Assembly: GCF_031200575.1 (NCBI RefSeq)
Contig: NZ_CP133597.1
Location: forward strand, 930,001-994,000
Direction of reading: 5' to 3'
From: Ferroplasma sp.
GTDB taxonomy: Archaea; Thermoplasmatota; Thermoplasmata; Thermoplasmatales; Thermoplasmataceae
Length of the DNA stretch: 64,000 nt
The notes beneath the pieces are model-generated. The model had not been told where the DNA came from. It searched no databases and saw only the letters and a program-made list of their open reading frames with translations. Positions 1-64,000 of the stretch are shown here, one piece after another. A program made the position numbers and the translations under genes. How positions within the stretch are numbered: the first letter of the stretch is position 1; the number at the start of each line of letters is the position of its first letter.

Positions 1-618
1 GGTGTATTTATACAGAAGCTCTATTATAAAGGCACCCGCCTCAAATACTATATAATAAATGACAAATACAGTGATATACGCATAGGTATTTTTATTGAAT
101 ATGGCACTTATGAGGAATGTCACTGCCATTATGCTGAGTATAAACAGTATTAGCATCAAAAAAGAGCTAAGAAAATATGTAACAGGTATAGTACCGAGCA
201 GGTAAGTTAAGGTTGCAAGTTCAAATACAATGTATATGCCAATTATGAAAAGTGTTACAGTAAAAGCAGCAAAATACTTTCCAAAGAAGAGTTTATATCT
301 GTTTATTGGAAGTGGGAATATATAATAGGCTGTTTTATTTTCTATTTCACTGGAAATTGCCGGTGAACCGAAAAATACTGAAGCAAATACAGGCACATAA
401 AGCAACACAAGTGTCCATAGATAGTAAAACACTTCTACCTTTATAGAGCTGGGAAAAACCGACCCTCCAAGGAATTTTGGAAGATCATTAACATATTTTA
501 CTGAAAAATACGACATCATGAAGCCTATTATTAGAATCAGAAACAGCATAAGAAAAAAACTTCTCGATCTGTAGTAATTCTTTATGTACTGGAAATAAAT
601 TGTAGATGTTTTAGACAT
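1..618 (-). CDS. ABC-2 type transporter permease (partial, runs off left edge)
   Basis: The gene reads 206 codons without a stop from ATG at 618 to the window edge, so its C-terminus is missing. The product starts MSKTSTIYFQYIKNYYRS, with a basic cytoplasmic start, then a hydrophobic helix (LFLILIIGFMMSYFS). A long extracytoplasmic loop, a second helix, an ENKTAYYIFPLPINRYK segment and several more helices follow. A cytoplasmic segment mentioning 'LP(I/V)xR' before a helix is typical of ABC-2 export permeases, which pair with a separate ATPase. The upstream gene (627-1490) ends 9 nt before this start, so the two are probably co-transcribed. The ATPase is not seen and may lie beyond the left edge. 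Substrate unknown. Confidence 0.75.
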   Translation of the reverse strand, partial: MSKTSTIYFQYIKNYYRSRSFFLMLFLILIIGFMMSYFSVKYVNDLPKFLGGSVFPSSIKVEVFYYLWTLVLLYVPVFASVFFGSPAISSEIENKTAYYIFPLPINRYKLFFGKYFAAFTVTLFIIGIYIVFELATLTYLLGTIPVTYFLSSFLMLILFILSIMAVTFLISAIFNKNTYAYITVFVIYYIVFEAGAFIIELLYKYT

Positions 619-626
619 ATATTTAC

Positions 627-1490
627 CTATAGTGTTGTTGTATTTAAGACTTTAAGCAGCGCAGAAATATTGCCAGTGCCCCTATAAAGTTCAATATGAA
701 TCATATTATTTGTAGTGGTTACTGTATATTTTCCTCCAGTTAAGTTTGTAAATTCATTACTGGAAAGTGCTATTTTAATAAACGATTCGTCAAGAACCAG
801 ATCGTTGTGGCTTGCCGGTATTAAATTGATGTATGTTCTGTTTGCTGTGGAATTAAGCGTTATATAACTAATAGTGGGTACAGTATTGTTAAATTTATAA
901 TACAGTGAAACATTTGCAGTCTGGTTGAAATAACCCCTGTAACCCATAGCATCTTTTGAAGTAAGATGTGATGAAATAGAGGCATTAATTGCATTCTCTT
1001 CTCCGAGAACTATGTAATTACCAGAAGTATCATAAGCAAATATATTGATGCTAGTGTTTAAAAGGTTCCCACTCACATTTCCATTCAGAACATGTCCAAG
1101 CAATCCAGTTAAATTGACGTTTTCCATTTCGTAAACAGTTACATGGTCATATGTTGATGTCTTAACATTAGATCCGGAAAATATGTGTCCACTGTTCCCT
1201 GACAAATCGGCTTTCTGGGAGGATGAAGAAGTTATATTTGAATCGATCAACGCCGCAGATGATATATTTGCAACAATTCCCAGGCTGTTGCCATCCAGGA
1301 AAATATAATATTCAGTTCCATTAGAATTTACAGTAGATATCATAGTTGAATTGCCAGGTATATATTCAAATGGTTGAACAGATGTGGGGACATTTGATTT
1401 GCCATAATATTCATATGCAAAATACGCTGCCGGTGCAATTATTGCAGCAGCAATTATAATCACAACAATTTTGGTTGTCAGGGGTTTCAT
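627..1490 (-). CDS. Membrane-anchored extracytoplasmic protein of unknown function
   Basis: 287 residues. An N-terminal signal anchor (KIVVIIIAAAIIAPAAYFAY, about residues 7-26) is followed by a long Asn/Ser/Thr-rich region with many N-x-S/T sequons, as expected for a glycosylated pseudoperiplasmic domain in an acidophilic archaeon. No second membrane segment and no catalytic motif are visible. It lies 9 nt upstream of an ABC-2 permease gene on the same strand, so it may be an accessory or substrate-binding subunit of that exporter. That role is inferred from position only. I do not recognise the family. Confidence 0.7.
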   Translation of the reverse strand: MKPLTTKIVVIIIAAAIIAPAAYFAYEYYGKSNVPTSVQPFEYIPGNSTMISTVNSNGTEYYIFLDGNSLGIVANISSAALIDSNITSSSSQKADLSGNSGHIFSGSNVKTSTYDHVTVYEMENVNLTGLLGHVLNGNVSGNLLNTSINIFAYDTSGNYIVLGEENAINASISSHLTSKDAMGYRGYFNQTANVSLYYKFNNTVPTISYITLNSTANRTYINLIPASHNDLVLDESFIKIALSSNEFTNLTGGKYTVTTTNNMIHIELYRGTGNISALLKVLNTTTL

Positions 1491-1649
1491 AATTATATAT
1501 ATAAATCAGGCTAAAAAGACTTTTCTAAATTATAAATATTAATATATCAAATTATATACTCCATGTTCCCTGAAGTGTATAATAACTCCCTGTTACAGGG
1601 AAGGCTTTTCGCTTAAGAGTTAAATAGAAAAAAGTGATACTGGTCATAA

Positions 1650-1724
1650 GCTCCGGTGGTGTAGCCAGGCCAAGCATTAGGGACTCTCAATCCCCCGACT
1701 CGGGTCCAAATCCCGGCCGGAGCA
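1650..1724 (+). tRNA. tRNA-Glu (anticodon CTC)
   Basis: The acceptor stem GCTCCGG/CCGGAGC pairs perfectly (1650-1656 with 1717-1723) and is followed by discriminator A at 1724. The overall sequence matches the archaeal tRNA-Glu pattern (GCTCCGGTGGTGTAG start). The seven-base anticodon loop CTCTCAA places CTC at 34-36. There is no intron, and CCA is not encoded. Oddities: the T loop reads TCCAAAT, so the nearly invariant U55 is C; the 27-43 pair is A/C; and 49-65 is a T/G wobble. Either the gene is mildly degenerate or this is a lineage variant. Confidence 0.9.
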
Positions 1725-1819
1725 TGAAATTATGCAGTTGTTAAGTATTGATGGTCAGCTAGGTTGATGGTTTTAATTAATTTAAAAAACCTTATATCGT
1801 ATTAAGTATTAATAATATC

Positions 1820-1978
1820 ATGATAAGCTCTAACAAATATAATAAGATAAGTGTGTATATCAGGAAAGATGAAAAAGCTGTGATAGAGGAGAAAGCCCTT
1901 ATGGAAGGTGTGTCGGTTTCTAGATATCTTGTGCTGGCTGCTTTACATAATAACCTGAATTTTGAAAAATCGAAATAA
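1820..1978 (+). CDS. Small ribbon-helix-helix (CopG/Arc-like) DNA-binding protein
   Basis: A 52-residue product starting MISSNKYNKISVYIRKDEK. The N-terminal strand (KISVYIRKDEKAVI) followed by two short helices (EEKALMEGVSVSRYLVLAAL) fits the ribbon-helix-helix fold, in which the strand of a dimer inserts into the DNA groove. Proteins of this size are common on plasmids and integrated elements and as autorepressors. It lies about 95 nt downstream of tRNA-Glu, with an AT-rich promoter-like region before it (CCTTATATCG around 1790). Family call comes from residue pattern only. Confidence 0.65.
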   Translation: MISSNKYNKISVYIRKDEKAVIEEKALMEGVSVSRYLVLAALHNNLNFEKSK

Positions 1979-2056
1979 AGAAAATTGTAGATTTTTAACT
2001 TCAATAAATTTTGATATATTTCCATAATATTTTCAATAAGCTTTAACAAAAAATTC

Positions 2057-2072
2057 AATTTACACGTAAATT
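2057..2072. promoter_or_regulatory. Inverted repeat upstream of the APC permease
   Basis: AATTTAC-AC-GTAAATT is a perfect 7-bp inverted repeat with a 2-nt centre. It lies about 85 nt upstream of the permease start and 80 nt downstream of the small ribbon-helix-helix gene. Such a site could be an operator for that regulator, but in AT-rich DNA a chance palindrome is possible. Confidence 0.3.
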
Positions 2073-2158
2073 ACATTTATATTGTCAAATTAAATATATA
2101 TGGTATTGTAACCCATAAAGTTTATATATTCCCGATATCTCTATCCTTAAGAGTAAAA

Positions 2159-3541
2159 ATGGAAAATGTCAAAAATCTTAAGGATATAGATATAGAAAGT
2201 AAGAGTAAGCTAACCAGAAGTGTAGGATTCGCCGATATATTTTTTATGTCATTCGGAGGGCAGGCACCTTTTCTTTCAATGTTAACATATGCTACTGCAG
2301 CATTGATACTTACACTGTTCTTTTCTCCGGTGGTCCTTATTATAGGGACATTAGTAGTTTTGATAAATGGAGCCGGAGTTTATTATCTGTCAAGAAAACA
2401 TGATGAGGAGGGAGGATACTTTAACTATGCATATAAATCATTATCACACAGATTCGGTTTTGAAACAGGTTGGTTATACCTATTCTATTCATTACTGTAC
2501 GCTGGAGGTTATATTACCGGCTCGATATTTGTTCTTACATACGTTGTTTCACCTTATATAGTGATTCCACCACTTGTTGCATTCTTAATTGTATTTATTC
2601 CCACAGCAACATTCCTTTTACTGGGTTTAAAGCCTTCATCCAAATATGCTGTGTTTTCTGCAAGCCTGGAATTAATTGTTCTGGTGGTAATTATAGGGGC
2701 AGGTTTTTATGGTGCTCATTTCTTGGTATACAATCCATTTACCAGTATTCCTTCCCCGGCTATAATATTCCTCGGGATATTATTCGCTATCGGGATACCT
2801 ACGGGATACGGTGCAATTACCCCTGTGTCCGGTGAGGTTAAAAATGCTAAAAGAAATGTGGGAAAAGCGGCAATTCTTGTAATAATAATAGGTGGGTCGC
2901 TTGAGGCACTGGTACTCTATTCATTGGTTGACTTCGGAATTGCAACCCATTCATTTTCTGCGTTAGTATCATCCAACGTACCCGTTATTACGATAATGGA
3001 TAGGATAGCAGGGCCCATTGCATTGCCCTTACTTTTATTCGCAGCAATAAATGATGGAATTCTCGGATCGCTGGCATTCTTAACAGCATTCTCACGAAAT
3101 CTGTATGCCATGTCAGAAAGGGGAGTAATCAGCAAGGCTTTAGGGAAATTGCACAGCAAAAGAGGGACTCCTGTCATAGCCGGATTAATAACATTAATCG
3201 CAGCAGCAATAATACTTGTTCCAACGCTGGTATTTGTTAATGCATTTATAATATTCTTGGCACTGGGTTCCATTGCTGGATTAGGCAACTTGATGGTACA
3301 TCTAACTGCAAACTTCTCACTATTCAAGGAAAACCTTGTTAAGGCACAGAGAAGAATAAGGGAATTCGGTGTAGGCCTCCTGGGAATAATAGTATCCGGA
3401 TTTGTTTTCATTTACTCGCTTTTGACATCAGATACATATATGATAGAACTTGTCATGGGCTTTATAATTTTAGGCTTTATAATACTTGAAATACTGGATG
3501 CACATCAGTATGTTAAAACACATACAGAGGTTAACCAGTAA
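2159..3541 (+). CDS. APC-superfamily amino acid permease
   Basis: 460 residues with about 12 predicted membrane helices. It carries the APC signature near the start (SVGFADIFFMSFGGQAPF, about residues 21-38) and a conserved stretch 'GIPTGYGAITPVSGE' around residue 214, then 'NVGKAAILV'. Cytoplasmic-membrane proton- or sodium-coupled uptake of amino acids or related amines is the likely role; the substrate cannot be read from sequence. A TATA-like box (TTTATATATT, 2121-2130) lies about 30 nt before the ATG, consistent with a near-leaderless message. The following gene is a decayed paralogue. Confidence 0.85.
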   Translation: MENVKNLKDIDIESKSKLTRSVGFADIFFMSFGGQAPFLSMLTYATAALILTLFFSPVVLIIGTLVVLINGAGVYYLSRKHDEEGGYFNYAYKSLSHRFGFETGWLYLFYSLLYAGGYITGSIFVLTYVVSPYIVIPPLVAFLIVFIPTATFLLLGLKPSSKYAVFSASLELIVLVVIIGAGFYGAHFLVYNPFTSIPSPAIIFLGILFAIGIPTGYGAITPVSGEVKNAKRNVGKAAILVIIIGGSLEALVLYSLVDFGIATHSFSALVSSNVPVITIMDRIAGPIALPLLLFAAINDGILGSLAFLTAFSRNLYAMSERGVISKALGKLHSKRGTPVIAGLITLIAAAIILVPTLVFVNAFIIFLALGSIAGLGNLMVHLTANFSLFKENLVKAQRRIREFGVGLLGIIVSGFVFIYSLLTSDTYMIELVMGFIILGFIILEILDAHQYVKTHTEVNQ

Positions 3542-3628
3542 TATTTTTAATTTTTGATGGAATGAATCAAATGAATAAACAATATAATTATTTAGGAGTT
3601 GTTCAAATATAGATATGAAGATAAAATC

Positions 3629-4951
3629 ATGAAAAATAATAGTGATACCATTACAGATAAATGAAAAAATTTGGAAAAGAAATTATCATTCCCCGAACTA
3701 TTTTTTATATAGTTTAGGGGTCAGGCGCATTTATTTCATTGCTAACATTCGGGGCCGTAATGATTGCCATGGTAGGAACTGCCGGAGCATTCGCCATGAT
3801 GATCGCTACAACTGTAGTATTCTTCAATGGGATAGAGATATATTTCCTTTCAAGAAGATACCATAGAAGTGGGGGATATTATATATAAGCTCTTTACGGA
3901 CTGTCAGGTGGACTCGGCTTAGAAACAGGATGGTCCTATCTATTATATGCCCTTGCGTATGGAGGCACATTGCTGGCTGGTTGTGCCTATGTTTTATCAT
4001 ATGTCCTGGGTATGGGTATCAGCCAGATTCTTACAGTATTTATCGTGACTCTACTGGCTTCTACAATGGTAATAGACGGCATAAAGGTCTCAGCAAAATA
4101 TGCCATGGTAACGTCAACAATAGAGATAGCAATAATGGTTGCACTATCTATAATATTTCTACACATTTCAGGCTGACATTTCTATAACCGCCTAATATAT
4201 TCGCCATACCTTCTTGTTGCAGTCATATTCGGCCCGGGAATTCCAACAGGCTATGGATCAATAGCCCCACTTGGCGGGGGTGCAAAGGCTAGCAAGGCAA
4301 TAGGTCGGACTGTGATTACAGTGGTTATATTTGGGGTCCTCCTTGCAACATTATTCTTTTAGTCACTGGATTCAATGGATTTTACCGGAAATTTGATACT
4401 TTACCTCATAACACATTTCGGAATACCGGGAATAATAATAGTCCCTATCATAGCATTGAACGAGGGATTCTCGGAGGCATTGCGTATATACTGGCCAATT
4501 CAAGAACTTTCGGTACAATGAGCGAAGATGGAAGATTTCCTAAAATATTTTCTAAAAAATATAATAGTAAGCCGGTGTTATATGAGCTGCTCATGGATGC
4601 GATATTTGTTATTGTTCTGGGCTGGATGACACACTTCAGGGGATTATATGCAACATTTCTCTCCCTTGGCGCATTGACAGGCCTGACGAACCTTATCATA
4701 CATTATTCTATAGATTTTCCCCGATTAAAATTGCGACCAGGAGAGCAAAAAGGAGCATAAAAGAGCTTACCGCTGGTATTGTTGCTGTTGTAATATCGAT
4801 ATTTATATTAATAGATTCCCTGCCCGGTATACCTATGACTATACAGTATCTTTTCTTTGCCTGGATAATCATAAGGTTTCCCTATCCGGAAACCTTTGCA
4901 TCGTCAGGGAAACATCTAAAGGTATCCCGCCAGCTTAATTTTTCCTTTTGA
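3629..4951 (+). pseudogene. Decayed APC-family permease (paralogue of the preceding gene)
   Basis: Joined across frames, the translation parallels the gene at 2159-3541: LEKKLSFPELFFI-stop-FRGQA, then FISLLTFGAV, LSRRYHRSGGYY, GLETGWSYLLYALAYGG, GPGIPTGYGSIAPLGGG, then MSEDGRFPKIFSKK and a C-terminal helix ending near 4951. Disruptions include a stop after 10 codons of the apparent start, in-frame stops near 3711, 3886 and 4362, another at 4174-4176, and frameshifts near 3725 and 4465. The longest open pieces are only 65-80 codons. It cannot encode a full transporter. Tandem duplication or repeated acquisition followed by decay is the simplest account. Confidence 0.88.
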
Positions 4952-4983
4952 TTATTTATTTTTTAAAACATATGCAGTATATA

Positions 4984-5544
4984 TCAGTGCAGTTTGGAAT
5001 CCACAAGCTTCATCAATCTAATAGCCTTTTCTGGAGCAATTTTTGAGACGGCTCCCTGTGTTGAAATTGCACAGTTATTATCCCTCATTTCCTGAAATGA
5101 AATTATATTATTAGTAAGATTATAAATATCCCTTAGCATATAATTCATGCCTTTACGCTTTTTATCAGCAATACTTTCATTTTTAATATTATCTGTATTT
5201 CCGAAGAACCATATTTCTGAAAAGTATATCTTTATGGGCCTGTATCCCTCAGGCGTGAAAGCACCATCCGGAGGCTCCCTGTCAATAATTCTCTTATCAG
5301 AAAGTATTCCGGCACCGATTATGCCTGTTTTAATTCCCGGATCTGCAGGCAAATATTCCTGCTTCATAGAATGAAATACGAAAACGTCTCCAATTTTGAA
5401 AGAACTATATGCCTTCTCAGTTTTGTCATATCGCCTGAATCCCCACGACCTCAAATTGTACGTTTTTAGCCAGTCACAGGGTGGGCCAGTAATTTTTCTG
5501 ATATCTCTTTTAACTGCATATTCAAAGAATTCTTTGCCATTCAT
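4984..5544 (-). CDS. PUA/EVE-like domain protein (tentative)
   Basis: 186 residues, no membrane segment. The central part (FKIGDVFVFHSM, then TGIIGAGILSDKRI, then YRPIKIYFSEIWFFG) has the alternation of strands seen in PUA-superfamily EVE/ASCH-type domains, which bind modified bases or RNA. A C-terminal helical part (about 115-186) contains the motif-like 'GAVSKIAPEKAIRLMKLV'. The family assignment is pattern-based and uncertain. It stands alone between the permease pseudogene and a divergent membrane protein. Confidence 0.5.
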   Translation of the reverse strand: MNGKEFFEYAVKRDIRKITGPPCDWLKTYNLRSWGFRRYDKTEKAYSSFKIGDVFVFHSMKQEYLPADPGIKTGIIGAGILSDKRIIDREPPDGAFTPEGYRPIKIYFSEIWFFGNTDNIKNESIADKKRKGMNYMLRDIYNLTNNIISFQEMRDNNCAISTQGAVSKIAPEKAIRLMKLVDSKLH

Positions 5545-5624
5545 ATTTCATTTATTAGATCACTGCACATATATCTTTTTAAATTTTAACCCTCAATCGG
5601 GAAGCCACATGGTTTAGCTGTAGG

Positions 5625-6716
5625 ATGTCACCATTAGATAAACGAGTAATATTATTAATGCTTATTATATACCGGAGCATGGCATATAAAGGACTGGACT
5701 CTGGATGGTTTCCCGTTGTTCTCGGCACACTTTCCATCTCGCTTGCCTTCTTTATTATATATCTGGTATTCCATAACCAGCTAATTTTTGATGTTGGCAA
5801 GTTGATTTATTTCATAGTCCTGGCATTTTTTGCCTTTGTATTTGCATCATGGGTATACCGCTATATAAAAAATAAAAAGTTGATAATTGAGGACTATAAT
5901 GATATGACAAAACTCAGTTTTCTTGCCTTTCTCGGGGTTCTATATTATGCCATTGCCTTTTTCTATACCGCTTATATTGGGATAAGCTCGTTTGTGGCAT
6001 ATTTATTTCTTTATCTGTTTGTATTCTTCTACTTATTCGTAATAGTTGTAAATATTGTGCTCAATTACAATTTGTATACCAATAAATACAGCTTTGATAA
6101 GGTTACATATGCTATACTTGTACCATCTATTGTCCTCAGTGCAAACATTATTTTAACCTCTGTACTGCTTACACCCCCGATTGCAGGATACTACACTGCA
6201 AACATATTGAAAACAGTATATGTAATGACCATGGTTGCCTTTGGAATATCCTTATTCCAGTTTTTATTCGTTGGAATATCTGCATACATATCCCATATAA
6301 GTAACAGGCCAAATTACCTCCAGGCATCACCGGCTGCAATGATCCCTGTGGGTGCATCAAGCATGCTCATCATAAATATAATGTTCATGCCCCAGTTCAA
6401 TTATATAGGAATTTTTCAGGTTCCTGCCGATCTTACCGTGGATTTTTCTATGATGCTCTGGGGTTTTGACCTATTCCTGTTTTTAGTATCTGCTGCAATA
6501 GCCATTACCCATATAAAATATCGGCAGTCCATGACTGTCTGGGCTTATGTATTCCCTGTAGGTGTTTCTACTTTTTCTGATTACATGCTCTGGGATTACA
6601 CAAAACTTCAGTTATTTACCTATTCTATTATAATTTTCACTGGGGGCTTAATAATACTGTATATTTATGCATGGATAAACACTTATTATCTCCATAAGGC
6701 AATCTCTAAAAAATAA
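5625..6716 (+). CDS. TDT-family (TehA/Mae1/SLAC1-like) transporter
   Basis: 363 residues, about ten membrane helices. The start of helix 1 (DSGWFPVVLGTLSISLA), 'SPAAMIPVGASSMLI' in the middle and 'MTVWAYVFPVGVSTFSDYM' near the C-terminus match the tellurite-resistance/dicarboxylate transporter family, which moves small anions such as malate or sulfite. Two starts are possible: ATG at 5625, or ATG at 5679 (MAYKGLDSGWFP), preceded by GGAG and closer to the usual family start. The stop is 6 nt before proS, suggesting co-transcription. Substrate unknown. Confidence 0.65.
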   Translation: MSPLDKRVILLMLIIYRSMAYKGLDSGWFPVVLGTLSISLAFFIIYLVFHNQLIFDVGKLIYFIVLAFFAFVFASWVYRYIKNKKLIIEDYNDMTKLSFLAFLGVLYYAIAFFYTAYIGISSFVAYLFLYLFVFFYLFVIVVNIVLNYNLYTNKYSFDKVTYAILVPSIVLSANIILTSVLLTPPIAGYYTANILKTVYVMTMVAFGISLFQFLFVGISAYISHISNRPNYLQASPAAMIPVGASSMLIINIMFMPQFNYIGIFQVPADLTVDFSMMLWGFDLFLFLVSAAIAITHIKYRQSMTVWAYVFPVGVSTFSDYMLWDYTKLQLFTYSIIIFTGGLIILYIYAWINTYYLHKAISKK

Positions 6717-6722
6717 TATATA

Positions 6723-8135
6723 ATGGTTAAAGATAAATGCAGAATGGAAAACAAAAAAACCGATTTCAGTGAATGGTACAATGAGATTATAGATATTGCA
6801 AAACTCAGTGACAAGCGTTATTTGATAAAGGGAATGAATGTATGGTTACCATATGGATTAAAAATCATGCATTCTATTGACAGTTTGCTAAGGGATTATT
6901 CCGAAGAAAGTGGCATAGAGGAGGTAAGTTTTCCTGTTCTTATATCCAGAGAGCAGCTGGAAGTGGAATTCGAGCATGTTAAAGGATTTGAAAATGAAAT
7001 ATACTGGGTTACAAAGGGTGGAACCAATCCTCTGGACATAGACCTTGCACTGAGGCCGACAAGCGAGGCCGCCATGTACACCATGTTCCCACTCTGGATA
7101 AGGTCACATACGGATTTGCCCTTCAGGATTTATCAGATTGTTAGCGTTTACAGATACGAAACCAAACATACCCGGTCCTTCATACGTGTGCGGGAAATCC
7201 ACTTTTATGAGGCACATACTGCGCATAAAGATTTTGAGGATGCAGAAAGGCAGATGGAGGATTACATAAAAATAATGGACCGGCTTGCCGATGATCTCTG
7301 CATAAACTTTTCAATGGATATAAGGCCGGACTGGGATAAGTTTCCAGGAGCAATGTACTCTGTTGCCTTCGATACGCCCATGCCCGGATCAAGGTCACTT
7401 CAGATAGGGACAATACATGAATATGGACAGAATTTCGCAAAAAATTATGGAATAAAATACCTTGATGAGGAGGGCAACATGAACCTTGTTTCCCAGACCA
7501 CGTTCGGTTTAAGTGAGAGGCTGCTTGCTGCAGTAATAGGAATTCATGGTGATGATAAGGGCCTGGTGCTGCCATACAGGCTTGCTCCAGTCCAGGTTGT
7601 CATAGTTCCCATACCTGGCGACGATTATGAAAACATAATAAATTATTCAGAGACAGTGATGAAACAATTAAAATCCATGGGAATAAGATGCCAGATAGAT
7701 GAACGTGAGTATACGCCTGGATACAAGTACAACGACTGGGAAATGAAGGGCGTTCCGCTGAGAATAGAAATTGGCAAAAGGGAATTTGAGGATAATACAC
7801 TTACATTATCCATGAGGACCAGAAGGAAAAAAATAAAAATTTCCCTGGATGAATTAAATAACATATACAGTTACCTTCAGGGAGTTAATGAGGATATAAA
7901 GAAACATGCATTTGAATTCTATAATGAGAACAGGGTCTTTATAGACAGCATTGATAATATAAAGGAGGACAGAATGGTAACAGCGTACTGGTGCGGCAGA
8001 AAGGAATGCTCGGATAGAATAGAGGCATTGTCTGAGAAGACTGCACTGGGGACTGTGCGTGGCATGAATAAATCCGGGCCATGCATAGTTTGTGGCAAAC
8101 CAGGGAAATTATCTGCCTTTTCAAGGACATACTGA
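6723..8135 (+). CDS. proS: Proline--tRNA ligase, archaeal type
   Basis: Charges tRNA-Pro with proline in the cytoplasm. The 470-residue product has the class II catalytic core: motif 1 region with 'EEVSFPVLI', 'LALRPTSEAAMYTMF', motif 2 'RSFIRVREIHFYEAHTAH', and motif 3 region 'SQTTFGLSERLLAAVIGIHGD'. An anticodon-binding domain follows ('LAPVQVVIVPIP'). A C-terminal zinc-type domain with CGRKEC and CIVC ends in Tyr, all typical of archaeal/eukaryal ProRS without the bacterial editing insertion. A second in-frame ATG lies at 6744 and could be the real start. The HAD gene begins 1 nt after the stop. Confidence 0.95.
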   Translation: MVKDKCRMENKKTDFSEWYNEIIDIAKLSDKRYLIKGMNVWLPYGLKIMHSIDSLLRDYSEESGIEEVSFPVLISREQLEVEFEHVKGFENEIYWVTKGGTNPLDIDLALRPTSEAAMYTMFPLWIRSHTDLPFRIYQIVSVYRYETKHTRSFIRVREIHFYEAHTAHKDFEDAERQMEDYIKIMDRLADDLCINFSMDIRPDWDKFPGAMYSVAFDTPMPGSRSLQIGTIHEYGQNFAKNYGIKYLDEEGNMNLVSQTTFGLSERLLAAVIGIHGDDKGLVLPYRLAPVQVVIVPIPGDDYENIINYSETVMKQLKSMGIRCQIDEREYTPGYKYNDWEMKGVPLRIEIGKREFEDNTLTLSMRTRRKKIKISLDELNNIYSYLQGVNEDIKKHAFEFYNENRVFIDSIDNIKEDRMVTAYWCGRKECSDRIEALSEKTALGTVRGMNKSGPCIVCGKPGKLSAFSRTY

Positions 8136-8136
8136 C

Positions 8137-8778
8137 ATGATAAAACTTGTATTTTTTGATATGGATGGCGTGCTTACTGTTGAAAAAAGCAGCTGGTTCT
8201 ATGTCAATAACAAACTGGGAATAAATAACCGTGAAAATTATATGAAATACATGAAAGGAGAACTGCCATATTCTGATTTCTTCCGGTGTGATTTAAAAGC
8301 ATGGATGGTAAAATATCCGGGCATTAAGGGCAACTACATTAAAAGTATGCTCAATGAAATCAAGCTGGTAAAGGGGCTTGGGAAAACAATGAAATACCTG
8401 AAAGACAAAAATATAATTTCTGTGATTGTATCAGGCGGGATATCATGGCTTTCAGATCGTATTGCCAGTGATTATGGAATAAATGAAGCATACGCAAATA
8501 AAATATACTGTGATGACAATGGTTGTATAATCCCGGATGGAAATATTCAGGTAGATCCCTCAAACAAGGATTATATTATGGAAAAGATCATGGCGAAATA
8601 CGGAATCGGTCCTGAGGAATGTATTGCCGTAGGAGATTCTGAATCAGATTATTCAATGTACAGGGCAGTCCCCAATTTCATAGCATTTAACTCAGACAGT
8701 GATTTATTACTGAAAATATCCAGCGCAAGAATGGAAAATGATTTGAGCGGACTTATAAAATTTCTGGAATCATATTAG
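8137..8778 (+). CDS. HAD-family phosphatase, phosphoserine-phosphatase-like
   Basis: 213 residues. Catalytic motif I is FFDMDGVLT at the very N-terminus (nucleophile and acid/base Asp). Motif II is IVSGG, motif III Lys is in SNKDYIM, and motif IV is VGDSESD. A helical cap follows motif I. These match the HAD-IB group that includes SerB, so dephosphorylation of phosphoserine or a similar small phosphate ester is likely. The ATG at 8137 puts motif I at residue 4 as usual; a longer reading frame starting at 8092 inside proS is improbable. The last 9 nt overlap the 3' end of the convergent asd gene. Confidence 0.8.
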   Translation: MIKLVFFDMDGVLTVEKSSWFYVNNKLGINNRENYMKYMKGELPYSDFFRCDLKAWMVKYPGIKGNYIKSMLNEIKLVKGLGKTMKYLKDKNIISVIVSGGISWLSDRIASDYGINEAYANKIYCDDNGCIIPDGNIQVDPSNKDYIMEKIMAKYGIGPEECIAVGDSESDYSMYRAVPNFIAFNSDSDLLLKISSARMENDLSGLIKFLESY

Positions 8779-9792
8779 TTTCATCTGTTTCATGGTTTCC
8801 ATTGTAAGCACTGTTATCCCGGCTGCACCCCTGACAAGATTATTTCCCAATACTACCATTCTGAGGATTCCATCCCTGTAAGATATCCTCCCGATGTGGA
8901 TCTCCATGCCATTGTATGTATCCAGTGCATTCTGTGGCCTGTCCTCCTCCTCATGTACTACAAGTGGATGGGGTGGTGCACTGTAAAGCCCGCTGAACCT
9001 TTTAAGTGGTGAGAAGTTCCCCATGTTCTGTTTCAGCTTTTCCAGATCCGGATCAGCATCAGTTTCCACGTTTATAACACCCATGTGCCCAACCTTCACA
9101 GGAACACGTACGGATGTCACATTTATCCTCATTTTTCTGTTCTTAATTTTACCATTCTCAACAGAACCGTACATTTTTGATATCTCTGCAGGTATCTTCT
9201 CCTCCTCTCCATGGATATACGGCACTATATTATCGTCTATGGACATATAGGGAAGACCAGAATAACCAGCGCCGCTGATCGCCTGCATTGATACGATAGA
9301 AATTCTACTGTAGTCTATTCCCAGTATTTCAGCAAGCGGCATGGCCATAATGGCAGATGTGCAGTTTGGATTTTTTACATATTTAGTTTTTTTATCTTCA
9401 AGAATCTCAAGATGATTAAAGTTCAATTCCGGGTTTATCAATGGCACATCCTCAGACATCCTGAATGGGGATGCGTTGGAGATAACATTTATTCCATTTT
9501 TAATAAGTTTTACCTCTATGCCCTCAGCGGCCTCAGGGGGAAGTGCTGAAAGGACGTAATCCACATCCCTATGATCCTCAGGGGATGTTGAGACCATTGG
9601 CATGTTTCTATACCGGTCCGGAATGGGTCCCTGCTCTATCCAGTTTACTGTTTTGCCGAACTCCTTGCCCGTCCTTGATCCAGAGGCACTGATTTTAACA
9701 AGATCTATATATGGATGATTTGCTAAAATCCTGATCATTTTCTGGCCTACCATGCCGGTGGCGCCCAGTAATGATACCCTTATTTTATCCAT
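8770..9792 (-). CDS. asd: Aspartate-semialdehyde dehydrogenase
   Basis: Reduces aspartyl phosphate to aspartate semialdehyde with NADPH, on the path to threonine, methionine and lysine. Features: N-terminal nucleotide-binding loop LLGATGMVGQ, catalytic Cys in NPNCTSA (about residue 142), substrate-binding region AISGAGYSGLP, and 'VRVPVKVGHMG' with the acid/base His, all of the archaeal/fungal class. ATG at 9792 (MDKIRVSLLG) is chosen because GGAGGC precedes it; an upstream in-frame ATG at 9813 adds seven residues. The start overlaps the last codons of the aspartokinase gene, so the two enzymes of consecutive steps are translationally coupled. Confidence 0.93.
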   Translation of the reverse strand: MDKIRVSLLGATGMVGQKMIRILANHPYIDLVKISASGSRTGKEFGKTVNWIEQGPIPDRYRNMPMVSTSPEDHRDVDYVLSALPPEAAEGIEVKLIKNGINVISNASPFRMSEDVPLINPELNFNHLEILEDKKTKYVKNPNCTSAIMAMPLAEILGIDYSRISIVSMQAISGAGYSGLPYMSIDDNIVPYIHGEEEKIPAEISKMYGSVENGKIKNRKMRINVTSVRVPVKVGHMGVINVETDADPDLEKLKQNMGNFSPLKRFSGLYSAPPHPLVVHEEEDRPQNALDTYNGMEIHIGRISYRDGILRMVVLGNNLVRGAAGITVLTMETMKQMKLI

Positions 9793-10826
9793 GAAGCTGC
9801 CTCCTGGAAGCATTTTTTGTTGTTTATAAGGTCTTCATCCAGAAGAAGTGATAGTGAAAGCGCATCCATATGATACAGATGTTCATGCCCTATACTTGAA
9901 AGTATATTTTTGCTTAAATCAGGATCCGATATTCCATGCCCTATGAAAACGAGCAGGTTTCTTTCAGGTGTGGTGCCATAGGATGCAAGGGCAACGCATT
10001 TAACTGACTTTACTGGTTTTCTGGTAATCCTGGTTTTGCCACTCTCATACAGTGATTCAACTGTTATATCTATATTCTTTCCTATTACTGGCGTAAATGT
10101 CTTATAATTAAAATTCTTAACACCGAAATGAGACATTTTGAGTACCTCACTGAGGGAAACCTCAGGGAGTGTTCTGGAATCCGAAAATATTGTGGGATCT
10201 GATGTCATTATTCCAGGGACGTCAGTTATTATCCTTACGCTGCAACTCAGCACAGATGCAAATATTATTGCAGTGTAATCACTTCCACCACGACCAACAG
10301 TTGTTATCTTTCCATTTTCGTCCATTCCATAAAATCCTGGAACTATGGTAATATCCCCAAATACCGTATTCCTTATCCTTTCAGCAGTTCTATCCTCTAT
10401 AAAAGTTGCATTCCCGAAAACACTATCGGTGACAATTAATGGGTCTATTATATACGATATTTTAAAGCCATTATCCCGCAAAAAGCTGTATATCAGCACG
10501 GTTGACATTCTTTCTCCATAGGATATTACAAGGTCCCGCAACTGCAAATTTTTATCCATCAAAACAAGCCTTTTCAGCTCGTCTCTGAATTTTCCCAGGA
10601 TGCCTTTTATTTCATCAGGCAGGTCAGTCATTGTGATATGCATGTTGTAAATATTTTCAATAATGCCTGTGTTTTTTGTTTCATAGGCTTCTATCAACAT
10701 ATTCGTTACATTCTTAAGGGCGGATGTAACAATAATGCAATTATGGCAGTCCATCAATTTTTGTTTTATAAGGATTAAATCTTCCTTATTTTTCAATATT
10801 GATCCACCTATCTTTACAACTTGCAT
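9780..10826 (-). CDS. Aspartate kinase
   Basis: Phosphorylates aspartate, the step before asd. The 348-residue product begins MQVVKIGGSIL (the KxGGS ATP-binding motif), has the catalytic-domain signature GRGGSDYTA (about residue 185) and 'ITDVPGIMTSDP', and 'HFGVKNFNYKTF' closing the kinase fold. It is shorter than the usual 400-470 residues: only about 80-90 residues follow the kinase domain, enough for one ACT-like unit, so allosteric feedback may differ from two-ACT enzymes. It is first in a two-gene operon with asd. Confidence 0.92.
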   Translation of the reverse strand: MQVVKIGGSILKNKEDLILIKQKLMDCHNCIIVTSALKNVTNMLIEAYETKNTGIIENIYNMHITMTDLPDEIKGILGKFRDELKRLVLMDKNLQLRDLVISYGERMSTVLIYSFLRDNGFKISYIIDPLIVTDSVFGNATFIEDRTAERIRNTVFGDITIVPGFYGMDENGKITTVGRGGSDYTAIIFASVLSCSVRIITDVPGIMTSDPTIFSDSRTLPEVSLSEVLKMSHFGVKNFNYKTFTPVIGKNIDITVESLYESGKTRITRKPVKSVKCVALASYGTTPERNLLVFIGHGISDPDLSKNILSSIGHEHLYHMDALSLSLLLDEDLINNKKCFQEAASWIK

Positions 10827-10967
10827 TTTACCACTTTCATTTTGTATAACACTTCACTATAAAGGTTTTATGAAACCATTATATAACTAAATGAGGGTGA
10901 GTAATTTATTATACATGCATGTTATAAAATATCACGTTAAATTATATATTTGTTTTAGATAATAATA

Positions 10968-12170
10968 TTAATCTATAACCATTTCTTTCACAAACTCTGA
11001 AAAGTCCTTTACTTTGCTGTCATATGCCAGGTTGTTATAGCAGAGGGGGCATATTGTAACCAAGTTATCGGATTTTTCCTTCAACTCCCTGTATCTCTGC
11101 ACGGATACGCCCCCTGCAGTATCAGGGAATAGTAGTTCATCCGGGCCTCCACAGCACATATTGAGTTTTCCATTCCGTTCCGGCATTCTTACATCAGTAA
11201 TGGAAGTCAATATGTCCACTGCCCTGAATCCGTTATTATGCAACACCATATGGCATGGCTCCTGAACTGTAATTCCATCGTCGAATTTTCTATAATTAAG
11301 GTTTAGAAGGTCAGTATAATATATAACATCAATATCAAATCCAGGAACATACTCAGGGTATACATTCAAAAGCAGGTCATGTGTATGAGGATCCACTGTT
11401 ATTATCCTCTTAACACCCCTTTTCCTTAAAAAATTATAAAATTTCCTAGCATATTCCCTGAAATCATCCGTGTAGCCAAGATCGTATAGAAACATTCCGG
11501 GATATGGCTCATTTTCTCCAAGGTACCCAAATTCAACCCCTGATTTTTTAAGCATATCAACTATATTCCTCAAATCCGCATCCATCTTCATCTTCAGTTT
11601 TTTATCATAAAAATGCCTTGACAGTTTTATTAATGAAATGTGATTTTTCATTGCGGATGCAACATCTTTCACAACCCTTTCATCAATATGCTTCCTTATC
11701 CTGTTGATTGACCGCGTATATGGCATCATCTGATACATATGCCCTGTAATGATAACTGTACTGCTCTTTTGGAATCTTATGCCATCTGCCCATTCAGCAG
11801 CCTCCCTTTTTAGGCCCAGTGGACTTTCATATTTCATGATACTTTCCCTTATAAGGGCCGCGACAGGATTTTTTTGTCCCCTCTCACCGGTTACAATGAA
11901 TTCCCTCATAAGTTCACTTACAACACCGGCATTCACGCCTGCCGGGCATACATTTACACAGGCGTAGCAGTCAAGGCATGAATAAAATGAATCTCCCAGT
12001 TCCAGGTCATTGTCTGGATTTTTAAGTGCAAAATCGGCAAGTATAACCCGCCCACGTGCCCCGAACACAGAATTATACTGGTTGGCACCAAGTGTAGGGC
12101 AAACACTTTCACAGAATCCACAGCTTATGCACTTATCAGTTATATTCTCTATTTCTTTAATTAGGTTCAT
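10968..12170 (-). CDS. Fe-S subunit of glycolate/D-lactate dehydrogenase (GlcF-like)
   Basis: 400 residues. Two [4Fe-4S] ferredoxin motifs are at the N-terminus (CISCGFCESVCP and CLDCYACVNVCP). Two cysteine-rich CCG-type segments are in the C-terminal half: 'EPCHMVLHN' with 'NMCCGGPDEL', and 'ICPLCYNN'. This is the electron-transfer partner of the FAD subunit encoded immediately upstream; the start codon lies inside the last codons of that gene (14-nt overlap). Electrons probably pass to membrane quinone. The substrate, glycolate or lactate, cannot be fixed from sequence. Confidence 0.87.
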   Translation of the reverse strand: MNLIKEIENITDKCISCGFCESVCPTLGANQYNSVFGARGRVILADFALKNPDNDLELGDSFYSCLDCYACVNVCPAGVNAGVVSELMREFIVTGERGQKNPVAALIRESIMKYESPLGLKREAAEWADGIRFQKSSTVIITGHMYQMMPYTRSINRIRKHIDERVVKDVASAMKNHISLIKLSRHFYDKKLKMKMDADLRNIVDMLKKSGVEFGYLGENEPYPGMFLYDLGYTDDFREYARKFYNFLRKRGVKRIITVDPHTHDLLLNVYPEYVPGFDIDVIYYTDLLNLNYRKFDDGITVQEPCHMVLHNNGFRAVDILTSITDVRMPERNGKLNMCCGGPDELLFPDTAGGVSVQRYRELKEKSDNLVTICPLCYNNLAYDSKVKDFSEFVKEMVID

Positions 12171-13569
12171 AAAAAATCTTGCCTCTATTTAATATTTCAT
12201 TCGGATCAAATACTTTTTTTATAGATTTCATAATTTCTAATGTATAAAGGGAATCTCTATCCTTGTATTCCTCATAAAGAAGCCTGTTTTTTTCTGTGCC
12301 GATCCCGTGTTCTGCTGAAACCGAACCCCTATGCCTTATGGCTGCCCTGGCAATGTCCATCTGAAGTTTTTCCATTTTCTTTCTGCCTTCATCGGTGTTA
12401 TCCATGAATATGTTTGCATGTATATTGCCATCGCCAATGTGCCCGAATAATGTAGCCCTCATCCCATCATTATTTATGGACTCTGCAATTTCCTTCATAG
12501 TACTGGCCAGTTCGGTTGATGGCACTATTACGTCTCCAATTACCACCAGCTGATTATTATTTTCTCTAAGGTCAAGAAGTGCGGAATATGCACCCTTCCT
12601 GGCTGCGTAAATTTTATCCATATGGTTCTGGTCTGTTATAACTGTAACATCATCCGTAAATTCATTCAGTATCTTTTTTACATCTTCTATCTTTCTTGCA
12701 AGTCCTTCTTCCGGGCTGTCCACGTCAATCATCAAAAGAAACTGTGTATATTCTGGTATGTCTATTTCCATGTTTTTTCTTATGGAATTAATTGTTCCCA
12801 GGTCCATGAATTCAGCTATCAGTGGGGTTATTCCCTTACTTTTTATTGAATCCATGGATTTTCCCACGCTTTCAATATCTTTATAAAAAGCTATGAGCTT
12901 TGCAGTTGCCTCAGGCAATGGCTCTATTTTCAGTATAGCCCTTGTTATCACGCCAAGTGTTCCCTCACTGCCTATCATGAGTGCCGTAATGTCATACCCT
13001 GCACTTCTCTTGAGTGTGTATTCGCCTGTTCTGATTATATGCCCGTCCGGGACCACAACATCCATGCCCAGGACCCATTCCTTGGTGGCACCGTACCTAA
13101 CTGCCCGTAATCCCCCTGCGTTTGTGGATAACGATCCCCCTATTGTTGATGCCCGTGAGCTTGCCGGATCAGGTGGATAGAAAAAATTGTACTTCCTGAG
13201 TTCCTGATTCAGTATGTCTATCCTTACCCCTGGCTCACATACAGCATATCTGGAAGATGTGTTGATTTCAAGTATTCTATTTAAATTCATTGTGCTAATA
13301 ATAATGCCATTGAAATCTGTTACAGATGAACCTGTGAGGGATGTTCCTCCACTGCGTACTGTTACGTTAATTTTGTAGTTATTGCACACACCGAGGATTG
13401 TTGAAATATCCCCGGGATTATCGGGAAGGCATACTGCAAGAGGAAGTTTACCGGTTATGTACGAGGCATCCTTCATAAAAGGAATAAGCTCCTCTTTTGT
13501 GGTAAGTATTTTATTATTTCCCAGCTTTGAAATTAGCTCCGCTATGGCATCTGTTTCTGGCTTCTGCAT
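12157..13569 (-). CDS. FAD-linked 2-hydroxyacid dehydrogenase (GlcD/D-lactate dehydrogenase type)
   Basis: 470 residues. The FAD-binding PCMH domain shows 'VRSGGTSLTGSS' (about 70), 'PPDPASS', 'TIGGSLSTNAGG' and 'IGSEGTLGVIT'. The C-terminal oxidase domain shows 'GHIGDGNIHAN' and 'SAEHGIGTEK', the conserved His pattern of the GlcD/DLD family. It oxidises a 2-hydroxyacid to a 2-oxoacid. The overlap with the Fe-S gene indicates a two-subunit complex. It is divergent from an MFS carrier gene across only 89 nt, so transport and oxidation of the same acid may be coordinated. Confidence 0.9.
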   Translation of the reverse strand: MQKPETDAIAELISKLGNNKILTTKEELIPFMKDASYITGKLPLAVCLPDNPGDISTILGVCNNYKINVTVRSGGTSLTGSSVTDFNGIIISTMNLNRILEINTSSRYAVCEPGVRIDILNQELRKYNFFYPPDPASSRASTIGGSLSTNAGGLRAVRYGATKEWVLGMDVVVPDGHIIRTGEYTLKRSAGYDITALMIGSEGTLGVITRAILKIEPLPEATAKLIAFYKDIESVGKSMDSIKSKGITPLIAEFMDLGTINSIRKNMEIDIPEYTQFLLMIDVDSPEEGLARKIEDVKKILNEFTDDVTVITDQNHMDKIYAARKGAYSALLDLRENNNQLVVIGDVIVPSTELASTMKEIAESINNDGMRATLFGHIGDGNIHANIFMDNTDEGRKKMEKLQMDIARAAIRHRGSVSAEHGIGTEKNRLLYEEYKDRDSLYTLEIMKSIKKVFDPNEILNRGKIFYEPN

Positions 13570-13630
13570 GCTAAATGTAAAACATCCCTATTATTAAGGA
13601 TTTTCATAATCATGATCCTGTTTAGAAATG

Positions 13631-13638
13631 TTTATAAC
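13631..13638 (+). promoter_or_regulatory. TATA-like box of the MFS carrier gene
   Basis: TTTATAAC lies 21-28 nt before the ATG at 13659, the expected place for a leaderless archaeal message. It sits in the short intergenic region shared with the divergent GlcD-type gene. Confidence 0.55.
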
Positions 13639-13658
13639 AGCCATAGTTTTACTGATTT

Positions 13659-15014
13659 ATGGAAACCAATACCGTTGCTGATTATGTTTACAGGCATAAC
13701 AACGTTAAGGGAATGTATATGGTTTTAATTGCATCGGCCAGCGTATTCCTGGACGTATGGGATTTAACCGCATTCGGATTTGTGCTTACCTTCTTCAAGG
13801 CCACCTTCCTGCCTGCAGGGATAATACTTGGGGTTTCTGTGGCAGCGGCCAACATTGGAGCCATCGCAGGTGCTATTCTAGGCGGATATCTTACAGATAA
13901 GTTCGGAAGAAAGAGGCTTTTGATTTATAATATGGCTGTCTTCGTTGTTTTCTCATTCCTTATCGCGGTTTCAACAAACATATACCAGTTCATAGCCTTC
14001 AGGCTGATAATGGGATTCTCCATAGGGAGCGATGTTGCGACTGGATTTTCCTATATATATGAGTATATAAGCAGGGGACAGAGAAACCATTATTACTCCC
14101 TCTGGGCATACAGCTTTTCAGTTGTGGCGCTTATAGCAGTTGGATCCGTATTTTTCCTGACGAGGGAAATCAATAACGATTCTGTATGGAGGTATATATT
14201 TGTTATTGGCGGTGTATTTGCAGCCATCATACTGCTGCTCAGAACAAAAATTACTGAAACACCTGTCTGGCTGTATGGCAATGGAAAATACAGGGAAACA
14301 AAGGATGTGGTTAAGAAAGTGTACGGTGAGGACCTGGATTTAGGAACCAAGGCTGAGAAAGATCATATAACAGTGAAAAATCTGATTAACCTTTTCCATA
14401 AAGGATTGAACAGAGACCTCATATTCACATTTTCACTTAATGGCATTGTGGGATTCATAGGATGGGGATTCGCCTTTTATATTACCTATATGCTTACGGC
14501 TCTAAAATTCCTGGCCTTCTACCAGGTACTGGAAGCAGACGCAATTATCTACGCTTTTGGATTGATGGGTGCACTTTTATCCCCATATATGGCAAGGCAT
14601 TTTGGAATATATAGATCTGCCGTGATTCCTGCCATAATCGCTTCCCTAGCTATATTCGCGCTCTTTCTCACGTTTGATCACATTCTTCCGGTATATTTTG
14701 TTGTCCCTCTTTCTATTGTAATAATATTTATGAATTACTCCGGGCCCATGGCATATAATGCGGTGCTGAATGAGTTTATACCAACATCCTTAAGGGGCGT
14801 AGGCAATGGATGGAATTACATGTTCAACAAAATTACAGAGGCAGTTAGTGGGCTGACCGCAGGGGCCATCCTTATAATAGTTGGGTTGAGGTTCAATACA
14901 ATTATCCTCTTCCTTATAGTGGGGTCATTTACTGCAATTGCGCTGGTTGCAGGAAGGAGTGGATATTTCAGAAATCATAAAGTTTCTGATTTCCATACCT
15001 CTCCAGATGAATAA
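13659..15014 (+). CDS. MFS transporter (possible carboxylate or sugar proton symporter)
   Basis: 451 residues with 12 predicted helices. The MFS signature between helices 2 and 3 is intact (GGYLTDKFGRKRLLIY, about 80), with 'RLIMGFSIGSDV' in helix 4 and 'FIPTSLRGVGNG' in the second half. An Asp in helix 1 (FLDVWDLTAFGF) is typical of the metabolite:H+ symporter branch. Its position, divergent from a glycolate/lactate-type dehydrogenase, suggests uptake of that 2-hydroxyacid; this is inference. The 3' end overlaps the convergent moaE gene by 40 nt. Confidence 0.8.
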   Translation: METNTVADYVYRHNNVKGMYMVLIASASVFLDVWDLTAFGFVLTFFKATFLPAGIILGVSVAAANIGAIAGAILGGYLTDKFGRKRLLIYNMAVFVVFSFLIAVSTNIYQFIAFRLIMGFSIGSDVATGFSYIYEYISRGQRNHYYSLWAYSFSVVALIAVGSVFFLTREINNDSVWRYIFVIGGVFAAIILLLRTKITETPVWLYGNGKYRETKDVVKKVYGEDLDLGTKAEKDHITVKNLINLFHKGLNRDLIFTFSLNGIVGFIGWGFAFYITYMLTALKFLAFYQVLEADAIIYAFGLMGALLSPYMARHFGIYRSAVIPAIIASLAIFALFLTFDHILPVYFVVPLSIVIIFMNYSGPMAYNAVLNEFIPTSLRGVGNGWNYMFNKITEAVSGLTAGAILIIVGLRFNTIILFLIVGSFTAIALVAGRSGYFRNHKVSDFHTSPDE

Positions 15015-15388
15015 ATCTCCTTTTTCCATATTGGTGGAATTATTTTTATTTTATCTATAATGTAATTGCAGGCAAGAAAAGCATCTTTCCTGTGTACAGA
15101 TGATACGGCTATTCCGATTGAATCCTCCTTAAGGTTAACCCGGCCTGTGCGCTGCACAACAGAAACATCTATGATTGAATATTTATTCCTTGCCTCCTCA
15201 ATAATTTCTCCTATTTTTTTCAATGCCATTTCATTGTATGCTTCATAAAAAAGTGCCACAATATCGCTGGATGTTTCGTCCTCAGACCTTACAGTTCCAA
15301 AAAAGGAGACAACAGCGCCTGCACTATTATTTCTAACGCTATCTATAATCTCCATGGGATTAATTTTTTCAGCCTGTATCCTTATCAT
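14975..15388 (-). CDS. moaE: Molybdopterin synthase catalytic subunit MoaE
   Basis: Transfers sulfur from the MoaD thiocarboxylate to precursor Z to form molybdopterin. Family hallmarks are present: 'AVVSFFGTVRSED', 'FYEAYNEMA', 'VVQRTGRVNLKEDSI', and the C-terminal 'HRKDAFLACNYIID..PIWKKE' with the catalytic lysines. ATG at 15388 (MIRIQAEK) gives the normal MoaE start; an in-frame ATG at 15406 adds six residues. It is about 137 residues, slightly short of the family average. No other moa or moe gene is in the window. The last 40 nt lie within the convergent MFS gene. Confidence 0.88.
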   Translation of the reverse strand: MIRIQAEKINPMEIIDSVRNNSAGAVVSFFGTVRSEDETSSDIVALFYEAYNEMALKKIGEIIEEARNKYSIIDVSVVQRTGRVNLKEDSIGIAVSSVHRKDAFLACNYIIDKIKIIPPIWKKEIYSSGEVWKSETL

Positions 15389-15464
15389 TGGAATAACAAT
15401 ACACAATTGATATAAATATTTTTAACATTTTTATGCAATGCACCGGTCATGGGCATGCTCGCAT

Positions 15465-15833
15465 TTATTCTTTGAATTCCCTGCTGATATCCTTTAATAG
15501 GCACTGAAGAACCTGATGGAACTCCCTCTCTTTTTTATTTACAAGGTCACTGATTTTTTCAGGGGTGATTCTTAAGTATGAATAGTAATACCCACCCTTT
15601 TCCATGCATTGCTTTCTTTTGGATATAAGTCCTGATCCCGCCAGCCGTTGAAGTGATCTGAAAACCGTTGTGCGATCTCTTTTCAATCGCAAGGCAATAT
15701 CATCAGCAGTTTCAGGTTTTCTATCATCCATTGAGTATAACACATTAATATCCGTCGGTGAAAGATCGAAGAAGTATTCAAATATGTCACGGCATGTGGC
15801 ATTCTCATTCAGAATCTGATTAAATGACCCCAT
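15465..15833 (-). CDS. Winged-helix transcriptional regulator (TrmB/HTH-type)
   Basis: 122 residues. A winged helix-turn-helix spans roughly 30-85: 'SPTDINVLYSM', 'TADDIALRLKRDRTTVFRSLQRLAGSGLI' and 'KRKQ' before the wing. The C-terminal part (EREFHQVLQCLLKDI) is a dimerisation-type helix. It is divergent from the thioredoxin gene and shares a symmetric promoter region with it, so it may control trx-trxB and itself. Ligand or redox sensor unknown; one Cys lies at the wing (KQCMEKGG) and others at positions near 14 and 110. Confidence 0.75.
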   Translation of the reverse strand: MGSFNQILNENATCRDIFEYFFDLSPTDINVLYSMDDRKPETADDIALRLKRDRTTVFRSLQRLAGSGLISKRKQCMEKGGYYYSYLRITPEKISDLVNKKEREFHQVLQCLLKDISREFKE

Positions 15834-15853
15834 ATTGGTATATTTTAAAGATC

Positions 15854-15904
15854 TATATAACTATATTGCACTGTTGATACAATACCATACAATACAGTTA
15901 TATA
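15854..15904. promoter_or_regulatory. Symmetric divergent promoter region
   Basis: TATATAACT (15854-15862) and its exact inverted copy AGTTATATA (15896-15904) are separated by 33 nt. The arms look like two TATA boxes serving the regulator gene on the minus strand (start 15833) and the thioredoxin gene (start 15969). The spacer contains two similar blocks (GATACAATACCATACAATAC). A regulator bound here could affect both directions. Confidence 0.45.
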
Positions 15905-15968
15905 CTTTTTAGAAATATGGAATTAATTGAAAGCACATTACCAGTATGTGTTTTCAGGGGTGTTAAAA

Positions 15969-16325
15969 ATGGAAAATAAAAATGTGTTCGGGAAAAGTAC
16001 AGGAAGTGAAGGTCCAGTCGAGCTGAATGATGGGAATTTCAAATCATTTGTGGCATCTCCAAAGCTGTCAGTTATAGACCTCTGGGCAGCATGGTGTGCT
16101 CCATGCAGGTATCTTTCACCTGTTGTTGATGAACTCTCTAAAGAATATGCAGATGTTGCGAATTTCGGAAAGGTAAACGTGGATGAGAATCCACTAACTT
16201 CCAGAGAACTCAGGATAGAAAGCATTCCTACAATAATGTTCTTTAAAAACGGGAAACCGGTTGATATGTCCATAGGTGTAGTTCCCAAGGAAGTGCTGGT
16301 AAAGAAAATCAAAGATCTGGCATAG
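15969..16325 (+). CDS. Thioredoxin
   Basis: A 118-residue thiol-disulfide oxidoreductase of the cytoplasm. The active site WCAPC is at about residue 42, followed by the thioredoxin fold with cis-Pro in 'IESIPTIMFFKNGKPVD'. The N-terminus is extended by about 20 residues relative to bacterial thioredoxin. ATG at 15969 (MENKNVFGK) is preferred over a reading frame extending to 15927. The thioredoxin reductase gene follows after 10 nt, giving a trx-trxB operon. Confidence 0.9.
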   Translation: MENKNVFGKSTGSEGPVELNDGNFKSFVASPKLSVIDLWAAWCAPCRYLSPVVDELSKEYADVANFGKVNVDENPLTSRELRIESIPTIMFFKNGKPVDMSIGVVPKEVLVKKIKDLA

Positions 16326-16335
16326 AAGGGCAAAT

Positions 16336-17292
16336 ATGGAAACATATGATACGATAATAATAGGTGGCGCTTCTGCAGGGCTTACAGCAGCCATATACAC
16401 TGCCAGGCAGGGCATGAAAACCCTTGTAATAACTAAAGATATAGGTGGCCAGGCACTTCTGACCACAGACATTCAGAACTATCCCGGATTTGATATGATC
16501 GGGGGCTTCGAGCTTACGAATAAATTCAAGGAACAGGCAGAATACTATGGCACTGAATTTGTATACGATGAGGCCCTTTCAGTGGATGCTGAAGGTGACA
16601 GATTTAAGGTTAAAACAGCCGGATCAGAATTTACTGCATTGTCCATCATACTTGCCTTTGGAAAGACACCCAGGGACCTCAAGGTTCCCGGGGAATCAAC
16701 ACTGAGAGGCCACGGAATTTCATACTGTGCAATATGTGACGGGCCTCTATTCAGGGGGAAAGAGGTTGCTGTTGCCGGCAACGGAAGCCACGCCCTTGAA
16801 GCCCTTGTGTATCTATCCTCAGTTGCAGGTAAGGTTTTCTATATTACCAACGCGAAAAAGCTTGCCGGGGAGGAGTCATTGATTGATACAGTTAACGGGA
16901 TCAAAAATAAGGAAATATATTTTGACAGCACCCTTCTATCTGTCAATGGCGAAAAATCCGTAGAATCAGTAACGTTCAGAAATAAATCCTCCGGAGAAAC
17001 AACCGATTTAAAACTTTCCGCTGTATTTGCTGAAATGGGGTACATAGCAAAGACGGGTTTTGTGAAAAACCTTGTTGAGTTAAATAAAAGCAATGAAATA
17101 GTAGTGGATAAATTCGGCAGAACATCACATGAGGGTGTATTTGCCTGCGGTGATGTCACCGATACACCATATAAGCAGGCGGTAATTTCTGCCGGGCAGG
17201 GTGCAACAGCTGCCTTATCCGCGTATAACTACGTCCAGAATCTTAAGGGGAAAGTTGCAGCAAAAAGTGACTGGAAGCTTATCAGGCATTAA
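16336..17292 (+). CDS. trxB: Thioredoxin reductase-like flavoprotein
   Basis: 318 residues. FAD binding is shown by 'IIIGGASAGLTAAIYTAR' at the start and 'GVFACGDVTDTPYKQAV' near the end. The redox-active pair is CAIC (about residue 135) in 'SYCAICDGPLFRGK'. The second nucleotide fold reads 'VAVAGNGSHALEAL' rather than the usual GGGxSAxEE, and the basic HRRxxxR motif that holds the NADPH phosphate is replaced by 'TNAKKLAGEE'. The Thermoplasma acidophilum homologue is reported not to use NADPH, and this protein probably shares that property. It is co-transcribed with thioredoxin. Confidence 0.9.
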   Translation: METYDTIIIGGASAGLTAAIYTARQGMKTLVITKDIGGQALLTTDIQNYPGFDMIGGFELTNKFKEQAEYYGTEFVYDEALSVDAEGDRFKVKTAGSEFTALSIILAFGKTPRDLKVPGESTLRGHGISYCAICDGPLFRGKEVAVAGNGSHALEALVYLSSVAGKVFYITNAKKLAGEESLIDTVNGIKNKEIYFDSTLLSVNGEKSVESVTFRNKSSGETTDLKLSAVFAEMGYIAKTGFVKNLVELNKSNEIVVDKFGRTSHEGVFACGDVTDTPYKQAVISAGQGATAALSAYNYVQNLKGKVAAKSDWKLIRH

Positions 17293-17313
17293 AGGGGCCT
17301 CATAATCAGGTTC

Positions 17314-17336
17314 TATTTTTTTATTTATAATTTTTT
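17314..17336 (+). terminator. T-rich terminator after trxB
   Basis: Three runs of T (five to seven each) lie 20-45 nt after the trxB stop, without a strong hairpin, as is usual for archaeal intrinsic termination. Confidence 0.5.
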
Positions 17337-17542
17337 ACTGTTACATATAAATAATATTACACATGTGTATCCTGCATACATTAGCAACCAGAAATTTTTC
17401 ATCAACATATAACAATGCCTAATACCAACAATTGCTAACAATAACAATTTTTAACTATATTACTATTATAACTATATAAAATTTTTATTTATGAAACAAA
17501 AAACATTTATACTATTTAAAGATAATACATATAGGTGTATTT

Positions 17543-18988
17543 ATGGTTATTACGCACACCAAATTAAAAAGAAACTCTGTCGGGCTTCTCCAGGGTACAT
17601 TTCAATCTCTGGGGCAGGTGGCGCCTGCAGCTGATATAGCTATACTTCTTGTAGCATCGTTTTCGATCTCTGGCGCACAGACAGTGCTTTCTGTAATAAT
17701 TGGCTGGATAATATACGCATTATGGATGATAACCCCATATGAATTTTCAAAATTAAAATCAAATGCCGGGAGTTATTATGCCTATGCAGCCGGGGCTACA
17801 GAAAAAGGCCATCTTGGGCCGGTTACAGCCCTGAGCTTTATGTACTATGATATCACAGGTGCGGCATTCGGAATCCTTGGGCTTTCAAGTTTTATATTCC
17901 TTATGGCACCGGAGGTCACATCGATTCCCTATATATGGATACTCTTCGCCGGAATATTTACTGGATTCATAATAATAGTTACATACCTTGGAATAAGGCC
18001 ATCCCTTAATTATACAGCAATCACAGGATTATTGGAGGTAATGTTCCTTCTTATTGGATCCATAATTATAATTATCAGGGTTGGTGCCCATAATTCTGTA
18101 ATCCCATTCGAAATATCTGGGCCATACAGCATAGGATTTTCATCCATAATGTTTGCATCTGTATTTTCAATACTGGATTTTACGGGTTCTGGTGTGGTTA
18201 CAACCGTATCGGAGGAGATTACAAAGCCTAAGAAGAACATAGGAAAATCCATAGTATTTGCTATGATACTTACAGCGGTTGCTCTGATTCCGGCTGCCTA
18301 TGCATTAACTGTGGGGTGGGGTGTAAGCAGTATAGGCTCATTCGCAACACATAACGATGCTGGACTGACAGTCTTTTACAGATATCTAGGTCCTGTGGGG
18401 CTTGTGCTTCTTATAGTGTTTACCATAAACAGTTATTTCTCAAACGGAGTTTCCAAGGCAACAGCTGTCAGCAGGTGGTGGTACTCCGCTGCTAGGGACA
18501 ATGTTGTTTTCCCTTCATCTGTGGGAAAAATCAATCCGAAACACCACTCGCCTGCCAATGCTGTAATTATATGGGCTTTGCTGTCATTCGTGCTGGATGT
18601 AACCATGGGTTTGATCTACGGTCCCCTAAGTGCTGCATTTGTCCTGGAGGCTGGAACGGGTATCTCAATAATTATTGTTCATATGCTGGCAAACAGCTCA
18701 CTTACAGTATATACACGTAGAATCAATAAATTCAGCCTTTTGAAACACGGAATATTACCCACAGCAGCGACCATAGTTGGTCTTATTGTGATGTATTTCA
18801 CAATGAGCGATATATTCACAAAATATTTCACTGCGCCAAGTGCTGTAAACGATGCTTACTTTGCATCATTCATTGTAACCGTAGTATGGATACTGGCAGG
18901 AGGACTGATAGTGACACTGTATTACAGGAATAAGCATCCTGAAATACTTAAGGATGCCGGGGAATTCAATATGAAAACCCAGCAATAA
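17543..18988 (+). CDS. APC-superfamily amino acid permease
   Basis: 481 residues with about 12 helices. The N-terminal 'GLLQGTFQSLGQVAPAADIAIL' and a first-helix glycine pattern fit the APC fold, and 'DFTGSGVVTTVSEEITKPKKNIGKSI' (about 212-235) is the typical helix 6 to loop region. Likely uptake of an amino acid or amine; substrate not readable. The 250-nt upstream gap is AT-rich, with a TATA-like stretch (AACTATATAAAA near 17470) and a 10-bp palindrome (ACACATGTGT, 17359-17368). A small wHTH gene follows 73 nt downstream. Confidence 0.82.
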   Translation: MVITHTKLKRNSVGLLQGTFQSLGQVAPAADIAILLVASFSISGAQTVLSVIIGWIIYALWMITPYEFSKLKSNAGSYYAYAAGATEKGHLGPVTALSFMYYDITGAAFGILGLSSFIFLMAPEVTSIPYIWILFAGIFTGFIIIVTYLGIRPSLNYTAITGLLEVMFLLIGSIIIIIRVGAHNSVIPFEISGPYSIGFSSIMFASVFSILDFTGSGVVTTVSEEITKPKKNIGKSIVFAMILTAVALIPAAYALTVGWGVSSIGSFATHNDAGLTVFYRYLGPVGLVLLIVFTINSYFSNGVSKATAVSRWWYSAARDNVVFPSSVGKINPKHHSPANAVIIWALLSFVLDVTMGLIYGPLSAAFVLEAGTGISIIIVHMLANSSLTVYTRRINKFSLLKHGILPTAATIVGLIVMYFTMSDIFTKYFTAPSAVNDAYFASFIVTVVWILAGGLIVTLYYRNKHPEILKDAGEFNMKTQQ

Positions 18989-19061
18989 TAATATCATTTT
19001 CTATTTTTATTGAAATCCTGAATTCAAAATATTTATATTCAAACCTTTATAACAAAAATTA

Positions 19062-19358
19062 ATGAATTTTCCCGATGAATATCACAGGATATTGTGGTGG
19101 CTTCTTGTGGCGACCCGTGGTGGAAACACAAGAACCAGGATATTAGAGTGCATCCACAGCGATCCTGGAAACATAAACCAGATATCCCTGGAGCTGGGAA
19201 CCAATTACAGAACGGTGGAGCACCATATTAAAGTGCTTCTGGATAATGGGATTATCCGGAGGGAGGGCCATGGATATGGGTGTATATATTTTCTTTCAGA
19301 TTATTATCAGAAAAATTATGAGGTAATCATGGAGACGATTAAAAATAAAAGGAAATAA
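19062..19358 (+). CDS. Small winged-helix regulator (ArsR-like)
   Basis: 98 residues. 'TRTRILECIHSDPGNINQISLELGTNYRTVEHHIKVLLDNGIIRREG' (about 23-70) is a clear winged helix with a recognition helix 'YRTVEHHIKVL', resembling archaeal ArsR-type regulators that begin with a short helix. No metal-binding Cys cluster is seen. TATA-like 'CCTTTATAAC' about 20 nt before the ATG suggests a leaderless message. It may control the neighbouring permease; that is positional inference. Confidence 0.72.
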   Translation: MNFPDEYHRILWWLLVATRGGNTRTRILECIHSDPGNINQISLELGTNYRTVEHHIKVLLDNGIIRREGHGYGCIYFLSDYYQKNYEVIMETIKNKRK

Positions 19359-19461
19359 CTTCCACGAAGCATCTGGCTTCTATGCAATTAATTTGTATAT
19401 AAATTGTATATAATATTGAAATATAGTTTTATTCCAGCAGGTTAATCCTAAAAAGACCAAT

Positions 19462-20025
19462 ATGAACTGGAAAATAATATCGGCAGTATTCATTGCACTT
19501 ACAATCATCTTTGCAGGTGCATTTATAGGTGTGTACTATCTGGATAGCTCGGCTATTGCCAAGGAGAAGAAACAGCTGGAGGTAAATGACACAAATGAGC
19601 TTGCAACAGAACACTGGAACCAAATCGCAATTGAAAATCAGTCTCTGATCATGAAGCAGTATGCGGGTAATGCTACGTTGAACTGGATAGGCGGTCCCCT
19701 CAATGGGACATATCATGGAACCTCTGCAATAAACACTACATGGGGGAAGTTCTTCACGGCCTGGCAGGCAGTATGGTTCTATGCGTCTACAGGTACAACC
19801 AGCAATCCAATTGTAACAGTAAATGGAAGTACGGCAACCATAACAGCAAATTTCACACAATTTGTCGTCCAGAGTTCATCTACACATGACTTTGAATATA
19901 TTAACACAACATACACCCTGGTATATTATAACATGGACCATTCGACAAATAATAATGTGGATTACAAAATTGTAGATGAGACATTCCATATAACAGGGTC
20001 CGGAAAACTTTCCAGCCTGGAATAA
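19462..20025 (+). CDS. Membrane-anchored NTF2-like extracytoplasmic protein
   Basis: 187 residues: a signal anchor (residues 3-27, KIISAVFIALTIIFAGAFIGVYYL), a linker, then a domain starting 'HWNQIAIENQSLIMKQYAG' and ending 'YKIVDETFHITG'. The order of helix then strands with 'TYHGTSAINTTWGKFF' resembles the NTF2/SnoaL fold placed outside the cell. There are several N-x-T sequons. No catalytic residues can be named. The next gene, a small membrane protein, starts about 50 nt downstream. Confidence 0.6.
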   Translation: MNWKIISAVFIALTIIFAGAFIGVYYLDSSAIAKEKKQLEVNDTNELATEHWNQIAIENQSLIMKQYAGNATLNWIGGPLNGTYHGTSAINTTWGKFFTAWQAVWFYASTGTTSNPIVTVNGSTATITANFTQFVVQSSSTHDFEYINTTYTLVYYNMDHSTNNNVDYKIVDETFHITGSGKLSSLE

Positions 20026-20075
20026 AAAAATATATTAATATATTTTTATTGTTAACCTGAATACCGTGGTAAAAT

Positions 20076-20360
20076 ATGGAAATATTTTGGATATCTGATA
20101 TTGTTATAGCACTATTCGAGCTGATCGCCCTGCTTATACTTGTTATTCTATATGCCATATCCTACAGAAAATACAGGGCAAAAATATACGTCCAGATTAT
20201 CTCCTTTACATCCATATTTACCGTTCAGAGTGCACTTACAATATATATTTATTATTATTTTTCCAGATTTCTGGGCGCTACAGTTGCCATACCATTAATG
20301 GCATTAAGTATACTGGGCATCGCAGCCATAGCCATGCTTTTTAGATTTATGAGGCAATAA
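20076..20360 (+). CDS. Small membrane protein, three predicted helices
   Basis: 94 residues, almost all hydrophobic, with helices at about 6-28, 38-60 and 68-88 separated by short basic turns (SYRKYRAKIY, 'FSRF'). The family is not recognised. It lies between the NTF2-like exported protein and the DUF355 gene on the same strand with short gaps, so it may be part of one transcript. Confidence 0.6.
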   Translation: MEIFWISDIVIALFELIALLILVILYAISYRKYRAKIYVQIISFTSIFTVQSALTIYIYYYFSRFLGATVAIPLMALSILGIAAIAMLFRFMRQ

Positions 20361-20408
20361 CCTTCAAAAATTGCATTAAATTAATATCTCTCTGTTTAAT
20401 AATGAATT

Positions 20409-20891
20409 ATGGATATCTCCGCAGTTGAAATAGAAAAGCCTGAGGGTGTAAATGTAATAATTGGCTATTCACATTTCATAAAAACAGTTGAAGACCTAAA
20501 TGAGATAATAAAAACTGTAATCCCTGGCTGTGAGTATGCTGTGGTATTTTCAGAGGCGTCCGGAGACAGGCTAATAAGATTTGAGGGCAATAGCAGAGAG
20601 TTGATAGAGGCCGGAATAAATAACATTAAAAAGATATCTGCCGGGCACACCTTTATTATAATGCTAAAAAATGCATTTCCAATTAGTATTCTCCCGCAAT
20701 TAAAGATGAGCCAGGAAGTAGGCACAATATATGCTGCTACCGCAAATCCTTTGAAAGTGATTGTAGCAAAAACAGAAAATACAAATGCAATAATAGGAGT
20801 TGCAGATGGCTATTCTCCAGCTGGCGTAGAATCTGATGATGATAAGAAAAAACGCAGAAAATTTCTTAGAGACATCGGTTATAAATCCTGA
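20409..20891 (+). CDS. Adenosine-specific kinase family protein (DUF355)
   Basis: 160 residues, matching the length and pattern of the small archaeal DUF355/COG1839 family: 'VNVIIGYSHFIKTVEDLNEII', 'YAVVFSEASGDRLIR', 'AGHTFIIMLKNAFPISILPQLK', 'IYAATANPLKVIVAKT' and 'IIGVADGYSPAGVESDDDKKKRRKFLR'. Family members are named adenosine-specific kinase from structural work; the in vivo role is not settled. The tRNA-Arg gene begins at the base after its stop codon, so the two may share a transcript. Confidence 0.85.
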   Translation: MDISAVEIEKPEGVNVIIGYSHFIKTVEDLNEIIKTVIPGCEYAVVFSEASGDRLIRFEGNSRELIEAGINNIKKISAGHTFIIMLKNAFPISILPQLKMSQEVGTIYAATANPLKVIVAKTENTNAIIGVADGYSPAGVESDDDKKKRRKFLRDIGYKS

Positions 20892-20964
20892 GGGCCCGTG
20901 GTGTAACGGATTATCATATAGGCCTCCGGAGCCTATAATCCGGGTTCGAATCCCGGCGGGCTCA
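20892..20964 (+). tRNA. tRNA-Arg (anticodon CCG)
   Basis: The acceptor stem GGGCCCG/CGGGCTC pairs with one G-T wobble (20892-20898 with 20957-20963), discriminator A at 20964. The anticodon stem TAGGC/GCCTA encloses loop CTCCGGA, giving CCG. The T arm has the canonical GGGTTCGAATCCC. No intron and no encoded CCA. It starts with zero gap after the stop codon of the preceding gene. Confidence 0.95.
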
Positions 20965-21180
20965 TATTATCACAGATTTGATTACTATTTTCCGAACAGT
21001 TTTTGAATACAGGTTGTTGAAACTAAGTGTTGTTTATAGTAATGCACCTTTCTACCCAGTGTTATCACACTTTTAGAAATATATATACAGAAAAGAAAGC
21101 CGCTGAATTTATGATGTGGATGAATTTCTGGTAATAAACAGACAATGCTTATAAATATTCATTCCATACCAATGATATAC

Positions 21181-22449
21181 ATGGAATATAGAACCGCATA
21201 TAGATTCAGAATATATCCTAATCAAACTCAGATAAAGACCATAGATGATATTCTGTATTTATCCCACATATTATATAATGCCATGTTAGAGCAGAGAAAT
21301 ATGGCATACCATCTGAATAGGGATTATTATGAAAACCTAAAGGTAAACTATAACACACAATCTGTTGAGCTATCTAAACTTAAGAATGAATTTCCTGAAT
21401 ATAAAAATATATATTCACAGGTATTGCAGGATGTAGCAGATAGATTAGATAAGTCATATGACAACTTCTTCAGGAGAATAAGGGAGGAGGAAAGGCAAGA
21501 AGATAAAGGCAGGATTTCCAAGGTTCAAATCTAAGGATAAGTATAGATCAATAACATATACGCAGTTCGGCTTTAAGATACTGGATAATACACATGTATT
21601 CTTTTCTAAAAATAGGAAAAATAAGAATATTCCAGCATAGAAAAATAATAGGAAAAATAAAGCAGGCAACAGTAAAGAAGGATAAGGCAAACCGCTACTA
21701 TGTAACATTCATAGTTGAAGAGGAACATGATAGCAGGAATTATTCTGAATTTCCATATAATCCCGTGTAAATAGATGTCGGCCTTCTTAAACTAATATCT
21801 ACTACAGATAACACTCCGGTAGACCTGCATAAATACTTAAGGAAATCAGAAAAGAAATTGAAAAGGGCACAGAGAAGCTTATCAAGAAAGCAGAAGGGAA
21901 ATAAGGGTAAGGGTTGCAAAAATAAGCAGCCATATATCCAACCAGAGGAATGATTTCTCACAGAAGCTATCAAGAAAGCTTGTTGATAATCATAATTTTA
22001 TAGCATATGAGGATCTTAACATAGCTAATATGCTTAAGGACCATAATATGGCTAAAAGCATAGCAGATGCTTCCTGGGGTGAACTTATAAATAACACAAT
22101 GTACAAGGCTGAGAGAGCCGGTAAATACTGTGTGAAGGTAGACCCAAGGAATACATCTAAGCAATGCTCTTATTGCGATAATATAATAGGGGAACAGACA
22201 CTTGATGACAGGGAATATAACTGTAAAGCATGCGGATTAACAATGGACAGGGATGACAATGCTGCAATCAATGTTCTACATGCAGGGTTCAGGAAGATAT
22301 TCAATACCTTTATTATAGTAAAAACTAAAAAGATAAGGCATAGGAAGAGAAAGATGCCCACGGACTGTGGGGAATTTATGCCCGTGGAGGGGAAGCCTAT
22401 ACCTGATAAGGCAAGCTTTTCCATGGAAGCGGGAAGCTCCTATCTTTAG
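21181..22449 (+). pseudogene. IS200/IS605-family TnpB (RNA-guided nuclease), broken
   Basis: The reading starts MEYRTAYRFRIYPNQTQ, the normal TnpB beginning, then shifts frame near 21500 and again near 21610, meets stops near 21769 and 21951, and resumes to an intact C-terminal part from about 21950 to 22449. RuvC residues are visible in the pieces: Asp in IDVGLLKL, Glu in AYEDLNIANM, and Asp in MDRDDNAAINV. So are the zinc-finger cysteines CSYC and CKAC. No tnpA is present. Several independent lesions mean no functional nuclease. The element's right end lies just after the stop. Confidence 0.9.
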
Positions 22450-22457
22450 ATATGGAG
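22437..22457 (+). repeat. Right-end hairpin of the TnpB element
   Basis: CTCCTATCT pairs with AGATA(T)GGAG with one bulged T, forming a subterminal hairpin at the stop codon of the TnpB pseudogene. Such hairpins mark the 3' end of IS200/IS605-type elements, where the guide RNA scaffold (omega RNA) also lies. The exact element boundary and target motif are not certain. Confidence 0.55.
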
Positions 22458-22633
22458 GATGTCACTTATAAGCCTGTAGACTATAGAAGAAACATTAGGG
22501 CTTGTAATTAAGTAATTAAATTTATAGTAATAATATAAAGACATTATAATTGATTTGGCAAATACTTAAATATTAAATTCAATTTATTTGAATAAGGAAT
22601 ATTTTATGGTTTCATTGATGTGTGGTGGCATGG

Positions 22634-23395
22634 ATGTATGATATAAGAAACAGAGTATGCATAGTTACAGGCTCCGGCAGGGGCATAGGAAAGGCAATAG
22701 CTATGAAACTAGCATCCGAGGGAGGCAAAATTGTTGTTAATGTAAGGAAAAGTATTAATGAGGGAGAGCAAACACTGAAAGAAATAGACAGAATATCCTC
22801 TGGAATGCTAGTTACAGCAGACGTATCCACAGAGGCTGGGAGAGAATTGCTTTTTGCAAAGACTGAGGAGAATCTTGGAACACCTGAAATCCTCATTAAT
22901 AATGCAGGTGTTGGAATCCTTGAGCCACTGGGAGGGATAGAAGAAAAAAATCTGGAGCTTATGTTCCGTACTAATTTATTTTCCCCACTTAGACTTTCAG
23001 AAAGATTCATGAAAGATTCGCATGGCGGTGTTATAATTAATATGGCATCACTGGCAGGAATCAATCCGTTCCCCGGCCTCGCGGTATATGGGGCAACTAA
23101 ATCTGCATTGATAGGGCTCACAAAATACATGTCGCTGGAAATGGCATCTTATGGAATCAGGGTAAATGCCGTTGCTCCTGGGGTTGTTAAAACAAGGATG
23201 GGTGATGGATTACTAAACCTAATGAATCTAGACGAGGCCGAATTCTCGAAAAAATTTACACTTACAGGAAAGCTCATTACACCTGAAGATGTAGCAGATG
23301 CTGTTATATTCCTGATAAAAAACGAATCAATCACAGGGCAGGTAATTACCATAGATTCAGGGAGTACGCAGATGGCTACAGATTATTTTAAATAA
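22634..23395 (+). CDS. Short-chain dehydrogenase/reductase
   Basis: About 253 residues. The cofactor motif TGSGRGIGKA is near the start, NNAGVG is at about 90, and the catalytic Ser-Tyr-Lys are in 'INMASLAG' and 'VYGATKSALIGLTKYM'. The 'VNAVAPGVVKTRM' and 'GQVITIDSG' endings are typical of classical FabG-like SDRs of 250 residues. The substrate is unknown; a basic Arg after strand 2 (NVRKS) favours NADP(H). ATG at 22634 (MYDIRNRV) is more likely than a GTG four codons upstream. A single-gene unit. Confidence 0.87.
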   Translation: MYDIRNRVCIVTGSGRGIGKAIAMKLASEGGKIVVNVRKSINEGEQTLKEIDRISSGMLVTADVSTEAGRELLFAKTEENLGTPEILINNAGVGILEPLGGIEEKNLELMFRTNLFSPLRLSERFMKDSHGGVIINMASLAGINPFPGLAVYGATKSALIGLTKYMSLEMASYGIRVNAVAPGVVKTRMGDGLLNLMNLDEAEFSKKFTLTGKLITPEDVADAVIFLIKNESITGQVITIDSGSTQMATDYFK

Positions 23396-23468
23396 AGTTA
23401 TAATAAAAATTGATATTATTTTTAGTTTTAACTCATAATCAGGAAGTTCCATATCCAGATTGATGATG

Positions 23469-24728
23469 TCACAGAACCATGTCCTCTATCTTTGTTTTTC
23501 TATACTTCCCATTGTATGTATTTACTATTTTCTTTCCACCATAAAGCGTTGTAGTCTTCTTCCTGTCGTATCTAGAGGCCACTATTCTACCTATTGAATC
23601 ACCCTTCATTATTCCGCCACCTGTTGACCCAGAAACCACTATAATATTTATGTCATTGAATATATATGGCATAAAGTCAATGGTATTGTATGAATAGTAT
23701 CCGGCCCATGACGATGTTATTCTTGAATCTTCTGATGCCGGGAAGTAATTATCCAGTATGGGTTTGATATTATATGTATAGAAATCCGGTTCCGGTTCTG
23801 GGTTTTCTGTAAAAGAGAAGTCCCTATTAAGCTCATCAGCAAGGCTGGTCCAGAATGAGCTTGCCTGCGGATACGGCCTCATATATACACCTGTAGGGAA
23901 TATTGTGAATGGGAATACACCTGAATCGTTGAATATATTCTTATTTATAAGTTTCTGGATACCAGGTGAGGTTATCTGGAATATCTGCCTTTTCTTGGGC
24001 CTTAAATGTGAATCAATACCCACCGGGTCAAGTAGTGATGTCGTCCATACGTCAGTACATAGAACATAAAAATCTGATTCTATTATTCCCTTATCGGTTT
24101 CTGCATATTTTATCTCGGATTTTTGCCAGTTGAATGGTTCTCCAGGGTAATTCAGGGATTCCATGGGTGCCAGGACAAGGCGCCTGACCATGGTATTGAA
24201 TTTAAATTCCACGCCCATTTCCAGAAGCTTGTTGTAATACCATCCTGAGAGGAGGTCCGGTTCTATAATTCCTGCATTTTCATCAATAACAGCTGACTTT
24301 ATTGAACCTATTTTCATAACGTCCTGTGTGTCCTTATCAATATTCAGATTGAAAAGATCTGACATGTCCTCATCGACAATTCTGGAATGTGGATATCTTG
24401 AAACCCATTCCTTATCGGTGTCATGGTCAAACAGGAACAAATACCCGGTAAATTTCATGCCAAGGTCTACTCCCATATCATTCTGTAGATGTTTATAAAA
24501 GTTAATTGAACTCTGGGCCATTACCTGATTTTCTCTCAGTGTAAAGAAATCTCTGAATGCAGCAGCACTTTTTGCGGTATTACCCTGTGAAAATGTTTTT
24601 GCCTTGTCGACCACCAATATTTTAAGTGACGAATCCATCTTTTTAAGATGGTATGCCGAACTTAAACCGGTTATTCCCGCACCCACAACAACGATATCAT
24701 ACTTCATATGATTTGGAAAGTCTCGCAT
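23469..24728 (-). CDS. FAD-dependent oxidoreductase of the DAO (sarcosine/amino-acid oxidase) family
   Basis: 419 residues. An N-terminal Rossmann fold 'YDIVVVGAGITGLSSAYHL' is followed by 'SQGNTAKSAAAFRDFFT', where sarcosine-oxidase-type enzymes bind the flavin, and a C-terminal 'VVSGSTGGGIMKGDSIGRIVA' loop closes the FAD site. Oxidation of a secondary or primary amine such as sarcosine, proline or a D-amino acid is the family role; the exact substrate is not deducible. It converges with the SDR gene and is followed upstream by a GNAT-like gene on the same strand after an 80-nt gap. Confidence 0.8.
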   Translation of the reverse strand: MRDFPNHMKYDIVVVGAGITGLSSAYHLKKMDSSLKILVVDKAKTFSQGNTAKSAAAFRDFFTLRENQVMAQSSINFYKHLQNDMGVDLGMKFTGYLFLFDHDTDKEWVSRYPHSRIVDEDMSDLFNLNIDKDTQDVMKIGSIKSAVIDENAGIIEPDLLSGWYYNKLLEMGVEFKFNTMVRRLVLAPMESLNYPGEPFNWQKSEIKYAETDKGIIESDFYVLCTDVWTTSLLDPVGIDSHLRPKKRQIFQITSPGIQKLINKNIFNDSGVFPFTIFPTGVYMRPYPQASSFWTSLADELNRDFSFTENPEPEPDFYTYNIKPILDNYFPASEDSRITSSWAGYYSYNTIDFMPYIFNDINIIVVSGSTGGGIMKGDSIGRIVASRYDRKKTTTLYGGKKIVNTYNGKYRKTKIEDMVL

Positions 24729-24807
24729 TTATATAAATCTATGTTTAGATACCTTATTTTAAGTGATTTCTCCCATATTTTATAGTTAAATAAAATATTT
24801 TATCAGT

Positions 24808-25515
24808 TTAGATGTTTTTATGCAGTTTAATGATTTCTCCAGTAAAAATGAATCCAAGGCTTTCCAGAATGGTTTTCATCTTCTCACTGTAGTCCAGGTA
24901 TATTACTATATTCTCTGTCTGTGAACCATACAATGATATAGCACCTGAAATAATGCTGGATATTGCATCCTCATTTCCCTCCACCCATTTAATTGAATCC
25001 AGTGCACATGATTTGCTGTTTATGGACGCTATACCACCTGCAGCCACCATGGTCCTGTTTCTATATTCAACCAACGTAATTAGGTATTCAGGTACAGATC
25101 CAAAGGAATCGCCATATGATAGCATATCTTTCTCCTCAATTTTCCGGGCAGGCTTAGAGTTACCCGTATAATCCCTGATCTTCAGCCGCATTATAAGAAT
25201 TCTGCTTTTGGAAAAATTGAACCTGTTCATTGCTATGTCAAGATTTTTGGGGTCTATATACAGGTTGAATTCAGTATAGCCAATGCTGTCGGCCGCAGTC
25301 CTGAAGGATGCCCTGTTTCCATAAAACCAAAGATTTCTGTAATCAGGCGTTACGGCAAGAATTCCTCTTATAACACCATTATCATAAATAAGTAGGGAGT
25401 TCCTGCCGCTTTCTTCCAGTACAGCAGATATTATGGTATTTTTATAAGGATCCTTCATGAGGAATTCATGGGCAAGATAACTATCTTCATCTGAATATGG
25501 CTTCACTGCTGCCAT
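24808..25515 (-). CDS. GNAT-fold acetyltransferase-like protein
   Basis: 235 residues, soluble. The C-terminal half ('TLVEYRNRTMVAAGGIASINSKSCALDSIKWVEGN', then 'TENIVIYLDYSEKMKTILESLGFIFTGEII') follows the GNAT strand-helix order, with the terminal 'LGF' of the acetyl-CoA fold. The N-terminal half may be a degenerate second GNAT unit. The classical Q/RxxGxG/A acetyl-CoA loop is not clear, so activity is uncertain. Confidence 0.55.
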   Translation of the reverse strand: MAAVKPYSDEDSYLAHEFLMKDPYKNTIISAVLEESGRNSLLIYDNGVIRGILAVTPDYRNLWFYGNRASFRTAADSIGYTEFNLYIDPKNLDIAMNRFNFSKSRILIMRLKIRDYTGNSKPARKIEEKDMLSYGDSFGSVPEYLITLVEYRNRTMVAAGGIASINSKSCALDSIKWVEGNEDAISSIISGAISLYGSQTENIVIYLDYSEKMKTILESLGFIFTGEIIKLHKNI

Positions 25516-25656
25516 GAAGCCTAATTTCAGAGCATTTAATTAATTTATCCACTTTTCAGCCATCCACTAAATATATTCAGTTACTCTAGCAATACAGTTT
25601 ATTGATAAACTATTTAGTAATAATATTTAAATATTTTACTGCAATATTACGCCATA

Positions 25657-27327
25657 ATGCAGGATAAATGGATAGCCCTGAGCAATACAACAATTGGCCA
25701 GTTAATGGCAACTATTAATACAAGTATAATTATTGTTGCCCTCCCCTCTATTTTCGACGGAATTCATTTAAATCCCATGGACGCCGCCTCTTTTCCATAT
25801 CTCCTCTGGCTAATAATGAGCTACATGATTGTATTATCAGTGCTCCTTGTTAGCATAGGCAAACTTTCTGATATTTTTGGCAGGGTAAGGATATTCAATC
25901 TCGGCTTCCTGATATTTACAGTAGGGTCCCTGCTACTCTATCTCGCCCCAGGAACGGGCTATACCATCGCACTGGAGCTTATAATATTTAGAATTATACA
26001 GGCAGTTGGCGGGTCTTTTATAATGGCCAATACATTTGCAATAATTACCGATAATTTTTCACCTAGGGAACGTGGCTTTGCCATATCCATAAACAGTGTT
26101 GCCGCGGTTTCAGGGGTAAGTATAGGAATTGTCCTTGGAGGCATACTTGCCACCATCTACTGGCGTGATATATTCCTTGTGAGCATACCGGTGGGAGTAT
26201 TCGGCACTTTCTGGTCATTTACTAAACTAAAGGATAGGAGAGAAAGAGCTGCTAGGCATATTGATATAGCAGGCAATATGCTTTACGCAGTGGGCCTGAT
26301 TATACTCTTGCTGGGAATTACATACGGAATAACGCCATATAGAAGCGATCCCATGGGCTGGACAAATCCACTAGTTATTATGGCCCTTGTTACCGGAACA
26401 GCAATGCTACTGTTATTGCCATTTGTTGAAAGAAAAGCCAGAAGCCCCATGTTTGATCTAAGGCTTTTCAAATCTAGGAATTTCAGCATAAGCATATTTA
26501 CAGCATTTGTATCGGCACTGGGCATGATGGGGCTAATGTACATGCTGACATTAATCTTTCAGGGAATATGGCTTCCCATACACGGATACAGTTATTCTGT
26601 AACACCATTATGGGCTGGAATATATATGCTCCCGCTCCCAATATCCATGGGCATCTTTGGGGTTCTATCCAGCAGATTATCGCTACATTTTGATGCCAGG
26701 ATTCTTACCACAGCAGGCCTTTTCATATCAGCATTGGCATTGCTTGCCCTTGTGCTTCTAACATATGATTTTTCATATATCTTCCTTTCAATAGTGATTA
26801 CTATATTTGGAATTGGCTATGGAATATTTAACGTTCCAAACCTTACAGTAGCCATGTCATCTGTGCCCCCCAGTGAGAGAGGGGAAACCTCTGGAATCCT
26901 CAATACCATGAGAAATGCAGGTTATGCTGCCAGCATAGGCGCATTCTTTTCAATACTTATACTGGGCCTTGCACTTTATTATCCCGGGTCTATAACCTCG
27001 GCACTTACCGGAGAACACGCAACAGCACTCACATCATATTTTTCAACCATACCACCCACTGAAATTTTATTTTCCACATTTCTGGGTCTTAATACGGTAA
27101 AGGACGTTTTAACAACTGTACCAACCGGTGTGCTTTCAGGGATTTCCAGCAATACATTAAGCACAATTACCGGCCATCACTGGTTTCCGGAAACAATTGC
27201 TCCTGCATTCATGACGTCCATGCATGACGTATTCTATGTAGGATTTGGCATTACATTTTTTTCCGGAATTATCTCATTGCTCAGAAAGCCAGTTAAAGAC
27301 AGGGAAAAACCGGAAGAGAAGAGATAA
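25657..27327 (+). CDS. DHA2-family MFS drug exporter (EmrB/QacA type)
   Basis: 556 residues with 14 predicted helices, the DHA2 arrangement. Signature pieces: 'GQLMATINTSIIIVALPSI' in helix 1, 'GKLSDIFGRVRIFN' between helices 2 and 3, and 'NSVAAVSGVSIGIVLGGIL' (motif C of antiporters, about 150). A large extracytoplasmic loop lies before the last helix. Likely proton-driven export of a toxic or acid compound across the cytoplasmic membrane. It starts in an AT-rich promoter (ATATTTAAATATT about 25 nt upstream). A GNAT gene follows, which could modify the same compound. Confidence 0.85.
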   Translation: MQDKWIALSNTTIGQLMATINTSIIIVALPSIFDGIHLNPMDAASFPYLLWLIMSYMIVLSVLLVSIGKLSDIFGRVRIFNLGFLIFTVGSLLLYLAPGTGYTIALELIIFRIIQAVGGSFIMANTFAIITDNFSPRERGFAISINSVAAVSGVSIGIVLGGILATIYWRDIFLVSIPVGVFGTFWSFTKLKDRRERAARHIDIAGNMLYAVGLIILLLGITYGITPYRSDPMGWTNPLVIMALVTGTAMLLLLPFVERKARSPMFDLRLFKSRNFSISIFTAFVSALGMMGLMYMLTLIFQGIWLPIHGYSYSVTPLWAGIYMLPLPISMGIFGVLSSRLSLHFDARILTTAGLFISALALLALVLLTYDFSYIFLSIVITIFGIGYGIFNVPNLTVAMSSVPPSERGETSGILNTMRNAGYAASIGAFFSILILGLALYYPGSITSALTGEHATALTSYFSTIPPTEILFSTFLGLNTVKDVLTTVPTGVLSGISSNTLSTITGHHWFPETIAPAFMTSMHDVFYVGFGITFFSGIISLLRKPVKDREKPEEKR

Positions 27328-27380
27328 GCACAGCATAAAATATATGAGAAATATTATGAACCCGTTTAAGTTCTACATTC

Positions 27381-28064
27381 ATGATCAGGCAGGCTAACAG
27401 GGATGACTGGGATTCTGTGAGTGATATTTCTGCAAGGTCCGGTTACGATGATTATATTAATGCGCACCATGGACCGGCGTATCTGGATAACGGGGATGTC
27501 TACGTGATCGTAGATCAAACCATCAGGGGATTCATTAAACTGGAGAAGCTGGATGACGGTTCCCTATGGTTCAGCGGCCTGCGTGTAAGTCCGGAATCTA
27601 GAAGGGCACATATGGGAACGAAGCTTCTGGATTTTGCCCTTAATTTTGCCTCAGCCAACGGGTTGCACCCCATGCGATGCCTGGTTGAAACAGGAAACTA
27701 TCCGTCCATAAGGCTTATGGATTCCTATGGCATGAGGCCCGTGGCCAAATTTTATTTCTTTCTTGGTGGAATAGATATTTCAGATTATGCCTTTAAATCT
27801 ACAGAATCAGGAAGTTTTATAAATAAGCAGTGGAAGTTTGTTCGCAACAATGAAAATGTATTCAGAAAAGGGGGTGCACAGATTGCACTTTACAAAGGGG
27901 CACTGGAATACTATACGGCATTGTCTGGAAAATCCTTCAGGTATACCGGTACCGGGACAACATGTGCACCGGCAGGCATAGCAAGGTATGTCAGCCTTCC
28001 TCCAGATCCAGAATTTCCGTCAGGGTACATATTTGAGAAGCAGTTACACATGAACAGGAAATAA
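27381..28064 (+). CDS. GNAT-family N-acetyltransferase
   Basis: 227 residues. The N-terminal 140 residues form a GNAT domain: 'MIRQANRDDWDSVSDIS', 'FSGLRVSPESRRAHMGTKLLDFALNFA' (acetyl-CoA loop R-R-A-H-M-G-T) and 'CLVETGNYPSIRLMDSYGMRPV'. The remainder (about 140-227) is a small C-terminal domain of unknown role. Substrate unknown. It lies 54 nt downstream of the DHA2 exporter on the same strand. Confidence 0.8.
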   Translation: MIRQANRDDWDSVSDISARSGYDDYINAHHGPAYLDNGDVYVIVDQTIRGFIKLEKLDDGSLWFSGLRVSPESRRAHMGTKLLDFALNFASANGLHPMRCLVETGNYPSIRLMDSYGMRPVAKFYFFLGGIDISDYAFKSTESGSFINKQWKFVRNNENVFRKGGAQIALYKGALEYYTALSGKSFRYTGTGTTCAPAGIARYVSLPPDPEFPSGYIFEKQLHMNRK

Positions 28065-28087
28065 AGTCTGTCTATAATTGCTGTGGG

Positions 28088-28771
28088 TTATTTCTTTCTA
28101 CCTGATATGATATAAACTGTGCCGAATGCTTTTTCCTCAAAAAAGTCCAGTAAAAAATACTTTTCAAAAATTGCTTTTATTTCTGAATTTGTCGGTATCC
28201 TTTTGTAAATATAATATATAAACCTGTAATCAGATGGCTTCTCACTGCCAAGTATTGCCATATAGGGTTGAATATACTTCAAATATATGCCTGAAATAAA
28301 GCGAAAAAAACGGTTATCAGATTTACCCATGGCTATAATTCCTATTGAGTTTGATGTTACCCTGGCGAATTCCCTCACAACATCTTCAATGTTGTCCGCG
28401 GCATGAAGTGCAAAAGTGCTCATTACTGAGTTAAACGATCCGTCCTTGAATGGCAAATTATCGAAGGATGCCAGTACCATATCCCCATTAACTATTGAAT
28501 TCCTGAGCATATTTTCAGAATAGTCGCTCATAACTGTGTATGCGCTTGAAAACTGCCGGATAGTAAATGTGAGCTCGCCTTTTCCACAGGCAGCGTCCAG
28601 TATTTTTTCAGGTTTATAATTTACAATAATATGTTTGGCAATGAATGTTCTCCATTTAATATCCTGAAAGAATGATATATACGCATTTGCCCTGTCATAG
28701 CCTTCCGGAATCTTATTGTATATAGAATTTAGCTCCCTGTCAGTAACACCAGTTCCGGCAAATTCTGCCAT
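28088..28771 (-). CDS. Class I SAM-dependent methyltransferase (UbiE-like)
   Basis: 227 residues. SAM motif I is 'ILDAACGKGELTFTI' (about 57-71), motif II acidic residue follows 'TVMSDYSENML', and 'MVLASFDNLPFKDGSFNSVMSTFALH' is the UbiE/COQ5-type post-I and motif II region. The C-terminus has a hydrophobic 'IYLKYIQPYMAIL' stretch. Small-molecule (for example quinone) or other methylation is plausible. It is divergent from a Trm112-like gene across 220 nt. Confidence 0.8.
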   Translation of the reverse strand: MAEFAGTGVTDRELNSIYNKIPEGYDRANAYISFFQDIKWRTFIAKHIIVNYKPEKILDAACGKGELTFTIRQFSSAYTVMSDYSENMLRNSIVNGDMVLASFDNLPFKDGSFNSVMSTFALHAADNIEDVVREFARVTSNSIGIIAMGKSDNRFFRFISGIYLKYIQPYMAILGSEKPSDYRFIYYIYKRIPTNSEIKAIFEKYFLLDFFEEKAFGTVYIISGRKK

Positions 28772-28990
28772 ACATACTTATAAATAATAGGGATATTAAT
28801 ATTTCTTATGCAGAACAGTACTCTTCAAAATCAATTTAATGGGAAACTAGCGCATTTATGTTGTTGAATTTCTCCAATAAAAATATCTCTTTAACAGGTT
28901 ACCTGATAGTCTCAGGCCTGATCACAGGTTAAACTGCAAACATATACATTGTGAAGAGCAAATATTTATATTCCTGCAGAATACTTACAG

Positions 28991-29299
28991 ATGAATAGTA
29001 GATTTTTTGAAGTTTTACAATGCCCGGAATGTGGCAAATCTACCTTTGAAATTTTAGTATTTACAGATAAATCAGGCCAGCGCTATGTTTGGAATGAAAA
29101 TGGAGATGGCAAAATGGGCACAGAGAATCCACTTGATAATAAAAATGGCATAATCCGGTGCAGCAGTTGCGGATCGTGGTATCCTGTAAAAGACGGCATA
29201 CCTGTTATGTTACGCCAGGAAATCAGGGATAGGGATAAGGATAAACAATTTTTAGAAACCTATAAAAGATACATACCAGAGGATTTGCAGGTGATTTAA
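28991..29299 (+). CDS. Trm112-like zinc-ribbon protein
   Basis: 102 residues. Two CxxC pairs (CPEC at about 11, CSSC at about 57) flank a helical insert, followed by 'WYPVKDGIPVMLRQE', the signature end of the Trm112/UPF0434 family. In archaea and eukaryotes Trm112 is the small activator of several methyltransferases acting on tRNA, rRNA and release factor. The start with a TATA-like 'ATATTTATATTCC' about 25 nt upstream suggests a leaderless message. Its neighbour across the intergenic region is a class I methyltransferase, a possible partner. Confidence 0.82.
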   Translation: MNSRFFEVLQCPECGKSTFEILVFTDKSGQRYVWNENGDGKMGTENPLDNKNGIIRCSSCGSWYPVKDGIPVMLRQEIRDRDKDKQFLETYKRYIPEDLQVI

Positions 29300-29331
29300 A
29301 AATATAATATAGCATATAATTGCAGACTAGG

Positions 29332-30630
29332 TCACTGATTTATGGGATCAGTGGCTCTATCCTGCTTACCGTAAAGAACAAGCCCGAGTATAAGAATGAT
29401 GCCTGCAACGTACATCTCCACTATCCAGAGCGTTTTTATATTGATTATATGGGCTGGGGCTGTAAGCAGCACTATTGCAGTCCCCCCAAATATTGCCCCG
29501 CCATTGTATATTACCCCTATGGCAGTGGAACGGAACCTCTTGCTGAACGATTCAGCCAGAAAAACGGGAAGCGCAGAGAATATGAGTGCTTCCAGAAACA
29601 GTTGAACCGAGAACACCAGCGTAAACATAAACAGATTTGTGGTATATCCGAAGATAACAAATAGTGCTGTAGGCACAGTGAATATTACGGAGAATATTAG
29701 CATGGGAATTCTCCTGTCGCTGAAACCCCTGGCCAGTATTCCACCGCTCCATACACCAAGCAGTGAGAAGAAGTTAATCACCAGCAAAGCATATAAAAGC
29801 CCTGATCCAAGATTGAGGAAATCATTACTGCCGATAACAGGGTAAAATGAACCTGTAGCGGTATTCATAAACAGTAGCCCTGAAGTAATCATCAACCCAA
29901 ATGCCACACTTCTTCCATTTTTAAACATTTTTCTGACCGGAGATTTTTCAACCTCATTGCTTTTCTTCATTTCATCAAATACCTTTGTTTCCCTTGAAAG
30001 GCGCCTGATAATTAGTGTGATGATCCCAGGGATTATGGACGTAAGCATAAGTATTCTCCATCCGTAGGATGCAAATGCTGCTGTTCCCATGGCACTCAAT
30101 AAGAGTATTTCTACAAATACGATGAGGAAGTATCCTGTTCCATAGCCTGACTGTACGAACGCTCCAGCCTGCTCTCTTTTATCAGGTCTTACGCTCTCCA
30201 TGGATAAGGCTGTACCTCCACCGTATTCGGCTCCTGCAAATATTCCATCAAGAAACAGAAGGGCATATAGCAGTATTGGTGATGCAATCCCTGCCTGTGA
30301 ATATGTTGGAAGGAGGCCGATAGCTGCAGATAGTACTGAAAACCCAACTATGGAAATGCTGAGCATATTCTTTCTTCCCCTTTTATCCCCAATAAAATTT
30401 CCCAGAATCGCGGACCCGAAAGATCGTGCTGCGGCCCCAAATGTTACAGGAAGCAGCGTAAGTACCAGTGCCAGATAGCCAAGATATTTTGGGAATATCA
30501 GAACGCTCATATAGGAGAATACAAGGAGATATGCAATCGATGTATATCCATCCAGTATCCAGCCACCCCATGCTGCCGTAACCTGCAGTATTTCATTTCC
30601 TGTAAATCCCATAAATTTACCATTAGACAT
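29332..30630 (-). CDS. MFS transporter, metabolite:proton symporter type
   Basis: 432 residues from ATG at 30630, chosen because AGGAGG lies 9 nt before it; a longer reading frame begins at 30660. Twelve helices. 'AAWGGWILDGYTSIAYL' in helix 1, 'GNFIGDKRGRKNMLSIS' between helices 2 and 3, and 'FLDGIFAGAEYGGG' in helix 4 match the sialate/lactate/metabolite symporter branch. Substrate unknown. The strong Shine-Dalgarno box is notable next to many leaderless genes, and suggests either internal position in a transcript or a leader. It lies 117 nt downstream of the NCS1 permease. Confidence 0.82.
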   Translation of the reverse strand: MSNGKFMGFTGNEILQVTAAWGGWILDGYTSIAYLLVFSYMSVLIFPKYLGYLALVLTLLPVTFGAAARSFGSAILGNFIGDKRGRKNMLSISIVGFSVLSAAIGLLPTYSQAGIASPILLYALLFLDGIFAGAEYGGGTALSMESVRPDKREQAGAFVQSGYGTGYFLIVFVEILLLSAMGTAAFASYGWRILMLTSIIPGIITLIIRRLSRETKVFDEMKKSNEVEKSPVRKMFKNGRSVAFGLMITSGLLFMNTATGSFYPVIGSNDFLNLGSGLLYALLVINFFSLLGVWSGGILARGFSDRRIPMLIFSVIFTVPTALFVIFGYTTNLFMFTLVFSVQLFLEALIFSALPVFLAESFSKRFRSTAIGVIYNGGAIFGGTAIVLLTAPAHIINIKTLWIVEMYVAGIILILGLVLYGKQDRATDPINQ

Positions 30631-30747
30631 AAGAGTTCCTCCTGATGAAATACACGGCATTAAACAGCCATGTTAAAAAACATTACTGAAGTACATTCAA
30701 GGATTTATATATACTATATATATTTATTTATAAAAACAAATTAAAAA

Positions 30748-32187
30748 TTAATCTGTTTCGAAATCGGCATAATTTATATTCTCACTGTATGATTCCCCTG
30801 TGTTTATATGCCTGGAAGTGTATCCATAGTATACCACTATGTAGATTAATAGCCCTATCAGGGATCCAAACAGGGCCTCCGGGAAATAATTGAATATGAA
30901 ATCATATGGGCCTATCCCGAATATGGCAATTACGGTTCCTATCAGTGCAGGGATGAGTGCATCCACCCTAAAATTCATAAAAATTGATTTCGGTATGCTG
31001 TAGTAATCACCCATCTTTGTGGTATGCCTTAAATGTACAAACCAGTCGAATATTAATATGAATGTAAATGGAAATATAATTGCCGCCAGGGTATCAATAA
31101 AGGTCTCTATGTGTGCCAGAATTCCCCCTATTGCCAGTATAATTCCGCCAGTCCCCAGAAGAATTGTTGCTATGGGCTGGGCCAGTTTCTCGTTTGCTTT
31201 CTTTCTAAATACTGGTTGCAGGGCTGCCAGAAGATCTGCCGTGGCAGGGTATAAATTCATGGCATTTGTATGAATTATGGCCAGGGACACCCCCAGAGCT
31301 GCAATGAATACAACTATGCCAAAAAGTCCGTGAAGCCCCGGGAAGGTTAGAACAGCTATATTCCAGCCCGTGTTAGGATCCACACTGTTTCCCACCAGGC
31401 CTATAAGCCCCATTAGTAATACTGGAATCATAATCCCCACAGGGCTGGAGATAAAATATCTGAACCGCTTTGATGCTGAATCCTTGTCTGAATATGGATA
31501 CCCGAATCTGGTCTGTGTCGAAATTTTATAGGACCATGCAAGTATGGAAAAACCCAGTAGAAAATTCAGGGCGCCTCCCCAGGTGAAAGCCCCTATGGGA
31601 TGCATCAGCAAGGAGAAATTAATTTTATATGATGTGAGAAGGAAATACGCCAGAATAATATAACTTACAATTAGAACTGGAGCACTATACCTGAAGAAGT
31701 ACTCCAGCCATTTTGCCCCAAACAGTACAAGGACAACCTGGACTATTCCCATTATCACATACCAGATTATTATATTTGAATGGGTTAAACCACTTATAAT
31801 TGCTGCTCCAACAGTATCGTTCAAACCGAAGAATCCAAGATTCAAAAATGTAAAAACAAGGGAATATGCCCCTGATGTCATGAACCCGTATGTTTTTCTT
31901 GAAACTACTAAGGATGGGACCGGGATCTGACGTCCCATCTCCGCCACAAGCCCGGCTGGTATAATACCTATAAGCAGGGCCAGCACTATGGCAATAGTTG
32001 CGAATGGAATGCCCATATTATACAGCTCCAATCCAACAATAGGGGTAAGGGCAGAGGCACTGGCCATTGCCCAGAATATAAGGATTTTCCTTGAGGACAT
32101 TGTCCTGGCACTATTTGGTATTGGGTTAACTCCAACAACTTCCAGCCTGTGTTCCACAACTTCATTGTCAAAACTCTTAACTACCAT
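30748..32187 (-). CDS. NCS1-family nucleobase:cation symporter
   Basis: 479 residues with about 12 helices. The N-terminal tail 'VVEHRLEVVGVNPIPNSARTMSS' is the distinctive NCS1 start before helix 1 (IFWAMASASALTPIVG), and 'GFMTSGAYSLVFTFLNLGFFGLND' matches helix 3. It imports purines, cytosine or related compounds. It lies downstream of nucleoside hydrolase, deoxyribosyltransferase and pantothenate kinase genes on the same strand, which supports nucleobase uptake. A short leader reading frame precedes it (32224-32292). Confidence 0.85.
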   Translation of the reverse strand: MVVKSFDNEVVEHRLEVVGVNPIPNSARTMSSRKILIFWAMASASALTPIVGLELYNMGIPFATIAIVLALLIGIIPAGLVAEMGRQIPVPSLVVSRKTYGFMTSGAYSLVFTFLNLGFFGLNDTVGAAIISGLTHSNIIIWYVIMGIVQVVLVLFGAKWLEYFFRYSAPVLIVSYIILAYFLLTSYKINFSLLMHPIGAFTWGGALNFLLGFSILAWSYKISTQTRFGYPYSDKDSASKRFRYFISSPVGIMIPVLLMGLIGLVGNSVDPNTGWNIAVLTFPGLHGLFGIVVFIAALGVSLAIIHTNAMNLYPATADLLAALQPVFRKKANEKLAQPIATILLGTGGIILAIGGILAHIETFIDTLAAIIFPFTFILIFDWFVHLRHTTKMGDYYSIPKSIFMNFRVDALIPALIGTVIAIFGIGPYDFIFNYFPEALFGSLIGLLIYIVVYYGYTSRHINTGESYSENINYADFETD

Positions 32188-32223
32188 AAAAGGGCAAAAT
32201 AAATGTATATTTAAATATACCTG

Positions 32224-32292
32224 TTAAAAGATCATTACCCTTTTGATATCCCGGGAGAACCCCTGAGTAACCATGCTGTGGCGACTTTCCAT
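32224..32292 (-). CDS. Possible 22-codon leader peptide upstream of the NCS1 permease
   Basis: ATG at 32292 is preceded at a normal distance by AAGGAGGG, one of the strongest Shine-Dalgarno boxes in the window. The frame (MESRHSMVTQGFSRDI then KRVMIF) stops 36 nt before the permease start. A TATA-like TTTATAAAT lies about 30 nt upstream of this ATG, so if transcription starts at the usual distance the box could be partly outside the message. It may be a regulatory upstream frame or chance. Confidence 0.35.
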   Translation of the reverse strand: MESRHSMVTQGFSRDIKRVMIF

Positions 32293-32331
32293 ACCTATCC
32301 CTCCTTAGTGAAATTTTATATTTATAAAAAT

Positions 32332-33288
32332 CTAGAGCTTCTTCATCATTATTTTCTCGATGCTGTGGTCCCTTCCCTTCTCAATAATCAATTCTGCCCT
32401 GTATCTCGTCTTAACGATATTCTCCTCATAATTTTTACCGTTAATGCTGTCCCATATATTTGATGCAGTTTCAAGGGCTTCTTCACGGGTAAACCTTGAA
32501 TATTTTTGAAAATAGGAATTTTTATCCCTGAATGCAGTATCCATGAGCATGAAGAACCGTTCTATGAACCATTGCTTGATATACTCAACATTTGAGTCGA
32601 TGAATATAGAAAAATCCAGAAAATCTGAAACATATATCTGGTTCGCTGTTTTAGAATGATCTATCTGCAGTATATTCAGCCCCTCCAGTATTAGTATATC
32701 CGGATTCACAATTTCCTGTTTTTCCTCCAGTATATCATATTTCAGATGTGAATACACAGGAATCTTTATACTGGATTTTCCAGATTTAATATCAACCAGA
32801 AAACCTATGAGTTTCTGCATATCATAACTTTCAGGGAATCCCTTTCTTTCCATGAGCCCCTCTTCCATGAGCCTTGCATTGCTTTTTAGAAAATTATCAG
32901 TGGAAACTATATAAATTCTGTATCCTGGATTGATTCTTTCCAGAAGGGTCTTAAGTAATCTAGACGTAGTACTCTTGCCAACTGCCACGCTTCCTGTAAC
33001 CCCTATGATGAAAGGCATCTTATCAGGATTAATGCCTATAAATCTGTTCCTTTCCATATACAGGTTTCTATTATTATTGATAGAAATATCAAGCAACCTT
33101 GTTATGGGAAAGTAAAAATCCCTTACCTCTGATTCTGTAATTTTATCATTCAGGGCAAGGACTTTTTTCACATCATCTGCGGAAAGTTTGATATCAAGAT
33201 TTCCACGCCTCTGTGCCCATTGATCGCGATTAAACGCAAGATAGAGGCTGGAACGTATCTTCCCCTGGGAAACCAGCGTTTCATCCAT
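32332..33288 (-). CDS. coaA: Pantothenate kinase, bacterial type I (CoaA)
   Basis: 318 residues, close to bacterial CoaA. It phosphorylates pantothenate, the first step of coenzyme A synthesis. P-loop 'GVTGSVAVGKSTTSR' is at about 95; 'IVSTDNFL', 'MERKGFPESYDMQKL' and 'PVYSHLKYDI' are typical CoaA active-site segments, and 'PDILILEGLNILQ' follows. Most archaea use pantoate kinase plus phosphopantothenate synthetase instead, while Picrophilus is known to carry this bacterial type. Transfer into the lineage is therefore likely. It is flanked by nucleoside-salvage genes. Confidence 0.93.
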   Translation of the reverse strand: MDETLVSQGKIRSSLYLAFNRDQWAQRRGNLDIKLSADDVKKVLALNDKITESEVRDFYFPITRLLDISINNNRNLYMERNRFIGINPDKMPFIIGVTGSVAVGKSTTSRLLKTLLERINPGYRIYIVSTDNFLKSNARLMEEGLMERKGFPESYDMQKLIGFLVDIKSGKSSIKIPVYSHLKYDILEEKQEIVNPDILILEGLNILQIDHSKTANQIYVSDFLDFSIFIDSNVEYIKQWFIERFFMLMDTAFRDKNSYFQKYSRFTREEALETASNIWDSINGKNYEENIVKTRYRAELIIEKGRDHSIEKIMMKKL

Positions 33289-33342
33289 ACTCTCAAATGG
33301 TTAAAGAGTATTTAAATCATCCAGCTAAGGAGCTATTGTTTT

Positions 33343-33801
33343 TCAAAAATTGCGCTTGATATCATTTTTTATTTTCCCAAGAAGCACGTCGAGGTCATTC
33401 CAGTTGCGTACTATGCCATGGGAAAGGGAATGATCCAGCATGAGGTTGTTCTGCCCTGTAGCAAAGGTTCTGGTATCAGTCTGAAAACCTATGCAAATTT
33501 TTCCGTATGCATAGGCCATGCCAAGTTCCACACATGCTCCTTCGTCAGGGACCCTTCCATCCATTACCATAAGCAGGGCAGAGGAATCCTTAAGGGCGCT
33601 GACATCCCGCTCAAAAACTCTTTTGCTGGTTTCCGGCCATAATTCAGGATCTTTAAGAAGCATTTCGTCCTCGCCTCCATCCCGCTGTGGGAGATATGTT
33701 GTAAATCCTCTATCTTCCAGAAATTTTGATACAGTTTCATTGAATCTGATCTCCATTTCATTGAAAAGGGGGGCAGAAATGTAAATATCATATCTTTTCA
33801 T
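33343..33801 (-). CDS. Nucleoside 2-deoxyribosyltransferase
   Basis: 152 residues, the normal length. 'DIYISAPLFNEME' begins the fold, 'YLPQRDGGEDE' forms the base-binding loop, 'DEGACVELGMAYAYGK' contains the catalytic Glu, and 'NNLMLDHSL' ends the active site. It exchanges the base of deoxynucleosides or hydrolyses deoxynucleoside phosphates. It sits between nucleoside hydrolase (37 nt upstream) and pantothenate kinase (54 nt downstream), so the three are probably one transcript. Confidence 0.9.
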   Translation of the reverse strand: MKRYDIYISAPLFNEMEIRFNETVSKFLEDRGFTTYLPQRDGGEDEMLLKDPELWPETSKRVFERDVSALKDSSALLMVMDGRVPDEGACVELGMAYAYGKICIGFQTDTRTFATGQNNLMLDHSLSHGIVRNWNDLDVLLGKIKNDIKRNF

Positions 33802-33838
33802 AGGAATAAATACCCAGCAATATTAAAGATTTTCCGGC

Positions 33839-34708
33839 TCACAGGTATAAAACTCCTATTATATCCCTGTGATATGTGGCATAGTCAATTTCTGTGGCAA
33901 TGCGATGCATTGATTTAACAGTTTCATCTATGGAAGTGACACCATTATGGTCAACCATTATCCTGCCACTTATGAATCTGAATGCCTCGGAATTTACGGC
34001 AGCGTAGGCCGCAATCGGATCATGGAGTTCATAGCTTCCATGCTTTTCCAGCATAAACTCTGTTGCCTTTACAGTAAAATCAGTCACACTATTGCCTACC
34101 CGGGCATTTAAGGAAGTTTTTATTGATAGGTTGGGGTTCATAGTCAGGTCAAGAGGTACAACGGTTATTTTAACGTCAAGGCCGAAAACAATTTTCGCCG
34201 CCTCCGGGTCATAGAATATATTGAATTCGGATTCTCCCATATTCCCCTTTCCCCAGGGGGTTACACCAAATGCGCCTCCCATGATGGTTATATCTATTAC
34301 ATTTTTCTGGATGTCCTGGTCAAGCCTGAAAAGAAGACCTAAGGATGTGAGTGGCGATGTGCATATAATCCTGTATTTTCCATGTTTGAGTGCCTCGTAC
34401 ATGTGGACAATTCCATTTTCCTTGTCCTGGAACGGGGCATCAGGAAATTTATAGCAGGCAAGTCCATTCTTGCCATGGAAGTCTTCATAATAGTGTGGTT
34501 TTATTAGGGGAGTGTAAGAACCGGGATACACAGGACAACCGAATTCAAGAATATTGGCTATGCCCACGGTATTTCTGTATGTATTTTCAAGTAATGAATT
34601 TCCAGACTGTGCTACAATAAATTCTGGTACTATTCCGTGCCTTTTAAGAAGTATCATTGCCATGGCATCATCAACACCTGTATCAACAATTAGAATTATC
34701 TTATCCAT
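33839..34708 (-). CDS. Ribonucleoside hydrolase (inosine-uridine preferring family)
   Basis: 289 residues. Calcium-binding Asp residues are in 'IVDTGVDDAMAMIL' (equivalent to the DxxxxDD of the family), 'CTSPLTSLG' and 'IMGGAFGVTPWGKGNMGESEFNIFYDPEAA' form the nucleoside site, and a C-terminal 'HDPIAAYAAV' carries the last catalytic Asp and the His. It splits nucleosides to base and ribose. It heads the salvage cluster, upstream of deoxyribosyltransferase and NCS1 permease. Confidence 0.9.
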   Translation of the reverse strand: MDKIILIVDTGVDDAMAMILLKRHGIVPEFIVAQSGNSLLENTYRNTVGIANILEFGCPVYPGSYTPLIKPHYYEDFHGKNGLACYKFPDAPFQDKENGIVHMYEALKHGKYRIICTSPLTSLGLLFRLDQDIQKNVIDITIMGGAFGVTPWGKGNMGESEFNIFYDPEAAKIVFGLDVKITVVPLDLTMNPNLSIKTSLNARVGNSVTDFTVKATEFMLEKHGSYELHDPIAAYAAVNSEAFRFISGRIMVDHNGVTSIDETVKSMHRIATEIDYATYHRDIIGVLYL

Positions 34709-35057
34709 AAGCTGTCATAAGCATTAGATAAAAATAGTTTATTGTCAAAAATAGGTGTTAATCATTAGTATCATATATCAACATATGCTTATTTCAGAGA
34801 AATTCATCAGCATGGGTGGATTAGTGTAGGTTTAGTATAATATTAATATCAACCTCTTATTTGTTAATTCCCGGCATAAACTGGTCTTCTAAAATACGGT
34901 ATGCATACTGCAAATACGTTGACATGTAAACATAAATCTTATTAATAGGGTTAATAATACTTTTTGGAATTTCATGGAATATACAAAAAATTAATTTTCA
35001 CTGGCGTATGATGCCTATGAAAATATTATATTCTTATATGGTTTTAAGTTAACGTAG
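34709..35057. other. 349-nt divergent intergenic region with a repeated motif
   Basis: No gene is visible. It separates the nucleoside hydrolase (minus) from the SDR operon (plus). The 11-mer TAGGTGTTAAT occurs exactly twice here, at 34752-34762 and 35055-35065. The second copy ends 4 nt before the SDR start codon. AT-rich promoter-like stretches occur near 35025-35037. The repeats could bind a shared regulator. Confidence 0.4.
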
Positions 35058-35069
35058 GTGTTAATATTA

Positions 35070-35786
35070 ATGAAAACAATAATTGTAACAGGTTCCAATC
35101 GGGGCATCGGGCATTCCATTGCTGAATACCTTGCAAGAAAGCATTATGGAATTATAATGGTTGATTATGACAACTCTATCACTGAAACCGGGGCCAAAAT
35201 GAATGAATTATACGGAAATATACAGGGCATACAGTGTGACGTTTCAAGTTACGAAAAGTGTGAGGAAGCATTTTCAAAAATCGGCAGGCATGAGATATAC
35301 GGCATAGTAAACAATGCCGGAATCAACAGGGATGTAATGTTCAAAAATATGACATATGAACAGTGGGATGCTGTTATAAAAACAGATCTTTACAGTATGT
35401 TCAATGTTACCAAACAATTCGTCAACTCTATGATTGAAAACAAGTCAGGAAGAATCGTAAATGTATCCTCAGCCAGCTGGAATGGTAATATCGGCCAGGC
35501 AAATTATTCATCCGCAAAGGCAGGGGTAATAGGATTCACCAAAACTCTTGCAAGGGAACTGGGGAAATATGGCATAACATCCAATGCTGTGGTTCCGGGG
35601 TTTATCAAAACACCCATGACCGATGCAATGCCTGACAAAATCAAGGAAAAATTTATAGAAAAAATACCCTTAAAACGCATAGGAACTCCAGAAGACGTTG
35701 CAAACGCTGTAGAATTCCTAATGAGAGAGGAAAGTAGCTATATTAATGGTATCCTGCTTGATGTTGGAGGGGGAATGATTCTGTGA
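35070..35786 (+). CDS. SDR 3-oxoacyl/3-hydroxyacyl-CoA reductase-like enzyme
   Basis: 238 residues. 'IIVTGSNRGIGHSIAEYLA' binds the nucleotide; 'VDYDNS' after strand 2, with acidic Asp, favours NAD(H). 'VNNAGINRD' and the catalytic 'VNVSSASWNGNIGQANYSSAKAG' (Ser, Tyr, Lys) are intact. Closest pattern is FabG/PhaB-type. ATG at 35070 is preferred over a GTG at 35058. The stop overlaps the next start in GTGA. It heads a four-gene operon with an acyl-CoA ligase, a thiolase-like protein and a DUF35 protein, so it probably acts on a 3-hydroxy or 3-oxo CoA ester. Confidence 0.87.
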   Translation: MKTIIVTGSNRGIGHSIAEYLARKHYGIIMVDYDNSITETGAKMNELYGNIQGIQCDVSSYEKCEEAFSKIGRHEIYGIVNNAGINRDVMFKNMTYEQWDAVIKTDLYSMFNVTKQFVNSMIENKSGRIVNVSSASWNGNIGQANYSSAKAGVIGFTKTLARELGKYGITSNAVVPGFIKTPMTDAMPDKIKEKFIEKIPLKRIGTPEDVANAVEFLMREESSYINGILLDVGGGMIL

Positions 35787-37327
35787 AAACAATGCTCGAA
35801 GTTATAAAGGAAAAGAAGGGTGAACTGCCCCTCATTCATTATTTTGGCACTGTCATTACATACAATGATTTCGAAGAATACACCAATGAGATTGCTGCAC
35901 AGATTTCTGTATACTGTGATCCTGGTGATACTGTGGCTATAATTGCGGAAAATATACCACAATTTTCTATGGTACAGTATGCCGCATGGAAGAACTCATG
36001 TGTGTTCATCCCACTGAGCCCTATTGATTCACAGGCTGAAATAATTTCAAAGCTCGAGTTTACAAAAACACATATGGTCATAATAGGAAGTGAGTTCAGG
36101 GAGAAATTCTCAGAGATAAAATCATTGAATGGCATGCATATACTATATACCTCTGCGGAGACGTTTGGAAATATCCCTATGGAACTGAAAGGGAAATTTA
36201 TCCGTGAGCAACAGATTGAAGAACTGGCCATAAGAAAAAAAGCTGTCTTCCAGGCATGTAATCCTGATCCTGAAGACATTGCCATGCTGGTATTCACATC
36301 TGGCACAAGTGGCAGGCAGAAGGCCGCAGTAATCAGGCACAAGAACATATACGCAGCATCGTATATTTATAAGGAGTGGTATGATGTATCAGTGAAAGAT
36401 AAAAACCTCTGCATTGCTCCGTTTTTCCATATTACCGGGCTAATATTCGGCATATCCCTTACTGTAATTTCAGGATCATCAATGGTCATGACCTATAGAT
36501 TCGATGCCATGAACACTCTTGAAACCTTAGAGTCGGAAAAGCCAACGATAACGATGTTCGTGGCAACCGCCTACAGGGCAATGTTGAATTCATGGTCAGA
36601 TATTCCTGATATAAAAACCAGGGTTGCCTCCATGAGGCTATGGTCTGCAGGGGGAATGCCCATGCCGCTTAAAACCCAGCATGACTGGAGGTCCATGACA
36701 GGAAAATGGATTTATATGGCATACGGTTTGACTGAAAGCACATCACCAGTGGCATTGTGGGAATATCCTTACTCAGGAGATTTGATAACCCACAACGGTG
36801 TTCTTACAGCAGGAAAGCCTGTTTATTATACAAGATTATTCCGTGCGAGGGATGGGGAATTAAACGTATCCGGTCCACAGATCGTGGATTCCTATTTCAA
36901 CAATCCGGAGGATACAGCGAAATCATTCGGCAAAAAGGGATTGAAAACAGGAGATATATGTTACATTGATAAGGACGGTTATGTGTTTATAATTGACAGG
37001 AAAAAGGATCTTATAGATGTTTCCGGCTATAAAGTAGTGCCGGCAGAGGTTGAAGGAGTTATAAGGAAAAACCCCTATGTGGAAGATGCAGTGGTTATAG
37101 GAGAACCTGACGAGTATAAAGGCGAGGTCCCTGTTGCATATATCAAGCTCAATGAGGGAATAACATCCTATGAAAACATCAAAGAAGATATCATGGCAAG
37201 CTGCAGACAAGAACTTGCAAGATACAAGGTTCCCGCATCAATTATATTTGTCCGTGAGATGCCATTGAACGCATCCGGAAAAATCAAGAGATCCGGAATA
37301 AAGGCAATGGAGGTTGTTTACAGATGA
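35783..37327 (+). CDS. AMP-forming acyl-CoA ligase
   Basis: 514 residues (GTG start at 35783, or ATG three codons later). The P-loop-like 'MLVFTSGTSGRQKAAV' is at about 170, 'YMAYGLTESTSP' at about 315, 'LKTGDICYIDKDGYVFIIDRKKDLIDVSGYKV' at about 390, and the C-terminal 'MPLNASGKIKR' carries the catalytic Lys. It activates a carboxylic acid to its CoA thioester with ATP. The substrate side chain is unknown. It overlaps its neighbours by 4 nt on each side, which implies tight coupling. Confidence 0.9.
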   Translation: MKTMLEVIKEKKGELPLIHYFGTVITYNDFEEYTNEIAAQISVYCDPGDTVAIIAENIPQFSMVQYAAWKNSCVFIPLSPIDSQAEIISKLEFTKTHMVIIGSEFREKFSEIKSLNGMHILYTSAETFGNIPMELKGKFIREQQIEELAIRKKAVFQACNPDPEDIAMLVFTSGTSGRQKAAVIRHKNIYAASYIYKEWYDVSVKDKNLCIAPFFHITGLIFGISLTVISGSSMVMTYRFDAMNTLETLESEKPTITMFVATAYRAMLNSWSDIPDIKTRVASMRLWSAGGMPMPLKTQHDWRSMTGKWIYMAYGLTESTSPVALWEYPYSGDLITHNGVLTAGKPVYYTRLFRARDGELNVSGPQIVDSYFNNPEDTAKSFGKKGLKTGDICYIDKDGYVFIIDRKKDLIDVSGYKVVPAEVEGVIRKNPYVEDAVVIGEPDEYKGEVPVAYIKLNEGITSYENIKEDIMASCRQELARYKVPASIIFVREMPLNASGKIKRSGIKAMEVVYR

Positions 37328-38475
37328 TTAGTGGATTTGCTGAGGCAGTGTACAAGAATTACAATGGGAGTGTATACGATTTGATGGATGAAGCCCTGGG
37401 AAAAGCCCTGGAAATGGCAGGCCTGGAAAGAAAAGATCTTGATGGATTCATGACGACATTCCTGCCTGGCGTATTTGATGGAAACATATATATGCATTTT
37501 TTCCCGGATCAGATCTGCGGCTATCTTGGAATTACACCGAAATACATAGATTCCCTGGATTATGGTGGCCCATCTGTTTTATCAGCATTATGGAGGGCCG
37601 AACGGTTAATAAAAGATGGAGTGGCTGAGAATATTCTTCTGTTATTCGGTGGAAAGGGTTCCGATGTAAGGAAAAGAAAGCAGACAGTGGATTCATTTGA
37701 AAAACTCTATCCCGAGATAACAAACACACCATACAGGCATTTAATTAATCTTTACAACAGCATGAACCCGGTTTCAGACTATGCACTGGTCGCGGAAAGG
37801 CATAAAAAAATTTATGGGTCAACCGATACCCAGAGGGCTGAATTAATTGTAAAACAGAGGAAAAACGCAAACAGATCAGGATATGCAATGTTTACAGGAG
37901 AGCTATCTTTAGAAGATGTTCTAAATTCACCAGTAATATCATCTCCATTGCATCTGCTGGAAATAGTATACCCGGTGGATGGTTTCCATGCGTTCATTGT
38001 ATCCAATAAGCCTGGAAAACTAAGGGGAATAAGAATACAGAATTACGGCGAAGCGCATCAGAGCTTCCTGCCGCCTGAAATTGATGATATAACCCTTACA
38101 CCTGCAGCTGAAAGTACCAAAAATTTCAGGAGGGAAATAGCAAAATGCGACTTTTATGAACTTTATGATTCGTTCAGCATTACTGTAATGCTACAGCTGG
38201 AAAATACCGGCATAGTACCAAAAGGGCAATCCGGAAAATTCATTGAAAAAAATTCAATATCAGTGGACGGTGATTTACCGCTAAATACCGGTGGAGGAAG
38301 TATCAACCGCGGACAGCCTGCATACATGAGTGGCAGTGTTCTTCTGTATGAAGCCCTTTTGCAGATGAATGAAATGGCGGACGGGAACCAGGTAAAAAGC
38401 CCGGGAAAGGTATTTATCAACGGGATAGGTGGATGGTACAGGAACCATTCGGTTTCATTAATTCTGGGTGATTGA
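37324..38475 (+). CDS. Thiolase-fold protein lacking the thiolase catalytic residues
   Basis: 383 residues of the SCP-x/archaeal thiolase-like group: 'SVYDLMDEALGKALEMAGLERKDLDGF', 'SDYALVAERHKKIYG', 'CDFYELYDSFSITVMLQLENTGIVPKG' and 'LNTGGGSINRGQP'. The nucleophilic Cys region reads 'LDYGGPSVLSAL' (no Cys), the GHP histidine motif reads GQP, and the final Cys loop is 'GIGGWYRNHSV'. A normal Claisen mechanism is thus unlikely. Such proteins paired with DUF35 act as retro-aldolases in steroid side-chain degradation (Ltp2 type). Here the DUF35 gene follows directly, so a C-C lyase acting on a CoA ester is a reasonable inference. Confidence 0.82.
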   Translation: MISGFAEAVYKNYNGSVYDLMDEALGKALEMAGLERKDLDGFMTTFLPGVFDGNIYMHFFPDQICGYLGITPKYIDSLDYGGPSVLSALWRAERLIKDGVAENILLLFGGKGSDVRKRKQTVDSFEKLYPEITNTPYRHLINLYNSMNPVSDYALVAERHKKIYGSTDTQRAELIVKQRKNANRSGYAMFTGELSLEDVLNSPVISSPLHLLEIVYPVDGFHAFIVSNKPGKLRGIRIQNYGEAHQSFLPPEIDDITLTPAAESTKNFRREIAKCDFYELYDSFSITVMLQLENTGIVPKGQSGKFIEKNSISVDGDLPLNTGGGSINRGQPAYMSGSVLLYEALLQMNEMADGNQVKSPGKVFINGIGGWYRNHSVSLILGD

Positions 38476-38814
38476 ATGAAAGTAGACGATTTATATAATG
38501 AATATGACAAAATATTCGCCAGCAATAAGATGCCGTTCATAAAATGCAAGACATGCGATAAAGCCTATTATTACCCAAGGAACGTGTGCCCGTTTTGCGG
38601 CTCCAGCAATATAGAAATAATGATATCATCAGGTACTGGAGAAATTTATTCCTGCACAGAATTCAAAGGTGGATTTTATGGCATAATAAAATTTCCGGAA
38701 GGTTTCGGTGCGTATATGAATATTGACGGGGATAATATTGTAATTGGGAGAAATGTCATCATTAAATTTCGGGAAATAGGTGGAAAAATTCTTCCATATG
38801 CATATGTTGATTGA
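38476..38814 (+). CDS. DUF35 zinc-ribbon/OB-fold protein
   Basis: 112 residues. A zinc ribbon (CKTC and CPFC, about 24-42) is preceded by a helix and followed by an OB-fold ('IMISSGTGEIYSCTEFKGGFYGIIKFPEG', 'VIIKFREIGGKILPYAYV'). This is the standard partner of thiolase-fold proteins in archaea and actinobacteria, holding or channelling the CoA substrate. The ATG immediately follows the TGA of the thiolase-like gene with no gap. Confidence 0.9.
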   Translation: MKVDDLYNEYDKIFASNKMPFIKCKTCDKAYYYPRNVCPFCGSSNIEIMISSGTGEIYSCTEFKGGFYGIIKFPEGFGAYMNIDGDNIVIGRNVIIKFREIGGKILPYAYVD

Positions 38815-38921
38815 TGATCTTATACAGTAATCTGATCCTCAATATTTGTCCATTATTTCTTAAACACATCGTATAATACCGTCAAAATCATTTATATTTT
38901 CCTACTATGAAAAACCTGTAC

Positions 38922-39986
38922 TTAACAATCTTTTATGCCTCCTCGGTATATTAAATTTGCTGAATCGTCATGCACCTTAACATTGCCTGCAAGTTTATTC
39001 ATGTTGTTTTTTTTCTTCAATGATAGTTCTTCAAGCCTCTTGAAGTACAGTTCATCAGGATTGACTGTTCCCTCTCTTTCCTTTTCAATGTATCTTACAT
39101 TGTTCTTTAGCATTGAATAAATTGTTTCTGCTAATATTCTTGCTATGACTATTATAGGTCTCTTCTTCTCCAATCTTCTTACTATGCTCAGATACTTGGT
39201 TCTGAACTTCTTTGTAAACCTTATAAGTGAATGTGCTGTTTCGACTAAAAAGAACCTCAATAATGGTGATCCATGCTTTGTTATATGTCCCTTTACTATT
39301 GTTTCACCTGATGAATGCTCACCGGGTATTAAACCCGTATATGATGCAAATTTAAGTTTATTCTCGAATCTGTTGATTGTTCCTATTTCTGATAGTATTC
39401 CTGCTGCTGTGTAGAAGTTTATTCCTGGAATTGTCATCAATAATTTTATATTATCACTGCTGTTTGCTATTGAAGATATTTCTGTTTCTATTTTCTTTTC
39501 CCTTAATCCTTTCTTTCCGAATGGGTCTGTAGCTTTTATTATTATTCCGTATGATGTTAATAATGCATGTATTTTATTCTTTTTTAAAGTTATTTCTTCA
39601 CCAAGGGAATGTCTGTACCTTACCAGAGACCTTATATTCTCTATATCTTCCGATGGAACATATATCTCCTTCATTCCTCCCTTTCTGAATACATCTGCAA
39701 GCTGGAATGAATCCTCCCTGTCTGTCTTCTTAAAATTGTTAGCTATTTCAGGTACCTTCGCAGGATTTATCAGGTGTATTTTATAACCTAAAATTTATAA
39801 CTCCTTGCTGAGATATTTGCCTGATGTAGATGATTCTATTACAATATCATGATCCTTGCAATTCAATAAAAACCCATTGACTGCATCCATATTATTCTCC
39901 ATATTCCTCTGGACAATAATAGTACCGTTATCCTCCATTACAGTCCCGTATACGGAACGTTTATGTACATCCAAGCCAATTACCAT
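38922..39986 (-). pseudogene. IS110-family transposase interrupted by one in-frame TAA
   Basis: The frame is continuous for 355 codons except for a TAA at 39795-39797. N-terminal part: 'MVIGLDVHKRSVYG' (first catalytic Asp) and 'HDIVIESSTSGKYLSKEL'. After the stop: 'GYKIHLINPAKVPEIANN', 'TDREDSFQLADVF' (further acidic residues), then the C-terminal Tnp_20 domain with 'LLMTIPGINFYTAAGILSEIG' and 'GLIPGEHSSGE', which contains the Ser nucleophile. Everything else looks intact, so the lesion is recent. A C-terminal piece could start at ATG 39674, but it would lack the catalytic acidic residues. Confidence 0.9.
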
Positions 39987-40019
39987 TTAATCACCTCTAA
40001 TGATTCTGTGAGAGTTAAA

Positions 40020-40175
40020 ATCGTAGACTCGACAAACTCCTATTCACCTTATTAAATATTAATGAGGTATGAAATCGAGTCTAAGGGCGGCTATTCTTTA
40101 GGACGGCCTTAAAGGTCAGGAAATATAACAACCGCCTCCGATTCTCACAGCTATCTCGTCATATAGCTGAGGCAA
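40020..40175 (-). ncRNA. Candidate IS110 bridge RNA
   Basis: Read on the minus strand toward the transposase there are three consecutive folds. First, stem-loop C (40144-40154 with 40163-40171, 9 bp with a 2-nt bulge). Second, stem B (40086-40090 with 40132-40136) enclosing a large internal loop and an inner hairpin (40096-40102 with 40107-40114). Third, stem A (40025-40032 with 40075-40082, 8 bp perfect) enclosing an internal loop and an inner 10-bp hairpin (40046-40055 with 40059-40068). A 5' stem-loop followed by two looped stems is the layout of the IS110-family bridge RNA. The loop strand TTTCAT in stem A is complementary to ATGAAA in both terminal repeats. Function is inferred. Confidence 0.6.
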
Positions 40176-40243
40176 AATAAGGTTTTTCATGATTTCCTTA
40201 TATATTCTCCAGTATTGCTATCGGGTTTTATTTATTCAGATCA

Positions 40244-41566
40244 TTATTTGAATAATTCTTCTTTAACTACCTTATCCCGTTTGAATTCTATCAGGAAGTA
40301 ATAAAGCATGAACAGTATCAGGATTATAATTACACCTATGTCAAGAGCCTCTCTGGGCATACCGTATATAAATAAAATAAGTAAAACTATTCCTGCTATG
40401 GTCGTATAAGGATACAGTGGAGTCGTAAATGTTCCGGATTTTTTTATCCTCCTGAAATGTATTAAAGCGAAACTGGTTACTAGATATGAAAGCAAAAGTC
40501 CAAAATTGCTAATTGCGGCGATTATATAGATATTTCCTGAGAAAAGCATTATAATCCCTATCATGGACGAAGTTATTACACCGTTGACAGAAACGTCCTT
40601 TTTTGGATTGAATTTCCTGAAAAATTTAGGAAGAAGTTTATTTTCACCGATCTGGTAAAGTACTCTTGATGACGTCATTATCATGGCAAGTGTGGCAGAG
40701 GTTGTGGCTATCAATGCACCTACAATTACTATTATATAAAGTGAATATGGTGCGTGAACATAACCCAGTGCAAATGCCAGAGGGTCAGCGGATATAGTAA
40801 ACTTTGAAGCGGGAACCATTAACATTAATGCAACAACGACAAGTATATAGAATATCATGCTGATAGCTACAGATAATACTATTGCCTTTGCAGCCTTATT
40901 CGCCCCTCCCTTGACATCTGATGTGAGTGTTGATATTGATTGGAATCCAGAGTATGCAAAAAATACAGCTATGCTTGCAGCAAATATTGCATTGATATTA
41001 TCCTTCGCAGGAGGCACTGTGAAGTTTGAAATATTCAGTGTTTTAGTGGAGTATGCAAGTACAATAGCTGAAATAACAAAGATTGTCAATATTCCGAGTT
41101 TTACTATTACCAGATAAAAATCAGCCTTTGCTGCCTTTTTAACACCGACTATGTTAACAATAGATAACACAAAAATCAGTATAATTGCAAAAACAATGGG
41201 GAAATATCCATAGTGAAGGCCCACGAGGCTACCGAGGTAAGATCCAAATCCCAGCGCTATGGCAGCTATGGCAGTGGAAAAACTGAAATACAGCAATATT
41301 CCTGTTATAAATCCCATCTCACTGCCGAATGCTTCGAAAATGTACGAGAATGAAGCGCCCTTAGCATGTGGCATCATGGATCCAAGTTCTCCGAATTCCA
41401 TGGCAATAATAATTGCCAGAACTCCCACAAGGGCGAACGCAAGCAGTGCATTGGCTCCAGCCAGTGCTATTGTTGTACCACTTAAGACAAATATGCCAGC
41501 GCCGATAATTGCACCGAGTCCAACTGCAGTTGCTACAGGAAGGCTTATCAACTTTTTTTCTGCCAT
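40244..41566 (-). CDS. APC-superfamily amino acid permease
   Basis: 440 residues with 12 helices. 'VATAVGLGAIIGAGIFVLSG' in helix 1 is the canonical APC motif, 'HAKGASFSYIFEAFGSEMGF' follows helix 2, and 'FFAYSGFQSISTLTSDVKGGANKAAKAI' matches helix 6 and its loop. Uptake of a neutral or cationic amino acid is likely. The 176-nt upstream region shared with the divergent 113-residue gene contains AT-rich promoter-like sequence. Its 3' end is 54 nt from the IS110 element, which did not disturb it. Confidence 0.87.
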   Translation of the reverse strand: MAEKKLISLPVATAVGLGAIIGAGIFVLSGTTIALAGANALLAFALVGVLAIIIAMEFGELGSMMPHAKGASFSYIFEAFGSEMGFITGILLYFSFSTAIAAIALGFGSYLGSLVGLHYGYFPIVFAIILIFVLSIVNIVGVKKAAKADFYLVIVKLGILTIFVISAIVLAYSTKTLNISNFTVPPAKDNINAIFAASIAVFFAYSGFQSISTLTSDVKGGANKAAKAIVLSVAISMIFYILVVVALMLMVPASKFTISADPLAFALGYVHAPYSLYIIVIVGALIATTSATLAMIMTSSRVLYQIGENKLLPKFFRKFNPKKDVSVNGVITSSMIGIIMLFSGNIYIIAAISNFGLLLSYLVTSFALIHFRRIKKSGTFTTPLYPYTTIAGIVLLILFIYGMPREALDIGVIIILILFMLYYFLIEFKRDKVVKEELFK

Positions 41567-41742
41567 TATATTCCCCTATTTGCATTTTGCTTTTAATGGT
41601 ATATACTAGTTTTAATTGTTTTTAAATCTGAATGGTGCGGCTCTTATGGTATATATTTCAATAATATATTTATTCCGCTATGATGTGGAGAACGCCAATC
41701 CTCTGGTAAAAATACTTAAATACTCAATTGGATTAATTATCT

Positions 41743-42084
41743 ATGGAATTATTCTATTTTAGATCTTTTGATAGAACTATCGGTGTAGCCTGTGATGTCC
41801 CGAGTCTGTACTATGAAATGAAATGTCAGGTGCTATATGATAAACCGGCCATAGACTATCATGTTAAAGAGGGACACATATCTATGTGGCTTGATTATAT
41901 AGGCGAGCATGAGCTTGCTGAGAGTATAAGAACTCAGAATGTAACAGATGCAGTGCTAGATACACTGAAGCAGAAAGTAAAAGACAGTAAAGGTAACAGA
42001 TCTATGAAAGGCGAAATGCAACATGGGCCCGGTCATCGGGGAAAGAAAGGAGTACGTAAACATAAAGAAGAACTGAATCTTTAG
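41743..42084 (+). CDS. Small conserved-looking protein, DUF5752-like (tentative)
   Basis: 113 residues, soluble. The N-terminal 65 residues ('ELFYFRSFDRTIGVACDVPSLYYEMK', 'AIDYHVKEGHISMWLDYIGEHELAESI') resemble the small DUF5752-type domain, which has no known function. The C-terminal 40 residues are very basic (HGPGHRGKKGVRKHKEEL) and could bind nucleic acid. A TATA-like AAATACTTAAATA lies about 25 nt upstream. It stands alone between divergent genes. Confidence 0.55.
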   Translation: MELFYFRSFDRTIGVACDVPSLYYEMKCQVLYDKPAIDYHVKEGHISMWLDYIGEHELAESIRTQNVTDAVLDTLKQKVKDSKGNRSMKGEMQHGPGHRGKKGVRKHKEELNL

Positions 42085-42131
42085 TTATATTTATTTGTCT
42101 GGCCAGATTTTAAAGAATAGTCTAGTTTTCA

Positions 42132-42983
42132 TCACTCTATCACAGTACCTGTATCCATAGTTTTTATATTGTCAATGGAAGTTATACAGACTCTCTTGCC
42201 CCCTCTCTGCAAGAATTTGAGTGCGGCCAGAATTTTTGGCCTTATTGTGCCTTCTTCAAAGTTTATTTTATTATAATAATTGAGCATATTACTGTATCCA
42301 ATTTTATTAATTGCCCCAGTTTTACTGGCAAAATCAAGATATACATTTTTCACATCAGTAATGATGATGAAATCCTCTGCCCCTATGAGCGTACCTATGA
42401 GAGCTGAGCTCAAGTCCTTATCAACAACGCCATCGAATTCAGTATATCCATTAGACCTCTTTTCAACAGGTATTCCGCCACCACCGACTGCAATGGGTAT
42501 ATAACCATTCGACATGAGATATGTTACGGAATCCTTTTCAAGTATACTCACCGGTTCAGGCGATTTAACCATCTTCCGGTATCCCTTTCCAATTTCCATT
42601 GCATATGAATCATCAATTTTATGATCGTAAAATGCGCCTATAGGTTTCATCGTGTAGACGTTTTGATTAATGACTGTATGGGATAAAATGGGCACAGCTG
42701 GCTTACTAAGGACATCCCTATCTATTAGATTTTGATATGCGGTCGAAATAACATGCAGCAAAAAACCCTGTGACATTGCCCCGCAGATGCTGAGGGAATA
42801 GGATGTTTTTTCAAATATTTCCCCAACCTGTGGCCCATTACCATATGTTATTACAGATTCGTTGTTATTTAGAATGTATGCAAGCCGAGAAAATGTTTCA
42901 GTTGCCTTCTCTATCTGATCTTTGATGGAGGATTTCCCATTATCAAGCGCATTTCCTCCCAAAGCAATAACGGTTTTTCTCAA
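42132..42983 (-). CDS. arcC: Carbamate kinase
   Basis: 283 residues. 'KTVIALGGNALD' at the start, 'ITYGNGPQVG', 'AVGGGGIPVE', 'FDGVVDKDLSSALIGTLIGAEDFIIITDV' and 'EEGTIRPKILAALKFLQRGG' are the amino-acid-kinase-fold signatures of carbamate kinase. It makes ATP from carbamoyl phosphate, or the reverse. It is slightly shorter than bacterial enzymes (about 310), mainly in the lid region. No arginine deiminase or ornithine carbamoyltransferase gene is in the window, so its source of carbamoyl phosphate is not shown. Confidence 0.92.
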   Translation of the reverse strand: MRKTVIALGGNALDNGKSSIKDQIEKATETFSRLAYILNNNESVITYGNGPQVGEIFEKTSYSLSICGAMSQGFLLHVISTAYQNLIDRDVLSKPAVPILSHTVINQNVYTMKPIGAFYDHKIDDSYAMEIGKGYRKMVKSPEPVSILEKDSVTYLMSNGYIPIAVGGGGIPVEKRSNGYTEFDGVVDKDLSSALIGTLIGAEDFIIITDVKNVYLDFASKTGAINKIGYSNMLNYYNKINFEEGTIRPKILAALKFLQRGGKRVCITSIDNIKTMDTGTVIE

Positions 42984-43269
42984 ATAACCACCTGATTATT
43001 ATTTCAATTATACAGTTTATTATTTTATTATATTATTATGTGAGCGAACAAAGCGTAAATACGGCTGTATCATTTTCAGATTTTAATTTTTTCTGTAAAG
43101 ACGATATTCACTGGTATTATATAATGTTCCTCTACCTTACATATATCCTAAATTTTTTGTCCATTGATGCCGGATATTAGGATTATTGTGCCATTTAGAG
43201 CATTTAAGTTTATTTTTCTTTGGTCAGAAATATGAATTTTTCATATACAAAGATAATTTATTTATACTA

Positions 43270-43285
43270 ATTAGACATGTCTAAT
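43270..43285. promoter_or_regulatory. 16-bp perfect palindrome over a start codon, candidate operator
   Basis: ATTAGACATGTCTAAT is self-complementary. Its central ATG (43277-43279) is the first codon of the DHA2 exporter gene, and a TATA-like TTTATTTATAC lies about 10-20 nt upstream. A dimeric regulator bound here would block initiation. The operon ends with a PadR-type regulator gene, and PadR proteins commonly bind inverted repeats with ATGT/ACAT ends. Confidence 0.55.
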
Positions 43286-44743
43286 AAGACATATATGGAA
43301 GAGCTTAAGAAAAGTGATGTATACAGGATTGTTGCCCTTATGGCATTTGCAGGAACGTTGATAGTCTACGTTGAAACAATGATTGTTCCTGCTATTCCTG
43401 TCTTTATTACTTTTTTCAATACTACATATAATAACGTTTCATGGATTCTTACTGCCTATCTAATAACAGGAACTGTTGCTGCTGGAATATTTGGAAAACT
43501 CGGTGATGTATTCGGAAAGAGAAAGGTATTTCTGATACTGTCCTTTATTTATGCAGTTTCCGTATCAATGGGTGGTTTTGCAACAACTCTGGATGAGCTT
43601 GTAGCAATACGTGTTATACAGGGCATAGGCTTCGGGATGTATCCTCTGGCGTATGCTATAATCAATGATGTTGTTCCAAAGTCTAAACTGGCACTGGCGC
43701 AGGGATTAATGAGTGCAACATTCGCTGTAGGAGCAGGAATTGCTCTTGTGTTAGGTGCATATATTACCGAAGCATACAGCTGGGAATGGTCATTCCATAC
43801 TATTGCACCGGTAGCTTTTGCCCTATTCATTCTTTCCTATTTCTTTTTGAAGGATGCAGCGGCGCCTATAAAGGAGAAAATCGATATAACAGGAGTAGTA
43901 ATCATGGCATCAGCACTTGTGTCTTTAATATTCGCACTATCTGAGGGCAATCAGTACGGCTGGGCATCACCCCTGATTTTATTCCTTTTTATATTTTCAG
44001 CCGTGGCTTTTTATTTATTTGTTATTTATGAACTTCGCAGTAAAGATACATTCATTGATATGCGTTTGTTGAAAACCAGGAATATACTGATTGCCAATTT
44101 TGTGGGACTCTTTACCATGGCCGGTATGTACTTCCTGTTCTTTACAGTTCCAACCCTACTGCAGGATCCTGCACCCAGTGGCTTCGGAAGGTCTATTCTT
44201 GAATCAGGATTGATTATGCTGCCGGCAACGATACTTGCGATGTTGTTTGCCCCGGTAGCTGCCCGTGTGACCGACTTCAAGGGGCCAAAAATGTCAATAC
44301 TTATCGGTCTGTTGGTTAGTTTCGGTGCATTTTTGCTGCTTTTGGTGCATAGGGGTTCAGTCATGGATATAATCGAAGCAGCAACAATACTCGGTTCAGG
44401 GTTTTCCTTTGTACTTGTAGGCATAATCAATCTGCTGCTTATTTCAACACCGAAATCGAAGGCAGGTGAAGCTACCGGGCTAAATACAGTATTCAGGGAA
44501 CTTGGCATGACCGTAGCACCGGCAATCGGTGGTACATATGAAACAATATTTTCTGTAAAAATAATAATAGGTCTGATACCATACAGGTTTAACGGATTCC
44601 CTTTTATTCCCGTTACCTACGGATTCCCCTCACAAATTGCATACAATTTTACGTATATAACAGGAATCATATTTCTGCTTTTTGCCGTGCTGATCACGCT
44701 CCTGATAAAGGATAAAAATGGTGATAAAAATGAAAACATATAA
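43277..44743 (+). CDS. DHA2-family MFS exporter
   Basis: 488 residues, 14 predicted helices. 'MIVPAIPVFITFFNTTYNNVSWILTAYLITG' is typical of the DHA2 first helices, 'GKLGDVFGKRKVF' is the loop 2-3 motif, and 'LMSATFAVGAGIALVLGAYI' is the antiporter motif C. It probably exports a toxic compound with proton exchange. It is the first gene of a three-gene operon with an exported protein (26-nt overlap) and a PadR regulator. It lacks the long last loop seen in the paralogue at 25657-27327. Confidence 0.87.
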   Translation: MSNKTYMEELKKSDVYRIVALMAFAGTLIVYVETMIVPAIPVFITFFNTTYNNVSWILTAYLITGTVAAGIFGKLGDVFGKRKVFLILSFIYAVSVSMGGFATTLDELVAIRVIQGIGFGMYPLAYAIINDVVPKSKLALAQGLMSATFAVGAGIALVLGAYITEAYSWEWSFHTIAPVAFALFILSYFFLKDAAAPIKEKIDITGVVIMASALVSLIFALSEGNQYGWASPLILFLFIFSAVAFYLFVIYELRSKDTFIDMRLLKTRNILIANFVGLFTMAGMYFLFFTVPTLLQDPAPSGFGRSILESGLIMLPATILAMLFAPVAARVTDFKGPKMSILIGLLVSFGAFLLLLVHRGSVMDIIEAATILGSGFSFVLVGIINLLLISTPKSKAGEATGLNTVFRELGMTVAPAIGGTYETIFSVKIIIGLIPYRFNGFPFIPVTYGFPSQIAYNFTYITGIIFLLFAVLITLLIKDKNGDKNENI

Positions 44744-46082
44744 AAAAATAATAACTGGACTAATAATAATGTCTATGATAATGCTGGCTATTGGGGCATC
44801 TGGAATAACATTCTCCGGGAACGGCCCGGATGTTGCTTCACCAGACACCTCTTACAATAATGATATGGCAGTAACGTCTGTATCATGGTTCTCACCTAAT
44901 TCTACAGAGCTGCCTGCTCCAGGAAGTAATGGAGTACCCCTTTATGTTACATTCACATCCTATATAACAATAACTGATGCGAATGTGTCACTCAATCTTT
45001 CTGCATATAAATCTCCACTCTCATATGCATACATAAGTGGTCAGAATTATAATGTAAGGACATATAATATCATACCGGAAATAGAGCAGGGACATTCCTA
45101 TACAATCATGCAGCTTGTAAATATCAGCAAAGAAAGCAAATATCAGTATTATGATGAAAATATAACATACAGCAATACAACAATTTCAGGAAGTACAACA
45201 TTTGCCATCCCAGTGGGGCATCCTCAGATAGGCCTTATTTCATATGTTACTAATCCACCGGTGATATACCAGACTGAGAAATTCATAAAACTTACAGCAT
45301 ACACAGAAAACACAGGGACGTCCGCAATGAAGAATGTTAATGTTAACATAACTTCGAAGGATTACAAAATTGTATCACCTGTACAGTATTCTATTGCCTA
45401 CTACCCGGCAGGAAAACTCATGAATTTTACATTCTACATTAATGCGAAGAATGTTACCGGAAATGCGCCGGTTGAGCTACATATTAATAACAGCACGTAC
45501 ACCCTGAATACCGTTATACATAGCAATGGAAAGAACGGTTTATCCGTGTCAGTCCTGAAAAAATCACTTGTTTCAGACACAAAAAAACAGATAATGATAT
45601 TTTATCTCAATGATACTGGTAACAGAACATATCTGGATCTTCAGATTCATATGTTATCCCCAAGTATAATATCTATACACGTCTCCTCTTCAAATCCACT
45701 GGGCGCCTTGACAGCAAATAATGTAACATTCGCCCAGATTAAACCCGGGGAAAGCATCACTGTTACCTATGTGGTAGATACCTCATCTGTCCCATCAGGA
45801 AATTATCCAGTACAGATGCTGGTAGAGTATCATTTCAACAACACTGCCGAAACCTTTGATAAAGTGTATACCTATAATCAGAAAATTGTTCCCACCACAA
45901 CAGAGCAGGTTGAAAACACAATGGTGGAGCCACTGTATGCAGGCCTGGCCTCCATTATAATAGTAATACTTATTTCTATCGCAGGCATTGCAGTGCACTC
46001 AAAAAGGAAATCAAGAGATATGGAAAATAAGAAGCATGCCAAAAATCAGGAAAAGAAGAGTGATTCTAAAAAGAATGAATAA
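44730..46082 (+). CDS. Exported COG1361-like protein with C-terminal membrane anchor
   Basis: 450 residues from ATG at 44730 (an in-frame ATG at 44718 adds four). A signal peptide is at the start (KIITGLIIMSMIMLAIGASGI). Three to four immunoglobulin-like repeats follow, with 'VSVNITSKDYKIV' and 'IKPGESITVTYVVDTSSVPSGNYPVQM', the pattern of COG1361/CARDB-type envelope proteins. Then a single C-terminal helix (AGLASIIIVILISIAGIAVH) and a very basic tail (KRKSRDMENKKHAKNQ). The start lies inside the exporter gene, so the two are coupled. It may be an envelope adaptor of the exporter; that role is inferred. Confidence 0.72.
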   Translation: MKTYKKIITGLIIMSMIMLAIGASGITFSGNGPDVASPDTSYNNDMAVTSVSWFSPNSTELPAPGSNGVPLYVTFTSYITITDANVSLNLSAYKSPLSYAYISGQNYNVRTYNIIPEIEQGHSYTIMQLVNISKESKYQYYDENITYSNTTISGSTTFAIPVGHPQIGLISYVTNPPVIYQTEKFIKLTAYTENTGTSAMKNVNVNITSKDYKIVSPVQYSIAYYPAGKLMNFTFYINAKNVTGNAPVELHINNSTYTLNTVIHSNGKNGLSVSVLKKSLVSDTKKQIMIFYLNDTGNRTYLDLQIHMLSPSIISIHVSSSNPLGALTANNVTFAQIKPGESITVTYVVDTSSVPSGNYPVQMLVEYHFNNTAETFDKVYTYNQKIVPTTTEQVENTMVEPLYAGLASIIIVILISIAGIAVHSKRKSRDMENKKHAKNQEKKSDSKKNE

Positions 46083-46111
46083 ATTTTTTAACTTTATAGG
46101 AATTGATTTAT

Positions 46112-46606
46112 ATGAACGATTACTCCCTGCGTATACTCTACATACTCAACCTCAAAGAAATGACCGGATATGGATTATCAAAGCAACTTTTTAATTCAGC
46201 AACAGGAAAAAATATTTCCAATGGGGCTCTGATACCTGTACTAAACCGCCTCATGGCGGATAATTTTATTACATTCAATATACGTAAAGGAAAGAAGTAT
46301 TACTTGCTTACAGATAAGGGTAAAAAATTTGTCAGCAATGTACTTGACCTCAATGAGGAGGTCAGGGATCAGGCTATTTTTGATGCAATTGATCGTGAAT
46401 TCCCATATATTAATGTATTTACAGATATAGGTGATTACAATGTTCTGAAAGAGTTGATAAGAGAAATTGGCCATCCAATTATTGAAATAATAAGGCAGGT
46501 GTTCTATCTCAGAAAGAATGGAGATGAAGAAGCCATTGACAATATAAAGAAAATGCTACAAAATGTACTGGATGAGGCCAGAGAAAGAAATATTAACAAA
46601 AAATAA
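46112..46606 (+). CDS. PadR-family transcriptional regulator
   Basis: 164 residues. 'SLRILYILNLKEMTGYGLSKQLFNSATGKNISNGALIPVLNRLMADNFI' is the PadR-type winged helix (Y-G and the 'GALIPVLNRL' recognition helix), followed by 'RKGKKYYLLTDKGKKFV' wing. A C-terminal helical dimerisation part follows (about 85-164). ATG at 46112 is preferred; a TTG frame reaches 46103. It is the last gene of the exporter operon, and it likely represses it through the palindrome at 43270-43285. Confidence 0.82.
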   Translation: MNDYSLRILYILNLKEMTGYGLSKQLFNSATGKNISNGALIPVLNRLMADNFITFNIRKGKKYYLLTDKGKKFVSNVLDLNEEVRDQAIFDAIDREFPYINVFTDIGDYNVLKELIREIGHPIIEIIRQVFYLRKNGDEEAIDNIKKMLQNVLDEARERNINKK

Positions 46607-46668
46607 TTAAGGGGATTTCAGGCATATTCGCATCATTATAGTAAGATTATATGGTATACATATTGGAT

Positions 46669-46944
46669 TTAAATTTCTGATAATAAATCTATAAGTTTTT
46701 TAATAGAATCACCTTCCTTAACAGATGCATTCAGGTCAAATTCAGCCTTAATTGCCAGTTCCTTATTTCCTGCTGGTATGAGAAAGTAGGCCATCTGATT
46801 GTTACCCAAAAGTATAATTTTATCCTTTGTGATCTTGCCCGTGGTTTTATCTTTATATGAATATCTTATGAACTTTCCAGAATCAACATAAATTCTTTCT
46901 TCAAGCTTTCCGGATTTAGTCTTAGTTTCATATGGTTCAGCCAT
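46669..46944 (-). CDS. Hypothetical 91-residue protein
   Basis: Soluble, charged, no membrane segment and no Cys. It starts MAEPYETKTKSGKLEERIY and has a strand-rich middle ('KFIRYSYKDKTTGKITKDKIILLG') and a short C-terminal helix ('KEGDSIKKLIDLLSEI'). I do not recognise the family. The 242 nt between it and the next gene (46945-47186) have no clear gene, only a 7-bp hairpin (47049-47055 with 47070-47076). Confidence 0.6.
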   Translation of the reverse strand: MAEPYETKTKSGKLEERIYVDSGKFIRYSYKDKTTGKITKDKIILLGNNQMAYFLIPAGNKELAIKAEFDLNASVKEGDSIKKLIDLLSEI

Positions 46945-47186
46945 GTAGATTAATATGTGTGTCCTATAAATACGTTATCTACTGTATGATATTTTACTCA
47001 ATCTGTGTGCAACACCGAACTTGATTTATTCTAACACCTCACTCTCAGCCTTCATTTCCCATGTCAGAGATGAAGGAGTAATTCATAAATCCACAACTAA
47101 TCCAAAAGTAAATGTTATCTTAAACATCGTTCCTTATTATAGTTTTAAAGCAATAGAATTTTATTCTCCAATTTCATTACACATTT

Positions 47187-47342
47187 ATGGTAGCGAAAGT
47201 AACAGAATTCAAAGGTCATAAGGTATTGACGTTGATGAATAGTGAGGAGGACAAATATCCATTTACATTCGGAGTGGCAAAGGCGAAGTTAATTATGGCC
47301 AATCTTGATGAGATAAAAAAGTTTATTGAAGAAAACCAATAA
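47187..47342 (+). CDS. Small protein of 51 residues, unknown function
   Basis: Starts MVAKVTEFKGHKVLTLMN and continues 'EEDKYPFTFGVAKAKLIMANLDEIKKFIEENQ'. The strand-strand-helix order and regular hydrophobic spacing look like a real folded domain, and coding bias is good across the whole frame. It lies 10 nt upstream of the RNA 2',3'-cyclic phosphodiesterase gene, so the two are probably co-transcribed and may share an RNA-related role. That link is positional. Confidence 0.65.
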   Translation: MVAKVTEFKGHKVLTLMNSEEDKYPFTFGVAKAKLIMANLDEIKKFIEENQ

Positions 47343-47352
47343 CTAATAAATT

Positions 47353-47868
47353 ATGAGGATGTTTATAGCATCACATATAAGGATAACTCCTGAAATAGAA
47401 TCCCTTGTAAAGTCGCTTTCCAGTAATAAGAACCTGAAGGTTACTGCACTAAATAATTTTCATCTTACATATTTGTTCCTTGGGGACATCAGTTCAAAAG
47501 AGTCAGACCGTGTGGCTGATGAAATAAAGAAAATTTCCGGTGTTAAGTTCACTGTAAAAATTTCAGGCATAACAGCATTTCCTGATATTAATCATCCACG
47601 GGTTATAGTCCTTGTTCTGAAAAGCGAATTTTTAAGTGAAATTTATAATTCTATTTTAAGACTTTTACCAGAATATGAAAACAGTAACCAAAAATTCCTT
47701 CCACACATAACTATTGCACGGGCCAGGAAATCTGGAGTTGGATTAGGGATATTAAGTCCTGCAGTTCCTGATGGGGCGCTAACCATAGATAATCTATGCT
47801 TGATTAAAAGCGTTCTGACCCGTGAAGGGCCAGTATACCAAAGCGTTTACTGTAAAAAATTCAAATAA
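47353..47868 (+). CDS. thpR: RNA 2',3'-cyclic phosphodiesterase (LigT/ThpR family)
   Basis: 171 residues, typical length. Two HxTx motifs define the 2H phosphoesterase site: 'NNFHLTYLFLGD' (about 34-45) and 'FLPHITIARARKS' (about 115-127). The start 'MRMFIASHI' matches the R-x-F-x-A/I of the family. It opens 2',3'-cyclic phosphates on RNA ends, for example in tRNA processing. A 51-residue gene precedes it by 10 nt. Confidence 0.92.
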   Translation: MRMFIASHIRITPEIESLVKSLSSNKNLKVTALNNFHLTYLFLGDISSKESDRVADEIKKISGVKFTVKISGITAFPDINHPRVIVLVLKSEFLSEIYNSILRLLPEYENSNQKFLPHITIARARKSGVGLGILSPAVPDGALTIDNLCLIKSVLTREGPVYQSVYCKKFK

Positions 47869-47971
47869 TCATGGATTATTTTAATACAATGAATTGTTTT
47901 AAATGTCAAACCTTATTTTGTAATACAGTAGGCGTTGGTTATATTTATTAGTGATTTTGCCATTTGAAAGT

Positions 47972-48748
47972 ATGGTACTAGAAAGGCTTTATGTAATTCC
48001 GCATGGAGATGAGATAATAGATATGCCGGACAGGGAAAGCAAAGAAATGCATGATAAAATAATAGAGATAACCAGGGACGATAATTCAGATTCAATAATA
48101 GTTCTGACCCCTCACGGGATGACACTCTCAAGCGGAATACCAATAATCAACACTGAAAATCTTTACGGAGAGTATTCGACTAAAACAGCAAAACTGGTTA
48201 GTAAGCATAAAACCGACAAGGAAATTGTCAGAAACATAGCTGCAGAATTCGGAAAAGAGATGGTTACGGTAAATTTTGCCACATCATCGGGTCCTCTATC
48301 TGTATTTCCAGAGGATTTTGGAACAATAATTCCATTAACCTTCTTCGGCAATCAAAAAATAAGCATAATATCACAGCCCAGAATATCAGATACAGAGAAG
48401 CTCATGAGACTTGGAAGAAATATCTGGAATACTGTAGATAGTATGGACATCAAAATAAGTGTTATATTCAGCGCAGACCAGGCACACACCCATAGCAAAT
48501 CAGGTCCATATGGATTTTCTGAGTATGCCAAACTCTATGAAGACAGAATTAGAGGATATTTTGAACGTGGTTCTTTGCAGGGCCTGGAAAACATGGAACA
48601 GGGCATGGTTGTGGAGGCAAAGCCAGACAGTTACTGGAATATGGTAATTCTTAATGGATTCCTGAAAAGCTCTGGAATGCAGGTTACCATGGATTATCAT
48701 TATGTTGAAAATTATTTTGGCATGATGCTTGCGCATGGGATAAAATAG
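47972..48748 (+). CDS. LigB-family (class III extradiol dioxygenase-like) protein
   Basis: 258 residues from ATG at 47972 (a GTG frame reaches 47951). 'LYVIPHGDEI', 'IIVLTPHGMTLSSG' and 'SADQAHTHSKSGPYGF' contribute the His ligands of the LigB/MEMO fold, and 'IIPLTFFGNQKISIISQP' is the central strand pattern. Members open aromatic diols with Fe(II) or have other roles (MEMO), so substrate cannot be assigned. Tyrosine-degradation genes lie 14 kb away, with no direct link. Confidence 0.78.
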   Translation: MVLERLYVIPHGDEIIDMPDRESKEMHDKIIEITRDDNSDSIIVLTPHGMTLSSGIPIINTENLYGEYSTKTAKLVSKHKTDKEIVRNIAAEFGKEMVTVNFATSSGPLSVFPEDFGTIIPLTFFGNQKISIISQPRISDTEKLMRLGRNIWNTVDSMDIKISVIFSADQAHTHSKSGPYGFSEYAKLYEDRIRGYFERGSLQGLENMEQGMVVEAKPDSYWNMVILNGFLKSSGMQVTMDYHYVENYFGMMLAHGIK

Positions 48749-48866
48749 GATGAACTCACCCACCTGCCTGCTGCATCTACGCGGGTGTATATCTAATTCG
48801 TAGATATTTATAGTAAAATTACCTATATTTTCCTATTTAAACTGTGTTTCCTTATATAGTAAAAAT

Positions 48867-49421
48867 TCAGTAACCATAACCTGTTCCCGAAGATGATGAA
48901 GAATATGTTTTGCCAGACATGGATGCCATGGCAGATTTGGCCAATTTCTCAGTTACACTAACGGAAGTCCCGTGCCATGCCACCACAAATAACATATTCC
49001 CTTTGTATCCAAATGCAGTATTATTGTTCACGACTGTATATAAAAATCCAAGATAAGATATGTTTACAGCATTTGAATTCTTTATGCCTGTGTCAGCACT
49101 AATAAATATGGTTTTATATAATGCCTTAGCCTTGTTTGTTGAATTTGCATGGGCTTCAATTATTGTTACAAATGGAACCGGTGAGCCATTTATCGTTTTA
49201 TTGAAGTATAGTGTTTCCTCTTTGCTTATATTCGATGCTGGCCCACCAACTATAACCTTTGATTCATTAAGTTTTGAGTTGTTTCCCATGTCTGTGTATA
49301 TGGAACTGGAAGATGGAAACCCAAAGTGTGGACTGCTGTCAATCAAATAATATGAGACCCCGCCAGCTATCACAATTACCACAACAATAACCACTATAAC
49401 ATATTTGAATTTTCTTTCCAT
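48867..49421 (-). CDS. Membrane-anchored extracytoplasmic protein, Ser/Gly-rich end
   Basis: 184 residues from ATG at 49421 (MERKFKYVIVVIVVVIVIAGG), a signal anchor right at the start; a frame starting at 49490 adds 23 residues and is less likely. The outer domain has 'VIVGGPASNISKEETLYFN' and 'VVNNNTAFGYKGNMLFVVAWHG', then a low-complexity SSSSSGTGYGY end. Several N-x-S/T sequons are present. Family not recognised. The 118 nt before its 3' end contain a CACCC/GGGTG hairpin (near 48759-48785). Confidence 0.6.
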   Translation of the reverse strand: MERKFKYVIVVIVVVIVIAGGVSYYLIDSSPHFGFPSSSSIYTDMGNNSKLNESKVIVGGPASNISKEETLYFNKTINGSPVPFVTIIEAHANSTNKAKALYKTIFISADTGIKNSNAVNISYLGFLYTVVNNNTAFGYKGNMLFVVAWHGTSVSVTEKLAKSAMASMSGKTYSSSSSGTGYGY

Positions 49422-49596
49422 ATCACTCAAAGATTTAACCTGAATATAAATAAAAACATTTATTTCACTTCCAGGAAGTAAATGGTGCATAAATTTAATT
49501 TATATGTCACAGTTTATTTTAATTTTTATCTGCACGCCTGAGGAATTAGCCGGAACAGAAGTTAACATGTTTCTGTATTTATATCTCAGAATCCGC

Positions 49597-50526
49597 TTAT
49601 GGTTCACGTTTGCTGTATAAATTTTCTCTTATACCTGTATTAAAAATTGTCCGAAACCTAACAAAAATAAAGTAATCTATTTCATCTTTATCCAGCTCCT
49701 CAGAAATTGCATCCAGATGCTCCAGTGTACTGTACATAAAAAAAATGCTGTAAAAACTATGTCTCTCCTTAACCCATATTTTTAGTGGCGCCTTTGCAAT
49801 TGAAATTTCATTTATTTTATTACCTTTTACGGAGGATTTCATAATTACTGCTGTGGCTGTATTTATTCCCGGTATCCTTGTCTGGTCTATAACCGGTAAA
49901 AGCTCCAGTTTACCCTGCTGCAATAACACATCAAGCTGTCTTCTGGCACTTCTCTCAGAAATATTCATCTTTTCTGATATCATGGCAAAGTTTAAGGTGG
50001 AGATGTCCGAATATGAGAGATATGACAAAAGTTTGGTCTGCTCCCGAATATATAATTCATCCCCTGCGATATCATTTATATCCATAATATTGTTAAAATC
50101 AACACCCATCATGCTGCATAGTATTATTGAGGAACTGTAACCTCTTGTTTGTGAATCGGCAAGTATTGAAACAAAGATAGCATCTGAACACGATATTTTA
50201 TCTCCCCTATGCATACCCCTATATATTTTAATAGGGCAAAAATATTCAAGGAAATAGAGATGGCCAAGATTGTATTCCATAATATGTATATTTGATAATG
50301 AAATTCCTGTTATAATATAATAAAATTTTCTGTTAAATGCTGGAAGTAATATTAGGCCATTTAGTGTTCCGGTTGTTTCCAGATTTTTCCATGTCTTATA
50401 TATGGACACTGGGGGATATCCATACCGCTTAGAGATAACATATGCGGTTGGCCTGTCAGAGAACTTATAATAAATACGTGATGGGAAATCTAGTGATGAT
50501 AGAATAGAAAGTACGTATTTATCCAT
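49597..50526 (-). CDS. Double-HTH transcriptional regulator-like protein
   Basis: 309 residues. Two helix-turn-helix-like segments are seen: an N-terminal one ('PTAYVISKRYGYPPVSIYKTWKNLETTG') and a clearer central one ('LNFAMISEKMNISERSARRQLDVLLQQGKLEL', about 185-215). The C-terminal 'HSFYSIFFMYSTLEHLDAISEELDKDEIDYFIFVRF' resembles an RAM/ACT-type ligand domain as in Lrp-like regulators. It is divergent from the broken MFS gene across 175 nt. Target and ligand unknown. Confidence 0.65.
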   Translation of the reverse strand: MDKYVLSILSSLDFPSRIYYKFSDRPTAYVISKRYGYPPVSIYKTWKNLETTGTLNGLILLPAFNRKFYYIITGISLSNIHIMEYNLGHLYFLEYFCPIKIYRGMHRGDKISCSDAIFVSILADSQTRGYSSSIILCSMMGVDFNNIMDINDIAGDELYIREQTKLLSYLSYSDISTLNFAMISEKMNISERSARRQLDVLLQQGKLELLPVIDQTRIPGINTATAVIMKSSVKGNKINEISIAKAPLKIWVKERHSFYSIFFMYSTLEHLDAISEELDKDEIDYFIFVRFRTIFNTGIRENLYSKREP

Positions 50527-50701
50527 GAATAAATATTATTTTATAAGTATATAATTTTATCCCATATCTGTTAGTTAAATATTTAGAATACTTGGGATGT
50601 TTTATGAAATAATAAACTATAAGGGAGGGATGCCATCCCTAATTTTATATTGACAAATGTTATCATGCAACGTTTTATATAATACCTTTTTATGACACTC
50701 T

Positions 50702-51982
50702 ATGGAAAATACTAAGGTTAGTGTTGCATCATCTCTTAAAAAGAGGTATATAAGAATAGCACCAATACTGTTTTTCCTTTATGTTATAAACTTTTTAGAC
50801 CGGGTGAATCTTTCCTACGCCATTTAGGCCGGGATGTTCACGGATATCGGAGCACCGGCATCATCTGCTGATTTAATAGCAGGTATTGCCTCAGCACTGT
50901 TTTTCGTAGCATACGCCCTACCACAGGTTTTTACTACATTAAGGATAAATAAGGTTGGAGTAAGAAAGATATTTGCAGTGGCTTTCACTGCATGGGGAAT
51001 AATTACAATTGCAACAGGTTTTGTTTCAAACGTTCCAGAGGTTTATGCTCTAAGATTTATTCTTGGACTTGCAGAGGCGCCATTTTATGCAGGTGTAATG
51101 TTCTTCATGGGAATCTGGTTTATTGAGTCTGAAAGGGGAGTTGCCAACAGTTTCTTCAACGCCGCCATACCGGTTGCGGGAATATTCGGTGGGCTTATCT
51201 CAGGGGAAATATTTCTGGTATATGGAAATAATCCTGGCTGGAGGTACCTTTTCGTTATAGAAGGCATACTGGCGTTAATATCTGTTGCCATTCTCTGGGT
51301 GGTTTTAACCGATTTCCCTGAGCAGGCAAAATGGATGTCAAAGGAAGAAAGGGATGCACTTCAGGGTGATCTGGATCTTGAGGAAAAGAATAAGCCCATA
51401 AAAGTTTCATGGAAGGAAGCCCTCATGCAGCCAGATGTTATTATTTTAACTGTGGTTTATTTCCTTGGGGTTACAGCACTCTACGGCTACTCAATATGGC
51501 TTCCGTCTATAATAAAATCATTCGCACATGTCCACGCTGCGGAGGCAAGTTTCCTGTCTGATATACCGTATATCGTTGCAGCAATTGCACTGATATTCAT
51601 TTTAAGGTATTCCGATAAGAAAGGAGATAGGAAACGCCTGACTGCAATTATATTCTTTACTGCATTTATAGGTTTATCCTTAAGCGCCTTTACCATATCT
51701 AACGCTATCATATCCTTTATATTCTTTACCATATCTGCTATAGGAATATTCACTTTCCTGCCTGTTTTCTGGAATATACCCCAGGAATCTTTAACAAGGG
51801 AAAGCTCAGCAGCTTCAATTGGCCTTATAAACGGTCTTGGGAATCTCGGTGGTGCCGTTGGACCCATAGTTGTGGGCGGTCTGGAAGTTGTAACTCATTC
51901 CTTTGTTGCAGGTGTGTATGGAATGGCTATATTTGCAGGGCTTGCAGGTGTTTTGGTTCTATTTGTTAAACATTCAAGATAA
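50702..51982 (+). pseudogene. MFS transporter (ACS-like) with in-frame TAG at codon 42
   Basis: The frame starts [19 protein letters not shown] and gives a good first helix and '[11 protein letters not shown]', the anion:cation symporter family start. TAG at 50825-50827 then interrupts it, and the frame continues without further lesion for 385 codons ('AGMFTDIG', 'VAYALPQVF', 'GIWFIESERGVANS'). Translation from ATG at 50834 would lack helix 1 and is unlikely to make a working carrier. TAG is used as an ordinary stop elsewhere in the window, so this is best read as a recent nonsense mutation (sequencing error not excluded). Confidence 0.8.
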
Positions 51983-51988
51983 ACATAC

Positions 51989-52010
51989 TTTTTTAAAAAA
52001 TTAATTTTTT
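51989..52010 (+). terminator. T/A-rich termination region after the MFS pseudogene
   Basis: Two runs of six T with an A run between (TTTTTT-AAAAAA-TTAATTTTTT) follow the stop codon directly; the first runs can pair as a short hairpin. Confidence 0.45.
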
Positions 52011-52090
52011 CCTTTATCAATATTGATATATATAGATATATTGTACACAATTTTCTATTTGGATTTTTATTAAATATACACTTTCAATGG

Positions 52091-53479
52091 ATGCATATGG
52101 CATACAATGCTTTAGATAATGCAAAGATGAATTCTCTGCATAAAAAAATTACAGCGCTATCTGTAGGAGGAACATTTCTTGATGGTTATGATATTTCCAT
52201 AATATCAGTTGCACTGATTGTAATGTCTAAATCGGCTTTTGACCTGAATACAGATTTCGGAAAGGCCATGATAGCGGCTTCTACTACAATCGGAATGCTT
52301 GTAGGTGCGATACTCTTCGGATATATTACAGACCTTTACGGCAGGAGAACTATGTATATGTATGATATGGCAATTTTTATTGTTCTGACCATAGCAACTG
52401 CCTTTTCGTGGAACTTTGCTGCTCTGTTTACATTCAGGTTCATACTGGGACTCGGCCTGGGCGCTGATTATGCTATTGGTACAACTATCATAAGCGAGTT
52501 TTCACCGGTTAAATACCGGGGAAAGTTACTGGTTACAAATGTGCTGGCGTGGTTTGTAGGGGCTGCTGTTGCAGCGGGAACAGGGTACCTTCTGCTTTCT
52601 CTTGGCCCGCAGTCATGGAGATACATGTTTCTGCTGGGAATTGTTCCTGCTGCAATAATTCTGATCCTCAGAAGAGACGTGCCAGAATCAGTTAGATGGC
52701 TTAACAACAAGGGAAAGACCAAGGAAGCATCGGATGTAGAAAAGGAACTTACAGGAACATCCGATAATCTCGCTATTATTAAAAAAGACAATAAAAATCC
52801 TATCAAAGACCTTGTTAGCAGGAAATATATCAAAAGCCTACTTTTCATCGGAATATTCTGGTTTACCTTTGACGCTTCATTCTATGGGATTAGCATATTC
52901 AGCCCAACAATACTGGAGCTTCTAGGATTAAAGGCCAGACTAGCAGTGCTGGGATCCGGTATATTCGATATATTCGCAATACTGGGTAGCCTTACGGCCA
53001 TTGTACTGATTGACAGAATAGGCAGAAAGGGTATCACCATTATAGGATTTTTGGGAATGGTTATATCACTGGCAGCCCTTGGTATAGTCACCTATTATGT
53101 TCCCAATAAATCCGCATTTATAACAGATGGTGCGCTGATATTTGCATTGTTCCTTTTATTCTATATTACAGAGGCTATAGGTCCAGGGTCTACAGATTTT
53201 GTATATCCTGTAGAGCTATTCCCAACGGAAGACCGTGCAACAGCACAGGGATTCGGAACTTCTGTGAGCAGGATAGGGGCAATTCTGGGTATAACCACAT
53301 TTCCGTTTATAGTTTCTGCATATGGATTTAGTACCAGTCTATTCTTTTTTACTGCACTGGCGCTGATAGGTCTCCTAGCAACCATATTCCTCGGTACAGA
53401 AACCAAGGGAAAAACACTGGAAGAAATCAATACCGAAGAGGAACACCCCGGGAATACTTCGAGCACAGGAGCAAAATAA
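52091..53479 (+). CDS. MFS transporter, sugar-porter-like
   Basis: 462 residues, 12 helices. 'GGTFLDGYDISIISVALIVM' in helix 1, 'GYITDLYGRRTMYMYDM' between helices 2 and 3, 'RFILGLGLGADYAIGTTIISEFSPVKYRGKLL' in helix 4 and its loop, and 'VELFPTEDRATAQGFGTSVSRIGAILG' in the second half are typical of sugar-porter and metabolite symporters. The C-terminus 'GTETKGKTLEEIN' is a strong sugar-porter ending. Substrate unknown. T-rich DNA after the stop (53484-53500) probably terminates the transcript. Confidence 0.84.
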   Translation: MHMAYNALDNAKMNSLHKKITALSVGGTFLDGYDISIISVALIVMSKSAFDLNTDFGKAMIAASTTIGMLVGAILFGYITDLYGRRTMYMYDMAIFIVLTIATAFSWNFAALFTFRFILGLGLGADYAIGTTIISEFSPVKYRGKLLVTNVLAWFVGAAVAAGTGYLLLSLGPQSWRYMFLLGIVPAAIILILRRDVPESVRWLNNKGKTKEASDVEKELTGTSDNLAIIKKDNKNPIKDLVSRKYIKSLLFIGIFWFTFDASFYGISIFSPTILELLGLKARLAVLGSGIFDIFAILGSLTAIVLIDRIGRKGITIIGFLGMVISLAALGIVTYYVPNKSAFITDGALIFALFLLFYITEAIGPGSTDFVYPVELFPTEDRATAQGFGTSVSRIGAILGITTFPFIVSAYGFSTSLFFFTALALIGLLATIFLGTETKGKTLEEINTEEEHPGNTSSTGAK

Positions 53480-53540
53480 GTCATTTTTTTAAATTTTTAT
53501 TATGTGGTTTTAACCGCTAATAAGAATATTCATATATAAT

Positions 53541-53717
53541 TATGCATGGTTATGTATTATAATAGGTAAGATATGCACAATCAGGGAAGCATGCTATATA
53601 TTAGAGAAAGATGCAACCACGTTGAGAATATGGGACAGAGAGGGGAAAATATACTGCATAAGACTTTCAAATAATTTTAGGAGGGTGCCAGAATATCTGC
53701 TGAATGGATACCTATAA
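53541..53717 (+). pseudogene. Fragment of an IS607-type serine recombinase (TnpA)
   Basis: The translation 'KICTIREACYILEKDATTLRIWDREGKIYCIRLSNNFRRVPEYLL' matches the N-terminal MerR-type DNA-binding part of IS607 recombinases (T-I-R-E-A, T-L-R-I-W-D-R-E-G-K-I, R-R-V-P-E). It stops at 53715-53717, has no start codon in frame, and has no catalytic resolvase domain. It is a remnant of an element whose rest is gone. Confidence 0.75.
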
Positions 53718-53739
53718 GGAAATCTACTTTATATTATAT

Positions 53740-54915
53740 TTATTTGATAGCATATTTTAAAGATCGTGTACCATATTCTGTGTATTTATAAAGGGTACCT
53801 CTTGTTGAACATCTCCTTAATCTCATCATTGCATTTATAGCATCTCTCATCTTCCTGAATGCATGCTTTGAATTGAACTCTATTGACTTCAAATAAAACA
53901 TCTTCATTGCAGAGTCCTCGTCAGGGAATGATGATATTACCTTTACCCTCCTTCTTATCTCACCATTCAATCTCTCTATCTCATTTGTAGATTTAAGCGA
54001 ATTCCTTATTTTGGAAGGATAATCATAGAATCTCAATAACTGCCCCAGCTTTCTCTCAGTATTGTATATTACATTGGGATATCTGCCATTCCACTTATCC
54101 TTAATTTCATTGAATCTTGCTATTGCCTCCTGCTTATTGCCGTATTTAAACATTTTATTTGCATCCTCTATTATTTCCATATCCTTTTCCTTTACCTTGG
54201 ATTTCAATCCCCTTGCATAGTGTATTGTGCATAGCTGGAAATCACTTCCAGGATATATCTTCATTACCTCCTCATCTAAATCTGTAATGCCATCTGCTAT
54301 GAACAGTAATGATTCCTTCAATCCCCTTCTGTACAGATCCTCTAATACATCCTTGTAGTTATTATGTGATTCCTTTATGGTTAAATAGAATCCCAATATC
54401 TCATACTCTCCTGATTCCTTAATACCTAATGCAAATATTACAGGCTCCATGTCCACAGTTTCCCTTCTCAGATAGAAGAACAATCCATCCAGCATTACAG
54501 CTATGTACCTTTTGTCAAGCTTTCTATTTACAAACTAATTTACTTCTTCCGATGCCAGGTCTGTTATTCTGGATATTGATGATGGAGAATACCTGTTATT
54601 CAATACATCCTTCAATATGGCAGATATTCGCCTTGTGGATACTCCATTTGAGTACATTGAGGTTATCAGTTCCTCAAGGCCTACCCTGTTATTATCTATT
54701 ACTGCACTGTGGAATGTATTATCCCTGTTCCTTGGCACTGATAATTCCTTTAATTCACCGTGTTTGGTCTTTAAATTCCTTTTATAGAAGCAATTCTTTA
54801 TTCCTGGATTCTCCTCTAAATATTGGTCATGCTCTATTCTCATAAGTGCTTCCAGCTTTTCTTTAACTGTCTGTTCTATTATATCTTCTACATTCGATAT
54901 GTTTATATTGTCATA
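53740..54915 (-). pseudogene. IS256-family transposase interrupted by one in-frame TAG
   Basis: The N-terminal part includes 'MRIEHDQYLEENPGIKNCFYKR', 'ELKELSVPRNRDNTFHSAVI' and 'TSMYSNGVSTRRISAILKDVL'. After TAG at 54535-54537 the same frame continues 'FVNRKLDKRYIAVMLDGLFFYLRR' (first catalytic Asp), 'LLFIADGITDLDEEV' (second Asp), 'TIHYARGLKSKV' and 'RNSLKSTNEIERLNGEIRRR' (Glu), the Mutator/IS256 DDE set. The frame extends to about 54915 upstream but lacks a clear start codon there, a possible second lesion. The closing codons lie at and beyond the left inverted repeat. Confidence 0.88.
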
Positions 54916-55038
54916 TTCAATATTTTATTACCTCCTTTTTGTTCAAAAGAGGTATTTCTCCCTGTTATTTAATGATCATTTCTTATTAACATGGGAATTA
55001 TATTTACACAAAATATGGTACACAACCTTTTAAATATT
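53751..55038 (-). mobile_element. Inactive IS256-family element
   Basis: The inverted repeats GTGTACCATATTCTGTGTA (53766-53784) and TACACAAAATATGGTACAC (55005-55023) match at 18 of 19 positions, and weaker similarity continues about 15 nt outward on each side. They bracket the interrupted transposase. The outer limits are therefore approximate. No target duplication was found. It lies just upstream of a decayed ATPase gene. Confidence 0.7.
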
Positions 55039-55063
55039 AGGTTGTAAACAAATTATGATAATT

Positions 55064-56429
55064 ATGTTACAACAATTTATTGACGGAACTCAGGAATTGA
55101 AAGTACTTGAAAGCAAATTCCAGGAAATCAGAAAATAGATGATAATTATTTATGGAAGGCGATGAATTGGAAACAATGACTTAATAAAAAAAATTTATTG
55201 AGAATAAAAGACATATATACCATTTATATACACAGGACAGTATTAATAAAAATATTGATGAATTGAAGTTAGAGTTTGCATCTATAACCAGAAAAGCCTA
55301 TTTCGCTGACCTGCAAGCCGATTTTATAACATGTTTAGATATTTTATCAACGAAATCAAATCAGAAAAAATAATTATTGTACTTGATGAATTTCCTAATT
55401 TACTGGGATTAATGCCGGGTATTGTTTCAGTAGTTCAAAAAATATATGATGAATTGATGGATAAATCGTTGCTATATATATTACTGTCAGGTTCGAGTAT
55501 CAGCATGATGGATGAGCTATTGAGTTATAATCACCCTTATATTGAAGAATAACCGGCAGTCTTAGGCTTTCAACATTTGGGATCGGGGAGGCCAGACATT
55601 TTTATAACCACAATTTTGAGGAACTGATAAAGTTATACTCCATATTCGGAGGTTTTCCGTTTTATCTTTCTCTTGTTGATAATAATATGAGTGTTGAGGA
55701 CAATATAATAAGCAAGATAATGACAAAACGTGAAATATTATATGAAGAACCGAAAATACTTCTCAAGGAAGAGTTTAGAGAGCCACGTGTTTATGAACTT
55801 ATTCTGATGTATATATCGATGGGTTATAACACACATGACAGGCGGGAAAATGCGATACATATGGATAAGGGGAACATTTCAGGATACCTTGAAACACTTA
55901 TTTCTTTACGCCTCGTTGATTATGTATTCCCCATGAACATGGAACGTAGGGGGTATATGAAATAAAGTACTATTTTCTGAACTTTTATCATAGGTTTGTT
56001 TATCCGAATTTATCAGTGCTCGAGATAGATCAAACAGACAGTATAATGGGTGTAATCAAAAATGATTTGAATAATTATTACAGGCATGCTTTTGGAAAAA
56101 TAGTTATTGAGATGATAAGATCTGGCATTATAAAACTCCTATTTATCCATAGAGGTGTTAAAAGATTCTGGAAAAAGGATGTTGAAATAGACGCAGTTGC
56201 TGTGAATGAGGAGACCGGAGGCATTTGCTTTATAGAATGCAAATTTTCAGATAATGTAGACGGTATTCAGATCTATCACAACTTAAAATATAAGTCTATA
56301 TCAGTTGATTTTAGAAGCAACAAAGAATATTATATGGTAATTGCGAAGTCATACAGAACCAGAAGTGAGGATTCAATTAATCTTGATTTTCAGGAACTGG
56401 ATAAACTTACCCGAAAAGTTGATAAATAA
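55064..56429 (+). pseudogene. Decayed archaeal ATPase of the DUF234-associated family
   Basis: Pieces in several frames make one recognisable protein: 'QQFIDGTQELKVLESKF', a ruined Walker A ('IIIYGRR' then 'IGNNDLIKKF'), Walker B 'SEKIIIVLDEFPNLLGL', 'LLYILLSGSSISMMDELLSY', 'LYSIFGGFPFYLSLVD', then a helix-turn-helix and the C-terminal DUF234 nuclease-like part with 'KDVEIDAVAVNEETGGICFIECKFSDN' (D, ExK). Stops and frameshifts are near 55136, 55155, 55320, 55550, 55620 and 55965. Such ATPases are abundant, fast-evolving and often mobile in archaea. Confidence 0.85.
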
Positions 56430-56497
56430 AAATTCGTGATCTCCTTTCATTTATGTTGCTTCCTGATCAATGAGTTGAATGTGGCTTAATTCAAAAT

Positions 56498-57256
56498 CTA
56501 TAGTACTACGTCCTGAAAAGGCATTATTATATCATCCTCTTTACGTGCTGCGAGAATTCCAAGTGTCTCGTTTGTCAGATGGATTGGCACCAGTTTTTTA
56601 GCATGGCTTTCCCTGAATCCCTTCATTGCAGAGGAGTATGTAGAATGTTTCCAGAATTCTGCAATTTTGTAATCATTATCAGGGTAAGTCATTTCATGGA
56701 AGAACAGATCCGCATATTCACCCACTTTTGCTATATTTTCATTATAGGCAGTATCTCCTGTATATGCAATAATATGGCCCTGGTATTCAATTCTGTACAT
56801 GTTATCTGGAATAGCATGATATCCAGGGAAGGTTTCTATATAATCCTGTTCACTCTTCTCTATGAATTTTGCCTTTAGTTCATAAACCTCTCTACCGTCA
56901 TTGATTTCCACATAATTAGCAGTTATCCTGAATTTCTCATTATCAGGTGTATTATAAAGCTGGAGTATTCTTTGAGTATTCTTTTTGATTCCAGGAGGAC
57001 CTATGATTGTTAATTCATCCTTTATGTTTCTTGACCCCCTATACCACAGAATTTCGGGAAGTCCACCAAAATGATCCAGATGCATGTGGCTTATCAAAAT
57101 CTTATCAAGTTTTCCCGGGTCTATTCCTGATTCCAGCATAGACTCAATTGTATGTGGGCCGCAATCAAGTAATATCTGCCTATCAATAATTATGGATACA
57201 TTCCTTCTTCCGGCCTCTATATGCGAAGACCAGTTTCCCATAAATTTTATTTCCAT
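56498..57256 (-). CDS. MBL-fold metallo-hydrolase (RNase Z-like)
   Basis: 252 residues. The metal site 'ISHMHLDHFGGLPE' (HxHxDH, about 55-67), 'IAYTGDTAYNENI' (Asp), 'FFHEMTYPDN' and 'LVPIHLTNE' (final His) are all present, and the order is like RNase Z/ElaC-type enzymes. It is shorter than RNase Z (about 300) and lacks its flexible arm, so another phosphodiesterase or hydrolase role is possible. It is convergent with the ATPase pseudogene. Confidence 0.85.
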   Translation of the reverse strand: MEIKFMGNWSSHIEAGRRNVSIIIDRQILLDCGPHTIESMLESGIDPGKLDKILISHMHLDHFGGLPEILWYRGSRNIKDELTIIGPPGIKKNTQRILQLYNTPDNEKFRITANYVEINDGREVYELKAKFIEKSEQDYIETFPGYHAIPDNMYRIEYQGHIIAYTGDTAYNENIAKVGEYADLFFHEMTYPDNDYKIAEFWKHSTYSSAMKGFRESHAKKLVPIHLTNETLGILAARKEDDIIMPFQDVVL

Positions 57257-57380
57257 TTATTCACCATTTATTTTATAAAAATTGCATGACAATAGTTAAT
57301 AATTTCCACTATAATTAATATATAACTATATACTGTATATAAATTCAGATAATGTAATGATAATGTACTATTTTTATAAA

Positions 57381-57857
57381 TTATTGCTTTATATATTTTA
57401 TCATATCATCTGATATTCCTGTTTCCCTCATATATATGTCTATCCCAGAGGATTCTATAATTTCCAGGGCTGCTTTTATATCATTTTCAGCTATCTCTGG
57501 TTCAAGTTTTTTCCATAAAGGAAAGACCAGCTTTTCTTCCCGGGAATTGTGAAATGTAAGCGTTTTATAAAAAAGCGGAACTCTTTCTTCATATAGAGGA
57601 TTTTCTCCGGATTTCCATTTCATAAGATTTGTGTACAGTTTATCCAGGAGTTTATGATCAGCGATCATGCCATCTATCGATTTTTTTGTTTCATAGTCTC
57701 CAAGTGTCAGCAGTTCAGGAAATACTATTTTTTCTTCTATGCCTACATGTATGTCCATGAGAAATATCCTGAATTCCATCATATTAATAATTTCATGGTC
57801 TTCAGATTTAATTCTCAGAGCAGAATGGTCTATCATCAGCAACTCTACAGCATCCAT
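57381..57857 (-). CDS. Hemerythrin-like (HHE) protein
   Basis: 158 residues, all helical. The di-iron ligand pattern is visible: 'LMIDHSALR' (about 10), 'MDIHVGIEEKIVFPEL' (His, Glu), 'MIADHKLLDKLY' and 'TFHNSREEKLVFPLW' (His, Glu). The family binds O2 or NO or protects from them, or stores iron; for an iron-rich acid habitat any of these fits. It lies between the MBL-fold gene and the intact IS256 element. Confidence 0.85.
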   Translation of the reverse strand: MDAVELLMIDHSALRIKSEDHEIINMMEFRIFLMDIHVGIEEKIVFPELLTLGDYETKKSIDGMIADHKLLDKLYTNLMKWKSGENPLYEERVPLFYKTLTFHNSREEKLVFPLWKKLEPEIAENDIKAALEIIESSGIDIYMRETGISDDMIKYIKQ

Positions 57858-57924
57858 AGAAAATAATATAGTAAACTAATATTAAAGCTATTATAAGATC
57901 ATTATCGATAATGTAATATGTTTA

Positions 57925-59150
57925 CTGTAAATTCAAATGACTCTTTACCATTATCCTTAATCAACCTCCATATTTATGTATTTCCTTAACAGCCATTCCT
58001 CATTGATGTCCATTGCTATTGAAACAACCAATCTCATCAATGAATCACTATTGGGAAATGCACCTATATTTCTTGTCCTTCTCTTCAATTCCCTATTGAA
58101 TCTCTCTGTTACATTGTTTGTATGAAGTTTCCTGCTATGTTCTCCAGGGAATGATATGTATGAATATAATGAATCATACCATTTATAGAACATGTCAATG
58201 GATTTATCAAGATTCATTTCCTCTATTCGAGCTATTGCTATATTAAACAGTGATTCATCCATTAATGCCTCTGACACTATTTTTGATATATTCTTCCACT
58301 GTTCCTTTCCCATGGTCTTTCTTAAATTCTTAAGGAAATGGAAATGGCAGTACTGCCATAATGATCCTGGAAATGACTCTTTAACTGCATTCATTATCCC
58401 CTTATGGCCATCTGATATTACCAGTTGTACTCCTGTCAATCCCCTTTCCTTGAGTTTAAAGAAGAAATTATTCCAGTCCATCCCGTCCTCTGAATTGTAT
58501 ATGTCCATTGATAGGAGCTGCCTTATTCCATTGCTGTTTACACCTATTGATGTGTATAATGCCATTGATTTATATTTGCTGTTTTCCCTTACCTTAAAGT
58601 ATGTAGCATCTATGTACAGGTATTTTATTTTATCATCTATCCCTGTTTCTAAGAATTCCTTAACCTTGGCATCAAGATCCTTATTCAGTGATGATACATA
58701 CTCAGGCGATACATTTATACCTAGATTACTTATTATACTGTTAACAGACCTGGTTGATATCCCATTAATATATGACTCAACTATTACAGAGTTTAAAGCC
58801 TTTTCAACAGTGGAGTATTTGTCAAATACCTTAGTTGTAAAAGATCCTGACCTTATATCAGGCTTGTCTAATATTAGTTCTCCATCTAATGTCTTTAATT
58901 TTCTCTTCTTGTAACCATTCCTGTATCCTGTTCTTTTATTGTTCCTTTCATATTTATCAGCATTTAATTGTTCAATGGCCTCCTGATCCATTACATTGTT
59001 TAAAAACCATGTAATCAATTCTTTCTTTCCCTCTTTTCTATCATTTATGAAAAGCTTTATTAGTTCTTCTATACTTATTAATTGACTCTTTGCATTTGTC
59101 ATTTTGTTTACCTCATTATGATATTGCAAAGAGTCATTTTAAATTTACAG
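57925..59150 (-). mobile_element. Intact IS256-family insertion sequence
   Basis: The imperfect inverted ends are CTGTAAATT-CAAATGACTCTTT (from 57925) and the complement AAAGAGTCATTTT-AAATTTACAG (to 59150), about 25 bp with one or two mismatches and one indel. They flank one intact transposase gene. No direct target repeat was visible at the outer edges, so either the ends are a few bases off or flanking DNA has changed. It belongs to a different subgroup from the broken copy at 53751-55038, since the ends differ. Confidence 0.8.
57957..59102 (-). CDS. IS256-family transposase
   Basis: 381 residues from ATG at 59102 (MTNAKSQLISIEEL); a frame to 59129 would start inside the inverted repeat. 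DDE residues are visible: 'YLYIDATYFKVREN' (Asp, about 190), 'LVISDGHKGIMNAVKESFPG' (Asp, about 250) with 'WQYCHFHFLKNLRK', and 'TNNVTERFNRELKRRTRNIGAFP' (Glu). N-terminal 'KYERNNKRTGYRNGYKKRKLKT' binds DNA. The whole frame is intact, so the element may be active. Confidence 0.93.
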   Translation of the reverse strand: MTNAKSQLISIEELIKLFINDRKEGKKELITWFLNNVMDQEAIEQLNADKYERNNKRTGYRNGYKKRKLKTLDGELILDKPDIRSGSFTTKVFDKYSTVEKALNSVIVESYINGISTRSVNSIISNLGINVSPEYVSSLNKDLDAKVKEFLETGIDDKIKYLYIDATYFKVRENSKYKSMALYTSIGVNSNGIRQLLSMDIYNSEDGMDWNNFFFKLKERGLTGVQLVISDGHKGIMNAVKESFPGSLWQYCHFHFLKNLRKTMGKEQWKNISKIVSEALMDESLFNIAIARIEEMNLDKSIDMFYKWYDSLYSYISFPGEHSRKLHTNNVTERFNRELKRRTRNIGAFPNSDSLMRLVVSIAMDINEEWLLRKYINMEVD

Positions 59151-59316
59151 CAAAAGAATTACATTATCTCATTATCCTGCATAATGTATTTTGTTCATAT
59201 TGGCAAAATAGAAAAATATAATTTACCCCACAGTAAATTTATTGATCACATAATATTACTATTCTGTAGTGCTGGTAACGCCAGAAACTATTTAGTAAAG
59301 GCAATAATATTATATC

Positions 59317-60165
59317 ATGAATTTTAAGGAATTCGGGAATACCGAACAAAAGTTGTCAGCTTTGGGAATAGGGACATGGGATATAGGGAATAACGTAAAA
59401 GAAAATGTGGACTCAATAAAATTTGCCATAGACAATGGAATTAATTTTATTGACACAGCAGAAATGTATGGTACCGAGCCCGTGGTTGCCAGAGCTATAA
59501 AGGGATATGACAGGTCAGGACTTTTCATTGCAACCAAGGTATGGCCAGATCATTTCAGCCATGATGCTGTTATAAAATCATGTAATGATAGCCTCAAAAA
59601 ACTGGAAACCGATTATATAGATCTATACCAGTTACACTGGCCCAGCAGGACCATTCCAATAGGCGAAACCATGAAGGCCATGGAGGAGCTGAAAGACCAG
59701 GGTAAGATACGCTATATCGGTATAAGTAATTTTTCTGTAGATCAGACTAAGGAAGCAATGGAAAGTATGAATAAATATAAGATCGCATCCAACCAGGTTG
59801 AATACAGTATGGTTACCAGAGATATAGAACGTTCCGGTATTTATGATTTCTGCAGGAGTAATAAAATTGCTGTGATTGCCTACAGTCCACTATCACACGG
59901 AAAAATATTCTCTAAAAAGACAATGATAGACGAACTGTCCAAAATTGGCACCCATTATGGCGCTACAGCCTCGCAGATGGCACTGGCATGGTTAATGAAT
60001 AAGGATAATGTATTTCCGATTCCAAAGGCAACTAACGGGACCCACATGAAAGAAAATATAGCCAGTACAGAAATAAGGATAAACCCAGAGGACATGAAAA
60101 AAATGGATGCAATGGAGGCAAAATATTATGAGGATTCAATAGCTTCCAGGCACAGTTCAAACTAA
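59317..60165 (+). CDS. Aldo/keto reductase
   Basis: 282 residues, TIM-barrel NADPH oxidoreductase. Catalytic tetrad: Asp and Tyr in 'NFIDTAEMYG', Lys in 'IATKVWPDH', His in 'YQLHWPS'. 'IRYIGISNFS', 'NQVEYSMV', and 'VFPIPKATNGTHMKENI' form the cofactor site. It probably reduces aldehydes or sugars. It is the first gene after the IS256 element and has its own AT-rich upstream region. Confidence 0.92.
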   Translation: MNFKEFGNTEQKLSALGIGTWDIGNNVKENVDSIKFAIDNGINFIDTAEMYGTEPVVARAIKGYDRSGLFIATKVWPDHFSHDAVIKSCNDSLKKLETDYIDLYQLHWPSRTIPIGETMKAMEELKDQGKIRYIGISNFSVDQTKEAMESMNKYKIASNQVEYSMVTRDIERSGIYDFCRSNKIAVIAYSPLSHGKIFSKKTMIDELSKIGTHYGATASQMALAWLMNKDNVFPIPKATNGTHMKENIASTEIRINPEDMKKMDAMEAKYYEDSIASRHSSN

Positions 60166-60307
60166 CAGGCTCTCTTTAAGTATTATTAGCAGAGATATAC
60201 TTATTTTAGGTTTATTTTAACTCCTAAGGCGTAGCCCAATAGGTTATATACGTTAGAATGCTGGTTCAATAGAAAAGCATAACTAATAAAAAGCCTTTCA
60301 ATTATTT

Positions 60308-61264
60308 ATGAGAATTCTGGTTGTGGGTGTGAATAACTTTGGACAGATGCATCTGTCTGCAATAAAAAATATGGACATCAGCATAGTTGAGAGAAAACCC
60401 GAGGTCATAGAAAAATCCCGGGAAAAATTCAAAATAAGTTCAGTGTACAGCAGCTATGATGAGGCGCTTAATGATAGGTTCGATATTGTTGATTTAATAG
60501 TACCTCATTACCTTCACCGGGAAATGGCAATGAAGGCCATGGAAATGGGTAGCAATGTTCTCCTTGAGAAACCTATTGCCACGTCTATAAAAGACGCTGA
60601 GGATCTGATCACTGCTTCCAGGAAATTCAATGTAAAATTTATGGTTGCAGACCAGTACTATTTTGACCCATCTGTAAGGGAAGCTGTAAAAATAATCAAA
60701 AGAGGGGATATAGGCAATCCAGTATCAATTGTTGTCAGGGATCAGAGGTATTATACACATAGGGGCTGGAGAACAAAAAGCGGGGACATGGGGGGCGGGT
60801 CGCTCATTGACGGCGGAATCCATTTTATCGATACTCTCCTGAATTTTGGAGGAGATTATGACAGCGTAGATGGAATCAGCAGGCATGGCGGTTCTTCACT
60901 TCAAGGGGAGGACACCACTACCGCAATTTTTAAATTCAAAAATGGAAGTACAGGCATGTTCTTCTATACGTGGGCATACAGGGACCCACCGGTAGTTCCG
61001 GCCTTTGAGGTTATAGGAGATAATGGATCTTTATATGAAGATCCAGCATCAAGAACAGATTGGGGAATTGATACGCCGGTCAGGACAGTCTACGGTGACC
61101 TGATCCTTAACGGAAAGAAACGCAATATAAAAAAATATGATGTGTATGAGAAAGAAATAGGGGAATTCGCAAGAAGCGTACAGCACGACACTCCAGTTCC
61201 ATTCCCTCCAGAAACTGCACTAAGGGATTTAAAAGCAGTGCTGAAAATATACGGGATGTCCTAA
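60308..61264 (+). CDS. Gfo/Idh/MocA-family oxidoreductase
   Basis: 318 residues. The N-terminal Rossmann fold is 'ILVVGVNNFGQMHLSAI'; 'NVLLEKPIATSIKDAEDLI' is the EKP motif of the family; and 'GGGSLIDGGIHFIDTLLNFGG' carries the catalytic His. The C-terminal domain is a beta-sheet dimerisation part. NAD(P)-dependent oxidation of a sugar or polyol derivative is typical. The upstream gap has no gene. A 272-nt gap follows (61265-61536), with no supported gene. Confidence 0.87.
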   Translation: MRILVVGVNNFGQMHLSAIKNMDISIVERKPEVIEKSREKFKISSVYSSYDEALNDRFDIVDLIVPHYLHREMAMKAMEMGSNVLLEKPIATSIKDAEDLITASRKFNVKFMVADQYYFDPSVREAVKIIKRGDIGNPVSIVVRDQRYYTHRGWRTKSGDMGGGSLIDGGIHFIDTLLNFGGDYDSVDGISRHGGSSLQGEDTTTAIFKFKNGSTGMFFYTWAYRDPPVVPAFEVIGDNGSLYEDPASRTDWGIDTPVRTVYGDLILNGKKRNIKKYDVYEKEIGEFARSVQHDTPVPFPPETALRDLKAVLKIYGMS

Positions 61265-61536
61265 TACAGAAATCACCACTATTTTTATACCAGGAGCTAC
61301 CTATTTCTTTTTCCAATTCCTGGTTCTTACGTATTTTATGCCAGGAATTCTCTATTTATGGAAAGAATACAGTAACCTTAACGCATTGGATAAATATATA
61401 CCATGGAAATGCATAAAGCATATTATTTCAAATAAATAATAGTTTACTATGCAATAGAATAAGCAATCTATTTTAAGTTATCCTGTCCATATGTAAATTT
61501 CAAAAAGGTTAAATATTCTTTGTTATATTAGTAATT

Positions 61537-62208
61537 ATGCAGCAATCGGATTTTTATGGAGAAATAAAGAAAGTTGTAAAGGGACACGAGGCCACTGATA
61601 ATGACTTCATAAACAGATTCGCCAGAGGGGAAATTTCTGATGATGAGTTTATCAGGTTTTCAATTGAGTTCTATCACTTTACAAGGGAATGGCCTGAAAT
61701 TCTTGCCAAATTGCTTGTCAGCACGGAAAATGAAAACGATGCCTATGAACTAACAGGCATACTGGTATCAGAGCTTGGAAGCGGAGATTCCGGTAAGAGG
61801 CATGAACTTTTATACAGAAGATATCTTCGGTCTATTGGGCTTAAGCCGGAAGATCTGGTAAAGAGAACACAGCTTCCAACCACAAAAGCGTGGCTTGACG
61901 GGATGCGTGAATATTTTTCATCTGATCATGCCAATGCCCTTGGAGCTGAATTCGCCCTTGAAAATATGGCCATACCTATGTGGGATAAACTGTTACCTGG
62001 ATTGAAAATAATGAAAGAAAGAAAATATAAGGATATGGACATGCTGTACTTTACATTCCACAGGGAACTCGAATCCACTCATGAAGATGCCATGGAGAAC
62101 GTCATCGGTGTGCATAGCAATGACCAGAAGGATAAATTTATAGAGAGTGCGAAGGGCATACTTGAACTTGAGAAGAATTTCTGGCTGGGACTCTCAGACA
62201 AAAAATAA
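61537..62208 (+). CDS. Haem-oxygenase-like di-iron protein (TenA/PqqC fold)
   Basis: 223 residues, all alpha. 'FYHFTREWPEILAKLLV', 'ELGSGDSGKRHELLYRRYLRSIG', 'ALGAEFALENMAIPMWDKLLPGL' and 'FHRELESTHEDAMENVI' contain the Glu/His pattern (H-E-L-L, E-x-x-x-E, H-R-E-L-E-x-x-H) of the haem-oxygenase-like di-iron oxidase/TenA-PqqC superfamily. Reaction unknown. A TATA-like sequence lies upstream. It converges with the homogentisate dioxygenase gene, whose end is 26 nt away. Confidence 0.8.
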   Translation: MQQSDFYGEIKKVVKGHEATDNDFINRFARGEISDDEFIRFSIEFYHFTREWPEILAKLLVSTENENDAYELTGILVSELGSGDSGKRHELLYRRYLRSIGLKPEDLVKRTQLPTTKAWLDGMREYFSSDHANALGAEFALENMAIPMWDKLLPGLKIMKERKYKDMDMLYFTFHRELESTHEDAMENVIGVHSNDQKDKFIESAKGILELEKNFWLGLSDKK

Positions 62209-62234
62209 CAAAATTTAAGAATTTTTATAATTAA

Positions 62235-63380
62235 TTATTTCCCGGATTTCCAGGAATACTGGTAATTTTTGTCCTTTATGGATTCAGCCTTTTCTGTTGG
62301 CAGCAGCCATTTATAGGATTCAACCATTATTGCGACCTCGTCAGTTTTTTCGGCACCGATGCTCTTTTCAACCACTCCTGGCTGCGGGCCGTGTATTATT
62401 CCATGGACATGCATTGTAATGGATTTTTCTCCTATGCCTTTCCTGCTCATGAAATTCCCGGAAGAATAGAATATAAGCTCATCAGAATCTATGTTGTTAT
62501 GGTAGTAAGGCACTGGAATCGATCTTTCATGGAAATCGAAAAGCCTGGGAAGAAATGCCCCGATCATAAAGTGATCTGATTCAAATACCGTGTGAACAGG
62601 AGGTGGCATGTGGAGTTTTCCCACTATGGGGGCAAATTTATCTATGTTTATAGAAAAAGGATAAAGATAACCGTCATACCCCTCCAGGTCGAATACAGGA
62701 TAATTCCTTATCAAATTAAGGTAGTACTGTCCATAATCAACCCTTACGCGGAATACGCCTCTATTATCCTCTGGCTCAACAAATTCCGGTATCTGTATAT
62801 CCCTTGAATAATATGGCATTCCCTCTTTCAGCTGTCCGTATTTATTAATATAGCTCCTGGGTATGTCAATATGGTCAGTGGATATGGTAAAAAAGAAAAA
62901 TGATCGTTCGTTCATGATTGCCCTGTATGTTGTACCCTTCGGTATGTAAATAAAATCACCTGCTCTAAATTTTAATATACCAAAGGGCGACTGAATTGCA
63001 CCGGAACCGGATTGTACGAAAAATACCTCATCACAAAGTGCATTCCTGAAATACTCATCAGTATTTGCATCTGTATCTATTATCCCGGTACTTGTGGAGT
63101 TATTAAAGAAGAGGATCTGCCTACCAGTGTAGAAGTTATCCAGTTTGCCGAGTTCGCCGGTACGAAGATGCCTGTGTTCCATTAAATCCACAGGAGATAG
63201 TTTTTCCCTGTATTCTACCCCGGTGCTTTCAACTTCAGCGGGATCGAATTTATGGTAAAGCAAAGAATACCTCCCATCAAATGCATTGAGCCCGAATAGC
63301 TCCTCCTTCTGAATATGATCCCTATCATCATATGTGTGCCTCTGTTCAGGCACCATACCCCTCTTTACATAATAAACCAT
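62235..63380 (-). CDS. hmgA: Homogentisate 1,2-dioxygenase
   Basis: 381 residues. It opens the ring of homogentisate with Fe(II) and O2 to maleylacetoacetate, in tyrosine and phenylalanine breakdown. 'DEVFFVQSGSGAIQSPFGILKFRAGDFIYIPKGTTY' is the cupin core, and the iron site is in 'VPYYHNNIDSDELIFYSSGNF' (His, Glu) and 'MHVHGIIHGPQPG' (His). It is shorter than human/bacterial enzymes (about 430-445) mainly at the ends. The ATG follows the stop of the fumarylacetoacetate hydrolase gene directly. Confidence 0.92.
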   Translation of the reverse strand: MVYYVKRGMVPEQRHTYDDRDHIQKEELFGLNAFDGRYSLLYHKFDPAEVESTGVEYREKLSPVDLMEHRHLRTGELGKLDNFYTGRQILFFNNSTSTGIIDTDANTDEYFRNALCDEVFFVQSGSGAIQSPFGILKFRAGDFIYIPKGTTYRAIMNERSFFFFTISTDHIDIPRSYINKYGQLKEGMPYYSRDIQIPEFVEPEDNRGVFRVRVDYGQYYLNLIRNYPVFDLEGYDGYLYPFSINIDKFAPIVGKLHMPPPVHTVFESDHFMIGAFLPRLFDFHERSIPVPYYHNNIDSDELIFYSSGNFMSRKGIGEKSITMHVHGIIHGPQPGVVEKSIGAEKTDEVAIMVESYKWLLPTEKAESIKDKNYQYSWKSGK

Positions 63381-64000
63381 TCATACCACCCTGTTAATAA
63401 GTGTCCCCAGCTGTGGGGATTCGAATTTTACCTCATCGCCTGGCTTCAGCCAGGGATATTTTCCAAGCTCAAGAAGGCAGCCTGTCCCGAAAGTCCCGCT
63501 GCCGATTACATCACCTGGAAGCAATGGTACAGATTCTGAGGCTCTTTCCAGCATTGAATTAAAGCTGAAATATATGTTTTTTAAATTATTGCTGGAATAC
63601 AGATTACCATTTACATATCCCCTCATCTCAATATTAATCTTTCCATTTTCGCTATCCCTGAGAATTTCATCTCTTGTGACCAGGAAGGGCCCGAATGATG
63701 TGGCATAATCCTTTCCCTTGGCAGGACCCAGCATAACCTTCATTTCCTCCTTCTGTATGTCACGGAGGCTCCAGTCATTCATCATGATAAATCCGAAAAT
63801 AGAGTCCATACAGTCCCTGTGGCAGTCCTGAACCCTGCTGCCTATAACAGCTGCAACCTCCATTTCATAATCAAAAGCCTTACTCTTCTCAGGATACTTA
63901 ATTTCCTGCCCTGATGGGTATATATTAGGCGTGCATGAAAAATAAAAGACAGGGAATTTATACCACTCAGGAATCATATCCAGTCCCTTGTTTTTTCTTG
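63381..64000 (-). CDS. Fumarylacetoacetate hydrolase family protein (partial, runs off right edge)
   Basis: At least 206 codons, open to the window edge; the codons before ATG 63977 ('RKNKGLD') fit the family, so the N-terminus is missing. 'YEMEVAAVIGSRVQDC' and 'GFIMMNDWSLRDIQKEEM' are FAH-type metal-binding motifs (E-x-E, D), 'GPAKGKDYATSFGPFLV' holds the Lys-Asp pair, and 'LPGDVIGSGTFGTGCLLELG' ends the barrel. It hydrolyses fumarylacetoacetate to fumarate and acetoacetate, the last step of the path begun by the next gene. The two genes abut without a gap. Confidence 0.88.
   Translation of the reverse strand, partial: RKNKGLDMIPEWYKFPVFYFSCTPNIYPSGQEIKYPEKSKAFDYEMEVAAVIGSRVQDCHRDCMDSIFGFIMMNDWSLRDIQKEEMKVMLGPAKGKDYATSFGPFLVTRDEILRDSENGKINIEMRGYVNGNLYSSNNLKNIYFSFNSMLERASESVPLLPGDVIGSGTFGTGCLLELGKYPWLKPGDEVKFESPQLGTLINRVV

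What the first reader, a model, noticed from the sequence alone, without database searches (positions are those of the whole stretch)
40020..40190. Candidate bridge RNA upstream of an archaeal IS110 transposase
The noncoding DNA before the transposase can fold, on the transposase strand, into a 5' stem-loop and two larger stems, each with an internal loop and a capping hairpin. The stems are 9, 5 and 8 bp, with inner hairpins of 7 and 10 bp. This is the known layout of the IS110 bridge RNA, where one loop reads the target and the other the element ends. In the second looped stem the loop strand TTTCAT is complementary to ATGAAA in both terminal inverted repeats. In the first, the loop strand TTATATTTCCT resembles the flank TTATATTTTCCT at 38892-38903 and shares ATTTCCT with the other flank (40192-40198). 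Archaeal examples of this RNA are little described.
Basis: partly seen in the sequence, partly recalled or inferred. Interest (0 to 1): 0.75.

Follow-up and report, generated by a model that had tools for sequence, protein, structure and literature searches.

The report
Archaeal jumping gene's bridge RNA
The stretch encodes the guide RNA of an archaeal IS110-type jumping gene; its two loops match the insertion site and the element's own ends across dozens of relatives, and one branch of the family keeps the same RNA but carries its two DNA ends swapped.

Summary
Confirmed and extended. The noncoding DNA upstream of the transposase (minus strand, about 40170-40017) is a bridge RNA. Homologues in Thermoplasmatota show strong stem covariation: 24 of 44 pairs change on both sides, against 9-16 when partners are slid. 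The first loop is hypervariable and tracks each copy's flanks (permutation p about 5e-5 for each half). The second loop tracks the element's ends through five left-end and four right-end states.

Corrections: the donor guide is GATTTC, reading the 7-bp end extension, not TTTCAT reading the inverted repeat. The window copy is dead (nonsense codon 64 plus a 30-residue deletion), as are the other copies examined in this genome.

Classification is mixed. Inverted repeats with 7/3-bp extensions and the guide order are IS1111-type. The RNA's place upstream of the transposase is IS110-type.

The unexpected part is a sister clade with homologous RNA and transposase but exchanged ends, so its guides read in IS621 order. 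The reported order difference between IS110 and IS1111 RNAs therefore arises inside one RNA family, apparently by turning the RNA-transposase cassette relative to its ends.

RNA expression and activity are untested.

The parts
38902..40197 (-). Whole element (about 1.3 kb), core to core; degenerate, non-autonomous copy
   Evidence: Boundaries from aligned copies and conserved ends. In a relative (G006) homology with the uninterrupted locus runs up to the CCT at 38903 and then diverges
40191..40197 (-). Left terminal extension, 7 bp (GG-AAATC; core is AG in nearly all intact copies, GG here), beyond the inverted repeat
40181..40190 (-). Left sub-terminal inverted repeat ATGAAAAACC
40017..40169 (-). 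Bridge RNA gene (structured part)
   Evidence: covariance model R1, window scores 202 bits
40148..40169 (-). P1, 5' hairpin
   Evidence: 7 pairs, 6 with changes on both sides
40139..40145 (-). Closing stem, 5' arm (pairs with 40017-40023)
   Evidence: 10-pair helix in the family, 84.5% of cells paired
40017..40023 (-). Closing stem, 3' arm
40086..40136 (-). P2 with the target-binding loop and inner hairpin (40105-40117)
   Evidence: Outer helix 93.1% of cells paired, 6 of 7 pairs with double changes
40118..40128 (-). LTG, 5' target guide TTATATTTCCT; same sequence as the plus strand of the right-end flank (38892-38903)
40096..40103 (-). RTG, 3' target guide TCCTAAAG ending in the AG core; reads the left-end flank
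   Evidence: Family-wide match p about 5e-5; weak in this copy
40026..40081 (-). P3 with the donor-binding loop and inner hairpin (40046-40068)
40071..40076 (-). LDG, 5' donor guide GATTTC; complementary to left extension GAAATC
   Evidence: Tracks the extension through GATTT/GACAT/GACCT/GACAC/ATCAT
40037..40043 (-). RDG, 3' donor guide ATAGGAG; same sequence as right end CATAGGAG of relatives (this copy has CATAGTAG)
38922..39986 (-). Transposase pseudogene (DEDD, IS110 family): TAA at codon 64 and a 30-residue in-frame deletion
38907..38916 (-). Right sub-terminal inverted repeat GGTTTTTCAT
38902..38906 (-). Right terminal extension AGT (3 bp) plus core AG

Best explanation
The region is the bridge RNA gene of a decayed archaeal IS110-family element. 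In active relatives the transposase is inferred to bind this RNA. The first loop pairs with both strands of the target around a dinucleotide core: LTG equals one strand, RTG is complementary to it. The second loop pairs in the same way with the joined element ends. The recombinase then exchanges strands at the cores. On the strand that the RNA reads, target is LT-CT-RT and donor junction is CAT-GAYNY-CT-NCT-ATG between 10-bp inverted repeats. In clades A, B and D (the window's kind) the element's transposase strand is opposite to that reading strand. In clade C it is the same strand, because the two ends are exchanged. Shown here: homology, conserved structure, and target and donor tracking. 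Inferred: RNA production, binding to the protein, a circular intermediate, and the recombination chemistry.
For: Stem covariation: 24 pairs and 149 cells with two-sided change, shuffled means 14.9 and 54.9, slid partners at most 16 and 23. RTG equals the left flank: N=44, mean 2.77 of 5 against 1.55 for crossed pairs, z 8.1, p about 5e-5; still p about 5e-5 with 37 distinct RTGs. LTG equals the reverse complement of the right flank: N=15, p about 5e-5. The IS621-polarity control is null, p 0.27-0.94. Donor guides match the ends, 4-5 of 5 on one side and 6-7 of 7 on the other, in every state seen. Distant element L210 has core GG instead of AG with both target guides and both donor guides changed to fit. 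DEDD and SG residues are invariant. AlphaFold2 model, pLDDT 82.8, best PDB hits IS621 and ISCro4 complexes, E about 1e-12.
Against: No transcript evidence. The window copy's own guide-flank match is imperfect (one bulge in LTG, weak RTG, core GG against AG) and its transposase is dead. The permutation test treats related copies as exchangeable. Several intact copies match poorly, for example LTG of L059 and L081.
Confidence: 0.93

Rival explanations
1. The structured leader only regulates translation of the transposase (an attenuator or 5' UTR), with no guiding role. The closing stem's 3' arm lies just before the Shine-Dalgarno-like GAGGTGA.
For: Position directly upstream of the start codon; conserved GAGGTGA at 39991-39997.
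Against: A regulator gives no reason for a hypervariable loop that follows each copy's flanks, nor for a second loop that follows the ends. The RNA may do both.
Confidence: 0.04
2. The exchanged ends of clade C are an artefact: wrong boundaries, or recombination between different elements in assemblies.
For: Only six clade C elements have both ends; those that could be named come from metagenome assemblies; no clade C element was seen in an isolate.
Against: Both ends are conserved across five species, ACT-ATGAAAGAAG on the left and CTTCTTTCAT-GACAC-CT on the right. RTG matches the reverse complement of the right flank: p 0.0028, L240 10 of 10, L239 7 of 7; the opposite polarity is null at p 0.97-0.98. 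LTG matches the left flank, p 0.001. Donor guides fit the exchanged ends.
Confidence: 0.1
3. The RNA is an unchanged IS621-type bridge RNA read in the IS621 direction.
For: Same two-loop layout, a CT core on the read strand, RNA upstream of the transposase.
Against: In IS621 (L110) LTG ATCGGGCCT equals the left flank ATCAGGCCT on the gene strand. For clades A and B that polarity gives p 0.27 and 0.91. R1 finds no IS621 or IS1111 RNA at E up to 1.
Confidence: 0.03

Closest known systems
IS110-group bridge RNA (IS621; PMC11208160, PMC11208158)
   Same: Two internal loops on capped stems, 5' hairpin, LTG/RTG and LDG/RDG, CT core on the read strand, RNA upstream of a DEDD transposase of the same fold.
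   Different: Here 10-bp inverted repeats, 7/3 extensions, a stem enclosing both loops, and opposite strand reading in clades A, B and D. Sequence models do not cross-detect.
IS1111-group seekRNA (ISEc11, ISKpn4, ISPa11; PMC11187229)
   Same: Sub-terminal inverted repeats with 7-bp and 3-bp extensions, and guide order with the top-strand complement first. Checked on ISEc11 (L172): 5' guide CAGTATTTT and 3' guide GTGAAAATA against target GTGAAAATACTG.
   Different: Those RNAs lie downstream of the transposase; this one is upstream. Clade C here has the other order.
IS1111-type elements with an upstream NCR (ISMtsp17) or NCRs on both sides (ISHvo10, ISAcp5), listed as exceptions in PMC11187229
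   Same: RNA-sized noncoding region upstream of an IS1111-like transposase.
   Different: Not characterised for guides in the parts of that paper read here; no relation to the present family was tested.

Membership tests
IS110 family (broad) | DEDD RuvC domain plus C-terminal Transposase_20 domain with SG motif | tested here: met
   PF01548 and PF02371 over cut-off, NF033542 235.8 bits against 140; D6, E51, D89, D92 and S256-G257 invariant
Bridge RNA / seekRNA | Structured noncoding RNA with one loop matching the target on both strands and another matching the ends | tested here: met
[quoted passage not shown]
   No transcriptome or protein data
IS1111 group | Sub-terminal inverted repeats (7-17 bp) with 7-bp and 3-bp extensions | tested here: met
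   ATGAAAAACC/GGTTTTTCAT, ATGAAAAAAG, ATGAAAACTG; extensions of 7 and 3 bp
IS1111 group | Guide order: 5' guide complementary to the top strand, 3' guide equal to it | tested here: met
   Clades A, B and D; not met in clade C
IS1111 group | RNA downstream of the transposase gene | tested here: not met
   RNA upstream in all clades
IS1111 group | Transposase falls within the IS1111 clade | tested here: inconclusive
   Own supported clade (91/95) beside ISEc11, IS4321 and spirochaete relatives; the deep split from IS621 is weak, 70/63
IS110 group (IS621-like) | RNA upstream of the transposase | tested here: met
IS110 group (IS621-like) | LTG equals left flank on the gene strand; no long inverted repeats | tested here: not met
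   Null for clades A and B; guide order met only in clade C, which also has inverted repeats

The most novel reading that the evidence does not exclude
One homologous bridge RNA-transposase cassette works in both orientations relative to the element's ends. The 'reversed guide order' that separates IS1111 from IS110 RNAs would then not be a different mechanism: the RNA always reads donor and target the same way, and the cassette can flip between the inverted repeats during evolution.
Probability: 0.7. Interest if true: 0.75.

Novelty: new variant of a known kind. Interest (0 to 1): 0.62.

Why it matters
Bridge and seek RNAs were characterised in bacteria. In the papers that could be read here, no archaeal bridge RNA has its guides worked out. 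This family gives one from acidophilic archaea, with targets that differ between copies about 90% identical and one natural change of the core dinucleotide. It also holds both guide orders within one RNA family, which makes the relation of IS110 and IS1111 systems directly testable. If the cassette is orientation-free, element design for programmable recombination has one more degree of freedom.

Tried and rejected
Rfam has no family for it (only two tRNAs in the window). RNAalifold on the raw alignment missed the donor stem, so the structure was set by hand and tested with controls. The tnp-less partial copies L048, L203 and L194 first looked like mini-elements; they are interrupted by another IS. 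An exact empty site for the window copy was sought: relatives carry the left flank, but the right side is diverged or holds another insert. Sigma-70 promoter scan: nothing above chance, and it does not apply to archaea. Literature: eight library searches were run, plus look-ups; the Vaysset et al. 2025 paper on IS110 origins is not held, so prior description of archaeal cases or flips cannot be excluded.

Full report
WHAT IS THERE. On the minus strand an IS110-family element runs from the core at 40197/40196 to the core at 38903/38902. Order: 7-bp extension, inverted repeat ATGAAAAACC, bridge RNA, Shine-Dalgarno-like GAGGTGA, transposase, inverted repeat GGTTTTTCAT, 3-bp extension. The transposase is a pseudogene: TAA at codon 64 and loss of 30 residues compared with L052. 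The other copies examined in this genome are truncated or frame-shifted too, while intact 380-390-aa genes exist in relatives.

STRUCTURE. Thirty-one 5' regions from Thermoplasmatales were aligned. The structure has a 5' hairpin P1, a closing stem, P2 with the first loop and P3 with the second loop. 87.0% of cells pair against 78.7% after shuffling and 36-43% with partners slid. 24 pairs change on both sides (shuffled mean 14.9) and 149 cells do (54.9). The structure was set by hand on this alignment, so the cells-paired figure leans towards it; the two-sided changes do not follow from that. A covariance model (R1) finds the RNA in 20 of 390 genomes of the phylum under strict filters and finds nothing at E up to 1 in the loci of IS621, ISEc11, IS4321 or the spirochaete relatives.

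TARGET LOOP. The first loop is hypervariable between copies that are otherwise about 90% identical. The left flank ends in the core AG. The 3' side of the loop (RTG) equals the left flank on the gene strand. The 5' side (LTG) equals the reverse complement of the right flank. Excluding the core, RTG matches score 122 against a permuted mean of 69 (N=44, 5 positions, z 8.1, none of 20,000 permutations as high). LTG matches score 51 against 27 (N=15, 6 positions, p about 5e-5). The reading used by IS621 gives no signal (p 0.27 and 0.91). The test treats related copies as exchangeable; restricting to 37 distinct RTGs leaves p unchanged.

DONOR LOOP. The second loop tracks the ends. Extension and LDG (first 5 bases): GATTT with GATTT; GACAT with GACAT; GACCT with GACCT; GACAC with GACAC; ATCAT with ATCAT. 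Right end and RDG (last 7): ATAGGAG, ATAGAAG, ATAGTAG and ATAGAGG, each with its own guide. The inverted repeat itself is not what is read: it stays ATGAAAAA while the guide changes.

A CHANGED CORE. In L210 (UBA33, another lineage of the phylum) the core is GG on the gene strand at both ends. RTG ends in CGG, RDG in AGAGG, LTG in TAGTAGTTC with right flank reverse complement ACAGTAGTTCC. Core and guides changed together.

POLARITY. IS621 was checked directly: LTG ATCGGGCCT equals left flank ATCAGGCCT on the gene strand, and LDG equals the right end. ISEc11, an IS1111 member, has the other order, as published (PMC11187229) and as seen in L172. The window's family has the IS1111 order and IS1111-type ends but the RNA upstream.

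THE EXCHANGED ENDS. A sister clade (C: L235-L240, five species) carries a homologous RNA (R1 E 1e-10 to 1e-14) and transposase, also with the RNA upstream. Its left end is CT-ACT-ATGAAAGAAG (3-bp extension) and its right end CTTCTTTCAT-GACAC-CT (7-bp extension), so the ends have changed places. The guides follow: RTG equals the reverse complement of the right flank (25 of 36 against a permuted mean of 16.7, p 0.0028; the other polarity p 0.97), with L240 matching 10 of 10. LTG equals the left flank (p 0.001 with bulges allowed, 0.019 without). On the tree D branches first, then C against A plus B. Since D shares the A/B arrangement, one flip on the C branch is the simplest account. Read from the RNA's side, every clade is identical: LTG-CT-RTG and LDG-CT-RDG (CC in D).

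PROTEIN. AlphaFold2 on a 15-row alignment gives pLDDT 82.8. The best PDB matches are IS621 and ISCro4 in complex with bridge RNA (E about 1e-12, TM 0.53-0.56), followed by box C/D RNP and Tas proteins, as expected for this superfamily.

LIMITS. No expression or activity data. Clade C has six two-ended elements, and those that could be named come from metagenome assemblies. The placement of the transposases relative to IS110 and IS1111 is unresolved (70/63). The paper library is open-access only, so novelty is stated against what could be read.

Noticed in passing
L085/L191 (G006:C23:505-666): A copy with left end and RNA but no transposase stops exactly at the RDG sequence AATAGGAG, and its next bases TTGCATAA are the perfect reverse complement of its own LTG TTATGCAA. 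Because RDG repeats the right end on the same strand, deletion between RDG and right end, or use of RDG as an end, could make transposase-less mini-elements. Single case.
   Followed up: partly
L207 about 3310 (G011:C3) and L213 (G077:C58): A clade B and a clade C element abut left end to left end; the clade C target guide resembles the clade B end, so one family member seems to have used another's end as its target.
   Followed up: partly
L048, L203, L194: Three partial copies of the RNA are broken by another insertion sequence whose end reads about TGATRTTGGATAGTGATT, in both orientations.
   Followed up: partly
L272 (G006:C11:67100-70200): The intergenic site orthologous to the window insertion carries the uninterrupted left target TTATATTTTCCT, followed by a different insert of about 2.4 kb encoding an ATPase-like protein and a nucleotidyltransferase-like protein.
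   Followed up: partly
L011, L017, L019 (other Thermoplasmatales genomes): Other, longer IS110-family transposases (374-408 aa) that fall outside this family on the tree; no R1 hit in their loci, so their RNAs remain to be found.
   Followed up: no
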